47,242 bases of DNA from Halorientalis regularis (lineage in GTDB: Archaea; Halobacteriota; Halobacteria; Halobacteriales; Haloarculaceae): positions 1 through 47,242 of the forward strand of contig NZ_JALJCL010000020.1 in assembly GCF_023698535.1 (NCBI RefSeq), in the 5' to 3' direction. Position numbers and translations under genes: made by a program. Within the stretch, counting starts at the first letter, position 1. Every line of letters starts with the position of its first letter. The notes under the pieces are model-generated. The model worked only from the letters and a program-made list of their open reading frames with translations. It was not told the origin of the DNA and searched no databases. Of the stretch, positions 1 through 47,242 are shown piece by piece.

Positions 1-226
1 GAGCGGCTTGCACCAGTCCACCGTTGAAGCCGTCCGTGGCTTCTCGCACATCGTCGTAGGTCTCGTCATCCAGCGTGGTCTTGCTGGTGGTGACGTACTC
101 GCCTTGGAAAGCGTGGTCTACGACGTATTGAGCGCACCAGAGGAAGGTGTCTACGGTGTCTTCGAGGAGTGCGGCGTCGTCACTGTCTACATCGAGCGCA
201 ACGGGGACAGTACGCCGCACCTCCAT
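1..226 (-). CDS. tnpB: TnpB-type RNA-guided endonuclease/transposase-associated protein, N-terminal fragment
   Basis: The minus strand reads from an ATG at 226 without a stop to the window edge, giving 75 residues that begin [17 protein letters not shown] and include [17 protein letters not shown]. This matches what I know of the N-terminus of haloarchaeal IS200/IS605 (IS1341-type) TnpB proteins. The family is an OmegaRNA-guided nuclease that acts at the donor site of its element. The RuvC residues and zinc finger would lie beyond the window, so activity cannot be judged. No tnpA-like gene lies upstream, which suggests a tnpB-only element. A perfect 7-bp hairpin about 90 bases upstream fits the left end of such an element. 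The family call is confident; completeness is unknown. Confidence 0.85.
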
Positions 227-598
227 ATCTTATATGTAGGACGGGTAATTCTTAAACATTTGGGAGTCGGCCTGCTACTGGAGCGTGGTTTGATTCCCAG
301 TTGTTGGCTTCATCCCACGGGTAAAGCCGTGGGTTTTCGCCTCGTGTTTTCTATAACCTGCTCGGGCTCGACGCCCTGTGCTGGGTCGTCGACTGTGGCG
401 TGGGGTCGCTGGGACGGTCCGGCTGCTCACACTCACGCCCGGTCGCTTGGTCTTGTCGCCGAGCCTGCCGAGAGCGGTCGCGTTGTCCGTCGGGACGAGG
501 CGGGGCTCGCCGCCAGCGACCGCTGATCGGTATCGACACGGCCGCGGCTGTCGGGACCGGCGGCGCGGAAAAGTGAGGTGAGCGAAACCCGGCGGTCG
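227..598. other. Gene-free stretch: TnpB element left end and spacer
   Basis: The first part (about 227-350) is AT-richer and holds the tnpB upstream region, with TATA-like ATATCTTATATG close to the start codon and the hairpin at 314-333. The rest (about 350-598) is GC-rich. The open frames there on both strands have no recognisable motif and overlap each other, and I see no gene in it. Confidence 0.5.
314..333 (-). repeat. Subterminal hairpin of the TnpB element
   Basis: CCCACGG, six bases of loop (GTAAAG), then CCGTGGG form a perfect 7-bp stem about 90 bases upstream of the tnpB start. IS200/IS605 elements carry imperfect subterminal hairpins near their ends, so this is probably the left-end hairpin. 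The exact cleavage site cannot be read from one copy. Confidence 0.55.
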
Positions 599-730
599 TT
601 ACTCGCCCGACACGGCCGGGAGCAGTTCCGGCGCGGCGTCGGCGGGTGCCGACGCAGCATCCTCGGCCGTGGCGGCGGATGCCGATGCGGTCCGTCGTCG
701 GTCCTCGCGAGCGGGTGAGTCCTCAGTCAT
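599..730 (-). CDS. Small 43-residue Ala-rich protein coupled to nirA
   Basis: An ATG at 730 overlaps the end of the nitrite reductase gene (ATGACTGA contains this start and the upstream TGA stop), and the frame runs 43 residues to TAA. The product is rich in Ala, Asp and Glu (MTEDSPAREDRRR at its start) with no membrane segment or cysteines. The overlapping start is the usual layout for translational coupling in this window. Function is unknown; it may be a small accessory protein of nitrite reduction or a fortuitous frame in GC-rich DNA. Confidence 0.4.
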   Translation of the reverse strand: MTEDSPAREDRRRTASASAATAEDAASAPADAAPELLPAVSGE

Positions 731-2486
731 CGGCCGAGAGGGGCGTTCCGTCGGGCGCGGTCGGCGCGGGACTCTCGCCGTCGTCGAAGGGGTACCACGA
801 CTGTTTCGCGTCGTGTAGCCAGGGGTCCTCGTAACTGGTCTCCTCGGGTTCGGCCAGCGTGACGAGGTTCTCCTGGCCGGTGGCGTCGACCCACTCGCGG
901 AAGGTCTGGCCCTCCTCGCGGAGCGCGGCGTAGGCCTCGACGAGGTTCTTGATCAGGCCTGGCACCTCGTCGGCGGGCACGCGCTGGCGCACCCAGTCGA
1001 CGAAACTGGGTTCCTCGCCGACGCCGCCGCCGACGCCCACGTCCATGGCCTCGACCATCTCGCCGTCCTTGCGGGCGCGCATCCCCTGGAGCCCGATGTC
1101 GGCGGTCATGGCCTGCCCGCAGTCGGCCGTGCAGCCCGAGTAGTGAATCTTGAGCCGGTCCACGTCGTCGGGCAGCTCGACGTTGTCACGGAGCCAGCGG
1201 AGCATCCGGGCGGTCCGGCCTTTCGTCTCGGTGAGCGCGATGGAGCAGAACTCCGTCCCGGTACAGGCCATCGCCCCCTGGACGAAGGGGTTCGGTTCGG
1301 GCGTGTGCGTGTCGAGCAACGGCTCGGCGAGCAGGTCGTCTAGGTCCTCGTCGGGCACGTCCATGATCAGCGGATTCTGCCGGCGGGTGAGCCGGACTTC
1401 ACCGCTGCCGTACTCGTCGGCGAGGTCGGCCAGCTCGATGGCTTCCTCGGCGGGGAGCCGCCCGACGGCGACCGACAGGCCGACGTAGTTCGTGCCGTCT
1501 TTCTGGTCGTAGACGCCGACGTGGTCGTGGGCCCCGCGCTCGGCGGGTTTGCCGGCGTTGTAGGTGTAGTCGCCGCGGAAGTCCGTGCCCGCGCGTTCGA
1601 GGTCGAAGTCCAGGCGCTCGGCCATCGCCTCGCGGATGTCCTCGGTCCCCCACTCGTCGACGAAGAAGCGCGCACGATTCTTCTGGCGGTTCTCGCGGTT
1701 GCCCTCCTCGTGGTAGAGTTCGACGAACGTCCGGACGGTCTCCTTGGCGTGTTCCGGCCGGACGAAGATGTCCAGCGGACGCGCCGGGCGGGGCTCGCGG
1801 CCGCCGAGCCCGCCGCCAACGCGGACGTTGAACCCCGTGACCTCCTCTCCGTCGATCAGCTTGTGGGCCGGTTCCAGCCCCACGTCGTTGATGGAGTCCT
1901 GGGCGCATCCCTGCCGACAGCCCGACACGGAGATGTTGAACTTCCGCGGCATGTTCGAGAGGGCGTCGTCGCCCCGGATGTCGTCCTGAATTTCGTCGAG
2001 CAGTTCGCGACTCTCGACGTACTCCTCGGCCTTGCCGGCGACCGGACAGCCCGAGATGTTGCGCATAGTGTCGCCGCCCGAGGAGCGGCTGGAGACGCCG
2101 ACGGCTTCCAGTTTCTCCCAGATCTCGGGTACGTCCTCCAGTTTGATCCAGTGGAGCTGGATCGACTGGCGGGTCGTGAAGTCGATCCACCCGTTCCCGA
2201 ACTCGGGGTTGTCGACGGGCCCTTTCGCGTAGTCGCGGGCGACCTCACCGATGGCCCGCAACTGCCCGGGTTCGAGGACCCCGCCGCAGTTGGTCAGTCG
2301 CATCATGAAGTAACTCTCCTGGCCCGACCGCTGGTGGAAGATGCCCCAGAACTTGAAGCGCGTGAACCACGCCTCGCGTTCGTCCTCGGGAATCGAATCC
2401 CACCCCTTCTCGGCGAACTCGAGGAGTTTCTCCCGTACCTCGTCGCCGTACAGCTCGTCTTTGATTCCTTCTTTCTTGTGTGGCAT
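723..2486 (-). CDS. nirA: Ferredoxin-dependent assimilatory nitrite reductase
   Basis: 587 residues; the nitrite/sulfite reductase family, which reduces nitrite to ammonium with six electrons from ferredoxin using siroheme and a 4Fe-4S cluster in the cytoplasm. Two ferredoxin-like half domains and two siroheme domains are visible. The cluster/siroheme cysteines sit near the C-terminal third as ACTGTEFC followed by HYSGCTADCGQ, the C-X5-C ... C-X3-C signature. The N-terminal half carries TRQSIQLHW and SGCRQGCAQD. The start is the first Met (MPHKKEG) after an AT-rich promoter region. Sulfite reductase is the main alternative, but the adjacent nitrate reductase, transporter and mobA-like genes favour nitrite (the NasD role in Haloferax mediterranei). 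Confidence 0.9.
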   Translation of the reverse strand: MPHKKEGIKDELYGDEVREKLLEFAEKGWDSIPEDEREAWFTRFKFWGIFHQRSGQESYFMMRLTNCGGVLEPGQLRAIGEVARDYAKGPVDNPEFGNGWIDFTTRQSIQLHWIKLEDVPEIWEKLEAVGVSSRSSGGDTMRNISGCPVAGKAEEYVESRELLDEIQDDIRGDDALSNMPRKFNISVSGCRQGCAQDSINDVGLEPAHKLIDGEEVTGFNVRVGGGLGGREPRPARPLDIFVRPEHAKETVRTFVELYHEEGNRENRQKNRARFFVDEWGTEDIREAMAERLDFDLERAGTDFRGDYTYNAGKPAERGAHDHVGVYDQKDGTNYVGLSVAVGRLPAEEAIELADLADEYGSGEVRLTRRQNPLIMDVPDEDLDDLLAEPLLDTHTPEPNPFVQGAMACTGTEFCSIALTETKGRTARMLRWLRDNVELPDDVDRLKIHYSGCTADCGQAMTADIGLQGMRARKDGEMVEAMDVGVGGGVGEEPSFVDWVRQRVPADEVPGLIKNLVEAYAALREEGQTFREWVDATGQENLVTLAEPEETSYEDPWLHDAKQSWYPFDDGESPAPTAPDGTPLSADD

Positions 2487-2820
2487 GGTCGATTAGTGAA
2501 TTACGTGTACGTCACGGTTTCTCTTGAATACCGAAACGAACTTCCAGCCGTTTACGTCATGATGATTCGGTTTTGTCCGTATAACACTAATCGTTGAACA
2601 TATACAGAAGTGAGGTGTTCGCCGGGACGATCGTCTACTTTATCATGACGGTAAGTGTGTTTAAGGACGTAAAGCGTGCAGAATCGAAGGATCTTGCTGG
2701 ACGAACAGTCGGTTATCTCGGCTAGCGGTTGCTTGTCGAGGCGTCGTGCCGGAATCGGAGGCGCGCGCGAGCGGCGGGGCTAGGGGAGCGTTTTTGTCCC
2801 GGGGCCGTGAGGCCACGGCC
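2487..2820. promoter_or_regulatory. Divergent intergenic region between nirA and a small acidic protein gene
   Basis: This 334-bp region is clearly AT-richer than its surroundings. It holds the nirA promoter on the minus strand, including a 19-bp motif shared with the nasA upstream region (2654-2672). On the plus strand GTTTTTG near 2790-2796 lies about 28 bases before the ATG at 2821, the usual spacing for a leaderless TATA box. No convincing ORF is present. Confidence 0.5.
2654..2672 (-). promoter_or_regulatory. Shared nas promoter motif, nirA copy
   Basis: AGTGTGTTTAAGGACGTAA on the plus strand differs at only two of 19 positions from 7608-7626 upstream of nasA. Read toward nirA it contains CCTTAAACA, a plausible BRE/TATA, which would give an mRNA leader of roughly 145 bases. 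It could be a promoter, a regulator site, or both. Confidence 0.45.
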
Positions 2821-3117
2821 ATGACCGACGACCGGGACCCGGAGAAGACACTGGAGGACTGGAAGGCGGAGATGCAGGCCGAACACGAGGCCCAGATCGC
2901 CGAGCCCGACCCGGACGCGGACCACCGGATCGAAGGTGTCACGCAGGTCAGCTATCGGGTGTACTTCGAGTACGACGCCCAGTCGGACACGCTGGAACGA
3001 GAGCGGCGCGAACAGGTCGACGACCTCGCGGACCCGGAGTTGCTCTCCTGTGCCTGTGGCGTGCGCGGGATGACGCGCGAGGAAGCCCGCGAACACGTCG
3101 CGGCGGCGACCGACTAG
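2821..3117 (+). CDS. Conserved acidic haloarchaeal protein, function unknown
   Basis: 98 residues from an ATG at 2821, chosen over the upstream in-frame extension because the extension is of different composition and the ATG sits about 28 bases after a T-rich TATA-like box. The protein is highly acidic and charged (EKTLEDWKAEMQAEHEAQ near the start) with a C-terminal SCACGVRGMTREEARE segment whose two cysteines could bind metal or form a disulfide. There are no membrane segments. The stop overlaps the convergent mobA-like stop in a CTAG. No function can be assigned. Confidence 0.7.
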   Translation: MTDDRDPEKTLEDWKAEMQAEHEAQIAEPDPDADHRIEGVTQVSYRVYFEYDAQSDTLERERREQVDDLADPELLSCACGVRGMTREEAREHVAAATD

Positions 3118-3731
3118 ACCGGATCGCCGGCGGCGTCGGATCGGTCGGCCGCACGTTCGAGGTCGAGGAACGCGTCCTCGTGGGCGTACTCGCGGACGGT
3201 CGGTTCGGGGACGACGACGGGGTCGAGCGCGTCGGCGACCGTCTGCAGGGACGCGCCGTCGCGGTCGACGACCGACTGGCAGGCGTCCCGGCCGCGGTCG
3301 ACGTGGTAGACGCCACAGTGGGGCTGGACACGGCCGTCGACGCGAGGGAAGACGGCGTCGATCCGCTCGACCCGCGCCCGGTTGTGGAGATACGACAGCA
3401 GCGTCGGATCCACGAAGGGCAGGGCACACGCGCAGACGACGGCGTACTCGGCGGCCGCCACGCGCAATCCGGTCCGGAGGCTGTATGCCGGCCCGCGGTC
3501 GGGGACGGGATCGACGGCGAACCGCAGGTCGTCGTCGGCGTCGTCGAGGACGCGCTCGACGGCCGGTCGCTGGTCGCGCCGGCAGTTGACGACGACGGCG
3601 TCCGCGACGGTTGCGAGACGGTCGGCGACGCGACGGACCGCCGGTGTCCCGTCGACGGTCGCGAGGGCGGTCCCGTCCTCGAACCGGGTCGAGCGACCGC
3701 CGGCGAGGACGACACCGGCAGTCCGACTCAT
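3114..3731 (-). CDS. MobA-like nucleotidyltransferase of the nitrate cluster (NasC-type)
   Basis: 205 residues with the N-terminal GVVLAGGRSTRF motif of the MobA family, which attaches GMP to molybdopterin to form the bis-MGD cofactor used by nitrate reductases. It is the last gene of the nasA-narK-small-ORF unit, two bases after the preceding stop. Haloferax mediterranei has a MobA-like gene (nasC) in the equivalent place. The protein is atypical: where MobA has a DK pair after the glycine loop, this one reads EDGTALATV, and the usual acidic residue before PF is absent (ACALPFVDP). It may therefore bind nucleotide without full catalytic activity, or be a divergent enzyme. Confidence 0.7.
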   Translation of the reverse strand: MSRTAGVVLAGGRSTRFEDGTALATVDGTPAVRRVADRLATVADAVVVNCRRDQRPAVERVLDDADDDLRFAVDPVPDRGPAYSLRTGLRVAAAEYAVVCACALPFVDPTLLSYLHNRARVERIDAVFPRVDGRVQPHCGVYHVDRGRDACQSVVDRDGASLQTVADALDPVVVPEPTVREYAHEDAFLDLERAADRSDAAGDPV

Positions 3732-3733
3732 CC

Positions 3734-3877
3734 TCAGGCGAGGAAGCCCGCCTGGCCCTGGAACGCCAGGTACAGCGAGAACATGGTCACCAGAATCGCG
3801 ATGACCATCTCCAGGTACAGCACGGCCTTCCCGTACTTGTACCAGTCACCAGCGGGTTCGCCTTCGTGTGCTCCCAT
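3734..3877 (-). CDS. 47-residue single-pass membrane protein in the nitrate operon
   Basis: The ATG at 3877 overlaps the narK stop (TGATG) and the frame ends two bases before the mobA-like start, so it is tightly embedded in the operon. The protein starts MGAHEGEPAGDWYKYGKA and then has one hydrophobic helix of about 20 residues (LEMVIAILVTMFSLYLAF) and a short polar tail. A predicted topology is N-terminus inside. It may be a small partner of the transporter or of membrane attachment of the reductase; I do not recognise a named family. Confidence 0.75.
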   Translation of the reverse strand: MGAHEGEPAGDWYKYGKAVLYLEMVIAILVTMFSLYLAFQGQAGFLA

Positions 3878-5214
3878 CAGTCGTCACCTCCTGGAGTGGG
3901 TTCGGTGGTGCCGAGCCAGCGCGACTCCGAGCCGATGCCGTGTTCGCGGGGGTCGTCGTCGTACCGCATCGCCCACACGAAGAAGGCGATAAATGGCAGG
4001 AAGAACACGACGGCGACCACCGCGTAGCCCGTGTGGATGTTGGGCAGGTAGCCGTAGACGATGGGGTAGACGATCCCACCGGCCGTGGAGATCCCGCCGA
4101 TGAAGCCCGAGGCCGTCCCGGGACGGTCCTTGAAGATGACGGGCACGATGGCGAACACGCCGCCGGTCCCGAAGCTCACGGTGATCCCGAAGACGGCCAG
4201 GATCACCACGGAGGCGGGCAGGATGCCCGCCAGCCCGATGAGCGTCAGGCCGATCATGGTCATCGTGATGAGGATCAGCGCGGTCATCAGCCAGTGGACC
4301 CGCGGCGAGTACTCCTGCTGATCGGAGATCACGGGGTAGGGGGTCCACCCCTTGCGCTGCCAGAGGTCGGACATGTAGCCCGAGAACGGTCTGAACAGGC
4401 TGGCGTTGAACGACTGGACGGCCGCGAAGGTCCCGGCGGCGGTCTGGATGGCTTCCGTGCTGTCGAAGCCGAGGTTCGCGATGGCGCTCCCGAAGCCCTC
4501 CGCGTAGTAGCCCGGAAGCCACGCGTTCATCGCGATCTCCAGGCCGAACGACATCGCGTAGGCCAGCATCAGCGCGATGGCGCTCCAGCGCGTCCAGACG
4601 AACATCGTGTCCTTGAATCCGGAGTTGTCCTTGGCGGCCTGGGCTTTCGCCCGGTTTTTCGCCGGCTCACCCCGCCACTTGTAGACGAACGCGATGAGCA
4701 GGGCGACGATCCCGAGGTGGACGAACGCGTCCGAGAAGTTCGTCCCGTAGATGCGGGGGAGCAACAGGGCCCCCACCCCGGCCCCGACGTTGCCGGTGCC
4801 GGCGTACAGCCCCTCCGCGGTGCCCATCTCGTGGTCCTCGAACCACTGGGCGACGTGCTGGATGCCGACGACGAAGCTGATCCCCGCCGAGGCGACGATC
4901 ATCCGCTCGACGAACAGCACCTCGAACGACCCGACGAGCGAGGGCATCCCCGAGAGGATGCTCACCGCGCCCGAGTAGGTCAGGATGATCGCGAAGACGT
5001 TGTGCGCGCCGAGGCGGTCGGCCGCCCACCCCGCCAGCACGCGGCCGGGTGGCGCGAGCCAGATCGCAGAGCTGGCAAGCAGTGCCAGTTGCTCGGTCGA
5101 GAGGCTGTAAAACGCCGCGATACTCGGACTGAACGCTGCCGTCGAGAACCACATCAGGAACGCCCAGAAGAAGGCGACCGTGGCGATCACGAGTTGCTCT
5201 ATCTTGTTCGTCAT
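3877..5214 (-). CDS. narK: Nitrate/nitrite transporter, NarK-type major facilitator
   Basis: 445 residues with about 12 hydrophobic helices, typical of MFS nitrate/nitrite porters. The first loop carries the MFS signature region (APPGRVLAGWAADRLGAH), and glycine-rich helices GTGNVGAGVGALLLPR and SFGTGGVFAIVPVIFK resemble the NarK nitrate signature segments. It imports nitrate for the reductase encoded immediately upstream, whose TGA overlaps this ATG. This corresponds to nasB of Haloferax mediterranei. Substrate choice between nitrate and nitrite, and uniport versus antiport, cannot be told from sequence. Confidence 0.88.
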   Translation of the reverse strand: MTNKIEQLVIATVAFFWAFLMWFSTAAFSPSIAAFYSLSTEQLALLASSAIWLAPPGRVLAGWAADRLGAHNVFAIILTYSGAVSILSGMPSLVGSFEVLFVERMIVASAGISFVVGIQHVAQWFEDHEMGTAEGLYAGTGNVGAGVGALLLPRIYGTNFSDAFVHLGIVALLIAFVYKWRGEPAKNRAKAQAAKDNSGFKDTMFVWTRWSAIALMLAYAMSFGLEIAMNAWLPGYYAEGFGSAIANLGFDSTEAIQTAAGTFAAVQSFNASLFRPFSGYMSDLWQRKGWTPYPVISDQQEYSPRVHWLMTALILITMTMIGLTLIGLAGILPASVVILAVFGITVSFGTGGVFAIVPVIFKDRPGTASGFIGGISTAGGIVYPIVYGYLPNIHTGYAVVAVVFFLPFIAFFVWAMRYDDDPREHGIGSESRWLGTTEPTPGGDD

Positions 5215-7412
5215 CGTGGCTCACCTCCGTCGGTGAGTTCGACCGGTTCGGGATCGGTCGCGCCCTCGCCGTCTCGCGGCTCGTCGCCGCTCGACCCGTC
5301 CACGGAACTCCGTTCCGCGCTCTCGTACGTCGCGAGCGACGGGTCCGCGACGACCCGGACCGCACACTGTTTGAGGTTCGGTTCGTCCGACCGGGGGTCC
5401 GTCGCCGGCACCGTCAGATCGTTGGTCGCCGGGTGGTGGATCGGGAGCCACACCAGCCCCTCCGGGACGGCCGGATCCGGATCGACCTGTGCAGTGATCG
5501 CGCCCCGCCTGGTCTCGAGCCGAGCGGTCGGCTCGCCGTCGAATTCCGCGGGGTCGGCGAGTTCGCTCGCGACCGTCTCGGGATTGATCCGGGCCGTGAC
5601 CGGCCCCAAGTCGTCGACCGACCGGGATCGGACGGCCGTGTTGTACCCGTCGGCCTCGCGAGCGGTCGTCAGCGTGAGAGGGTAGTCCTCGTCGGTCGGC
5701 TCCGGGAGCGGATCGGGGTCGGGCGGGTCCGAGAAGTTCGCCGTCCCCTCGGGGGTGGCGAACTGCCAGTCGTCCCCGTCGTCGGTGGACTCGTGGTATC
5801 GGTAGCCGCCCTCGGCGTCGGGTTCGGGAGCCGGCCAGCGGACGCCGAGTTCGTGGTCAAGCCGTTCGTAGGCGATACCCGAACAGTCCGCCTCGGTGCC
5901 CTCGGTCAGGGCGGCGAACTCGTCGAACATCGCGGACGGGTCGACCGGCGGTTCGGGCAAGAGGCCAGGGACCACCTCGTCGGCGATGGCCGCGATGATG
6001 TCGATGTCCTGCTGGACCGTCGGCGGCGTGTCCGAGGCCGGGCGGACCCGCGAGACCGTCCGTTCCATGTTCATCACGGTCCCCTCGGACTCGCCCCAGG
6101 TCGCGGCCGGCAGGACCACGTCGGCGAGTTCGGTCGTCTCGGTCCGGAAACTGTCCTGCACGACGAGGAAGGTGTCGTCCAGTTTCTCCGCGACCGCCGT
6201 CGCATCGGGCATCCCGGCGACGGGGTTGGTCGCGACGGCGTAGACCGCCTCGACGGGACCGTCGTCGATGGCGTCCATCGTCCCCACCGGACCCGGACCC
6301 ACGTCGTCGGGCAGTCGGCCGACGGGGACGCCCCACTCGTCGGCGATTTCCGACCTGTGGATCGGGTCGTCGAATGGCCGCTGGCCGGGCCAGGACCCCT
6401 TGCAGGAGACGACGCGGGTCCCCATCGAGTTCGCCTGCCCGGTCAGCGAGAACGGGCCGCTCCCGGGCTTTAGATTACCCGACGCGAGACACAGGTCGAT
6501 CAGCGCCCGTGCGGCGTCGGTGCCCCGGACGCTCTGGTTGATCCCCATGCCCCAGTAGATCAGCGTCCGGTCCTCGAAGGCCGCGGCCAGGTCCGCGACG
6601 GTTTCGGGCGTGACGCCCGCGTCGGCGGCCGCCGTCGCCGGATCGGGGAGGTCCGCGACCAGATCGTCGAACCCGTCGGTCGCTTCGTCGACGAACTCGC
6701 GGTCGACCGTGCCGCGGTCGACGATCTCGGCCAGCACCGCCCGGGCCAGCGCGAGGTCTTCGCCGGGGTCGAGCTGGACGTGTTCGTCGGCCGTCGTCGC
6801 CGTGTCGGTCTCGACGGGATCGACGACGATCATCCGGCTGTCGTCCTCGCCGGCGCTCTCGCGAATCCACCGGAACATGACGGGGTGGGCGATGGCCGGA
6901 TTGGCCCCCCAGACGACGTGGGTCTCGGCGTCGGGGATGTCGTCGTAGGTCGTCGGCGGCGCGTCGCTGCCGAACGCCTCGTAGTAGGCCGTGACGGCGC
7001 TGGCCATACACAGCGTCGTGTTGGCGTCGTAGTATCGGGTCCCGAAGCCGCCGCGGGCCAACTTGCCCAGCGCGTAGGCCGCCTCGTTGGTCTGTTGCCC
7101 GCTACCCAGCACTGCCACGGCGTCGCGGTCCCGGCGCAGCGCCGCGTCGAACCGCTCGGCGACGCGTTCCAGCGCGTCGGGCCACGAGGTCTCGACGAGT
7201 TCCCCGCCCTTGCGGACCAGCGGCTTCGAGAGCCACTGCCCGTCGGGATCGGCGCTCTCCTCGATGCCGCGCTGGCAGGCCAGCCCCCGGTTGACCGGGT
7301 GCTGTCCGTCGCCACGCACCACGTCGACCCCGTACCCCTCGTCGACCCCGAGCTGTTTGTGCCCACAGCCGACGGCACACCGCATACACGTGGTCGGTAC
7401 CCACTCGCTCAT
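5211..7412 (-). CDS. nasA: Assimilatory nitrate reductase, molybdopterin bis-MGD/4Fe-4S enzyme
   Basis: 733 residues. The start at 7412 places MSEWVPTTCMRCAVGCG at the N-terminus, with cysteines 9, 12, 16 and 46 forming the C-X2-C-X3-C-X29-C cluster motif of the NapA/NasA group. Cys135 in NTTLCMASAV fits the molybdenum ligand. The C-terminal part is the molydopterin dinucleotide-binding domain (PLTLTTAREADGYNTAVRSR). There is no twin-arginine signal, so it is cytoplasmic and assimilatory. The product nitrite is used by the NirA enzyme downstream. Formate dehydrogenase alpha subunit is a distant alternative, excluded by the NarK and NirA neighbours and by Cys rather than selenocysteine context. 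Confidence 0.9.
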   Translation of the reverse strand: MSEWVPTTCMRCAVGCGHKQLGVDEGYGVDVVRGDGQHPVNRGLACQRGIEESADPDGQWLSKPLVRKGGELVETSWPDALERVAERFDAALRRDRDAVAVLGSGQQTNEAAYALGKLARGGFGTRYYDANTTLCMASAVTAYYEAFGSDAPPTTYDDIPDAETHVVWGANPAIAHPVMFRWIRESAGEDDSRMIVVDPVETDTATTADEHVQLDPGEDLALARAVLAEIVDRGTVDREFVDEATDGFDDLVADLPDPATAAADAGVTPETVADLAAAFEDRTLIYWGMGINQSVRGTDAARALIDLCLASGNLKPGSGPFSLTGQANSMGTRVVSCKGSWPGQRPFDDPIHRSEIADEWGVPVGRLPDDVGPGPVGTMDAIDDGPVEAVYAVATNPVAGMPDATAVAEKLDDTFLVVQDSFRTETTELADVVLPAATWGESEGTVMNMERTVSRVRPASDTPPTVQQDIDIIAAIADEVVPGLLPEPPVDPSAMFDEFAALTEGTEADCSGIAYERLDHELGVRWPAPEPDAEGGYRYHESTDDGDDWQFATPEGTANFSDPPDPDPLPEPTDEDYPLTLTTAREADGYNTAVRSRSVDDLGPVTARINPETVASELADPAEFDGEPTARLETRRGAITAQVDPDPAVPEGLVWLPIHHPATNDLTVPATDPRSDEPNLKQCAVRVVADPSLATYESAERSSVDGSSGDEPRDGEGATDPEPVELTDGGEPR

Positions 7413-7501
7413 GCGTCGTAATCGTCGAAAGCGAGCCACTCACGTGACAGAAGTGGACGTTTGTTTCTTCTATCACCAACACCCTGATTGTTCGTCGTCA
7501 T
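7409..7501 (-). CDS. Possible 30-residue ORF coupled to nasA
   Basis: An ATG at 7501 opens a 30-codon frame (starting MTTNNQGVGDRRNKRP, ending EWLAFDDYDA) whose TGA overlaps the nasA ATG as ATGA. The overlap matches the coupling seen inside the operon. It could be a leader peptide or a small protein. The frame is also open further upstream, so the true start is uncertain. I do not recognise the sequence. Confidence 0.35.
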   Translation of the reverse strand: MTTNNQGVGDRRNKRPLLSREWLAFDDYDA

Positions 7502-7766
7502 TTCTTGTCGTTTACTACCTCTGTTTCCGCCGGTAAAACGCTGGCTAAAACAAAGCTGCAATTTTGCGCTCGAAACGTGGACAGTCGGCTGGTTTGCAAT
7601 AGAATATAGTCTGTTTAAGGACATAATTCCCCGGTTTGGCGGACGAGTATTCGACGTGCGTTCAGCCGATTCGGGTGGTCGTGGTGGGGGTTCGGTACCG
7701 GTCGTGCGCGCCCGCGCTCCGGGCGAGTGAGTCAGGTCTTTGGTGTGGGCGGGCCAAGGACGAGCC
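7502..7766. promoter_or_regulatory. Divergent nasA / hemL intergenic region
   Basis: The region is AT-rich by local standards and carries the second copy of the shared nas motif at 7608-7626 (AGTCTGTTTAAGGACATAA). On the plus strand GGTCTTTGG near 7734-7742 lies about 27-30 bases before the hemL ATG and could be its TATA box. No stable ORF beyond the nasA-coupled frame is convincing. Confidence 0.5.
7608..7626 (-). promoter_or_regulatory. Shared nas promoter motif, nasA copy
   Basis: This 19-bp sequence matches 2654-2672 at 17 positions. Read toward nasA it includes CCTTAAACA, and it lies about 200 bases before the nasA ATG, leaving room for a leader and the 30-residue ORF. The near-identical copy before the only other nas transcription unit suggests co-regulation. 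Confidence 0.45.
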
Positions 7767-9107
7767 ATGACCCACGAGCAGTCGCGCGATCTGTACGACC
7801 GGGCGCTGTCGGTGTTGCCCGGCGGCGTCAACTCCGCGGTGCGGGCGGCCATCGAGCCCTACCCACCCTTCGTCGAGCGGGGCGACGACGGCCACGTCAT
7901 CGACGCCGACGGGAACCGCTACATCGACTGGGTGATGGGCCTGGGCCCGCTGCTGTACGGCCACGACACGCCCCAGCCCGTGGAAGCGGCCATCCAGTCC
8001 CACGCCAGTGAGGGCCCGATGTACGGGATGCCCACCGAAATCGAGGTCGAACACGCCGAGTTCGTCGCCCGGCACGTCCCCTCGGTCGAGATGCTCCGCT
8101 TCGTCAACTCCGGCACCGAAGCCACCGTCTCGGCCTGCCGCCTCGCCCGCGCCCACACGGGCCGTGACAAGATCGTCGTGATGCAGGGCGGCTACCACGG
8201 CGCACAGGAGACCACCCTCGTCGAGGGCGAGTACGACGACACTCGCCCGTCCAGCCCCGGCATCCCCCAGTCCTTTGCCGACGAGACGCTGGCCATCCCG
8301 TTCAACGACGAGGAAGCGGCCCACCGCGTCTTCGAGGACTACGGCGACGAGATCGCGGGCGTCCTCGTCGAGCCGATCCTCGCCAACTACGGCATCGTCC
8401 GCCCCGTCGACGGCTACCACGAGACCCTCCGGGACCTGACCGACGAGCACGACTCCCTGTTGATCTTCGACGAGGTCATCACCGGCTTCCGGGTCGGCGG
8501 CCTCCAGTGCGCCCAGGGGAAGTTCGGCATCGAACCCGACCTGACGACGTTCGGCAAGCTCATCGGCGGCGGCTTCCCCGTCGGTGCCATCGGCGGCCCC
8601 GCCCGGCTCATGGAGCAGTTCACCCCCTCGGGCGACGTGTTCCAGGCCGGCACCTTCTCGGGCCACCCGGTCACGATGGCCGCCGGCCTCGAGTCGCTCC
8701 GCTACGCCGCCGAACACGACGTCCACGACCACATCCACGACCTCGGCGAGCAGCTACGGCACGGCCTCGCCGAGATCGTCGAAGAGCAGGCCCCGTCCTA
8801 CACCGTCACCGGCACCGACGGGATGTTCAAACTCGTGTTCACCCGCGGCGCCCCCGACAGTTTCGAGGACCACTGCGAGGGCGGCTGCGCACAGCGCGAG
8901 GACTGCCCGCGCTACGACCACTGCCCGAAGACCGGCGCGGACGTGGCCGCCGGCGAGACCGACCGCTGGCGGCGGGTGTTCTGGCCCAAGATGAAAGACG
9001 AGGGCGTGTTCCTCTCCCAGAACCAGTTCGAGTCCCAGTTCGTCACGTACGCCCACACCGACGAGGACGTCGAGACCACGCTGGAGGCGTACAAGGAAGC
9101 GTTGTAG
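7767..9107 (+). CDS. hemL: Glutamate-1-semialdehyde 2,1-aminomutase
   Basis: 446 residues; a class III PLP-dependent enzyme that moves the amino group in glutamate-1-semialdehyde to give 5-aminolevulinate, the C5 route to heme and cobamides. The PLP lysine is K264 in [15 protein letters not shown], with the [10 protein letters not shown] segment before it and FVNSGTEA near residue 111. The ATG at 7767 is chosen because the protein then begins like other HemL proteins ([13 protein letters not shown]). An insertion near residues 370-386 has four cysteines (C370, C374, C380, C386) not found in bacterial HemL. Length is slightly above the usual 430 because of that insert. Confidence 0.95.
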
Positions 9108-9156
9108 TCCCAGTCGAGCCGGTAGCCTTTCGACCGGGGCGGTTCGAGGGTTGGAC

Positions 9157-9954
9157 ATGAGCGACGCGGACATCAGTCTCGACGAGAAGCGGGTCTACGG
9201 CGAGAAGACCGGGACGACGGAGCTGTACGTCGCCGCCGACCTCGGCGTGGCCGTCGTCGCCGTCTCGGCGGACATCGTCGGCGAGTTCTCGCTGGCCCAC
9301 CGCTGTACCGCCCGGGACGTGGCGGCCGGCCCCGACTCACTGGCCGTCGCCACCGACGAGGACGTACTGGAGAGCGCCGACGGCGGCTACGAGCCGACCG
9401 ACTTCGGCCCCGCCGTGGCGGTCGGCTTCGACGGCGACGACCTGCTGGCGGCCGGTCCCGACGGCGCGGTCGCCCGCCGGGAGCGCGGTGGCGACTGGAC
9501 CACACTCGGCACGGTCGAGGACGTGCGCGCCATCGACGGGGACCTGCTGGCCACCGCAGGGGGCGTCTACCGCGTCGGCGACGGCCTCGACCACGTCGGC
9601 CTCGCCGACGCCCGGGACGTGGCGACCGGCGGAACACCCCTGGCCGCGACCGACGGCGGGCTCTACTACCTCGGCCCGGGCTGGGCGAAGGGGATCGAGG
9701 GCGAGTTCACCGCAGTCGCCAGCAGTCCCGAGCGGGGCCACGCCGCGACCGCCGACGCGCTCTACGAGGGCGACGGCGAGGACTGGCACGAGTGCGAGGT
9801 GCCGACCGACGAATCGGTCGTGGGGGTGACCCACGGCACGGGGACCTACGCCGTCACGGACCAGGGGACCGCCCTCGTGAACGCCGGCGACGGCTGGCGC
9901 TCCCGGGCGCTCGGCCTGCCGGGCGTCTCGGCGGTCGCGGTCGCACCGGAGTGA
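9157..9954 (+). CDS. HVO_0234-like beta-propeller protein
   Basis: 265 residues from the ATG at 9157; the TTG six bases earlier is less likely. The sequence is built from repeated short strands with turns such as AATDGGLYYLG, ATADALYEGDGEDW and AVTDQGTALVNAGDGW, which are the blades of a beta-propeller. There is no signal peptide. I associate it with the haloarchaeal HVO_0234 family, and the next gene is ribose-phosphate diphosphokinase, the same neighbour as in Haloferax (HVO_0235). The molecular role is unknown. Confidence 0.75.
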   Translation: MSDADISLDEKRVYGEKTGTTELYVAADLGVAVVAVSADIVGEFSLAHRCTARDVAAGPDSLAVATDEDVLESADGGYEPTDFGPAVAVGFDGDDLLAAGPDGAVARRERGGDWTTLGTVEDVRAIDGDLLATAGGVYRVGDGLDHVGLADARDVATGGTPLAATDGGLYYLGPGWAKGIEGEFTAVASSPERGHAATADALYEGDGEDWHECEVPTDESVVGVTHGTGTYAVTDQGTALVNAGDGWRSRALGLPGVSAVAVAPE

Positions 9955-10000
9955 GTGCGGAAGCGAAACACCGTTTAGCCACCGCGGCGAGGGCTCGCAT

Positions 10001-10849
10001 ATGATCGTCAGTGGGTCCAGTTCTCAGTCGCTGTCCGCGGCGCTGGCCGCGGCGACCGACGCGGACCTCGCGCCCGTCTCCTTCGAGCGGTTCCCCGACG
10101 GGGAACTCATGGCACAGGTCCCGTACTTCAATGCGGACGAGGCCGTAATCGTCGCCTCGACCGACTCCAGTGACGCGCACGTCGAGTTGCTCCAGTTGCA
10201 AGACGCCGTCCACGAGGCCGGGGCCGATCACGTCACGACCGTCATCCCATACATGGGCTACGCCCGCCAAGACGCGGCCTTCGAGCCGGGCCAGCCAGTC
10301 TCCGCCCGCGCGATGGCCCGCGCGCTGAGTCCCGGCACCGACCGCGTGCTGACCATCAACCCCCACGAGCCCGCGGTCACCGACCACTTCGACGTGCCGG
10401 CCGAAACCGTCGACGCCGCTGCACAGTTGGCCGACCCGCTCCCCGCGGACCTCACCGAACCCGTCTTCCTCTCGCCCGACGAGGGGGCCGTCGACATCGC
10501 CGAGACGGTACAGACCGCCTACGGTCGCGGCCACGTCGACTACTTCGAGAAGACCCGGCTCTCGGGCTCGGAGGTGGAGATCGAGCCCCGCGACGCCGAC
10601 GTCGACGGTCGGGACGTGGTGCTGACCGACGACATCGTCGCCACCGGGTCGACGATGGCCGAATCGGTCGCCGCGCTGGACGACATGGGTGCCGCCCGGG
10701 TGTACGTCACCTGCGTCCACCCGATGCTGGCCGCCGACGCGACGACGAAACTCGCCCGCGCCGGCGTCGAGGCCATCTACGGCACCGACACGCTGGAACG
10801 GGCCGCGAGTACCGTCAGCGCCGCGCCCGCCATCGCCGACGCGCTCTGA
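10001..10849 (+). CDS. prs: Ribose-phosphate diphosphokinase
   Basis: 282 residues; converts ribose 5-phosphate and ATP to PRPP for nucleotide, histidine and tryptophan synthesis. The PRPP-binding loop VVLTDDIVATGSTM covers about residues 206-219, preceded by the catalytic flexible loop KTR near 184-186 and the ATP-contact region FERFPDGE (28-35). The YMGYARQD segment near 84-91 is typical of the enzyme. The length is that of archaeal Prs, shorter than bacterial forms of about 315. It follows the beta-propeller gene by 46 bases and may share its transcript. Confidence 0.93.
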   Translation: MIVSGSSSQSLSAALAAATDADLAPVSFERFPDGELMAQVPYFNADEAVIVASTDSSDAHVELLQLQDAVHEAGADHVTTVIPYMGYARQDAAFEPGQPVSARAMARALSPGTDRVLTINPHEPAVTDHFDVPAETVDAAAQLADPLPADLTEPVFLSPDEGAVDIAETVQTAYGRGHVDYFEKTRLSGSEVEIEPRDADVDGRDVVLTDDIVATGSTMAESVAALDDMGAARVYVTCVHPMLAADATTKLARAGVEAIYGTDTLERAASTVSAAPAIADAL

Positions 10850-10911
10850 GGGGCGTCCACCCCACACACCTCCAATTTTAAGCCATGTCAGCCTGACCCA
10901 CAGGTAGGAGT

Positions 10912-12330
10912 GTGACTGGACTGGATGCTGTCGACGGCGCGTCCCCCTGGCAACAGCGACTGCTGACCCGCGATCTCGTGGCCGTCTGCCTCGTCCAGGA
11001 CGGGACCGTCGTCCACGCGAACGAGAGCCTGAGTGATCTGCTCGGCGTTTCGGCAGCCGACCTGTCCGGGGAGCCGTTCCTGTCGTTCGTCGCCGACGCG
11101 GATCGGGCGACCGTCGAGACGGCACTCGCGGCGGGCCGTACGACATCCGACGAGCGGCGGGAGGCTACCTGTACCGTGGTCGGTGCCGACGGCAGCGAAC
11201 GCGCGGTCGAGATCCGCGGCACGACGGTCGAGTACGAAGGGGACCCGGCAGTGATGTCGGTCGTCCTCGAACGGGACGACCGCCGGACGGACGCGGCGAG
11301 CCTCTACCGAGCGATCGTCGAGAACAGCCGCGACATCGCCTACGTGTACGGACCGGACGGCCGCACCGAACTCGTCAACCAGCGCGTCACCGAGTTCACC
11401 GGCATCCCGGTCGCGGCACTGGAAGGGACCTACCTCCTCGATTTCGCGTCGGTCGTCGACGCCGAGACGTTCGCCCGCTACGCCGACGCGGTCGAGGGCA
11501 TCCTCACCGGCGACCGCACGGATACAGCCGTCGAGATTGAGTCCGAGATCGGCCCCCGGACCGTCACCGGCGAACACAGACTCACGCCCCTGAAACGCGA
11601 CGGGCAGGTCGAGGGCGTCGTCGGCATCGCCCGCGACGTGACCACGCGCAAGGAACGGGAACGCCAGCTCTCGGAGCTCAAGCAGGTCCTGACCAGAGTG
11701 ATGCGGCACAACCTCCGCAACGATATCAACGTCATCCGGGCCTGTGCCGAGTTGCTCGCGGACTCGGCCGACGACGAGGTCCGCGATCTGGCCGAGCAGA
11801 TCGTCGAGAAGTGCGATTCGCTCACCGACACCAGCCAGAAGGCGACCCGCATCGAGCGGGCCATCCTGCGCAACGGCGACGTGGCCGAAACCGACGTGGG
11901 CGACCTCGTCTCCGAGATCGCCGCCCGTACCGACCGAAACCACCCAGCGGCGACCGTCGAGCGGACCGGCCCCGAGTCCGTCACGGCCCAGGCCCACGAC
12001 GATATCGACCTGGCCATCGAGAACCTCGTCGAGAACGCCGTCAAGCACAACGACAGCTCCGACCCGTGGGTCGGGATCGACGTCGAGCGGGACGACAAGA
12101 CGGTCACGATCCGCGTGGCCGACGACGGCCCCGGCATCTCCCCCGAAGAAGTCGCCATCCTCGAACGGCGGGAGGAGACCGCGCTCGAACACGGCAGCGG
12201 GGCCGGCCTGTGGCTCGCGGCGACCGTCGCCAACGCCTCCGGCGGCGGCATCACCGTCGACCGGACAGACCGGGGTACCGAAGCCCTCCTCCGACTCCCT
12301 GCCCCCGACGAGGCTCCTGAGCGGCCCTAG
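10912..12330 (+). CDS. PAS-domain sensor histidine kinase, soluble
   Basis: 472 residues from a GTG. Two PAS domains (about 18-120 and 128-245) precede a HisKA-like region with the phosphoacceptor H266 in RVMRHNLRND, then an ATPase domain with the N box near 367-380 (AIENLVENAVKHN), G1 VADDGPGI near 402 and G2 EHGSGAGLWL near 426. No membrane segments are visible, so it senses a cytoplasmic signal or interacts with other receptors. The HNLRND form of the H box is the common haloarchaeal type. No response regulator is adjacent. A TTTTAAG box lies about 35 bases upstream. Confidence 0.88.
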   Translation: MTGLDAVDGASPWQQRLLTRDLVAVCLVQDGTVVHANESLSDLLGVSAADLSGEPFLSFVADADRATVETALAAGRTTSDERREATCTVVGADGSERAVEIRGTTVEYEGDPAVMSVVLERDDRRTDAASLYRAIVENSRDIAYVYGPDGRTELVNQRVTEFTGIPVAALEGTYLLDFASVVDAETFARYADAVEGILTGDRTDTAVEIESEIGPRTVTGEHRLTPLKRDGQVEGVVGIARDVTTRKERERQLSELKQVLTRVMRHNLRNDINVIRACAELLADSADDEVRDLAEQIVEKCDSLTDTSQKATRIERAILRNGDVAETDVGDLVSEIAARTDRNHPAATVERTGPESVTAQAHDDIDLAIENLVENAVKHNDSSDPWVGIDVERDDKTVTIRVADDGPGISPEEVAILERREETALEHGSGAGLWLAATVANASGGGITVDRTDRGTEALLRLPAPDEAPERP

Positions 12331-12340
12331 TCCGACCTCC

Positions 12341-12397
12341 CAGCTTTTTCGTTGGGGTCGCTCTCGCTGGTCGCGACCCGCGCCTCGAAAAACGTGG
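12341..12397 (+). terminator. Probable 3' end signal of the histidine kinase gene
   Basis: CTTTTTCG lies eleven bases past the kinase stop, followed by the GGGTCGC/GCGACCC hairpin and then CGAAAAACGTGG. The T5 tract fits an archaeal intrinsic terminator. The arrangement resembles the hairpin elements at 19241, 35612 and 37195. Confidence 0.5.
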
Positions 12398-12503
12398 TTC
12401 CCGCGAACGGAGTGAGCGGGAGTCCACGAAAACCGGAGGTTTTCGGTATGCCACGAGAGCTCCGCTCTCGTGAGCACTCGAAAGAGGCGCAGCGGCTTTC
12501 GGT

Positions 12504-12540
12504 GGCGAAAAAGCCGGTCGCTCCCGCTGGTCGCGACCGG
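12504..12540 (-). terminator. Terminator of ileS
   Basis: On the minus strand the hairpin CCGGTCGC ... GCGACCGG (8-bp stem) is followed directly by CTTTTTCGCC. It starts ten bases after the ileS stop. Hairpin plus T5 is consistent with intrinsic termination. Confidence 0.65.
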
Positions 12541-12549
12541 GACGACAGG

Positions 12550-15500
12550 CTAGTCCGACGCTTCCGCCGCCGCCACCGCTTCCACTGCGATCTCCATCTC
12601 GACACCTTCGACCTCCCACTCCTTGCGGTGGCCGTCCTCGACCGGCCCGAACTCGTCGGCACGGACCTCGTCGGCGATCAGGGCCTCGTGGTCACGCACG
12701 AGGTCGGCCACGCGGTCGTCGTCGATGTCGAGGTCGACGCGGATGCGCTCCTCCAGATCGAGGTCGAGGTCCTTGCGCATCTCCTGAACCCGGCGGATCA
12801 CCTCGCGAGCGTACCCCTCGCTCTCGATGTCTTCGGTCAGGCCGGCGTCGATGTAGACGACGCCCAGTTCGTCACCGTCCACGTCGAAGGCCACACCCGT
12901 CACGTCGTCGGGCGTCTGCGTGACGAACTCGACCATCTCCTCGGTCAGATCGACGGCTTCGCCGAGGGTGTCTTCCACGGCCGCTTCGAGGGTCTCGACG
13001 GTCGGCTCGTCGACGCTGGCCTCGTTCATGGCGTTCATGACGCGGCCGGCGTCGTCGCCGAACTCCGGCCCCAGCAGGCTCATGTCGGCCTCGGCGGCGT
13101 AGGACAGCTCGCCCCAGCTCTCGCCGGGCTCGATCAGTTCGAGGTCGCGGGCGTTGAGCCGCTCGGTCAGCAGGGCGCGCTGGCTCTCGACGGCGGCGGC
13201 GGTCTCGTCGTCGTCGGCCGCGACGACGACCCGCGTGATCGGCCAGCGGAGGCTCCGCTCGGCCTGCTGGCGAGCGTTCGAGCCCGCCTCCTCGACGGCC
13301 CGGGCGACTTCGACTTCGCCCTCCAGGTCGGGGTCGTGCCAGAACTCGTCGGGTTCGGGCCAGTCGCACATGTGGACGGTGTCGTGGCCCGCCTCGCCCG
13401 TGAGGTTGCCGTAGATCTCCTCGGCGACGAAGGGGGCGAAGGGTGCGATCAGCGCGACGGTCTCTTCGAGGACCCGATACAGCGTGGCGTAGGCGGCCTC
13501 CTTGGACGCGCTGTCGCCCTCGTCCCACATTCGCTCGCGGACGACCTGCACGTAGAACCGGGACACGTCCTCGACGACGAACGAGAGCAGTTCGTCGAGG
13601 GCCTTGTCCTGCTCGAAGTCCGCGAAGTGCTCGGTCATCGTCTCCTCCACGGACTGAAGCCGCGAGAGCACCCACTCGTCGACGAGCTCGGTCTCGGCGT
13701 CTTCGAGATCAACGTCAGCTGGATCGAACTCGTCCATCCGCATGTACGGCAGCGGGAACCGGAAGACGTTCCAGAGGATGTTAAGCCGGCGCTGCATCTC
13801 GGCCATCTCCTCCCAGGAGAACTTCATGTCGTCCTCCTGTGGCGTCTGAGAGAGCAGGAACAGGCGCATCGGGTCCCGGCCGTGGCGCTCGATGGCCTCG
13901 CCGGGTTCGACGATGTTGCCGATGGATTTCGACATCTTCCGGCCGTCCGAATCCAGCGCCCAGCCGTGCATCAGCACCTGGTCGTAGGGGACCTCGCCCA
14001 GCGCGGCGGTGCCCATCCCGAGCTGGGACCAGAACCAGCCCCGCGTCTGGTCGTGGGCCTCGATGATGAGGTCGGCCGGCCACAGTTCGTCGAACCGCTC
14101 GTCGTGCTCGGGGAAGTCGAGCGTCCCCCACGTCGCGACCGACGAATCGAGCCACACGTCGAACACGTCGCCGACGCGAGTGTAGGTGGTGCCGTCCTCG
14201 GTGATCGTCAGGTCGTCGACCGTGCCCTTGTGGAGGTCGACGGTCTCGGGGTCGATGTCCTGGTCGACCCGCTCGGCCAGTTCCTCGCGCGTGCCGACGA
14301 CGATGGCGTCGGCCATCTCACCGCTCCACTCGTCGTCGGGCGTCCAGATCGGAATCGGGATGCCCCAGTAGCGCTGGCGGGAGACGTTCCAGTCCGGCGA
14401 GTCCGCCACGAAGTCCCGGAAACGGTTGTCCCGGGCGCTCTGGGGGAACCATTCGCTGTCCTCGATGTTGTCGAGCAGTTCGTCCTTGATGTCGGTGACC
14501 GTGATGAACCACTGGTCGGTGACGAGGCGAACGATGTCCGTGTCACACCGCCAGCACTGCCCCTCGCGGACGGAGTGACCCTGTTCGCTCGATAGCAGAT
14601 GCCCGCCCGCGTCGAGGTCACCGATGATCTCGTCGTTGGCGTCCCGGACGAACTCGCCCGCGTACTCGCCAGCAGCGTCGGTGTAGACCCCGTCGTTGCC
14701 GACGGGACAGAAGATCTCCAGGTCGAGTTCCTGGCCGCGCTCGAAGTCCTCCTCACCGTGGCCGGGCGCGGAGTGGACCAGTCCCGTGCGGTCGGCCTCC
14801 ACGTAGTCGGCGGTGTAGACCTGCCCGGAGCCCTCGGCCTGGGCGTGGTCGGGCACCTGCTCGGCGAGCGGGTGGTCGTACGTCCAGCCGACCATCTCCT
14901 CGCCGCCGAGTTCCTCGACGACCTCGTAGTCCTCGTAGCGGCCCGTCTTCAGCACGTCCTCGACGCAGGCCTTGGCGACGTACAGGCGCTCGGTCTCGCC
15001 GTCTTTGGTGGCGTCGACGCCGACGTAATCCAGGTCGCCGTCGACCGCGACGAAGGTGTTCGCGACGATGGTCCAGGGCGTCGTGGTCCAGATGACGAGG
15101 CTTCCATCCCGCTCGGCGAGAGGAAATTTCACGTAGATCGAGGGCTTGCCGACCTGGTGGTACTCGACCTCGTTGTTGGCGATGGCGGTTTCACACCGGG
15201 GGCACTGGTTGATCGAGCGTTTGCCCTGCTCGACCAGCCCGCGCTCGTGGACCTTCTCGAAGCCCCACCACGCGGCTTCCATGTACTCCGGGCGCACCGT
15301 CTTGTACGGGTCGTCCCAGTCCATCCAGACACCGAAGGACTTGAAATCCTCCTGCAGGCCGTCGAGTTGCTCCTCGGCGAACTGCTTGCACTCGTCGATG
15401 AAGTTCTGTTCGCCGAACTCCTCGATGTCTTTCTTGTTCTCGAAGCCGAGTTTCTCCTCGACTTTCGTCTCGATGGGGAGCCCGTGCATGTCGTAGCCCG

Positions 15501-15753
15501 GGCGGTCGGTCACGTCGTACCCCTGCATGCGGAGATAGCGGATGTAGCAGTCCTTGAGGGTCTTGTTCCAGGTCGTCCCCATGTGCGCCGACCCGGAGGT
15601 GTATGGCGGTCCGTCGACGAAGAAGTACGTCTCGCCGTCGGCCCGGTGTTGCTTGGTCTGTTCGTAGGCGTCGACCGCGTCCCAGTACTCGAAGACCTCG
15701 TCTTCGAGGTCGTGGGGCTCGTACTGGTCCTCGACCGGCTCGAACCTGCTCAT
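12550..15753 (-). CDS. ileS: Isoleucyl-tRNA synthetase
   Basis: 1067 residues; charges tRNA-Ile with isoleucine and edits valine. The HIGH-type motif is HMGT at 57-60 (PYTSGSAHMGT), and GRKMSKSIGN near residue 608 is the KMSKS loop. Between them is the editing domain, and the C-terminus carries the anticodon-binding and archaeal/eukaryotic-type tail. Two CxxC pairs (QCPRCE near 190 and QCWRCD near 405) are the zinc-like motifs of this clade. The ATG at 15753 gives MSRFEPVEDQYEP, better than the longer frame that starts at an upstream codon in the promoter. The 3' end lies next to the hairpin insert. Confidence 0.96.
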   Translation of the reverse strand: MSRFEPVEDQYEPHDLEDEVFEYWDAVDAYEQTKQHRADGETYFFVDGPPYTSGSAHMGTTWNKTLKDCYIRYLRMQGYDVTDRPGYDMHGLPIETKVEEKLGFENKKDIEEFGEQNFIDECKQFAEEQLDGLQEDFKSFGVWMDWDDPYKTVRPEYMEAAWWGFEKVHERGLVEQGKRSINQCPRCETAIANNEVEYHQVGKPSIYVKFPLAERDGSLVIWTTTPWTIVANTFVAVDGDLDYVGVDATKDGETERLYVAKACVEDVLKTGRYEDYEVVEELGGEEMVGWTYDHPLAEQVPDHAQAEGSGQVYTADYVEADRTGLVHSAPGHGEEDFERGQELDLEIFCPVGNDGVYTDAAGEYAGEFVRDANDEIIGDLDAGGHLLSSEQGHSVREGQCWRCDTDIVRLVTDQWFITVTDIKDELLDNIEDSEWFPQSARDNRFRDFVADSPDWNVSRQRYWGIPIPIWTPDDEWSGEMADAIVVGTREELAERVDQDIDPETVDLHKGTVDDLTITEDGTTYTRVGDVFDVWLDSSVATWGTLDFPEHDERFDELWPADLIIEAHDQTRGWFWSQLGMGTAALGEVPYDQVLMHGWALDSDGRKMSKSIGNIVEPGEAIERHGRDPMRLFLLSQTPQEDDMKFSWEEMAEMQRRLNILWNVFRFPLPYMRMDEFDPADVDLEDAETELVDEWVLSRLQSVEETMTEHFADFEQDKALDELLSFVVEDVSRFYVQVVRERMWDEGDSASKEAAYATLYRVLEETVALIAPFAPFVAEEIYGNLTGEAGHDTVHMCDWPEPDEFWHDPDLEGEVEVARAVEEAGSNARQQAERSLRWPITRVVVAADDDETAAAVESQRALLTERLNARDLELIEPGESWGELSYAAEADMSLLGPEFGDDAGRVMNAMNEASVDEPTVETLEAAVEDTLGEAVDLTEEMVEFVTQTPDDVTGVAFDVDGDELGVVYIDAGLTEDIESEGYAREVIRRVQEMRKDLDLDLEERIRVDLDIDDDRVADLVRDHEALIADEVRADEFGPVEDGHRKEWEVEGVEMEIAVEAVAAAEASD

Positions 15754-15855
15754 GTGAGTCCAATTCGGTGCCGGGACTAAAGGCAAATCGGTCCCGCGTC
15801 ACGATACCGCAAACCGAACCGGCCGTTTATTGGTGCCCAGCGGCAAGCAAGCGGC

Positions 15856-16386
15856 GTGTTCGGAGCCGAACGCGGACAGTCCGAAGTCCTCGGCGAAGTG
15901 TTGCTGGTCGGCGTGGCCGTCGTCGTCGCGGCCGTCCTGTCGCTGGGCGCGCTGGGATTCGGCGAGGAGGTCGACGACCCGGCGCCGACGGTCGCCGAGT
16001 CCAGCGGCGAACTCGTCGCCGACGACGGCCGCTTCGGCAACCAGCGCGTCAGGATCTACCACGAGGCGGGCGACCCCGTTCGGGTCGAGAACGTCGAGAT
16101 CGCCGTCGACGCGTCCGACGCCTGCGGGAAGCGAGGACGGATCGTCAACCTCCCGACGAACACCATCGACGCGGACGAGAACGTCCGGGGTCCGGACATC
16201 TTCGACGGCCGTACCGGGCAGGCGAAGGGCGCGCTCGACGACGAGGTCTTCGCCGCCGGCGACGTGTTCGACTTCCGACTGACCAGCGGCACCTGCGAAC
16301 TCGATCCCGGCGACCGGATCACAGTCCGGGTCGTCCACACCCCCTCGGGCGCGGTGATCGTCGAGGCGCGACTGACCGCGAACTGA
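15856..16386 (+). CDS. Type IV pilin-like protein with archaeal class III signal
   Basis: 176 residues from a GTG. The N-terminus MFGAERGQSEVLGEVLLVG has the basic/Gly-Gln cleavage context followed by SEVLGEV and a hydrophobic helix (about 15-35), the hallmark of halobacterial type IV pilins processed by PibD. The remainder is an Ig-like beta-rich extracellular domain with two cysteines (DACGKRG and SGTCELDPGD) that could form a disulfide. It is probably an adhesion or surface pilus subunit. No pilus assembly genes are nearby. Confidence 0.85.
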   Translation: MFGAERGQSEVLGEVLLVGVAVVVAAVLSLGALGFGEEVDDPAPTVAESSGELVADDGRFGNQRVRIYHEAGDPVRVENVEIAVDASDACGKRGRIVNLPTNTIDADENVRGPDIFDGRTGQAKGALDDEVFAAGDVFDFRLTSGTCELDPGDRITVRVVHTPSGAVIVEARLTAN

Positions 16387-16401
16387 CCGCGAACCGTCAT
16401 C

Positions 16402-16605
16402 GTGGAGTACGACCGGCCAGTAGCACCACCCGTGCCCGAGTTTCCCGACCCCGCGGACCGCCACGCGCTCGCCAACGACTGCCGGCGCTGTCCCGCACTC
16501 GTCGCGGGACGGGAGTGCATCTCGTGGGGCAACGAGCGCGTCGCCACCCTCGGCACCATGCTCGGCGTCATCGTCATGCTGTATCTGGACGTGTCGCTGG
16601 GCTGA
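16402..16605 (+). pseudogene. Uracil-DNA glycosylase remnant fused to a foreign C-terminal tail
   Basis: The first 43 or so residues (from a GTG; PVPEFPDPADRHALANDCRR, then CPALVAGRECISWGN) look like the N-terminus of a haloarchaeal family 4/5 uracil-DNA glycosylase, including the CRRCP cluster cysteines. A complete enzyme would be about 190-200 residues and continue into the GEAPG motif. Here the frame passes instead into a hydrophobic stretch ending MLGVIVMLYLDVSLG and stops at 67 residues. The tail resembles the end of a membrane protein, possibly a ZIP-type metal transporter, although I am unsure of that. An internal deletion joining two genes is the simplest explanation. Confidence 0.65.
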
Positions 16606-16682
16606 CCGTCCACCACCGGGACCGAAATCGACCGTCGATTCGGCCGATACAACTATTCTTGGGTTGTCCATAGTTTCTCGAA

Positions 16683-18503
16683 ATGGTGTCACGTGAAGTC
16701 GCGCCGAAGGTCGGCGGTGTCGTCGCGGCGGTACTCGTCCTCGGTGTCGTGGTAGTCGGCGCGCTGGCGGCGACCGGGGCCTTCGCCGCGCCGACGGTCG
16801 AATCGACCAGCTACGAGTGGGGTGCAGTCACCGACGAGACGACCGAGATCGTCACGAGCGTCACGGTGGACAACCCCAATCCCGTCGGCGTGCCGGGCGT
16901 GGTGAACGTCGCGTACACCGCACGGCTGAACGACGTGACGCTGGCCCGGGGGGAGCGCTCCGGCGTCGGGTTCGGTCCCGGGCGGAACACGATCACCCTC
17001 GCCGCTGAGATGCAAAACACGAAGATCGCCGACTGGTGGGTGACCCACGTCAACGGCGGCGAGCAGTCGGAACTCGCCGTCGACGCGACGGTGAACGCGC
17101 CCGGATTCTCCCGCGAGATTCCAGCCAAGTCCTCGACCGTCGAGACGGACATCCTCGGCGGGTTCACGACCGAGGGGGCCCAGCAGGTCACCTTCCAGGG
17201 CGAACCGCTTCTGACGCTGCGGAACCAGCGGGCCAGCTGGGGCGAGGCGACCGCGGAGACGACGCCGCTGTCCTTCGCCGCCGACGTGGAGAACGTCCAC
17301 GACTACGCGGTGACCCTCGACGGCGTCGAGTACGTCGTCGAGATGAACGGCGTCGAACTCGGCCGCGGCCAGCGCGAGGCGGGGCTGAGCGTCGCGCCCG
17401 GCGAGTCCGGGACCATCGACGTGACCGTCGCGCTGGACACGCCGAAGATGGCCGACTGGTGGCGCGAACACGTCACCGACGACGAGGTGAGCGACCTCTC
17501 GGTCCGGATGTACGGCTACGTCGTCCGGGACGGCGAACGCCAGCGCGTCCCGATGCGCGTGTTCGACCGCACCCTGCGCCTGGAGACCGACATGCTCGGC
17601 GGCGGGGGAACGAGCGTCGAACCGGTCGAGACCCCCCAGCAGGCGAGTGACTTCGAACCGCCGTCGGTCACCGACACCGACCAGCGGTGGGGTGAGGTCA
17701 CCGACGCCACCACCGAGATCAGGACCGACGCCAGCCTCGACACGCCCGACGATCCGGGGCTGGCCGCCCTCCTCTCGCTGGACGTGACTCAGACGACGAC
17801 GATCAACGGCATCCGGGTCGCGCAGGGCTCGGCCGTCCTCGATACTGTGGACCCCGGCAGTGACACCCTCTCTTTGACCAGCCTGAAGGACAACGGCGAG
17901 GTACCCGAGTGGTGGGCCCGCCACCTCAACGACGGCGAGCGCTCGCAGGTGGTGACGACGCCGGCCGCGACCGCCGACGTGGGCGCGACCAAGTTCGACG
18001 CCGACCTCGGGACCCGCGAGAGTGCGTTCACGACCGACCTGCTCGCCGGCATGAACGGCGACCGCAACGAGGAGGTTCAGGTCCAGGGTCGGACCGCACT
18101 GGTCGTCACCGGCGTCAGCTCCGAGTGGGGCCGGGCCACCGCCGACACGGCACCCATCCAGACGCGCACGTCGGTCCGGAACGAACTCGCGACGCCGGTC
18201 ACGGTGGAGTCGATCCAGTACACCGTGACGACCAACGGCGTCACGCTGGCCGACCGGCGCACCCGCGTCGGGCAGGTGATCGATCCCCAGTCCAGCGACA
18301 CCGTCAAGGCGCGCCTGGTGCTGGACAACTCCAGGATGGACCACTGGTGGGTGCGCCACGTCCGGAACGGCGAGCAGTCCACCTTCGACGTGGACGTGAC
18401 CGCCACCGTGTCCGTCCCCGGCCAGCGCGAGCGCGTCGCCCTGGACTCGCTGGGTCAGGAGTCGACCATCGAGACCGACGTGTTGGACGCCGGTGCAGGA
18501 TGA
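16683..18503 (+). CDS. LEA type 2 (WHy domain) protein with four tandem repeats
   Basis: 606 residues. An N-terminal hydrophobic segment (about 9-36, VGGVVAAVLVLGVVVVGALAA) acts as a signal anchor and places the rest outside the cell. Four repeats of roughly 110-140 residues follow, each opening with a version of S-x-E/R-W-G-x-V/A-T-x-x-T-x-x-I and closing with a version of D-W-W-x-x-H-V-x-x-G-E-x-S (TKIADWWVTHVNGGEQS, PKMADWWREHV, EVPEWWARHLNDGERS, SRMDHWWVRHVRNGEQS). This is the LEA-2/WHy beta-sandwich family, linked to desiccation tolerance. Most haloarchaeal members I know have one or two such domains. Confidence 0.75.
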   Translation: MVSREVAPKVGGVVAAVLVLGVVVVGALAATGAFAAPTVESTSYEWGAVTDETTEIVTSVTVDNPNPVGVPGVVNVAYTARLNDVTLARGERSGVGFGPGRNTITLAAEMQNTKIADWWVTHVNGGEQSELAVDATVNAPGFSREIPAKSSTVETDILGGFTTEGAQQVTFQGEPLLTLRNQRASWGEATAETTPLSFAADVENVHDYAVTLDGVEYVVEMNGVELGRGQREAGLSVAPGESGTIDVTVALDTPKMADWWREHVTDDEVSDLSVRMYGYVVRDGERQRVPMRVFDRTLRLETDMLGGGGTSVEPVETPQQASDFEPPSVTDTDQRWGEVTDATTEIRTDASLDTPDDPGLAALLSLDVTQTTTINGIRVAQGSAVLDTVDPGSDTLSLTSLKDNGEVPEWWARHLNDGERSQVVTTPAATADVGATKFDADLGTRESAFTTDLLAGMNGDRNEEVQVQGRTALVVTGVSSEWGRATADTAPIQTRTSVRNELATPVTVESIQYTVTTNGVTLADRRTRVGQVIDPQSSDTVKARLVLDNSRMDHWWVRHVRNGEQSTFDVDVTATVSVPGQRERVALDSLGQESTIETDVLDAGAG

Positions 18504-18565
18504 CCCCCGCGGGTAGGCTTTTTCGGATCGGCCCCGAAACACCACTCGACTGATTGATCGAACCC

Positions 18566-19228
18566 ATGCCGACAATCGAAACCGTCACACTCGGTGCCCA
18601 CATCGCCGCCGGCTTCCTCGCGCTGTTCGCCGGCCTCGGAGCCATCCTGACCGAGAAAGGCGGTCGCCGCCACCGGCGGTTCGGGCGGATCTACGTCGGC
18701 TCGATGGCGTTCGTCGCCGGATCGGCGCTCCTGCTGTTCGCGCTCGCGCCGACCCCGGACCGGCAGTTTCTCGCGCTGATCGCCGTCTTCAGCTTCTACT
18801 TCGTCTTCTCGGGCTACCGGGTGCTCTCACGTAAGCGGCCCGCCGACGGGCCAGCGGCGCTCGACTGGGCCGCCGCGGGACTGCTCTGTCTCGCCGGCCT
18901 CGGCCTGCTGGCGATGGGCGCGCTGGGACTCCGGGACGGGTCGAGTTTCGGCACCGTCCTCGTCGTCTTCGGCGGCATTAGCGCGGTCTTCGGTGTCCGT
19001 GACATCCGCGAGTTCCGGACGGACGAGTCCGAGCCCCGCGCCTGGTTCTTCGAACACCTGACGCGAATGGGGGCGGGCTACATCGCCACCGTCACCGCGT
19101 TCTCGACGGTGAACTTCCTCTTTCTTCCCACCGTCCTCCGCTGGCTGTGGCCGACGCTCGTCGGGACGCCCGGCATCTTTCTGGCCATCAGACGGTACGA
19201 GAGACAGTTCGGGACGGCGGACGGGTGA
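18566..19228 (+). CDS. DUF2306-like integral membrane protein
   Basis: 220 residues from the ATG at 18566 (the TTG at 18554 is an alternative). Seven hydrophobic helices are visible. The short loop EKGGRRHRRFGRIYVGSM after the first helix matches the conserved K-G-x-x-x-H-R-x-x-G-R-x-Y motif of DUF2306 proteins. Function is unknown. The gene ends just before the strong hairpin terminator at 19245-19280. Confidence 0.75.
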   Translation: MPTIETVTLGAHIAAGFLALFAGLGAILTEKGGRRHRRFGRIYVGSMAFVAGSALLLFALAPTPDRQFLALIAVFSFYFVFSGYRVLSRKRPADGPAALDWAAAGLLCLAGLGLLAMGALGLRDGSSFGTVLVVFGGISAVFGVRDIREFRTDESEPRAWFFEHLTRMGAGYIATVTAFSTVNFLFLPTVLRWLWPTLVGTPGIFLAIRRYERQFGTADG

Positions 19229-19240
19229 GTGCTCGAGTGT

Positions 19241-19335
19241 TGTACCGAGCGCGCGCCATCGGCGCGCGCTCGGCTTTTTCCCCGAGTTTTTGCGCAGGGG
19301 GTCGCCGCTGGCGACCCCCTGACGGAAAAAGTGGG
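19241..19335. terminator. Two-hairpin bidirectional terminator element between DUF2306 gene and thiolase
   Basis: Reading the plus strand: a perfect 13-bp stem with a 3-base loop (arms at 19245-19257 and 19261-19273), then CTTTTTC, CCCGA and GTTTTTGCG, then a second perfect 12-bp stem (19295-19306 and 19310-19321), then ACGGAAAAAGTGGG. The plus strand provides hairpin-T5 for the upstream gene; the minus strand provides a T5 right after the thiolase stop. A near-identical element lies at 35612-35708 in inverted orientation. Confidence 0.8.
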
Positions 19336-19339
19336 AGTA

Positions 19340-20491
19340 TTAGACGCGCTCGATAATCGTCGCGACGCCCTGTCCGAACCCGATGCACATGGTCGACAGC
19401 GCGTAGTCCTGCCCGGTGCGCTGGAGTTCGTGGGCGAGTTTCGTCAGGAGCGCGCCGCCGGTCGCACCCAGCGGGTGGCCGTGGGCGATGGCCCCGCCGT
19501 TGACGTTGGTGTCCTCCCACGAAGCCCCGGTCTCTTCGAGCCACGCGGCGACGACGGCGGCGAACGCCTCGTTGACCTCGAAGATGTCGATGTCCTCGAC
19601 GGCCATGTCCGCCTTCTCCAGGACCTGTTCGGTGGCCGGAATCGGCCCCCTCAGCATGGTGATGGGGTCGACGCCGACGACCTCCGTGGCGACGATACGG
19701 GCCATCGGGTCCCAGCCGTGTTCCGCGACGGCGTCCTCGCTGGCGACCAGCAGGCCCGCCGACCCGTCGACGATGCCCGAGGAGTTCCCGGCGTGGTGGA
19801 CGCCGTTACCCTCCTGGCGGAAGGAGAGGGGCAGGCCCGAGAGCGTCTCCACGTCGGTCTCGGGGCGTGGGTGTTCGTCCTGCTCGACCGTGACGGTCTC
19901 GCCGTCGAGTTCGGTCTCGACGGGCGTGATCTGGTCGTCGTAGTGGCCGGCCTCCCAGGCCTCGCCCCAGCGTTGCTGGGAGTCGGCGGCGATCTCGTCG
20001 AGTTCCTGCCGGCTGAAGTCGTACTCCTCGGCGATGCGTTCGGCCCCCTCGCCCTGCGTGGTCACCTCGTCGAAGTGCTCGAAGTAGGTCTCGGTGACGC
20101 TGTTGCCGTCCGAGCCCATCGGGACGCGGGTCATGTGTTCGACGCCGCCCGCGACCAGCACGTCGTGTTGCCCGGCCATGACGTTCGTCGCGGCGAAGTT
20201 GACCGCCTGCTGGCCCGAGCCACACATCCGGTTCAACTGGACGCCGGGCACCCGGTCACCCCAGCCCGCGACCATCGGCGCGAGGCGGGCGATGTTGAGT
20301 CCCTGCTCGTCGACCGGCGTGACACAGCCGTAGATCACGTCCTCGACCGTCGCCTCGCCGTCGAAGCCGTTGCGCTCGGCCAGCGCCGTCAGCGGTTCCG
20401 CCGCCAGGTCCTGGGGATGTGTGTCCCGGAACGAGCCGTTCTGTTTGCCGAAAGGCGTTCGCACCGCGTCGACGATGAGTGCATCTCTCAT
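19340..20491 (-). CDS. Thiolase (acetyl-CoA C-acyltransferase)
   Basis: 383 residues of the thiolase superfamily, which condenses or cleaves acyl-CoA. The nucleophile is C90 in NRMCGSGQQA, the catalytic histidine H339 in AHGHPLGATG, and the second cysteine C369 in TMCIGFGQG; VNEAFAA supplies the NEAF motif. All catalytic residues are present, unlike the archaeal mevalonate-type thiolase-like proteins that lack them. It most likely acts in fatty-acid beta-oxidation or acetoacetyl-CoA formation, but no other beta-oxidation gene is close by. A T5 tract follows the stop within the two-hairpin element. Confidence 0.9.
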   Translation of the reverse strand: MRDALIVDAVRTPFGKQNGSFRDTHPQDLAAEPLTALAERNGFDGEATVEDVIYGCVTPVDEQGLNIARLAPMVAGWGDRVPGVQLNRMCGSGQQAVNFAATNVMAGQHDVLVAGGVEHMTRVPMGSDGNSVTETYFEHFDEVTTQGEGAERIAEEYDFSRQELDEIAADSQQRWGEAWEAGHYDDQITPVETELDGETVTVEQDEHPRPETDVETLSGLPLSFRQEGNGVHHAGNSSGIVDGSAGLLVASEDAVAEHGWDPMARIVATEVVGVDPITMLRGPIPATEQVLEKADMAVEDIDIFEVNEAFAAVVAAWLEETGASWEDTNVNGGAIAHGHPLGATGGALLTKLAHELQRTGQDYALSTMCIGFGQGVATIIERV

Positions 20492-20544
20492 GTGAGACTC
20501 GTTACCGGATCGAGCCCGATAGGTGTTTCTCCCGTCTTGTGAGG

Positions 20545-21282
20545 TTACGCCACCGTAACGGACCCGTCATCTTCGAGACGAACCTCGTGGCCTTCGACGG
20601 AGAACGAGACCACGTCGCGGTTCGGGTCTTCCGCCAGGGCGACGATCTCGTCGGCGGAGACGTACGCCGAGAGGTGAGCCAGCTCGTCGGGTTCGAGGTC
20701 CGTCTCAGCGATGATGGCATCGACGATCAACTGGCCGACCGGGACGGGACCCTGGCCGCGGTCGCCCGTAACGTTGACGTAGATGGTGGCGAACGACCCC
20801 TCGACCACGTCGATGGGGGAGGGATCGGCCGACGACTCGACCTCGGCGGCCACGTCGTCACCCCAGATGTTCGTGACCACGTCCTCGCGCTGTGTACCGT
20901 CCTCGGCGGCCGTGACAGCCTCGTCCACGTCCGCGGCGGTCGCCCCATCGTCGGGTGCCCCGGGTTTCTCCTCGGTCCGCTCGGTCTCCTCCGTCTTGCC
21001 GTCCGGCGCTGGCGGCCCGCCCAGCGTCGCCGGGAGTGTGAGGTCGTCGTACTCACTGGCCACCTCGGTGAGCCTCGTGCGGGCGGAGTCGCCCATCACG
21101 TCGGTGTAGGCTCGGACCAGCTCGTCCAGCACCGTGCGGTCGTCGTCGACGACGTCCGCGACTGCGCCGTCGTCGGTCACCGACAGGCCATCGACCGAGC
21201 GGGCGATGTCGACGGCGCGCTTGCCGATCATGGTCCGCTGGGTCTCGATCAACCGCTCGGCGAGGCGTTCGTAGCTGGTCAT
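20545..21282 (-). CDS. Haloarchaeal protein with HalOD1-like C-terminal domain
   Basis: 245 residues. The first 85 are charged and helical (ERLAERLIETQRTMIGKRA), followed by a low-complexity acidic linker (about 85-130). The last 75 residues (QLIVDAIIAETDLEPDEL ... VSFSVEGHEVRLEDDG) resemble the HalOD1 output domain of halobacterial signalling proteins. The ATG is one base after the stop of the upstream membrane protein, so the two are almost certainly co-transcribed. A role in signal transduction or gas/light response is a guess; I am only moderately sure of the domain. Confidence 0.6.
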   Translation of the reverse strand: MTSYERLAERLIETQRTMIGKRAVDIARSVDGLSVTDDGAVADVVDDDRTVLDELVRAYTDVMGDSARTRLTEVASEYDDLTLPATLGGPPAPDGKTEETERTEEKPGAPDDGATAADVDEAVTAAEDGTQREDVVTNIWGDDVAAEVESSADPSPIDVVEGSFATIYVNVTGDRGQGPVPVGQLIVDAIIAETDLEPDELAHLSAYVSADEIVALAEDPNRDVVSFSVEGHEVRLEDDGSVTVA

Positions 21283-21283
21283 C

Positions 21284-21706
21284 TCAGGCCGGACTGTGTT
21301 CGCTCATCGTCTCCCAGAGCATGTAAAAACCGGCCAGCAACAGTGCCGTCGTCACGAGATACACGGTACTCTCGATGCTCTCGCCGGGGCTCTGGAGGTC
21401 CAGGATCTTGACCGCGCCGTCGAGGAGTCGCCAGACGGCGAAGACGATGACACCGCCACCGGCGACGTACAGCGCTTTGCCGATCTCACCGCCGTAGGCG
21501 CGGGCGGCCTGGACGACGAATCCGACCGCGCCGATAGAGAGCATCACCTGTGCGATGAGGCTCGTCGCGTACCAGAAGCCCGGGCCGCCCGACCCTGCGC
21601 CCCCGCTCTGTGCCAGTGCGGGCGTCGTGAACGCGACACTTGCGACCCAGAGCAGACCGAATCCGAGGGCAGCCGTCCGTGTCGGACGACCAACAATGCG
21701 AGTCAT
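21284..21706 (-). CDS. Small exported/membrane protein with signal peptide and three helices
   Basis: 140 residues from the ATG at 21706. Residues 1-33 form a Sec-type signal with a plausible cleavage after TPALA (before QSGGAG). Three further hydrophobic helices follow (about 45-68, 78-95 and 112-132). Longer in-frame starts exist upstream but run through the promoter region and lack hydrophobic or conserved features. It is the first gene of a two-gene operon with the HalOD1-like protein. I do not recognise the family. Confidence 0.65.
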   Translation of the reverse strand: MTRIVGRPTRTAALGFGLLWVASVAFTTPALAQSGGAGSGGPGFWYATSLIAQVMLSIGAVGFVVQAARAYGGEIGKALYVAGGGVIVFAVWRLLDGAVKILDLQSPGESIESTVYLVTTALLLAGFYMLWETMSEHSPA

Positions 21707-21909
21707 TCTCGTGCATTTTTCAGACGAATTGCTATTAACTGTTTGCCCCGGCACGGTGAACACGACTGGGTGCGGAAACGCGGCTCTCCAGTCCGGTGTG
21801 GCGGATCGAAAGCTTATTTCCGCCAGATCACCGAGTAAGGAACACGACACGCGACGCCGCGGGCCGCTCTGGTGGGGGCGGGCCCGGCGACGTGGTGGGG
21901 TCGACGGAC

Positions 21910-22287
21910 ATGGCAACAGACGCCTACGACACGGGTGGGGTGCCCGACGGACGGCAGTCGCACCGACAGTACATCGACCGGGCAGTGCTGACGGCGAGCC
22001 GGCACGAGGGGTGGCTCTGGACGCTGGTCGCCGTCTCGCTGTTGGCCGACATCGCGCTGACACAGTTCGGCCTCCAGCAGGGACTGACAGAGGGCAATCC
22101 CGTGGCCCGGGCCGCGATCGCGGCCGCCGGAATCGGCATGCTCGGCGCGCTGAAGGTCGGTGCCGTCAGTGTCGGCCTGACGCTCTGGCTGGCGCTCTCC
22201 GGCCACGAGCGGGCGGTCGTCCCGCTGGGCCTCTGTCTGCCGTGGGTGGGCGCGACGCTGATCAACGCCACCCTGCTGTTGGCCTGA
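21910..22287 (+). CDS. DUF5658-like small membrane protein
   Basis: 125 residues from the ATG at 21910; a GTG at 21895 is also possible. Three hydrophobic helices are visible. The first contains LLADIALTQFGLQQGLTEGN, matching the D-x-x-L-T-x-x-G-L-x-x-G-x-x-E-x-N-P pattern of DUF5658 proteins. Function is unknown. CTTATTT near 21810-21816 could serve as a distant TATA. The gene is divergent from the operon at 20545-21706. Confidence 0.7.
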   Translation: MATDAYDTGGVPDGRQSHRQYIDRAVLTASRHEGWLWTLVAVSLLADIALTQFGLQQGLTEGNPVARAAIAAAGIGMLGALKVGAVSVGLTLWLALSGHERAVVPLGLCLPWVGATLINATLLLA

Positions 22288-22345
22288 CGACCGCGCTACC
22301 CGTCCCGCGTACGCTTTTTGAGGCCGGCGGTCGAACACCCGGGCG

Positions 22346-22771
22346 ATGCCAGACGACTGTATCTTCTGTCAGATCGTCGCGGGGGAGATTCCGAGTCACA
22401 CCGTCTACGAGGACGACCACGTGTTCGCGTTCCTCGACGCGAACCCGCTCGCGCCGGGCCACACGCTGGTCATCCCGAAAGAGCACCACGAGCGGCTGAA
22501 CGACCTGCCCGACGACACCGCCGACGCGCTGTACGCCGCGCTCCACGACCTCGTGCCGGCCGCCGAGGCCGCCGTCGACGCTCCGGCGAGCAACGTCGGG
22601 TTCAACAACGGCGAAGCGAGCGGCCAGGAAGTGCCCCACGTCCACGGCCACGTGATCCCGCGGTTCGCCGACGACGGCGGCAGCCCCATCCACGCCGTCG
22701 GGGGCAGCGCGCCCGATCTGGACGACGACGAGCTGGCCGACATCGCAGAGGACATCGCAGCGGCACGGTAA
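22346..22771 (+). CDS. HIT family nucleotide hydrolase
   Basis: 141 residues. The histidine triad is HVHGHVIPR with H98, H100 and H102. N-terminal C5 and C8 (DDCIFCQIVAGEI) with later histidines form the zinc site of the Hint/PKCI branch. The enzyme hydrolyses AMP-linked phosphoramidates or dinucleotide signals in the cytoplasm. CGCTTTTTGAGG lies about 30 bases before the ATG. The length and motif order are standard for the family. Confidence 0.93.
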   Translation: MPDDCIFCQIVAGEIPSHTVYEDDHVFAFLDANPLAPGHTLVIPKEHHERLNDLPDDTADALYAALHDLVPAAEAAVDAPASNVGFNNGEASGQEVPHVHGHVIPRFADDGGSPIHAVGGSAPDLDDDELADIAEDIAAAR

Positions 22772-22833
22772 CGACACGGAAATCGGAGTCGCGGCGATTT
22801 TTATTGCTCCTGATACCGTAGTGAGAACCGTCG

Positions 22834-23793
22834 ATGGCCAGTAACGCCCCGGGTGGAACGAGCGCCACCGATGCGGTGACGGTGAGACAGTGGTTCGTCC
22901 GAATCGGGGTCACTGCGCTGGTTCTCGGTGTGATCGTAGGGTTCTCAATCGCATTGAGCCAGTACGTCCCGTGGGAGGCCGCCGCCCTCACCTCCGTGAT
23001 CGTCGGGTTGCTCGGAGTGGGGATTCCGATCTACTACCGGCTCGACGGCGTGTCGCTCCCCGAATCGGCGCCGAACGAACGGACACAGGAGCCGCTGTCG
23101 CGCGTGCTGAGCGTCCTCGCCAACGAGCGGCGGCGGAGGGCGCTTTCGGTGCTCGAGACAGCCGACGGCGGCGACCTCTCGATGGATCGGCTCGCGGGCC
23201 GGATCGCCGCAGCCGAGAACGACACCCCGGTCACGGACCTCGCGGACGAGGACCGGAGGCGTGTCTACGTCTCGTTGTACCAGACGCACGTGCCGAGGCT
23301 GGAGCAGATGGGCGCAGTCGCGTTCGACGACGGACGCGGCACGATCCGGCTTACGGAACGGGGCCGTGCTCTCGTCGACCAGATGGAACTGCTCGGAGAG
23401 CAACTGCGCGAGCGATTGGCGCTCGAATCGGCCGACGAGCTGAACAGGCTCTTTCACACACTCCGGAACACCCGACGGCGGTACACGCTGCACTACCTTC
23501 GGAACGCAGGTGACGGTGCCGTCGATCTCGAGACCCTGGCCGACCAGGTCGCAGCCTGGGAGCAAGACTGCGAGCCGGAAGACCTGACGAAATCACAGCG
23601 CAAGCGGGTCTACGTCGGCCTCTTCGAGACACATCTCAACGTCCTCGCGGAGGCGGGGCTGGTCGAGTGGAATCCCGAGGCTGGCGAGGTCTGCCTGACC
23701 GATACGGGCGAAGCAGCGAGTACCCACCTCTCGCTCGTCGAAGCACGGGAGGACTTCCCGCTGGACGACGTGCAGTGGGCACGCCGCCGATGA
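22834..23793 (+). CDS. Membrane-anchored DUF7344-type winged-helix protein with two repeats
   Basis: 319 residues. Two hydrophobic helices near the N-terminus (about 24-43 and 48-66) anchor two similar cytoplasmic domains: one opening LSRVLSVLANERRRRALSVL (about 88-185) and one opening LNRLFHTLRNTRRRYTLHYL (about 200-305). Each continues with DL..LA..IAA/QVAAWE and a ...V.L.QTH...L...G match, the layout of haloarchaeal DUF7344 winged-helix domains. It is probably a membrane-tethered DNA-binding regulator. TTTTTATT at 22797-22804 is the likely TATA box. Confidence 0.75.
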   Translation: MASNAPGGTSATDAVTVRQWFVRIGVTALVLGVIVGFSIALSQYVPWEAAALTSVIVGLLGVGIPIYYRLDGVSLPESAPNERTQEPLSRVLSVLANERRRRALSVLETADGGDLSMDRLAGRIAAAENDTPVTDLADEDRRRVYVSLYQTHVPRLEQMGAVAFDDGRGTIRLTERGRALVDQMELLGEQLRERLALESADELNRLFHTLRNTRRRYTLHYLRNAGDGAVDLETLADQVAAWEQDCEPEDLTKSQRKRVYVGLFETHLNVLAEAGLVEWNPEAGEVCLTDTGEAASTHLSLVEAREDFPLDDVQWARRR

Positions 23794-23848
23794 CGCGACC
23801 GCTACCGCACCCGTAGGTTTTTATCGGAACAGGGGGCCAGACCCGTCC

Positions 23849-24574
23849 GTGACCAGCGGATCGACGCTCGCGCTCGCCGGCGTGGTCGGCGGTGCGGGCA
23901 CGACGCGGACGACGGTGGAGTTCGGCGCGACCCTCGCGCGGGCCGGCCGGGACGTGGCCCTGCTGGACGCCGCTTTCGCCACACAGGGGCTGGCGGCCTA
24001 CGTCCCCGGCCGCATCGACCCGGACCTGACAGCCCTCTGTACCGGCACTGGCGAGTTGACCGACGGCCTCGTCGACCTCGCCCTCGACGTGCCGGGTCGG
24101 CTGGCCGCCTGTCCCGCTCGCGCGCCCTTCGAGCGCCTGGCCCGGGCCAAGACCCCCGAGGCAGCCCGGCGGTTCGAGGGGTTGCTCGACTCGGCGGCCG
24201 CGCGGTTCGATCACGTCCTCGTGGACACACCGCCGGTCGCGGCCAACCAGGCCGTCGCGGCGGTCACCAGCGCCGACCGCGTGGCACTCGTCGCTCCCGA
24301 CACCGAGCGCGGGCTGGACCGGCTCCCGACGATGCGCGACCGGTTCCACGACCTGGGCGCGCCGGTCGACGCCGTGGTCGCGACCCGGACGGACCCGGGC
24401 GAGGCCGTGGAACCGGCCGACGCCGCCATCCCCGAGAGCGACGTGCGGACGGTCGCGGACCTGCCGATTTCGGCCGACCCCGACACCGAGTTCGCACCGG
24501 CGGTCGCAGTGGCCGTCGAGCGGGTGCTGGACACCGATCTGGGGCTGGAGTTTCCCGAAGAGGGACTGCTCTGA
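23849..24574 (+). CDS. MinD/ParA-like protein with degenerate P-loop
   Basis: 241 residues from a GTG preceded by GTTTTTATCGG at about -30. The fold signatures of the SIMIBI/MinD family are present: an N-terminal glycine loop GVVGGAGTTRTTVEFG, a LLDAAF switch region, FDHVLVDTPPVAAN for Walker B, and alternating beta-alpha segments. The loop lacks both lysines of the MinD deviant Walker A (KGGxGKTT): GAGTTRTT stands there. It is therefore unlikely to hydrolyse ATP normally. MinD relatives position proteins or assemble metal centres; the role here is unknown. Confidence 0.75.
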   Translation: MTSGSTLALAGVVGGAGTTRTTVEFGATLARAGRDVALLDAAFATQGLAAYVPGRIDPDLTALCTGTGELTDGLVDLALDVPGRLAACPARAPFERLARAKTPEAARRFEGLLDSAAARFDHVLVDTPPVAANQAVAAVTSADRVALVAPDTERGLDRLPTMRDRFHDLGAPVDAVVATRTDPGEAVEPADAAIPESDVRTVADLPISADPDTEFAPAVAVAVERVLDTDLGLEFPEEGLL

Positions 24575-24619
24575 GCGAGCGGTCGGAACCGCCAAGCCAC
24601 GGGCGGCCCAACGGCCGGT

Positions 24620-24823
24620 ATGGCACACGAGCCCTGTGACGGCTGTGGGGAGCGCGTCGAGGTCGCGGGCGGCATCGCGGACATCTGGTCGTTCGGCGGC
24701 GACCGCGCCGCGGGGCTGGCGCTGGAGCTGGCCGACGGCTCGGAGTGGCTCCTCTGTAGCGAGTGCATCGCGCGGTTGCCCGACGACCGCGACGCGACGG
24801 CCGAAGACGTGGAAGCCCTCTAG
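24620..24823 (+). CDS. Small zinc-ribbon-like protein
   Basis: 67 residues with two CxxC pairs, PCDGCGE at the N-terminus and LLCSECIARLP near residue 46, spaced for one zinc ribbon. The rest is acidic. It lies 45 bases after the MinD-like gene and may be co-transcribed. Its TAG overlaps the convergent lipoprotein stop in a CTAG. Function is unknown; such small haloarchaeal zinc proteins are common. Confidence 0.7.
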   Translation: MAHEPCDGCGERVEVAGGIADIWSFGGDRAAGLALELADGSEWLLCSECIARLPDDRDATAEDVEAL

Positions 24824-26127
24824 GCGTCCGGCCCCTGGTACGCCGCCAGCGTCGCCGACACGCCGCCGTCTGTCGACTCCCAGACAACCGAGATCTCGGC
24901 GTCGCTGGCGACGCCGAGGCGGGCCTGGTTGCCCGCGACGACGGCGGCCTCGCCCTCGATAGTCCCGGACGCGTTGGCCGCGGGCCACCGCCCGCCGCTC
25001 TCGGTCACCTCCAGTTGGCCGGCCGCCGTGTCGGGGATCGAACCAGCACCGACGAACCCGGTCCCGCGGAAGACGAGTTCGCTCGCTCTGACCGAGTCCC
25101 CGCCGTCGTGGGAGACGGTCATCACGCCCACGCCGTCGCCGCGGCTCTCGTACTCGAAGGAGAACGACACCTGTGGCGGGCGGTCGCTCCCGCCGCCCGA
25201 GGAGCCGTACCGGGGCCCGAGCCTGCTGACCGACGCCGTGTCGGCCGTGCCGTCGACGACGGCGGTTCGGCCGTCCGACGTGACCGACGGCGAGGCGAGC
25301 GGATCGAACACGGTGTGCTCGGCGACAAGGCTCTCGACCGCCGCGGTGTCGACTGCCGACCGACTCTCGAAGACGAACACGCCCGTGAAGGCGGCGGAAC
25401 TGCCGTTCAGCCGCCAGCGGAAGCCGTCGGCGACCGCGCCGTCGAGGAACGACGCTTCGTCGTGGGTCCGGCCGCCGACGACGGCTCCCGAGCCCAGCCG
25501 GGACAGCAGCGTCCGGCAGTCGGGGTTCGCGTCGGTGTACCGGTCGGCCATCCCCTGCTTGGCGTCGATGATCGCCTCGATCTTCCCCTCGGCATCGCCG
25601 AGCGTCCCGGCCCGGATGGCCGTGTCCGACGAGACCGCGGCGGTCCCGCCCGGTCCACCCGTGTAGAACGTGTAGCCGTGGTAGGTCTCGCCCTCGGCGT
25701 AACCGTTTGCCGAGAGGAACGACTGGAACGCGTCGGCGTCGATGTCGCCGGTCAGGACCATCCCGCCGCCGATCAGGTACAGGCCGGACAGGTCCGAGAG
25801 CGTGATCCCCTCCAGTTGCCTGGTCGCACCGGTCAGGCCGCCGAACGCGCTCCCTTCAACGGCGGACTCGTGTTCGAAGATCGCACCAGGGTTGGCCGCC
25901 GTGAACTCGTAGTGGTCGGTGCCCATCGCGGCCGGTGCGGGCAGCCAGTCGGCGAAGGCCAGGACCGATCCGCCACCGCCGCCACCGTCGTCACCGTCCT
26001 CGGTCGGCGTGTCGGTGCCGTCGCTCTGCAGACAGCCGCCGAGGCCGACTGTGAGACCGCCGGCCAGGAGGGTGCCGCCCGTCCGGAGGACGCGACGGCG
26101 CGGGGCATCATGCATAGTAGGAGACAT
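24820..26127 (-). CDS. Tat-exported lipoprotein, haloarchaea-specific
   Basis: 435 residues. The N-terminus PRRRVLRTGGTLLAGG followed by LGGC is a twin-arginine signal with a lipobox, so the protein is folded, exported and lipid-anchored. A Gly/Asp/Glu-rich linker follows. The mature part is beta-rich with no enzyme motif that I recognise. The C-terminus (about 330-430) resembles an Ig-like region used in other halobacterial lipoproteins. Starting at the in-frame Met four codons later would also retain the signal. AAGTATTC about 25-30 bases upstream is a likely TATA. The stop shares CTAG with the zinc-ribbon gene. Confidence 0.75.
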   Translation of the reverse strand: MSPTMHDAPRRRVLRTGGTLLAGGLTVGLGGCLQSDGTDTPTEDGDDGGGGGGSVLAFADWLPAPAAMGTDHYEFTAANPGAIFEHESAVEGSAFGGLTGATRQLEGITLSDLSGLYLIGGGMVLTGDIDADAFQSFLSANGYAEGETYHGYTFYTGGPGGTAAVSSDTAIRAGTLGDAEGKIEAIIDAKQGMADRYTDANPDCRTLLSRLGSGAVVGGRTHDEASFLDGAVADGFRWRLNGSSAAFTGVFVFESRSAVDTAAVESLVAEHTVFDPLASPSVTSDGRTAVVDGTADTASVSRLGPRYGSSGGGSDRPPQVSFSFEYESRGDGVGVMTVSHDGGDSVRASELVFRGTGFVGAGSIPDTAAGQLEVTESGGRWPAANASGTIEGEAAVVAGNQARLGVASDAEISVVWESTDGGVSATLAAYQGPDA

Positions 26128-26204
26128 GACCGCGAGAGAATACTTAGTTCCACCGGACGGGCAGAGCCGAACGACTTTAGCCCCGGACGCGTGGAAGGGA
26201 TGAC

Positions 26205-27947
26205 GTGAACCCCGCCCGGATCGAGTCGGAGTTTCCCGCGCCCGCCTACCGCGGGAACCAGGAGCAGGCCCTGGCGGACATCCGCGCCGCGTTCGAGGCC
26301 GGCAACGACGTGGTGCTGGTGCGTGCCCCCACCGGGAGCGGCAAGTCCCTGCTCGCCCGGGCCATCGCCGGTTCGGCCCGAACAGCGGGCGAAGCAGATG
26401 CCAACGAGCCCATCGGCGCGTACTACACCACGCCCCAGGTCTCCCAGCTCGACGACGTGGCCAGCGACGACCTGCTGGAGGACCTGGAGATCATCCGCGG
26501 GAAGAACAACTACTCCTGTATCCTGCCGGGCGAGACCGATACCCCCGTGGATCAGGCCCCCTGCAACCGCGAGCGGATGTTCGACTGTCAGGTCAAACAC
26601 CGCTGTCCGTACTTCTCGGACCGATCCATCGCCGCCAACCGCCCCATCGCCGCGATGACGCTGGCCTATTTCATGCAGACCGCCGGTTCCGACGTGTTCG
26701 GCCAGCGCGACGTGGTGGTCATCGACGAGGCCCACGGCCTCGCCGAGTGGGCCGAGATGTACGCGACTATCGACCTCTCACCCCGTCGCGTCCCGGTCTG
26801 GGGCGACGTACAGCCCCCGGACATCGACGGCCCCGACGACGCCGAGGGGTACGCCGAGACGGTCATGCGGATCGCCTCGCGCCGCCAGGAGGAGTTGCGC
26901 GGCAACGCCGAACTCGACCCCGACGAGGTGGCCGAACGCGACCGGCTCACCGAACTCGTCTCGGAACTCCAGTGGTTCCTCGAGGACTACCGGGACCCCG
27001 ACAGCGCGACGACGTGGGTCGTCGATCAGCCCGACGGCGCGGGGACGGCCGTGACGATCAAGCCGATGAATCCCGAGCGCTATCTCAAGCACACCGTCTG
27101 GGATCGCGGGCAGAAGTTCGCCCTGCTGTCGGCGACCATCCTCAGCAAGGACGCGTTCTGTGCCGGCGCGGGACTGGACCCCTCGCGGGTCGCGCTCGTG
27201 GAGGTCGACCACACCTTCCCCGTCGAGAACCGCCCGCTGTACGACGTGACACAGGGGAAGATGACCTACGAGGAGCGCGACCGGACCCTCCCACACATGG
27301 CCGAAACGCTGGTGCGGATCATGCAGGTCCACCCGTCGGAGAAGGGGCTTGTCCACTGCCACTCCTACGGGATTCAGGAGCGACTGGTCGATCACCTCTC
27401 AGAGCACGGCGTCGACGAGCGGCTTCGCGTCCACGACCGCGAGAACCGCGACGCGGTCCTCTCGACGTGGAAGCGAAGCGACGGCAACGAGGTCTTCCTC
27501 TCGGTCAAGATGGAGGAGGCGCTGGATCTGGAGGGCGACCTGGCGCGGTGGCAACTGCTCTGCAAAGCGCCCTACCCCAACACGCGGGACTCGCGGGTGG
27601 CCCAGCGGCTCGAAGACGGCCAGTGGGGCTGGTACTACCGCGCGGCGCTCCGGACAGTCATCCAGGCCTGCGGCCGGGTCGTTCGAGCGCCCGACGACTA
27701 CGGGGCGACGTATCTCGGCGATTCCTCCCTGTTGGACCTCTTCGAGCGCGCTCGCACGGACATGCCCGACTGGTTCGCCGAGCAGGTCGACCGGATGTCG
27801 AAGCCCGACCTGCCGGCCCTGGATTCGGGGGCGGCGGTCGGCGAGACGGGGTCCCGGAGTCGGTCACGTTCCCGGTCACGGTCGCGTCGCTCGTCGACCC
27901 GCGACTCCGACGGCTCCCACCCCCTGTCGGACGTCTGGGATAGCTAG
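26205..27947 (+). CDS. XPD/DinG-type iron-sulfur superfamily 2 DNA helicase
   Basis: 580 residues from a GTG 29 bases after a CTTTAG box. Walker A is APTGSGKS (41-48), the DEAH box is D174-H177 (VVIDEAHG), and four cysteines C105, C120, C128 and C134 lie between them, as expected for the 4Fe-4S domain of XPD/Rad3 helicases. Motif VI appears as QACGRVVRAPDDYG near residue 490. The enzyme should unwind 5'-to-3' in repair or recombination. The C-terminus is an unusual run of Ser-Arg dipeptides followed by a DSDGSHPLSDVWDS end. Eight residues of SR repeat probably arose by codon slippage. Confidence 0.9.
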   Translation: MNPARIESEFPAPAYRGNQEQALADIRAAFEAGNDVVLVRAPTGSGKSLLARAIAGSARTAGEADANEPIGAYYTTPQVSQLDDVASDDLLEDLEIIRGKNNYSCILPGETDTPVDQAPCNRERMFDCQVKHRCPYFSDRSIAANRPIAAMTLAYFMQTAGSDVFGQRDVVVIDEAHGLAEWAEMYATIDLSPRRVPVWGDVQPPDIDGPDDAEGYAETVMRIASRRQEELRGNAELDPDEVAERDRLTELVSELQWFLEDYRDPDSATTWVVDQPDGAGTAVTIKPMNPERYLKHTVWDRGQKFALLSATILSKDAFCAGAGLDPSRVALVEVDHTFPVENRPLYDVTQGKMTYEERDRTLPHMAETLVRIMQVHPSEKGLVHCHSYGIQERLVDHLSEHGVDERLRVHDRENRDAVLSTWKRSDGNEVFLSVKMEEALDLEGDLARWQLLCKAPYPNTRDSRVAQRLEDGQWGWYYRAALRTVIQACGRVVRAPDDYGATYLGDSSLLDLFERARTDMPDWFAEQVDRMSKPDLPALDSGAAVGETGSRSRSRSRSRSRRSSTRDSDGSHPLSDVWDS

Positions 27948-28030
27948 AAGAACGACACCGTCGCGTAGGCGACGGGCGAGCCGATCATCAGGATCACGAA
28001 GATGATCGCGATGATCTGTTTTCGATCCAT
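27944..28030 (-). CDS. 28-residue single-helix membrane peptide
   Basis: ATG at 28030 opens a 28-codon frame: a short basic start (MDRKQ) followed by one hydrophobic helix (IIAIIFVILMIGSPVAYA) and a TVSFF end. The codon choice is GC-rich as in neighbours, and CCTAATT lies about 25 bases upstream, suiting a leaderless promoter. Its TAG overlaps the helicase stop in a CTAG. I believe similar peptides (MDRKQ-x-hydrophobic) exist in other haloarchaea, but I cannot confirm this here. Confidence 0.6.
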   Translation of the reverse strand: MDRKQIIAIIFVILMIGSPVAYATVSFF

Positions 28031-28076
28031 ACGTCCGATTCGTGACCACGGGAATTAGGGTTTTCGCACTCGCAGG

Positions 28077-29108
28077 TCACTCGACCCGCGCGTCCACGAC
28101 GACGTGGGCGACCCCTTCGCTGTACCCCTTGACTTTGCGGCGGTCCAGAATCTTCACCGCCCGGTCGCGGTCGGCGGCGGCCGCGGTCAGGCGGTCGACC
28201 GGGCGGTCGTAGACGAGCGACTCGGGCGTGGCCTCGTGCATATGGACGATCCCGCCGGGTTCGAGGGCGGAAAGCGCCGCGTCCAGGTACTCGTGAGCGT
28301 CGTAGTAGCCCATCACGATGCGGTCGGCCTCGACGCCGTCGGCAACGTCCCGGCAGTCCGCCCGGTACAGGTCGACTCGCTGGTGTACGTCGTTGAGTTT
28401 GGCGTTCTCCAGCAGATAGCGGAAGGAGGCCGGATTGATCTCCGCGGCGGTGACCCGCGCACCGGCCCGGGCCATCGGGAGCGTGAAGTAGCCGACGCCG
28501 GCGAACATGTCGAAGACTCGATCACCCTCGGCAACCACGTCGCCCATCCGCTTGCGTTCGGCCTTGTTGCCGGGCGAGAACATGACTTCGGCCAGGTCGA
28601 GCGCGTACCGGGTCCCGTGTTCGGTGTGGATCGTCTCGGTGTCACCCGCGCCAGCGATCACCGCCACGTCGGGTTCACGCTGGGTGCCGTCGATCCCGTG
28701 CCGAGCCAGCACGGTGTCGGCGTTGGCGTGCAGGTCGAGCAACGCCTCGCCAACCTCGTCGGGTCGCGGGGCGTCGCCGATGTCGACGAGGACGACCGTG
28801 CCGATGACGGCCCACGAACTCGGCGCTCGCTCGCGTTCCTCGGCCGTCCAGCCCCGCTCGCGGAGGTGATCGTCCAGATTCCGGAGGCGTGGCTCGGCTT
28901 CCTGCCGGACGACCTCCCGGACCGCCGTCCGTTCCGGCGGGGCCGTCACGGGAAGCGCGACAGCGTCCTCGCCGAACGGTCTGACACTGCGGTCGTCGTC
29001 GTAGACCCCTTCCTCGCGGAGTGTGTCGGCTGCGGTCTCGGCACGGCCCCTCGCGACGACCGCGGCGAGGGGGTCGCCATCGTCGGCCGTGGACGATTCC
29101 CCGCTCAT
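28077..29108 (-). CDS. taw2: tRNA wybutosine-pathway enzyme Taw2 (Trm5/TYW2 family)
   Basis: 343 residues. The Rossmann SAM site is VFDMFAGVGYFTLPMA followed by AAEINPASFRYLLENA, characteristic of the Trm5/TYW2 family acting at G37 of tRNA-Phe. The segment MFSPGNKAERKRM favours TYW2/Taw2, which transfers the 3-amino-3-carboxypropyl group of SAM, over the m1G37 methylase Trm5. Its ATG overlaps the nmd3 stop (ATGA), so the two are coupled, consistent with both acting in the translation apparatus. The alternative is a Trm5b paralog. Confidence 0.72.
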   Translation of the reverse strand: MSGESSTADDGDPLAAVVARGRAETAADTLREEGVYDDDRSVRPFGEDAVALPVTAPPERTAVREVVRQEAEPRLRNLDDHLRERGWTAEERERAPSSWAVIGTVVLVDIGDAPRPDEVGEALLDLHANADTVLARHGIDGTQREPDVAVIAGAGDTETIHTEHGTRYALDLAEVMFSPGNKAERKRMGDVVAEGDRVFDMFAGVGYFTLPMARAGARVTAAEINPASFRYLLENAKLNDVHQRVDLYRADCRDVADGVEADRIVMGYYDAHEYLDAALSALEPGGIVHMHEATPESLVYDRPVDRLTAAAADRDRAVKILDRRKVKGYSEGVAHVVVDARVE

Positions 29109-30244
29109 GTGTCGTCCTCGCCGTCGTTCGTGTCCCCGTCGTCCTCGGGCAGGACGTGCAGGCCGGCGCGGCTCTTCAGAACTGGGACGGTGTCGGCGTC
29201 GGGATCGAGATAGTCGGGACGGGCGACGGTCTTGGCCTCGTAGGTCTCCGGGTCCAGCACCTGCACGGCGTTCTCGTCCTCGACGGCGACCAGCGTCGTG
29301 TCCTCGGCGTCCTCGCGGGTCCCCAGCCGCCGGGCCTCGGGGGCGTTCTCGTCCTCGAAACTGGCCTCGAAGGGCTCGCCGGTCGTGACGCGGCGGCCTT
29401 TCAGGTTGCCCCGTACACTCCTGACGAGGACGGGGCCGTCGTCGTCCTCGGGGTCGATGACCTCGCCGGGGCGGTAGCGGGGCAGCCGGATGGCGTAGGT
29501 CACCCGGTAGACCTCGTTCCCGTCGCTGTCCTCGGTCACGAGGGTCTCGTTCGATGTGTAGGACCCCCCGAACTGGCGGATTATTCGCTCGGCGATGCCG
29601 CCGCCCATCTGCGTGGTCGAGATCTTCATGTCCAGGCCGCCCTCGACGTGGCTGGCCTCGGTGATGTAGGCGTTGCGGTCGCCTTTCTCCTCCCGATCGG
29701 CGATGTACTCCTGGGCGATGCGTTCTGCCTGTTCGAGTTCGCCGTCGCTCGGGTCGCGCTCGTCGGCCCGCACCTGCACGATGGCGGCGTACGAGCCGCC
29801 GGCGATGCGACCACACCGCTTGCAGGTCTCGCGGGAGATCTTCACGGGCACCAACACGTCCTCGACGACCGGCGTGTCCCGGACGATGCCGGAGAACCGG
29901 CAGTGCATCTTGATCGTCGTCGCGTCGACCTGTTCGGGCGCGACCTCCCAGTCGACGGACTCGGCTTCGAGGTGGACCGCCAGGGCTTCGCTGACCTCCT
30001 CGACGGCCACGTCGACGTAGTCGTCGGCCCCCACGTCTACCCAGCGGTTCCCCCGATGGACCGCGCCACACTGGGCACAGACCCGGATCTCGATGCGATC
30101 CGGGGCGTCCACGAGATCGAACTCCTCGAAGTAGCAGTCGTTACAGAGCACGCGATCCGGATCTCTGGGCTCGCCAGGGCGGGGTTCCGGCCGCTCCGGG
30201 ATGGTCTCCCCACACCGCGGACAGAATTCGCGTGACTCGCTCAT
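29105..30244 (-). CDS. nmd3: NMD3-family ribosome export/60S-type factor
   Basis: 379 residues from the ATG at 30244 (MSESREFCPRCGET). Paired CxxC motifs FCPRCG, VLCNDCY, RVCAQCGAV and ETCKRCGR cover the first 175 residues and match the zinc-binding N-terminus of NMD3, which in eukaryotes is the 60S export adaptor and in archaea probably a 50S assembly factor. The segment KISTTQMGGGIAERIIRQFG is also typical. It is encoded with taw2, and its longer upstream frame crosses the promoter. No membrane segments are present. Confidence 0.88.
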   Translation of the reverse strand: MSESREFCPRCGETIPERPEPRPGEPRDPDRVLCNDCYFEEFDLVDAPDRIEIRVCAQCGAVHRGNRWVDVGADDYVDVAVEEVSEALAVHLEAESVDWEVAPEQVDATTIKMHCRFSGIVRDTPVVEDVLVPVKISRETCKRCGRIAGGSYAAIVQVRADERDPSDGELEQAERIAQEYIADREEKGDRNAYITEASHVEGGLDMKISTTQMGGGIAERIIRQFGGSYTSNETLVTEDSDGNEVYRVTYAIRLPRYRPGEVIDPEDDDGPVLVRSVRGNLKGRRVTTGEPFEASFEDENAPEARRLGTREDAEDTTLVAVEDENAVQVLDPETYEAKTVARPDYLDPDADTVPVLKSRAGLHVLPEDDGDTNDGEDDT

Positions 30245-30326
30245 TGGCCCCCCGTATTCGATTCGGCCGGTTAAGCCTCGCGCTCTCGGCCGCACCGCCC
30301 CCTGAACTACCCCTGGCCACGCGGTG

Positions 30327-30335
30327 CTTAATTGG
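30327..30335 (+). promoter_or_regulatory. TATA box of htpX
   Basis: CTTAATTGG lies about 25 bases before the ATG at 30356, the spacing of a leaderless haloarchaeal promoter. This points to 30356, not the in-frame ATG at 30403, as the original htpX start. Confidence 0.5.
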
Positions 30336-30402
30336 ACGCGGCCCCTGCACGTCGTATGGAGTGGCAGCCAGACTGGGGGCTCCGGGGCCGTATCTGGTGA
30401 CC

Positions 30403-31224
30403 ATGCTCTTGCTCGGCGGCCTCTACGTCCTGTTCGTCGGCGTGCTCTCGCTGTACGTCCAGGGCATCCTGCCCATCCTGCTGGTGATGGGCGCGTTCGT
30501 GGGCGCGCAGTTTGTCGTCAGCGACAAACTGGCGCTCTGGAGTATGGGCGCGAGCGAGGGCGAGGAATCGGAGTGCACCGACCTCTACCGGCCGGTCCGG
30601 CGGCTCTCACAGCAGGCGGACCTGCCGATGCCGACGGTCGCCGTCGCCGAGTCGGGGGTACCCAACGCCTTCGCGACCGGCCGGTCCCAGCAGAACGGCA
30701 CCGTCTGCGTGACCACCGGTCTGCTGGCGACACTCGGCGCGGACGAGCTCGACGGCGTGCTGGCCCACGAACTCGCCCACATCGAGAACCGCGACGTGGC
30801 GGTGATGACCATCGCCTCGTTCCTCTCGACCATCGCCTTCCCGACCGTCCGGTGGGGGTTGCTGTTCGGCTGGCGCAACCGCCGCGGCGGTGGGGTCGTC
30901 GCCGTCATCGCCGTCTCGCTGGTCGTGTGGGTCGTCTCCGTCCTGTTGATCCACGCACTCAGCCGGTACCGGGAGTTCGCGGCCGACCGCGGCGGCGCGC
31001 TCATCACGGGCAACCCCGCCGCGCTGGCCTCGGCGCTGGCGACCATCGACGGTCGGCTGGATCGGGTGCCGAGAGAAAACCTGCGCGAACAGGCCGACAT
31101 GAACGCCTTCTTCGTGACCCCGATCGGCCGGAGGTTCATCGGGCGACTCGTCCGGATCCACCCCGCGACCGAGCGCCGGATCGGGGGGTTGCAGGTGCTC
31201 GAACGCGAACTGGCGGGGCGCTAG
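30403..31224 (+). CDS. htpX: HtpX-type membrane zinc metalloprotease with displaced N-terminus
   Basis: From 30403 the frame gives 273 residues with HELAH (VLAHELAHIENRD) as the zinc site and RYREFAADRGG as the third ligand region; two N-terminal and two central hydrophobic helices fit the family. It degrades misfolded membrane proteins. Haloarchaeal HtpX normally begins with a 15-20 residue segment starting MEWQ. That segment is present at 30356-30397 (MEWQPDWGLRGR) but in another frame, and it meets a TGA at 30398. A 1-base loss (or 2-base gain) near 30395 would restore one long frame. Either the gene is frameshifted at its 5' end, restarts at 30397/30403, or the read has an error. Confidence 0.85.
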   Translation: MLLLGGLYVLFVGVLSLYVQGILPILLVMGAFVGAQFVVSDKLALWSMGASEGEESECTDLYRPVRRLSQQADLPMPTVAVAESGVPNAFATGRSQQNGTVCVTTGLLATLGADELDGVLAHELAHIENRDVAVMTIASFLSTIAFPTVRWGLLFGWRNRRGGGVVAVIAVSLVVWVVSVLLIHALSRYREFAADRGGALITGNPAALASALATIDGRLDRVPRENLREQADMNAFFVTPIGRRFIGRLVRIHPATERRIGGLQVLERELAGR

Positions 31225-33071
31225 GACGACCCGTCCGTCGAGGCGTCTAGGTCCCGGATGGTGCCGGGCGGGACCGCCGGCGGCGTCCGTGGCGGGACCT
31301 CGGTCTCTGTCGCCGCATCGTCGACGGCCGCTCCGTCGTCGGCGTCGGCCGGCGTCGGGATGCGGACGCGAACGGTCGTCCCGCGGGGATCGTTGTCCTC
31401 GAAGGTGAGCGAGCCGCCCATCCGGGTGACGCCCCACTTGACGCCCCAGAGCCCCAGCCCGCTCCCGTGTTCGAGCGGGGCCTCGTCGCCGTCGACGACC
31501 GGCGAGCGCTCGGCCTCGGGGATGCCGGGGCCGTCGTCGGCGACGGCGATCTCGACGGGGCGGGCGGCCTCGGGGTCGACGGTGACGGACACGCCGACGG
31601 TCGGGTCGGCCGAGTCGTTGTGTTCGACGGCGTCCTCGGGAGCCTGCGAGTCAGGGCTCGTGGAGCCGTGCTCCACGGCGTTCTCGACCAAGTCTTCGAG
31701 GACGGGGTGGAGGATACGGTGGTCGGCCCGGGCGACGACGGTGTCTGGAGCCGACCAGGAGACGGTACAGTCCGCGTCTTCCCGGATCGTCTCGACGACG
31801 TCACGGACGACGGTGGACACGTCGGTGCGGGGGTCGGGCGTCACCGGGACGGCCATCATCCGCTCGATTCGGCGGGCCTTGTCGCCGGTCTCGGCGATAG
31901 ACAGCGCGGTATCGACGACCTCGTCGGCGATTTCGGCGGTGTCGTCGTCGGCCTGCTCGGCGATCACCTCCGCGCGGGTGACGATGGTCGCGGTCTCGTT
32001 GCGGAGGTTGTGTCGCAGGACGCGGTTGAGAACCGAGAGCCGCTGGCGGCGGGTGTACCGCTCGGTCACGTCCCGGAGGACGAGGGTGTGGCCGATACAG
32101 TGACCCTGCTCGTTCGTGAGTTCGGACACCGAGGGATCGAACTGTCGGGGACCGGTTGCGGTGTCCAGCCGCACGCCGTCGCGGTCGGCGAGGGCGTCGA
32201 CCGAGGTGCCCAGTACGTCGTCGATAGTCCGGTCGACGGGCGCTTCGTCGCCGGCGAACGATTGCCGCGCCCGTTCGTTGAGTCGGACGACCCGTCCGGC
32301 CCTGTCGGTGACGATCACGAGGTCGTCCATCTCCTCGAGGACGGTCTCCGGCCCGATGGTCCCAGCGGCAGGTAACCCCTCGAACAGCCGGTAGCGGGAG
32401 ACGGCAGCGACGGCGGCGACGGCACCGACGGCGATCGCGCCGGCACGGACCATCTCGTCGGCGACGCCCGGGACGGTCGCGTCGGTCACCCGGAGCGCCC
32501 CGTGGATGAAGTTCCCGACCCAGGGTGCGAGGACGATCACCGCCAGCCCGCCGCCGAGCGACAGACAGAGGTGGTCCCGGCGCAGACTCGTTCGGACGAG
32601 CAGCCCGACCGCGACGAGCAGGACGGTCGCGGAATAGAAGTGCATCGCTACGTAGCTGCTGTACACGCTGAGAACGAGTGTCTCGGAAGCCGTGGGGAAC
32701 AGACCGACTTCAACCAGCCCCACCCACGTGCCGGCCAGGGCGGCGACGACGGCGGGCGCGATCAGCGCCACCGTCCGCCGCCGAGACGTGAACTCGAAGA
32801 GGCCGTAGTACTCGAAGGCGAAGCGCGCCCACACGACCGGCATCACGACGACGATCAGGGGATAGACGCCCGTGGCGAGACTGACCGTCCCCGACGAGTA
32901 GTAGGCGACGGCGGTCCCGGCCGCCCCGGCGGCCAAGAGCCCGATGGTGGCCGCGAACCACTGCGCTCCGGCCCCGGGGCGTCGGCGGGCGGCCTGGACC
33001 GCGACAGCCGCGAACGCGACGGCACTGCACAGCGAGAGTGCCGTCACTGCCGGGGCGCCCTGTGCGGCCAT
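31221..33071 (-). CDS. 7TM-PAS sensor histidine kinase
   Basis: 616 residues. Seven hydrophobic helices fill about residues 1-225 (histidine kinase N-terminal 7TM type), then a PAS domain (about 243-340), the H box with H354 in LNRVLRHNLRNE, and an ATPase domain with ENAVEHGS, ADDGPGI and EHGSGLGLW. An inserted Ser/Asp/Glu-rich loop follows the N box. The ATG at 33071 is chosen because GGGTTTAAGCCC, a likely TATA, lies about 28-30 bases upstream. It senses a membrane or periplasmic signal. The stop overlaps the htpX stop in a CTAG. No response regulator is adjacent. Confidence 0.87.
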   Translation of the reverse strand: MAAQGAPAVTALSLCSAVAFAAVAVQAARRRPGAGAQWFAATIGLLAAGAAGTAVAYYSSGTVSLATGVYPLIVVVMPVVWARFAFEYYGLFEFTSRRRTVALIAPAVVAALAGTWVGLVEVGLFPTASETLVLSVYSSYVAMHFYSATVLLVAVGLLVRTSLRRDHLCLSLGGGLAVIVLAPWVGNFIHGALRVTDATVPGVADEMVRAGAIAVGAVAAVAAVSRYRLFEGLPAAGTIGPETVLEEMDDLVIVTDRAGRVVRLNERARQSFAGDEAPVDRTIDDVLGTSVDALADRDGVRLDTATGPRQFDPSVSELTNEQGHCIGHTLVLRDVTERYTRRQRLSVLNRVLRHNLRNETATIVTRAEVIAEQADDDTAEIADEVVDTALSIAETGDKARRIERMMAVPVTPDPRTDVSTVVRDVVETIREDADCTVSWSAPDTVVARADHRILHPVLEDLVENAVEHGSTSPDSQAPEDAVEHNDSADPTVGVSVTVDPEAARPVEIAVADDGPGIPEAERSPVVDGDEAPLEHGSGLGLWGVKWGVTRMGGSLTFEDNDPRGTTVRVRIPTPADADDGAAVDDAATETEVPPRTPPAVPPGTIRDLDASTDGSS

Positions 33072-33174
33072 GCTATCAACACACCAGAACTGCCAGGGCT
33101 TAAACCCGAGTCGAGAAACGGCTGCCGAAACGACAGTGAGCAGAGCCAAGAGCATCCGCTCTCACGGTGTGAGT

Positions 33175-33680
33175 ATGGGACTGTTCGAGCAACTCCGACG
33201 AGCCCTCGGAGTCGAGGCCGAGGCCGCCGCCACCCAGCCGGCCGACCCCGAGGACCTGTTCGGGATGAGCACCGCCTACGTCACGATGGCGGGCGATCTG
33301 GGGTTCGAGTCGGCCGGCGTCGCCGCGCTCTGTTTCGCCAGCGTCGACAGCGCCGACTTCACCGACGCCGGCGAAGCCGAGACCGGCACGGCTACGACTG
33401 GGTCGTCCTCCGCGACGACGACGTAGAAGCCCCCCTGACGAGCAGCCACTTCGCCGCCGACACCCTCGTCGAACGGGGTTACGGCTCCCGGTTGCTCGTG
33501 GCACTCGTTGCCGTCGAGCGGGGCGAAACCGCGCTCCCTGGCGACACCGCCGACCGCCCGCTGTACTGGGTATACTCGTTCCTGCGCGGCGCGTGCTATC
33601 CATTCACCCCGGTGGGCGACCGCGAGCGCGACTGGTACCCGCTCTGGCCCGAATCATCTCGGGGCCATCCCTGGGACTAG
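33175..33680 (+). pseudogene. pspAB remnant, internally deleted and frameshifted
   Basis: The first frame (33175-33426) starts MGLFEQLRRALGVEAEAA and LFGMSTAYVTMAGDLG, then a TDAGEAETG stretch and a stop. A second frame resumes at about 33390 with HGYDWVVLRDDDVEAPL, then HFAADTLVERGYGSRLL and ends DWYPLWPESSRGHPWD. The two halves line up end to end with haloarchaeal PspAB proteins (PspA-associated), which are about 195-200 residues. Two segments are missing, one at the frame change and one before DWYPLWP. No single protein can be made without frameshifting, so I call it a pseudogene. It lies divergent from the 7TM kinase and overlaps the receptor gene at CTAG. Confidence 0.75.
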
Positions 33681-34375
33681 AGGTAAAACATTGCGGCCAT
33701 GATGCACGCGCCCGAGACCAGGAACGCGAAGGGACCGTAGTCGATGGTCGTGTTGCCGATCACGTAGATTCCGGTTCCGACCGTCGGCAGGATCGTCGCG
33801 ACCAGGAAGGCGGTGGTCGTGTTGACCCACGATTCGTCGCTGCGCTCCAGGGCCGCCTGTGCGAACATCCCGATGGCGACGACCGCGATGGCCAGCGAGT
33901 AGTAGGCGTAGATCGGGAACCACGGCCCGAACTGATAGGTCAGCGGCAACACTGCCTCCGGTCCAGTGTTGGCGATGTGTCCCTGGATCCAGATGTCGTG
34001 ACTCGTGATGATCAGCACCGTCGTCACAACGGGCATGACGGCCAGCAGCGCGATGTTTCGGGCCCGAATCCAATCGTCCCGCCCGGTAAACCGGAACGCC
34101 ATGACGAGGATCGCCGTCGGCACGATGGCACTCCCGATGAAGTGGATCTTGTACCAGAAAATCGCCATCTGTGACGGTGCCGAACTCATCTCCATGGCGT
34201 ACCCGCCCGCCCAGAGGACGGCGCCGATGAACACGGCAAACAGCGCGTACGCGCCTTTCTGTTCGTGATAATACGCGGTCAGTGCTGCGAGCGCGCTCCC
34301 CACGACGGCGACGACCCACAGCGGTATCGTGTATGGTGTTAGTTCAATTGCCACACCGAATCCCCCAGTGTCCAT
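33677..34375 (-). CDS. Orphan histidine-kinase N-terminal 7TM domain protein
   Basis: 232 residues from the ATG at 34375 with seven hydrophobic helices, resembling the 7TM module that precedes PAS and kinase domains in many haloarchaeal sensor kinases. Here the frame ends within a few residues of the last helix (SGACIMAAMFYL), where full kinases continue with a Arg/Tyr-Arg-Leu linker. No kinase domain follows. Its stop abuts the decayed pspAB 3' end with CTAG, so both may mark one rearrangement. A genuine stand-alone receptor subunit is the alternative. Confidence 0.7.
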   Translation of the reverse strand: MDTGGFGVAIELTPYTIPLWVVAVVGSALAALTAYYHEQKGAYALFAVFIGAVLWAGGYAMEMSSAPSQMAIFWYKIHFIGSAIVPTAILVMAFRFTGRDDWIRARNIALLAVMPVVTTVLIITSHDIWIQGHIANTGPEAVLPLTYQFGPWFPIYAYYSLAIAVVAIGMFAQAALERSDESWVNTTTAFLVATILPTVGTGIYVIGNTTIDYGPFAFLVSGACIMAAMFYL

Positions 34376-34515
34376 TATCAGCAGACACGCATATAAATAT
34401 TGCAATTGCTATGCGAACTTTTCCCACGATTCCTGACAGCTTAACCTTCGGCGTGAACCGTCCACCGCGCCGCCGCCTGCTGCCAGTTTCACTTCCACCG
34501 TGGTGTTAACGAGGG

Positions 34516-34521
34516 TTTATG
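34516..34521 (+). promoter_or_regulatory. TATA box of radA
   Basis: TTTATG lies 25-30 bases before the radA ATG at 34546, preceded by GAGGG. This is the expected spacing for a leaderless transcript. Confidence 0.5.
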
Positions 34522-34545
34522 TGGGAGGGGGCAGAAGGACGGCGT

Positions 34546-35592
34546 ATGGCAACGAGCGAAGACCTCGAAGAGCTGCCGGGTGTGGGACCGGCGACAGCGG
34601 AGAAGCTGAAAGAGAACGGATTCGACGGCTACCAGGGCATCGCGGTCGCCAGCCCCGGTGAACTGTCCAACACCGCCGACATCGGTGAGTCCAGCGCCGC
34701 CGACATCATCCAGGCCGCCCGCGAGGCCGCCGACATCGGCGGGTTCAAGTCGGGTGCCGCGGTGCTGGAACGCCGCGAACAGATCGGGAAGCTCACCTGG
34801 GGCGTCGACGAGGTCGACGAGTTGCTCGGCGGCGGCGTCGAGACCCAGTCGATCACCGAGGTGTACGGCGAGTTCGGGGCCGGCAAGTCCCAGGTGACCC
34901 ACCAGCTCGCGGTCACCGTCCAGCTCCCCAAAGAGCACGGCGGCCTCGAAGGCAGCGCCATCTTCGTCGACTCCGAGGACACCTTCCGCCCCGAGCGGAT
35001 CGACCAGATGGTCCGCGGACACGAGGACGAGGTGCTGGCCGACGCGATGGAACTCCACGGAATCGCCGAGGAGGGCGAGGCCGACCCGACCGACGAATCC
35101 CTGCTGGAGGAACTGGTCGAGCGCTTCCTGGACAACATCCACGTCGCGAAGGCGTTCAACTCCAACCACCAGATCCTGCTCGCCGAGAAGGCCAAGGAGA
35201 TCGCCAGCGAGAGCCAGGACGACGAGTTCCCCGTCCGCCTGCTCTGTGTCGACTCCCTGACCGCGCACTTCCGCGCCGAGTACGTCGGCCGTGGCGAACT
35301 CGCCGAACGCCAGCAGAAGCTCAACAAGCACCTCCACGACCTGATGCGGGTCGGCGACCTCAACAACACCGCTGTCGTCGTCACCAACCAGGTCGCCTCC
35401 AACCCCGATTCCTTCTTCGGCGACCCCACCCAGCCCATCGGCGGCAACATCCTCGGTCACACCTCCACCTTCCGGGTCTACCTCAAGAAGTCCAAGGGCG
35501 ACAAGCGCATCGTCAAGCTCGTCGACGCGCCGAACCTGCCCGACGGCGAAGCCGTCATGCGCGTCGAGGAAGGCGGTCTGATGGACGAGTAA
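34546..35592 (+). CDS. radA: Archaeal recombinase RadA
   Basis: 348 residues. An N-terminal helix-hairpin-helix ([12 protein letters not shown], about 10-22) is followed by the RecA core with Walker A GEFGAGKS (108-115), Walker [12 protein letters not shown] and the loops [14 protein letters not shown] and [15 protein letters not shown]. It forms filaments on single-stranded DNA for homologous repair. The ATG at 34546 gives the standard [14 protein letters not shown] start. No intein interrupts the P-loop, unlike in some haloarchaeal radA genes. A two-hairpin element follows the stop. Confidence 0.96.
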
Positions 35593-35611
35593 CGACCACC
35601 TGTTTCCACCC

Positions 35612-35708
35612 CACGTTTTCCGCCAGGGGGGTCGCCGGGGGCGACCCCCTGCGCAAAAACTTGGGAAAAAAGGCCGAACTCGCGGCGGAGCCGCGAGTTC
35701 GGTACAAC
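35612..35708. terminator. Two-hairpin bidirectional terminator element between radA and thioesterase
   Basis: Reading the minus strand: hairpin with 13-bp stem and 3-base loop (arms 35690-35702 and 35674-35686 on the plus strand), CCTTTTTT, CCCAA, GTTTTTGCG, then a second hairpin at 35624-35651 with one bulged G, then GCGGAAAACGTGGG. The core and second hairpin match 19241-19335 almost base for base, while the first stem has a wholly different sequence that still pairs perfectly. Confidence 0.8.
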
Positions 35709-35758
35709 GACGGAGTGGTGACCGCACAGCACCGCAAACGCACCTGCCGGCTACCGCT

Positions 35759-36202
35759 CTACTCGCCGGACTCGTCTGTGAGGGCGTCCGCCCGCAGGCG
35801 CTCGCCGCGCTCGGTCTCGGCGGTGAGGTCCGGGACCGGCGTCGGGTCACCCTCGTCGTCGACGGCGACGAAGACGAAATAGGAGTCGGTCGTCTGCTCG
35901 CGCTCCCCGGTCCGGGGTTCCTCGTGGAACGCCTGCAACCGGACGCGAACGCTCGTTCGCCCGGTTTCGTAGGCGTAGCCAGTGACGACGCAGGTGTCGC
36001 CCTGCGGAACCGGGCGCTCGAAGCTGATGTCGTCGACGTGGGCGGTGACACACGACTCGCTGGCGTGACGCATCGCGCTCAGCGCGCCGACTTCGTCCAT
36101 CCACCGCATGATGTTGCCGCCGTGTGCGGCCCCGTAGTTGTTGGTGTCGTTGGGCTGGATTCGCTCCCTGTTCTCGATGTGTGTCTCTATAATCGAGGCC
36201 AT
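35759..36202 (-). CDS. Acyl-CoA thioesterase, hotdog fold
   Basis: 147 residues of the YciA/ACOT hotdog family, which hydrolyses acyl-CoA to free acid and CoA. The catalytic Asn/Asp region appears as NYGAAHGGNIMRWMDEVGAL near residues 23-42, followed by DISFERPVPQGD and the central helix. The substrate cannot be specified. Codons and length are typical of the family. It runs toward radA and shares the two-hairpin element at 35612-35708. Confidence 0.88.
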   Translation of the reverse strand: MASIIETHIENRERIQPNDTNNYGAAHGGNIMRWMDEVGALSAMRHASESCVTAHVDDISFERPVPQGDTCVVTGYAYETGRTSVRVRLQAFHEEPRTGEREQTTDSYFVFVAVDDEGDPTPVPDLTAETERGERLRADALTDESGE

Positions 36203-36424
36203 GGTAGTGGGTGGGCTCCCGGATGCAAAAGCAAGAGGCTGGGAGGAGCGTGGTCCACAGCGGGCAGTGCGAAGCGAACGTTCCGCCAGTGGTCACCCTG
36301 CGGACTGGCCGTACCGCCGTCCCGGGCCGCTTTGCCGACGGGGCGTAAAACTTATTTTACTACGTCAAAGATGTTTTACTGTAAAACGCTCTTTACGACA
36401 AGAGCGTTTGACGAGGTGGTACGC
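36203..36424. promoter_or_regulatory. Regulatory region of the DUF2178/XRE operon
   Basis: The half near the thioesterase is GC-rich with no recognisable motif. The half near the operon is AT-rich and holds the TATA box and three dyads described at 36345-36409. No reliable gene is seen here. Confidence 0.5.
36345..36409 (+). promoter_or_regulatory. Promoter with stacked palindromic operators
   Basis: GTAAAA-CTTA-TTTTAC (36345-36360) overlaps the TATA-like CTTATTTTA. Downstream are GTTTTAC-T-GTAAAAC (36373-36387) and AAACGCTCTT/AAGAGCGTTT (36384-36393 and 36400-36409). The first two are spaced copies of a TTTAC/GTAAA half-site in opposite arrangements, suiting a dimeric repressor that blocks the promoter. 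The XRE regulator encoded three genes downstream is the obvious candidate. Confidence 0.55.
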
Positions 36425-36550
36425 ATGACGACGACACAGCGAACCCTCGGCTCGGACGCATCGCTCGGTGTTGGTTCCCCGCTCGACGCCGGAAGGACGG
36501 CCCTCGGCCGCCGCTGGCGCGGTCGGCTCGCCCGGAGGGACGAGGCGTGA
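36425..36550 (+). CDS. Small 41-residue ORF coupled to DUF2178 gene
   Basis: An ATG at 36425 opens a 41-codon frame (beginning MTTTQRTLGSDASLG) whose TGA overlaps the GTG start of the next gene (GTGA). It is Arg-rich at its end (RRWRGRLARRDEA). It lies directly behind the operator region, so a transcript would read through it first. It may be a leader or a remnant of a longer gene; no family is recognised. Confidence 0.45.
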   Translation: MTTTQRTLGSDASLGVGSPLDAGRTALGRRWRGRLARRDEA

Positions 36551-36948
36551 CGGAACTACTGGGCCGAGCGGGTCGGATTCGGTCGGCGGTCGCGGGCCTG
36601 GCTGCCGTCTCCGGACTCGGCCTCGCAGCGTTTACCGTCCTGAACCGCCCGTTCGTCGCCGTCGGCGTCTACGCCGTCGCGCTGGCTGGCGCGGTGGGCC
36701 TCCAGGCGACCGCCGACGTTCCGGTGTTCGACGAACGGGACGCCGACATCTCCCGTGACGCCGCGCGGTGGACACTCACCATCTTCGGCTGGGCCTCGGC
36801 CGGCGTCTTTCCCGCACTGACCGTCGCGTGGGGCCTCGGGATGTTCGAGTGGCAACCCTGGAGCGTCGCCATCGCGCTGTTCGTCGCGGTGTTGTACCTG
36901 ACCTACGGCGCGCTCACGTTCGCGCTGGGACGCCGGCGATCAGCATGA
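36547..36948 (+). CDS. DUF2178-like integral membrane protein
   Basis: 133 residues from a GTG with four hydrophobic helices (about 13-33, 36-55, 77-97 and 103-124). The DUF2178 pattern DERDADISRDAARWTLTIFG follows helix two. Its TGA overlaps the ATG of the XRE regulator (ATGA). This membrane protein/XRE pair recurs in archaea and bacteria and may form a small sensing unit, in which the membrane protein controls the DNA-binding partner; this is inference. Confidence 0.75.
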   Translation: MTELLGRAGRIRSAVAGLAAVSGLGLAAFTVLNRPFVAVGVYAVALAGAVGLQATADVPVFDERDADISRDAARWTLTIFGWASAGVFPALTVAWGLGMFEWQPWSVAIALFVAVLYLTYGALTFALGRRRSA

Positions 36949-37169
36949 AAAACTCACTGCAGGAACACCGCGAGCAGTACGGACTGAGCCAGCGCGAACT
37001 GGCCGAACACGTCGGCGTCACGCGCCAGACGATAAATGCCGTCGAAGGCAACCGGTACGACCCATCCGTCGAACTCGTGTTCAAACTCGCCGCCTTCTTC
37101 GAGTGTTCCGTCGAGGACGTGTTCCACCCCGACGTGGACGTAGCGACCACTGCGAGCCATCACGAGTGA
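36945..37169 (+). CDS. XRE-family helix-turn-helix transcriptional regulator
   Basis: 74 residues from the ATG at 36945. The helix-turn-helix is QRELAEHVGVTRQTINAVEG (about 16-35), followed by NRYDPSVELVFKLAAFFECS and VEDVFHPD. This is the short YozG/XRE type often encoded beside DUF2178 proteins. It probably controls its own operon through the dyads at 36345-36409. Its stop is followed by the hairpin elements shared with argF. Confidence 0.88.
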   Translation: MKNSLQEHREQYGLSQRELAEHVGVTRQTINAVEGNRYDPSVELVFKLAAFFECSVEDVFHPDVDVATTASHHE

Positions 37170-37194
37170 AAACGGAGGACGAGCCCCGGAACTC

Positions 37195-37667
37195 CTCCAT
37201 CCACCTTTTTCTGCGTCGGGTCGCGCTTCGCGCGACCACTCCTTGAAAAACGTGGGCGAAAAAGCGGCCACTCACTCCGTTCGTGGCCGTGACTGCTGCT
37301 CGGACAGCCACACCAACAGTCCGTTCTGGGCGTGCATCCGGTTCTCCGCCTCCACCTTTTTCCGCCTCGGGTGCGCTCGCGTTACTCGCGCACCGCTCGT
37401 CGCAAAAACGTGGGCGAAAAAGCGGCCACTCACTCCGTTCGTGGCCGTGACTGCTGCTCGGACAGCCACACCAACAGTCCGTTCTGGGCGTGCATCCGGT
37501 TCTCCGCCTCCACCTTTTTCCGCCTCGGGTGCGCTCGCGTTACTCGCGCACCGCTCGTCGCAAAAACGTGGGCGAAAAAGCGGCCACTCACTCCGTTCGT
37601 GGCCGTGACTACTGCTCGGACAGCCACACCAACAGTCCGTTCTGGGCGTGCATCCGGTTCTCCGCCT
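37195..37667. repeat. Tandem 158-bp duplication of the argF 3' end and terminator
   Basis: Three copies share their start: CGTGGGCG at 37251, 37409 and 37567, exactly 158 bases apart. Copies one and two (37251-37408 and 37409-37566) are identical. Copy three (37567-37667) is the authentic argF end and differs by one base in the shared part, which creates the argF stop (CTA on the plus strand; the other copies read CTG and run on into QSRPRTE). Each unit carries about 19 codons of argF plus its terminator: hairpin CGGCCAC/GTGGCCG, CTTTTTCGCCCAC, GTTTTTGCG, hairpin GGTGCGC/GCGCACC, GGCGGAAAAAGGTGG. The outermost flank (37195-37250) is a divergent copy with a different hairpin. Nothing else is coded here. 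Confidence 0.9.
37567..37608 (-). terminator. Terminator of argF
   Basis: Four bases after the argF TAG, the minus strand has CGGCCAC paired with GTGGCCG (37581-37605), then CTTTTTCG and, after CCCAC, another T5. The same signal is repeated at 37409 and 37251, giving three terminators in series. Confidence 0.75.
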
Positions 37668-38496
37668 GGTCCCAGACGATAGCGTTCTCACTCTCCAGGG
37701 CGTCGTCGGTCACTTCCTCGCCGCGGTGAGCGGGAAGACAGTGCATCAGCGGCCGGTCACCGAGCAGTTCGGTGGTGACCTGAAACCCGTCGAAGTCGGC
37801 GAGTTTCTCCTCGCGCTGGTCCTCCTGGCCCATGCTGACCCACACGTCGGTATAGACCACGTCGGCGTCTTCGACGGCCGCCGCCGGATCCGTCGTCGTC
37901 TCGGGTTCGCCGCCCAGTCCCGCGGCACGCTTCAGCACGTCGTCGTCGATGCCGTACCCCTCCGGCGTCGCGACGGTCAGGTCGATACCGGCCATCGCCG
38001 CGCCCAGCACGAACGACTGGGCGACGTTGTTGCCGTCGCCGACCCAGGCCACGTCCACGTCGAAGCCGCCGAAGCGCTCGCGGATCGTCAGCAGATCCGC
38101 CAGCGTCTGGCAGGGGTGGGCGTCGTCGGTCAGCCCGTTGATCACCGGCACGGTCGCGAACTCGCCCAGTTCCACCACGTCCGCGTGGTCGAACACGCGA
38201 GCCATGATGAAGTCGACGTACCGCGAGACCGCACGCGCCGTGTCCTTGATCGGCTCGCCGTGGCCTAGGTGGATGTCGTCCGGCCCGAGAAAGATGGCGT
38301 GCCCCCCGAGCTGGGTCATCCCAGTCTCGAAGGAGACGCGGGTCCGGGTCGACGGTTTCTCGAAGATCATCCCGAGCGTCCGATCGTCGAGGGGTTGCCG
38401 GCCGTCGTCGGCCGCCTTCAGGTCCGCGGCGCGGTCGAGCACCGTCGTCAGTTCGTCGCCGGTCAGGTCGTCGACGTCCAGAAGTGCGCGCGCCAT
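37609..38496 (-). CDS. argF: Ornithine carbamoyltransferase
   Basis: 295 residues; makes citrulline from ornithine and carbamoyl phosphate. The carbamoyl phosphate site STRTRVSFE is at 49-57, and HCLPAHRGEE lies near 255. The ATG at 38496 follows the argE stop by two bases. It is the last gene of the argW-X-C-B-D-E-F unit. A single base change relative to the downstream duplicate copies supplies its TAG stop. Length is slightly below the bacterial norm. Confidence 0.95.
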   Translation of the reverse strand: MARALLDVDDLTGDELTTVLDRAADLKAADDGRQPLDDRTLGMIFEKPSTRTRVSFETGMTQLGGHAIFLGPDDIHLGHGEPIKDTARAVSRYVDFIMARVFDHADVVELGEFATVPVINGLTDDAHPCQTLADLLTIRERFGGFDVDVAWVGDGNNVAQSFVLGAAMAGIDLTVATPEGYGIDDDVLKRAAGLGGEPETTTDPAAAVEDADVVYTDVWVSMGQEDQREEKLADFDGFQVTTELLGDRPLMHCLPAHRGEEVTDDALESENAIVWDQAENRMHAQNGLLVWLSEQ

Positions 38497-38498
38497 CT

Positions 38499-39584
38499 CT
38501 ACTCCTCCAGGAGCCGCGTGGCGACGGTCTCCAGTACCTCGACCGAACGGTCGTACTCGGCGAGTTCGAGGTGTTCGTTGGGCGCGTGATCGAGGTCGGA
38601 GTCGCCGGGACCGTAGGTGACCATGGGACAGTCCCACTCCTGTGCGTACACGTTCATATCGCTTGTGCCGGTCTTCCGGAGCAGGCGGGGATCGCCCCCT
38701 GTCTGGCGGATGGCCGCGCGGAACGCCCGCGCCACGTCCGTACGGGGCGACATCATCACGGGCTCGACCTTGTCTTTCCAGTGGACCCGGTCGGCCACGT
38801 CCAGGTACCCCTCGGTGATCTCGATTACCTCTTCGGTGTTCATGCTCGGGGGCACCCGCAACTGCACCTCCATCGTCGCCTCGACGGAGAGCCCGTCGTC
38901 GGTCAGTCCGCCCTGGATCTTCGTGGGCTTGGCCGTCACGCGCTCGAAGACCGCTTCCCACTCGTCGGTGGCGAACTCCGCCTCGACGCTGGACCACCAG
39001 GCGATGGCGTCCTGCACGGCGTTGTTCTCCGGGCGGGAGGTGTGCCCCGACTCGCTGGTCGCGACGTAGGTGCCGGCCACCAGCCCCCGGTAGCCCAGCG
39101 TGATCCCCTCCCAGCCGGAGGGTTCGCCGTTGATCACGGCGTCGGGTGCCGACGCCCGGTCCTCGACGAGGAAGCGCCCGCCACGGGAGTCGACCTCCTC
39201 GCCGACGACGCCGACGAAGGAGGCCCCCGTCTCGACTGCGGCGACGGCCATCGCCGCCAGCGGCCCCTTCGCGTCGACGCTCCCGCGACCCCAGAGGGCG
39301 TCGTCCTCGCCGTCCTCCGCGTCGCGAATCTCGACGGGGATGTCCCCGGGTACGGTATCGATGTGGGAGGTCAACAGGACGCCGTCGTCGGCGGGTGCGC
39401 GGACGTTGCCGGCCTCGTCGATCCAGACCTCGCGGTCGTGTTCCTCGAAGTACGAGACCAGCACCTCCGCACAGCGACGCTCCTCGCCCGAGACCGAGGG
39501 CGTCGAGACGAGGTCGACGAGCAGTTGGCGAGCCTCCCCGTCCACGTCGATGCTGCTCTGACTGGTGAACTGGGTCCCGCTCAT
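38499..39584 (-). CDS. argE: Carrier-bound ornithine/lysine deacylase of the LysW pathway (ArgE/LysK-type)
   Basis: 361 residues of the M20 metallopeptidase family. Metal ligands are visible in LLTSHIDTVPGD (His and Asp), the Glu pair in VVGEEVDSRG and the GEPSG region; the C-terminal His lies in DHAPNEHLELAE. In the LysW system the enzyme cleaves ornithine from ArgW, which regenerates the carrier. Its ATG overlaps the argD stop. A generic acetylornithine deacetylase is excluded by the ArgW/ArgX neighbours. Confidence 0.87.
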   Translation of the reverse strand: MSGTQFTSQSSIDVDGEARQLLVDLVSTPSVSGEERRCAEVLVSYFEEHDREVWIDEAGNVRAPADDGVLLTSHIDTVPGDIPVEIRDAEDGEDDALWGRGSVDAKGPLAAMAVAAVETGASFVGVVGEEVDSRGGRFLVEDRASAPDAVINGEPSGWEGITLGYRGLVAGTYVATSESGHTSRPENNAVQDAIAWWSSVEAEFATDEWEAVFERVTAKPTKIQGGLTDDGLSVEATMEVQLRVPPSMNTEEVIEITEGYLDVADRVHWKDKVEPVMMSPRTDVARAFRAAIRQTGGDPRLLRKTGTSDMNVYAQEWDCPMVTYGPGDSDLDHAPNEHLELAEYDRSVEVLETVATRLLEE

Positions 39585-40720
39585 GCGTCGTCCTCCACGA
39601 TGGCGTCGGTCAGCGCCGCGACGACCTCGTCGGCGTGCTCCTCGGTGATCGTCAGCGGCGGCAACAGCCGGACGACCGTCCGGCCGGCCGGGAGCGCCAG
39701 CACGCCGTGGTTCAGGGCCAGTTCCTTCAGCACGCGGTTGGCCTCGCGACCGACCTCGACGCCGATCATCAGGCCCTCGCCCCGCACTTCGCGCACGTCG
39801 TCGCCGAGTTCGTCGTGGAGGCGCTCCTGGATGTACGAGCCGATCTGAGCCGCGTTCTCGGTGACCGCTTCGTCGAGGATGGTCTCGACGGTCGCCTCGG
39901 ACGCGGCGCTGACGACGGGGCCACCGGAAAACGTCGAGGCGTGCGAGCCGTAGTTCTCGGCGATCCACTCCCGACACAGCGTCGCGCCGATGGGCAGGCC
40001 GTTGCCCAGCCCCTTCGCGCTCGTGATCATGTCGGGCACCACGTCGGCCCACTCCGAGGCCCACAGACTGCCCGTCCGACCCATGCCGGTCTGGACCTCG
40101 TCGAAGATCAGCGCCGCGCCGTGCTGGGCGGTCTCGACCCGCGCCGTCTGGAGGAAGTCCTGACTCGCGGGGTTGATGCCGCCCTCGCCCTGGACAGGTT
40201 CGACGATGACCGCTGCGGTGTCCTCGTCGACCGCCTCGGCCATCGCCTCGGGGTCGTCGTAGGGGACGAACGCCACGTCGCCGATCAGCGGTTCGTAGGG
40301 CTTCTTGTACTTGTCTTTCCACGTCGTGGCGAGTGCGCCCATCGTCCGGCCGTGGAAGCCCTGCATCGTCGCGACGATCTTCGAGTTGCCCGTGGCCGAG
40401 CGGGCGAACTTCAGCGCCGCCTCGTTGGCCTCCGTGCCCGAGTTACAGAGCCACGTGTAGTCGATGTCGCCGGGCGCGGTGTCGGCCAGCAGGTCGTACA
40501 GCCGCGTCCGGGTCTCGACGGGGTAGGACGCCTGCACGTAGGTCAGGTCCGCGAACTGCTCGCGGACGGCCTCGTTGACCGCGGGGTGGTTGTGCCCCAG
40601 CGGGACGCAGGCGTAACTGGCCCCCATGTCGAGGTACTCGGTGCCGTCGTCGCCGTAGAGGTACGCTCCCTCGCCGCGTTCGATCTGGATGGGTTTCTCG
40701 TTGAAGACGAATCCGCTCAT
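39581..40720 (-). CDS. argD: Class III aminotransferase of the arginine pathway (ArgD/LysJ-type)
   Basis: 379 residues; PLP lysine K236 in ITSAKGLGNGLPIGA, with CNSGTEANE near 92 and FDEVQTGMGRTG near 206. It converts carrier-bound glutamate semialdehyde to carrier-bound ornithine. The ATG at 40720 overlaps the argB TGA, and its own stop overlaps argE, so it sits in the middle of a coupled operon. The amino-acid specificity within the LysW pathway is inferred from context. Confidence 0.93.
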   Translation of the reverse strand: MSGFVFNEKPIQIERGEGAYLYGDDGTEYLDMGASYACVPLGHNHPAVNEAVREQFADLTYVQASYPVETRTRLYDLLADTAPGDIDYTWLCNSGTEANEAALKFARSATGNSKIVATMQGFHGRTMGALATTWKDKYKKPYEPLIGDVAFVPYDDPEAMAEAVDEDTAAVIVEPVQGEGGINPASQDFLQTARVETAQHGAALIFDEVQTGMGRTGSLWASEWADVVPDMITSAKGLGNGLPIGATLCREWIAENYGSHASTFSGGPVVSAASEATVETILDEAVTENAAQIGSYIQERLHDELGDDVREVRGEGLMIGVEVGREANRVLKELALNHGVLALPAGRTVVRLLPPLTITEEHADEVVAALTDAIVEDDA

Positions 40721-41544
40721 TGTAGTGCCTCCTGATGCAGGTGTGTCCCGCCGCCGGAAAGCGCCGAGAGGATCGGCTCGTCGGCGTTGGCGTCCGCGAT
40801 CACGACCTCGTCGGCCCCCGCGTCCAGCGCCTCCTCGGCCGCCATGATCTTCCGGCTCATGAATCCCTCGGCGGCGTCTTCCAGCGCCGCCCACTCCTCG
40901 CTCGTCTCGACGGTCTCGATCAGCGTGTCGGAGTCGTCGGGGTCTTCGTAGACGCCTTCCACGTCGGTCAGCAACACGAGAGTCCCGCCGAGTTCGCCCG
41001 CAATCGCCGCCGCCGACCGGTCGGCGTCCGTGTTGACGGGGACGATTTCGTTGTCATCCGCGCCGGCCATCGGCGGTGCGGCGACCGGGACGTAATCATC
41101 ACGCAGGAGCGACTCCAGCAGGTCGCCGTTGACCTGCTTGATCGTCCCGGAGTGGTCGCCCCGCCTGATCTTCTTTTTCCCGTCCTCGACGACCCGCACG
41201 GCGGACTTCCGGGGCCCGTGCAGGAGTTTCCCGTCGACACCGTTGAGACCGACGGCGTCCACGTCGAGGCTCTGCAGGCCGGCCACGAGTTGCGTGTTGA
41301 GGTGGCCAAAGACCATCTCGAACACTTTCATCGTCTCGGCGTCGGTGAACCGCCCGACGACGCCGCTGGGCGTCTCGACGTACTCCGGTTCGATGCCGAG
41401 TCGCTCCAGCGTGTCGTCGACGGCGGTCGATCCGCCGTGGACGACCGCCACGTCCTCACCGTCGTCGTCCAGTGCTGCGATATCCGAAAGGGCACCCGCG
41501 GGGTCGACCGCGCGAGCGCCACCGACTTTGATAACTGTAGTCAT
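40717..41544 (-). CDS. argB: Carrier-bound glutamate kinase (ArgB/LysZ-type)
   Basis: 275 residues of the amino acid kinase family. The N-terminus VIKVGGARAVDPAG has the phosphate-binding Lys-Val-Gly-Gly motif, followed by HGGSTAVDDTLERLG and PVNTDADRSAAAIAGELG. It phosphorylates the side-chain carboxylate of glutamate linked to ArgW. It starts 22 bases after argC, and the downstream overlap with argD suggests coupling. Acetylglutamate kinase is the sequence neighbour, but the operon argues for the carrier version. Confidence 0.92.
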   Translation of the reverse strand: MTTVIKVGGARAVDPAGALSDIAALDDDGEDVAVVHGGSTAVDDTLERLGIEPEYVETPSGVVGRFTDAETMKVFEMVFGHLNTQLVAGLQSLDVDAVGLNGVDGKLLHGPRKSAVRVVEDGKKKIRRGDHSGTIKQVNGDLLESLLRDDYVPVAAPPMAGADDNEIVPVNTDADRSAAAIAGELGGTLVLLTDVEGVYEDPDDSDTLIETVETSEEWAALEDAAEGFMSRKIMAAEEALDAGADEVVIADANADEPILSALSGGGTHLHQEALQ

Positions 41545-41566
41545 TACGAAAATACCTCTCCAGTTG

Positions 41567-42616
41567 CTACGGTGAGCCCACGGGATGCAGACCCCGGATA
41601 TCGAGCCCCGCCGTCTCCTCCAGCCCCAGAGCGACGTTGGCCGCGTGGACGGCCTGCCCGGCCGAGCCCTTCATCATGTTGTCGATGGCCGAGAACACGA
41701 CCAGGCGCTCGTTGCCGGGGTCGAGTTCGAAGCCGACTTCGGCCTTGTTCGTCCCCGCGACGGCCTTGGGCTCGGGGTAGCGGTAGACGCCACCGCCGCC
41801 CGCGACGAGTTCGACGAACGGTTCGTCCTCGTACTGGCCCCGATAGGCCGACCAGAGGTCGCCCTTCGAGACGGGCTCTTCGGGAAAGACGTGACAGGTC
41901 GCGCTCGCGCCGCGGATCATCTCCACCGCGTGGACAGTGAACGATACGTTCACGCCGAGGAACTGCTCGATTTCGGCCTCGTGACGGTGGCCGGTGGGCG
42001 CGTAGGGGCGGACGACGCCGGAGCGCTCGGGGTGGCTGGAGGCCTCCCCGCCGCCGGCACCGCCCTCCGAGGACCCGACCTTCACGTCGACGACGATCTG
42101 CTCGTCCCCATCGAGGACGCCCGCCTCGAACAGGGGCATGAGTCCCATGATCGTCGCGGTGGCGTTACAGCCGCCCGAGGCGACGATCTCGGCCCCTTCG
42201 AGGTTCTCCCGGTTCAATTCGGGGAGCGCGTACTCGGCTTTCTCCAGCAGCTCGGGCCGGCTGTGGCCGTCGTACCACTCGTCGTACTGTGCCTCGGTGT
42301 CGAGCCGGAAATCCGCCGACAGGTCGACGACGGTGCCGGCGGCCTCCCGGAACCGGTCGATCCGCTCCATCGTGACGCCGTGCGGCGTCGCGGCGAACAG
42401 CACGTCGACCGATTCGAGGTCGTCGGGGTCGGAGAAGCGCAACTCCAGGTCCCGCAGGTTCGGGTGCTGGTGACCGACCGTCTTGTTGGTCTTCGAGCGA
42501 CTCGTGGCCTGGACGACCTCGAACTCGGGGTGGCCCGCGAGCAGGCGCAGGAGTTCGCCGCCGGTGAAGCCGGTGCCGCCCACGACCGAGGCAGTGAGTG
42601 AGGTATCCGAACTCAT
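41567..42616 (-). CDS. argC: Carrier-bound glutamyl-phosphate reductase (ArgC/LysY-type)
   Basis: 349 residues. The N-terminal Rossmann motif VVGGTGFTGGELL (11-23) binds NADPH, and C150 in SGGCNATAT is the nucleophile. The C-terminal PVGSP end and the VHAVEMIRGASATCHVF segment are typical. It reduces the phosphorylated carrier-glutamate to the semialdehyde. The ATG at 42616 shares one base with the argX stop (TGATG). Confidence 0.93.
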   Translation of the reverse strand: MSSDTSLTASVVGGTGFTGGELLRLLAGHPEFEVVQATSRSKTNKTVGHQHPNLRDLELRFSDPDDLESVDVLFAATPHGVTMERIDRFREAAGTVVDLSADFRLDTEAQYDEWYDGHSRPELLEKAEYALPELNRENLEGAEIVASGGCNATATIMGLMPLFEAGVLDGDEQIVVDVKVGSSEGGAGGGEASSHPERSGVVRPYAPTGHRHEAEIEQFLGVNVSFTVHAVEMIRGASATCHVFPEEPVSKGDLWSAYRGQYEDEPFVELVAGGGGVYRYPEPKAVAGTNKAEVGFELDPGNERLVVFSAIDNMMKGSAGQAVHAANVALGLEETAGLDIRGLHPVGSP

Positions 42617-43479
42617 CAGGCGCTCACCTCCGCCTGTTCGGCTTTCGTCTCCAGCCAGTCGACGACGCGGGCGGGCACGTCCACGTCGGTCGCCTCGTTC
42701 AGCGCCTTGAACTCGACGTTGTGGTTGACCTCGTGGACGGTATAACCGTCTTCGGTGCCCATGAGGTCGACGCCCAACAGGCCGCCGCCAACCGCATCGG
42801 AGGCGCGTTCGACCAGGTCGAGCGCCTCGTCGTCGAGGCCGAATTCGTCGGTCGCTGCGCCCTTCGCGGCGTTGGTGATCCAGTGGTCCGAGGAGCGGAC
42901 CATCGCGGCGACGGGTTCGCCGTCGGTGGCCAGGACGCGGATGTCCTCGCCGCCCTTCTCGACGTACTCCTGAACGTAGAACACCTTGTGCTCGTAGTGG
43001 CCCAGCGTCTCCTTGTGTTCGAGGATGGCCTCGGCGGCCGTCCGGCTGTCGATCTTGGCCATCAGGCGGCCCCACGAGCCCACGACGGGCTTCAAAACGC
43101 AGGGGTAGCCGAACTCCTCGATGGCCTCCATGGCCGCGTCCGTGGTGAACGCGACGGTCGTCTCGGGCGTGGGCACCTCGTTCTCGACCAGCGCGAGGCT
43201 GTTCTTGGCCTTGTCGGCGCACACCCCGGCGGTGTCGGGGTGGTTGACGACGGGGATGTCGTAGGCGTCCACGAACCGCGTGGCGTAGACGCTCCGGCTG
43301 GTCGCGAGACACCGATCGACCACGAGGTCGACGCCCTCGAAGTCAGCAGGCGGCTCGGACAGTCCGAACTGCTGTTTGCGAACGTCGATCTTCGTGACCT
43401 CGTGACCCCGGTCACGAAGCTCCGAGAGGAGGAGCTTCTCGTCTTTGCGGATGCGCGAGTAGAGTATGCCGAAATTCAT
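42616..43479 (-). CDS. argX: Glutamate-ArgW ligase, ATP-grasp (ArgX/LysX)
   Basis: 287 residues of the RimK/LysX ATP-grasp family. Visible are YPCVLKPVVGSWGRLMAKI (ATP-binding strand with the ligand lysine), the flexible region EYVEKGGEDIRVL, and EVNHNVEFKALNEA, the metal-binding Glu-Asn motif. It joins the C-terminal glutamate of ArgW to the amino group of glutamate. No partner other than ArgW is needed. It starts 45 bases after argW. LysX for lysine biosynthesis is possible but the cluster is arginine-specific. Confidence 0.93.
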   Translation of the reverse strand: MNFGILYSRIRKDEKLLLSELRDRGHEVTKIDVRKQQFGLSEPPADFEGVDLVVDRCLATSRSVYATRFVDAYDIPVVNHPDTAGVCADKAKNSLALVENEVPTPETTVAFTTDAAMEAIEEFGYPCVLKPVVGSWGRLMAKIDSRTAAEAILEHKETLGHYEHKVFYVQEYVEKGGEDIRVLATDGEPVAAMVRSSDHWITNAAKGAATDEFGLDDEALDLVERASDAVGGGLLGVDLMGTEDGYTVHEVNHNVEFKALNEATDVDVPARVVDWLETKAEQAEVSA

Positions 43480-43524
43480 GCTATCACCGGCCGGCGGCGG
43501 CCGTGCCGCGCGGCCGTCACCACG

Positions 43525-43689
43525 TTATTCGCCCCAGTCCTCTTCGAGCTCGGGTGCCGAGTCCAGCTCGACGGGGTCGGTGTCGACAGCTTCCAGCTCC
43601 GCACCGCAGGTCGAACAGTCGACGATCTCTCCGACTTCCAGGTCGTCGTGCAGGGTAACCTCGGCCCCACACTCGATGCATTCCGTCAT
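43525..43689 (-). CDS. argW: Amino-group carrier protein ArgW (LysW homolog)
   Basis: 54 residues. Two zinc-binding pairs, ECIECGAE near residue 3 and DCSTCGAE near 25, are followed by an acidic region and the defining C-terminus EDWGE. The terminal glutamate carries the pathway intermediate through an isopeptide bond. The gene was too short for routine calling but is essential to the pathway. TTTAAGTAG about 30 bases upstream on the minus strand is its probable TATA. Confidence 0.96.
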   Translation of the reverse strand: MTECIECGAEVTLHDDLEVGEIVDCSTCGAELEAVDTDPVELDSAPELEEDWGE

Positions 43690-43918
43690 TGGTACCTGCA
43701 AGTCACGCTCGTTACTACTTAAACCCTTCGGACTTGTCGGGAAGAGTTAACGACCCAAACTACCGTCTAACCGTAGGAAAAGCGGCCGTGGCGGCGTTTC
43801 ATGAATCCTGTATCATGGTTCTGGTAATTCATCCCCTGGCGGGGATGGCGGTCGCGGTGCGGGGGCCGCTGCGCCCCGGACTCGCGGGAGTTCGCGTCGC
43901 AGCCGAACGGGTCGGGAC
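43690..43918. promoter_or_regulatory. Internal promoter region between argH and argW
   Basis: The minus strand carries GGTTTAAGTAG at 43715-43725, 26-36 bases before the argW ATG, and is therefore a plausible promoter separating argGH from argWXCBDEF. The remainder includes a plus-strand frame (43689-43928) that overlaps no conserved features and looks like noise. I see no gene in it. Confidence 0.55.
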
Positions 43919-45400
43919 TCAGACATAGCTAGCCACCTCCTCGCGGAGCCGCTTTTCGGCGTCGGTCAGCGCGTTCCGCTCGTCGACCAACCGCTCGCGG
44001 TCGGCGGCGAGGGCCGCCCGCGCCGCGTCTAGCTGGTCGGCCACTGCGTCGGGTGCGGGCCCGCCGGCCGAGTCACGACTCGCCACGCTCGCGGCGGGAT
44101 CGAGGGCGTCCTCGACAGCCTCGCGATCCACGTAGGCCGACAGCGACTCGTCCAGCACCTCGCGGGCCGCCGCGTCCAGCGTCTCGTAGTCGGGGTCGGC
44201 CGACCGCTCGGCCGCGACTGCGACCAGTTCGTGGGCCGTCCGGAAGGGCAGTCCCGCCATCGCCAGCAGGTCAGCGACGCCCGTCGCCGTCGAGAACCCG
44301 GCACCCGCCTCCTCGGCCAGCAGATCCTCGTTCCAGGTTGCCGTGGCGACCGCGCCCGCGGCCACCTCGGTGGCCTCGATCACCGCGTCGACCGACTCCC
44401 AGCCGTACTGGCCCGCCCGCTGGAGGTCCCGGTTGTACGCGCGTGGCAGTCCCTTCAGCGTCGTCAACAGGCCCGAGACCGCGCTGTGGGCATCGCCCGC
44501 GCGGGCCCGCACCAGTTCCAGGGTGTCCGGGTTCTTTTTCTGGGGCATGATCGACGAGGTCGAGGAGTAATCGTCCGAGAGGTCGACGTAGCCGTCGTTT
44601 GCGAAGATGACGATGTCCTCACTGAGTCCCGAGAGCGTGGTCGCCAGGTTGGCGACGGCCGTCGTCGCCTCCAGCAGGAAATCGCGCGCGGAGGCGGCGT
44701 CCATCGAGTTCTCCATCACTGCGTCGAACCCGAGCAACTCGGCGGTCCGCTCGCGGTCGATCGAAAAGGGTGTCCCGGCGAAGGCCGCTCCGCCCAGCGG
44801 CGAGCGGTTGGTCCGGGCGTAGGCCCCGAACAGGCGCTCCGTGTCCCGGGCCAGCGCCCGCTCGTAGGAGAGCAGGTAGTGGCCCACCGTCGTCGGCTGG
44901 GCGTACTGGAGGTGGGTGAACCCGGGCATCAGCGTCTCCGCGTACTCGTCGGCCGCGTCGAGCAGTTGCTCGCGCGCCCCGACGACCGTCTCGACGGCGT
45001 CGAGGAGATCCTCGCGCAGACGATAGCGGATACAGGCCGCCACCTCGTCGTTGCGCGAGCGGGCGGTGTGCATCCGTCCGCCCTCGGGACCGACGCGCTC
45101 GATGACCGCCGTCTCGATGGCGGCGTGTACGTCCTCGCCGTCGGGCAGTGCGCCGTAGCCCGCGTCCTCGATCTCGTCGAGCGCCGCGAGGATCGCACCG
45201 GCGTCGTCGGCGTCGACGATGCCCTGCTCGGCCAGCATCACGACGTGGGCCCGATCCACGGCGAGGTCGGCGGCGAAGATGCGCTCGTCGGCCGCGAGCG
45301 AGGAGAGGAACCCACGCGCGGGGCCGCCGGAGAAGCGGTCCCGGCGGACCACGTCGCCGGATTTTCCGCCGTTCGTGTCGTCGGTGGGTTCCTCGCTCAT
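43919..45400 (-). CDS. argH: Argininosuccinate lyase
   Basis: 493 residues; releases arginine and fumarate. The superfamily signature TSSIMPQKKNPD appears near residue 283. HTARSRNDE near 111 and TPFSIDRE near 221 are also family landmarks. The N-terminus has about 16 extra acidic residues before DVVRRDRFSGG, as often in haloarchaea. It starts three bases after argG. Length is slightly above the bacterial 460. Confidence 0.95.
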   Translation of the reverse strand: MSEEPTDDTNGGKSGDVVRRDRFSGGPARGFLSSLAADERIFAADLAVDRAHVVMLAEQGIVDADDAGAILAALDEIEDAGYGALPDGEDVHAAIETAVIERVGPEGGRMHTARSRNDEVAACIRYRLREDLLDAVETVVGAREQLLDAADEYAETLMPGFTHLQYAQPTTVGHYLLSYERALARDTERLFGAYARTNRSPLGGAAFAGTPFSIDRERTAELLGFDAVMENSMDAASARDFLLEATTAVANLATTLSGLSEDIVIFANDGYVDLSDDYSSTSSIMPQKKNPDTLELVRARAGDAHSAVSGLLTTLKGLPRAYNRDLQRAGQYGWESVDAVIEATEVAAGAVATATWNEDLLAEEAGAGFSTATGVADLLAMAGLPFRTAHELVAVAAERSADPDYETLDAAAREVLDESLSAYVDREAVEDALDPAASVASRDSAGGPAPDAVADQLDAARAALAADRERLVDERNALTDAEKRLREEVASYV

Positions 45401-45403
45401 GGG

Positions 45404-46720
45404 TTACTCCTTGTCCGCTGTCTCGCCGCTTCCGTCGGACGGTCCGTCCGACGCCGTCCCACTCGCGTCGCTCGCGGGACCCCCGTCCGTCACGGCCTCG
45501 GCGGCCGCGCTGTCGACGGACCCGCTGACCTTGTTGGCCAGGCGCTCCTGGAAGCCGTGGTACTTCGCGACGCCCGTGGCGTCGGCCTGTTCGATGTCGT
45601 CGGTGACCGCTTCCGTGTTGAACGAGGCCTGACCCTCCGCGTAGCAGGCGTACTCGCTCTCGCGGGCGACTGGACGGGCCTGCCCGCTTTCGAGTTTCAC
45701 CGTCACCGTGCCGGTGACGCGTGTCTGGGTCTCCTCGATGAACCCTTCGAGCGCGCGGAACAGCGGCGCTTTGACCAGCCCCTGGTAGCCCTTCTCGGCC
45801 CACTCCTGGTCGATCTGGGTCTTGAAACTGCGTTCTTCCTTGGTGAGGACGAGCCCTTCGAGGGCCTCGTGGGCCGCCAGCAGCACGGTGGCCGCGGGGT
45901 GCTCGTAGTTCTCACGCACTTTGAGGCCGAGCATCCGGTCTTCCATCGTGTCGGTGCGACCGATGCCGTGGGCACCCGCCTGCTCGTTCAGCTGTTCGAT
46001 GATCTCGACGGGACGCAGGTCCTCGCCGTCGACGGCCACGACCTCGCCCTGCTCGAACTCGATGTCGACGAGTTCCGCGTCTTTCCCGCTGGGGCTCTCC
46101 GTCCAGTCGTAGATCTCGTCGCCGGGGACGTGGCTGGGGTCTTCCAGTTCCGAGCCCTCGACCGAGCGGCTCCAGAGGTTCGTGTCGATGCTCCAGCGGC
46201 CGCCGTCGCCGCCCTCGACGGGCAGGTCCTTTTCCTCGGCGTACTCCTGTTCCCACTCGCGGGTCAGGCCGAGTTCGCGGACGGGCGCGTGGACGTTCAG
46301 ATCCGAGTCGCGCCAGACCGTCTCGAAGCGGAGCTGGTCGTTACCTTTCCCGGTACAGCCGTGGGCCAGCGCGGTACAGCCCTGCTCCTCTGCGACGTCG
46401 AGGATGGCGGTGGCGATGACCGGGCGGGCCAGCGCGGTCCCCAGGGGGTACCCCTGGTAGGTGGCGTTAGCCTTGACGGCGTCCAGACAGAGGTCGGCGA
46501 ACTCGGCTTTCGCGTCGACCACGTAGTGATCGAGGCCCAGCGCCTCGGCGGTCTCCTCGGCCTCGTCGAACTCTTCTTCGGGCTGGCCAACGTCGACGGT
46601 GACGCCGATCACGTCGTCGTAGCCGTATTCCTCTTTCAGTAGCGGTACGCAGACTGTCGTGTCGAGCCCGCCCGAGAAGGCGAGCGCGACCGTTCCTTCA
46701 GTGTCGTCGGGTTCTGGCAT
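45404..46720 (-). CDS. argG: Argininosuccinate synthase
   Basis: 438 residues from the ATG at 46720. The ATP site LAFSGGLDTTV (11-21) is the N-type P-loop of the family. HGCTGKGNDQLRFE and GRWSIDTNLWSRSVEG bind aspartate and citrulline. The C-terminus has an extra Ser/Asp/Glu-rich tail of about 35 residues. No TATA box lies just before the ATG; the nearest good promoter is at 46944-46955, which implies a leader of about 200 bases containing a short Arg-rich ORF and hairpins. Confidence 0.95.
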   Translation of the reverse strand: MPEPDDTEGTVALAFSGGLDTTVCVPLLKEEYGYDDVIGVTVDVGQPEEEFDEAEETAEALGLDHYVVDAKAEFADLCLDAVKANATYQGYPLGTALARPVIATAILDVAEEQGCTALAHGCTGKGNDQLRFETVWRDSDLNVHAPVRELGLTREWEQEYAEEKDLPVEGGDGGRWSIDTNLWSRSVEGSELEDPSHVPGDEIYDWTESPSGKDAELVDIEFEQGEVVAVDGEDLRPVEIIEQLNEQAGAHGIGRTDTMEDRMLGLKVRENYEHPAATVLLAAHEALEGLVLTKEERSFKTQIDQEWAEKGYQGLVKAPLFRALEGFIEETQTRVTGTVTVKLESGQARPVARESEYACYAEGQASFNTEAVTDDIEQADATGVAKYHGFQERLANKVSGSVDSAAAEAVTDGGPASDASGTASDGPSDGSGETADKE

Positions 46721-46754
46721 GTGTGTGGTGTGGTGTGTCGAGGTGTAGTGCGGA

Positions 46755-46779
46755 CCGCCCGGCACCAGTCAGTGGGCGG
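46755..46779 (-). other. Leader hairpin before argG
   Basis: CCGCCC (46755-46760) and GGGCGG (46774-46779) form a 6-bp stem 35-60 bases before the argG ATG. It could be part of leader regulation, but on its own it is weak evidence. Confidence 0.3.
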
Positions 46780-46822
46780 TTCGAGACGAAACGACCGTGG
46801 GTGAAGTGGGAATGAGGTGGGC

Positions 46823-46921
46823 CTAACGGGCCCGTCGTCGGAACCGCGGCGGTCGCGGAAAAAGGTGGACGGACCCACCGGTCTCGCCCGCCAGCGAGCC
46901 GGCTCCGTGGATCCGTGTCAT
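46823..46921 (-). CDS. Arg-rich leader ORF upstream of argG
   Basis: ATG at 46921 opens 32 codons ending at TAG 46823-46825. The start lies 23-34 bases after TTTTAATAC-containing sequence, the spacing of a leaderless transcript, so ribosomes would begin on this frame at the 5' end of the mRNA. Six of its last ten residues are arginine (RPPRFRRRAR). A hairpin with a T5 tract lies in its middle. Arginine is the end product of the genes behind it. This would fit attenuation by arginine availability but the frame may also be chance in GC-rich DNA. Confidence 0.45.
   Translation of the reverse strand: MTRIHGAGSLAGETGGSVHLFPRPPRFRRRAR
46829..46843 (-). other. Hairpin over the stop of the argG leader ORF
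   Basis: GGGCC and GGCCC flank the leader stop (minus strand GGGCC-CGTTA-GGCCC, about 46819-46835), so ribosome progress through the last Arg codons would open it. The 5-bp stem is short and its role is unknown. The coordinates given are approximate. Confidence 0.25.
46859..46902 (-). terminator. Possible attenuator in the argG leader
   Basis: On the minus strand GGTGG and CCACC enclose six bases and are followed immediately by TTTTT (plus positions 46859-46879). An upstream hairpin (CCGG...CCGG with TCGC/GCGA inside, 46878-46902) shares two bases with the 5' arm of the terminator stem, so the two cannot form fully at once. That mutually exclusive layout is the core of classical attenuators. 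Confidence 0.4.
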
Positions 46922-46943
46922 GTACTCGCCACTACCGGAGATT

Positions 46944-46955
46944 CGTATTAAAACC
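46944..46955 (-). promoter_or_regulatory. Promoter of the argG leader
   Basis: The minus strand reads GGTTTTAATACG here, a good haloarchaeal TATA box. It is centred about 28 bases before the leader ATG at 46921, the usual distance for leaderless transcripts. No comparable TATA is seen between 46822 and 46721. Confidence 0.55.
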
Positions 46956-47076
46956 TTCCGAGATACCGAGCCCGTGGCCCACGGTGACACACCCCTGGTT
47001 CCGGACAGCACGTCCGTTCCGGGCCACGATACCGACGGCCACAATCCCTTTGCCCCCGTCGATCACAGGTCCCGAC

Positions 47077-47118
47077 ATGAACCTCCGCGGCGCGCTCGAC
47101 ACCGACGACCTGCTCATA
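47077..47118 (+). pseudogene. 5' fragment of a small DUF7554-like membrane protein gene, cut by an IS
   Basis: ATG at 47077 reads MNLRGALDTDDLLI and then runs into foreign sequence that stops after six more codons. The opening resembles haloarchaeal DUF7554-type proteins, in which an acidic D-x-D-D-L-L start leads into a hydrophobic helix. The break is at TA (47117-47118), the target preferred by IS630 elements. CCCTTTG about 28 bases upstream is a likely TATA. The other half must lie beyond the element. Confidence 0.6.
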
Positions 47119-47119
47119 C

Positions 47120-47242
47120 TCAAGGACATAAGTACGTGAAGATATTCGGAGGCTCGATGTCATCAAGCGCAATGAGTGCAGCCTCACGAAGTTCATCTAA
47201 TGTGTCGAAGAGACGGTTTCCAAGAGACTGATCGAGCCGTCG
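47120..47242 (-). mobile_element. Transposase C-terminal fragment, probably IS630-type
   Basis: The minus strand has an open frame from the window edge to TGA at 47120-47122, giving 40 residues that include GNRLFDTLDELREAALIALD and end PNIFTYLCP. This resembles the C-terminus of haloarchaeal IS630-family DDE transposases (NRxFxTLDELxxA). The stop lies a few bases from the presumed element end, and the adjoining dinucleotide is TA. The family call is from memory of short motifs; the catalytic residues lie outside the window. Confidence 0.55.

Follow-up and report, generated by a model that had tools for sequence, protein, structure and literature searches.

An arginine-rich leader ORF upstream of argG, conserved across the order Halobacteriales and probably a leader-peptide regulator of the arginine operon

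The window, i.e., the whole stretch of 47,242 nucleotides of Halorientalis regularis that was analysed, carries on its reverse strand an operon of arginine genes that begins with argG. The genes argG, argH and argX were identified by Pfam and the remaining operon genes by reading their translations. Upstream of argG lies a short open reading frame, referred to here as the uORF, together with a promoter and several potential RNA helices (P1, P2 and P3). The features are as follows:

about 46960-46954, reverse strand: BRE-like sequence CGGAAGG, adjoining the TATA box
46946 to 46953, reverse strand: TATA box TTTTAATA, 32 nt 5' of the ATG at 46921, spaced for a leaderless uORF transcript
46823 to 46921, reverse strand: putative leader peptide uORF MTRIHGAGSLAGETGGSVHLFPRPPRFRRRAR, 32 codons plus TAG (46825-46823)
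46907 to 46915, reverse strand: P1 5' arm CGGATCCAC, uORF codons 3-5, 9 bp with the P1 3' arm
46870 to 46878, reverse strand: P1 3' arm GTGGGTCCG, in the middle of the uORF, pairing with 46915-46907
46826 to 46840, reverse strand: terminal Arg codons CGA CGA CGG GCC CGT (RRRAR), the proposed sensor
46819 to 46833, reverse strand: P3, stop-codon hairpin with the sequence GGGCC-CGTTA-GGCCC
46798 to 46818, reverse strand: pyrimidine-rich, G-poor stretch 3' of P3
46785 to 46797, reverse strand: candidate P2 strand CGGTCGTTTCGTC, which can pair with the Arg codons, imperfectly in this genome
45404 to 46723, reverse strand: argG, first gene of the operon (Pfam match)
argG to about 37609, reverse strand: operon argG-argH-lysW/argW-argX-argC-argB-argD-argE-argF

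The comparison set comprised 135 leaders from nine families. Within the Haloarculaceae, 100 primary argG loci in 19 genera were usable, having a recognised start and sufficient upstream sequence, and all of them have the element; its stop codon lies 61-200 nt upstream of argG. Of the 40 regions taken from families f2-f11, 36 were usable, which leaves out the divergent families f6 and f8, and 35 of these, representing eight further families of the order, contain the element with a uORF of 23-50 codons and its Arg end at the hairpin; the single locus missed by the pattern (G233) has a similar layout by eye. A covariance model built from the Arg codons and the hairpin matched 58 of 59 genomes of the order at E ≤ 0.5, with the best match just 5' of argG in nearly all of them and no convincing second copy. 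It gave no match in 50 genomes of the phylum outside the order, where a GC-rich haloarchaeal model may miss distant forms. The Arg-rich ORF ending, for which an earlier note on this DNA had proposed a comparison of related genomes, is thus conserved order-wide. In two Haloarcula-group genomes (G015, G023), diverged second copies of argG occur without the leader.

The TATA box had been described in the earlier note as spaced for a transcription start at the uORF ATG, and both the box and its spacing proved to be conserved. The arrangement TCTCGGAA..TTTTAATA is kept in 8 of 8 congeners, 32-33 nt 5' of the uORF ATG, and a TATA score of at least 6 was obtained ahead of 121 of the 135 uORFs (12% by chance), the most frequent distance to the ATG being 32 nt. 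Judging from this spacing, transcription probably starts at or beside the uORF ATG. A proximal TATA box of argG itself was found at 5 of 100 Haloarculaceae loci, which is below chance; with no second promoter for argG in this family, the leader probably belongs to the argG mRNA there. In three other families argG has its own proximal TATA box (7/7 in f2, 3/3 in f4 and 6/7 in f5), so that the leader cannot be the sole route there. This second promoter has a GAATTTAA box about 30 nt 5' of the argG ATG. Ahead of the box lie a T-rich stretch and a conserved motif, GGTTAGC..CCGCTC, which could be an operator or a leader-RNA terminator. The uORF's own promoter, as well as the separate argG promoter in these three families, would also suit an independent small-protein or small RNA gene that lies ahead of argG by chance, and the same ambiguity was raised by Babski et al. 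for uORFs of Haloferax volcanii (PMC4983044). However, such a gene would not be expected to occur as a single copy that is strictly linked to argG throughout the order, nor with argG lacking any other promoter in the Haloarculaceae, and the unconstrained peptide body and the matching of amino acid and gene in four systems, both described below, make this explanation quite unlikely.

The reading frame of the uORF was evaluated first within the genus and then across the family. The eight Halorientalis genomes have uORFs of 29-49 codons whose lengths differ by multiples of three; despite insertions of 45 and 51 nt in congeners, the frame shared with the stop-codon hairpin stays open in all of them, and all eight congener uORFs end in an Arg run overlapping CGACGAC.GG.CCGTTAGGCCC. 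For the family test, the ATG was set from the TATA box alone, blind to frame. Among 87 Haloarculaceae leaders, the distance from the ATG to the hairpin takes 22 values between 68 and 164 nt, yet 74 leaders share one common frame and a further 7 differ by a hairpin that starts one base earlier, so that the frame was preserved over at least 17 length changes. The remaining 6, all from Natronomonas, are frame-shifted, with the ORF end still just past the hairpin (...RPRRAGRPE or similar). The distances from the hairpin to argG, in contrast, fall into all three frames (37/35/15).

The 32-codon, Arg-rich ORF ending in TAG that the earlier note had pointed out is therefore not peculiar to this genome and goes well beyond chance, its frame and Arg tail being conserved in the 135 leaders of the nine families. 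At least two Arg residues are present among the last 10 codons in 135 of 135 leaders, with a mean of 4.7 in frame as opposed to 1.6 and 0.4 in the other two frames. The codon CGA accounts for 404 of the 630 leader Arg codons (64%), while it makes up 10% of the Arg codons in 26 ORFs of the window and is absent from argG, argH and argX. The caution expressed earlier, that Arg codons are common in GC-rich DNA, is answered by this contrast between frames together with the preference for CGA.

The body of the peptide behaves differently. When close relatives are compared, the differences within the uORF body are distributed over codon positions 1, 2 and 3 as 111/134/130, and 76 synonymous changes stand against 65 expected, a slight excess that is much like that of the other frames. 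No protein-level selection on the uORF body was found in this comparison, a result that speaks against a functional small protein. The residues following the Arg run vary as well (PGR, PGL, PGSF, RALF, PGLLAH, RAGRPE). Since frame, Arg tail and stop codon are kept but the peptide body is free, the pattern is the one expected of a leader peptide, and a small protein or an arrest peptide would predict otherwise. Arrest by the nascent chain deserves consideration because the Arg residues stand right at the stop codon, which itself lies inside a hairpin; an Arg-rich chain could sense free arginine and stall the ribosome at the stop, as does the fungal arginine attenuator peptide (the arg-2/CPA1 uORF), likewise an arginine-related uORF 5' of an arginine gene. 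The fungal peptide acts through a conserved nascent peptide sequence, whereas the argG leaders keep only Arg codons and frame, and, judged by the codon-position changes and the variable C-terminal residues, contain no conserved arrest sequence. The preference for rare CGA codons and the runs of Phe, Trp and Ile/Leu/Val in parallel leaders also fit codon supply better, and we therefore consider nascent-peptide arrest unlikely.

The stop codon of the uORF is enclosed by P3, which is found throughout the Haloarculaceae leaders. In Halorientalis it reads GGGCC-GTTA-GGCCC, with the TAG in the loop and 3' arm, the loop of the present genome being CGTTA. Some genera have a loop longer by 3 nt (GTTTC-TAG, CTCTTC-TAG), which keeps the frame. 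Within the order, the arms occur as GGGCC/GGCCC, GGGGTC/GACCCC, GGGGC/GCCCC and CGGCC/GGCCG, and Halorussus has both the second and the third of these. The score of the stop-spanning stem is 14.8, as opposed to 6.6 for shuffled sequences and 1.0 at argG gene stops, a contrast that is somewhat inflated as the leaders were chosen partly by hairpin pattern. Pair counting on a MAFFT alignment gave no covariation signal for P3, since the pairs are mostly invariant and the variants with a loop longer by 3 nt are misaligned; the explicit arm variants were used instead. Beyond P3, the sequence is poor in G and rich in C and T but has no T-run: the 25 nt 3' of P3 contain 40% C, 26% T and 11% G in the 135 leaders, and the uORF 32% G. 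As a near-perfect palindrome, GGGCC-N-GGCCC could be thought of as the DNA operator of a repressor instead of an RNA hairpin. This is most improbable, considering that it would lie about 90-100 nt downstream of the inferred transcription start (68-164 nt across relatives), that the loop length ranges from 4 to 8, that the arms change together, and that a stop codon is placed in or just past the palindrome.

Helix P1 is formed between the start of the uORF and its middle part. In a swap test comparing pairing energies with the own and with swapped partners, P1 reached 8.3 standard deviations across 52 genera; the eight pairs of control segments all stayed within 2. A helix of at least 6 bp can be formed in 125 of 135 leaders, and P1 shows strong covariation. 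P2, the pairing of the Arg codons with a strand downstream of P3, reached 3.4 standard deviations, weaker than P1, and arm variants occur within one genus (g11: GGCGACCG/CGGTCGCC, CGCGACCG/CGGTCGCG, GACGACCG/CGGTCGTC); its support is modest. The earlier note had placed the hairpins elsewhere. Its GGTGG (46879-46875), CCACC (46868-46864) and T5 (46863-46859) are indeed present, but the hairpin with its T5 is not conserved and does not exceed chance: in 3 of 135 uORFs a hairpin runs into T4 or more, likewise 3 of 135 for T5 or more, and this structure, rejected as a terminator, is peculiar to the present genome. GTGGGTCCG has its conserved partner in the uORF start, not in CCACC. Nor is the overlapping upstream hairpin, proposed as attenuator partner, conserved; P1, P3 and, more weakly, P2 are conserved instead. 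Of the compensatory changes expected among relatives, those in P1 are strong and P3 has its arm variants, but none of this applies to the hairpins originally named. A further candidate, P4, immediately 5' of argG, was suggestive by eye, but its fold z-scores, with a mean of only -0.8, are not significant overall and it is not claimed; in the window (46780-46754), a hairpin or H-type pseudoknot CCGCCC..GTCGGGT..GGGCGG..ACCCGAC is possible, as in many Haloarculaceae genera.

The three conserved helices could also belong to an RNA-only element, either an arginine riboswitch or a protein-binding RNA, in which the ORF is incidental. However, the distance from ATG to hairpin varies widely and still keeps frame, while that from hairpin to argG does not, and the loop around the stop codon changes in 3-nt steps. 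Among the arginine-responsive and other RNAs of Rfam 15, which would likewise be leaders before arginine genes, no covariance model matched the leader up to E = 1. This explanation is accordingly very unlikely.

Five other genes (pheS, trpS, ilvB, trpC and hisG) were checked upstream in relatives for leaders with cognate codons. The pheS leader is MASEPHCRSVVRQGVPRAGFDFFFAV in this genome and ends in ...GFGFFFA-stop in other families, with FGFFF adjoining the stop; at 26 codons, it is as long as the uORF that was mapped ahead of H. volcanii pheS (PMC4983044). This leader occurs in several haloarchaeal families. The start of its uORF, CCGAACCC, is able to pair with GGGTTCGG, where the Phe codons begin. 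A stop-spanning hairpin in pheS leaders does not exceed shuffled sequences. The trpS leader reads MAASDGWRWRWRTSEADSLATPAAR and related forms (WRWRW), likewise ahead of a second trpS paralog; here, the uORF start pairs with AGCGGACA 3' of the Trp codons, and several of these leaders have a stop-codon hairpin. The Ile/Leu/Val-rich ilvB leader MTARAGPGSAPDPSGALVILAGIVGAL (ALVILAGIVGA) has the same layout as argG, in which Ile/Val codons are directly followed by GTAGGGGC, a loop with the stop codon, and GCCCCTAC. No cognate leader was found in the upstream regions of trpC and hisG of relatives. Around the start region of trpC, a leaderless gene, there are conserved half sites resembling GTACA/TGTAC, suggesting control by a DNA-binding regulator rather than a leader peptide. 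The four cognate pairs of amino acid and gene are the strongest argument for the sensing of codon supply.

Taken together, the element is probably a cis-acting leader-peptide regulator of argGHWXCBDEF that senses the supply of arginyl-tRNA through the position of the ribosome on the Arg codons, and the leader-peptide reading put forward in the earlier note is strongly supported by the frame, the rare cognate codons, the position and the Phe, Trp and Ile/Leu/Val parallels. Ribosomes would translate the uORF without an untranslated leader and arrive at rare CGA codons that abut P3 with its stop codon and that may pair alternatively with the downstream P2 strand. With ample Arg-tRNA, the ribosome would reach the stop codon and depart, allowing P2/P3 to fold. 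If Arg-tRNA is scarce, it would wait on the Arg codons, masking P3 on its 5' side as well as the Arg strand of P2 and leaving the downstream RNA in another state that permits argG expression. The proposed direction, a rise in argG under arginine shortage, is suggested by physiology. P1, P2 and P3, which are supported to different degrees, may be mutually exclusive structures. As output, we lean towards premature termination of transcription, hairpin- or FttA-type, over control of argG translation. In H. volcanii, little translational coupling is seen at stop-start spacings above 30 nt, with a range of 30-40 nt (PMC12548453), hairpins without long T-runs terminate transcription, with 59% for one tested (PMC7237163), and archaeal FttA termination has a suggested sensitivity to ribosome coupling (PMC11616081). 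Since the spacing between the uORF stop and argG exceeds the coupling range and such precedents exist, premature termination is favoured. The lack of a conserved canonical U-tract terminator in Haloarculaceae leaders counts against an attenuator.

Like the bacterial ribosome-mediated attenuators (trpL, hisL, leuL, ilvL/ivbL, pheM), the element combines a short leader and cognate codons ahead of a biosynthetic or tRNA-synthetase gene for the amino acid concerned, helices that overlap the codons, rare cognate codons, which are a known trait of bacterial attenuators, and an unconstrained body. It differs in its leaderless start without a Shine-Dalgarno sequence, in a main conserved hairpin that holds the stop codon, in the missing conserved U-tract terminator in Haloarculaceae, and in the archaeal transcription machinery. 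To our knowledge, an argG leader of this type is not known in bacteria. For H. volcanii, small ORFs in long 5'-UTRs with mapped transcription starts have been listed, including those of pheS (26 aa) and a trpS (23 aa) (PMC4983044, Table 2); they are listed as small acidic peptides, argG is not among them, and no attenuation is proposed in the accessible part of this article. PMC10219788 makes the general statement that regulation by uORFs through attenuation extends to archaea, without an example in the part accessible. Searches of the open-licence literature turned up neither an argG leader nor any account of haloarchaeal leader-peptide attenuation and, as far as we found, no established example of such attenuation in Archaea; as the searches covered open-licence articles, the novelty is provisional.

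It is reasonably likely that haloarchaea possess an order-wide class of leaderless leader peptides matched to the amino acid of the gene behind them (argG-Arg, ilvB-Ile/Leu/Val, trpS-Trp, pheS-Phe), several with a stop-codon hairpin. This would represent archaeal ribosome-mediated attenuation without the bacterial U-tract terminator, perhaps via haloarchaeal hairpin or FttA termination. Archaeal regulation has mostly been described via DNA-binding regulators; if the cognate set is real, transcription-translation coupling would serve regulation in Archaea, coupling and factor-dependent termination could be tested directly in a genetically tractable group, and amino-acid supply would join the signals that haloarchaea read through their ribosomes.

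At the contig edge beyond the promoter (47078-47242), the window contains a small divergent ORF (MNLRGALDTDDLL...) that appears intact in congeners and is apparently cut here at about 47110. The end of the interrupting sequence recurs in at least 5 other contigs, i.e., an insertion-sequence end at the contig edge.
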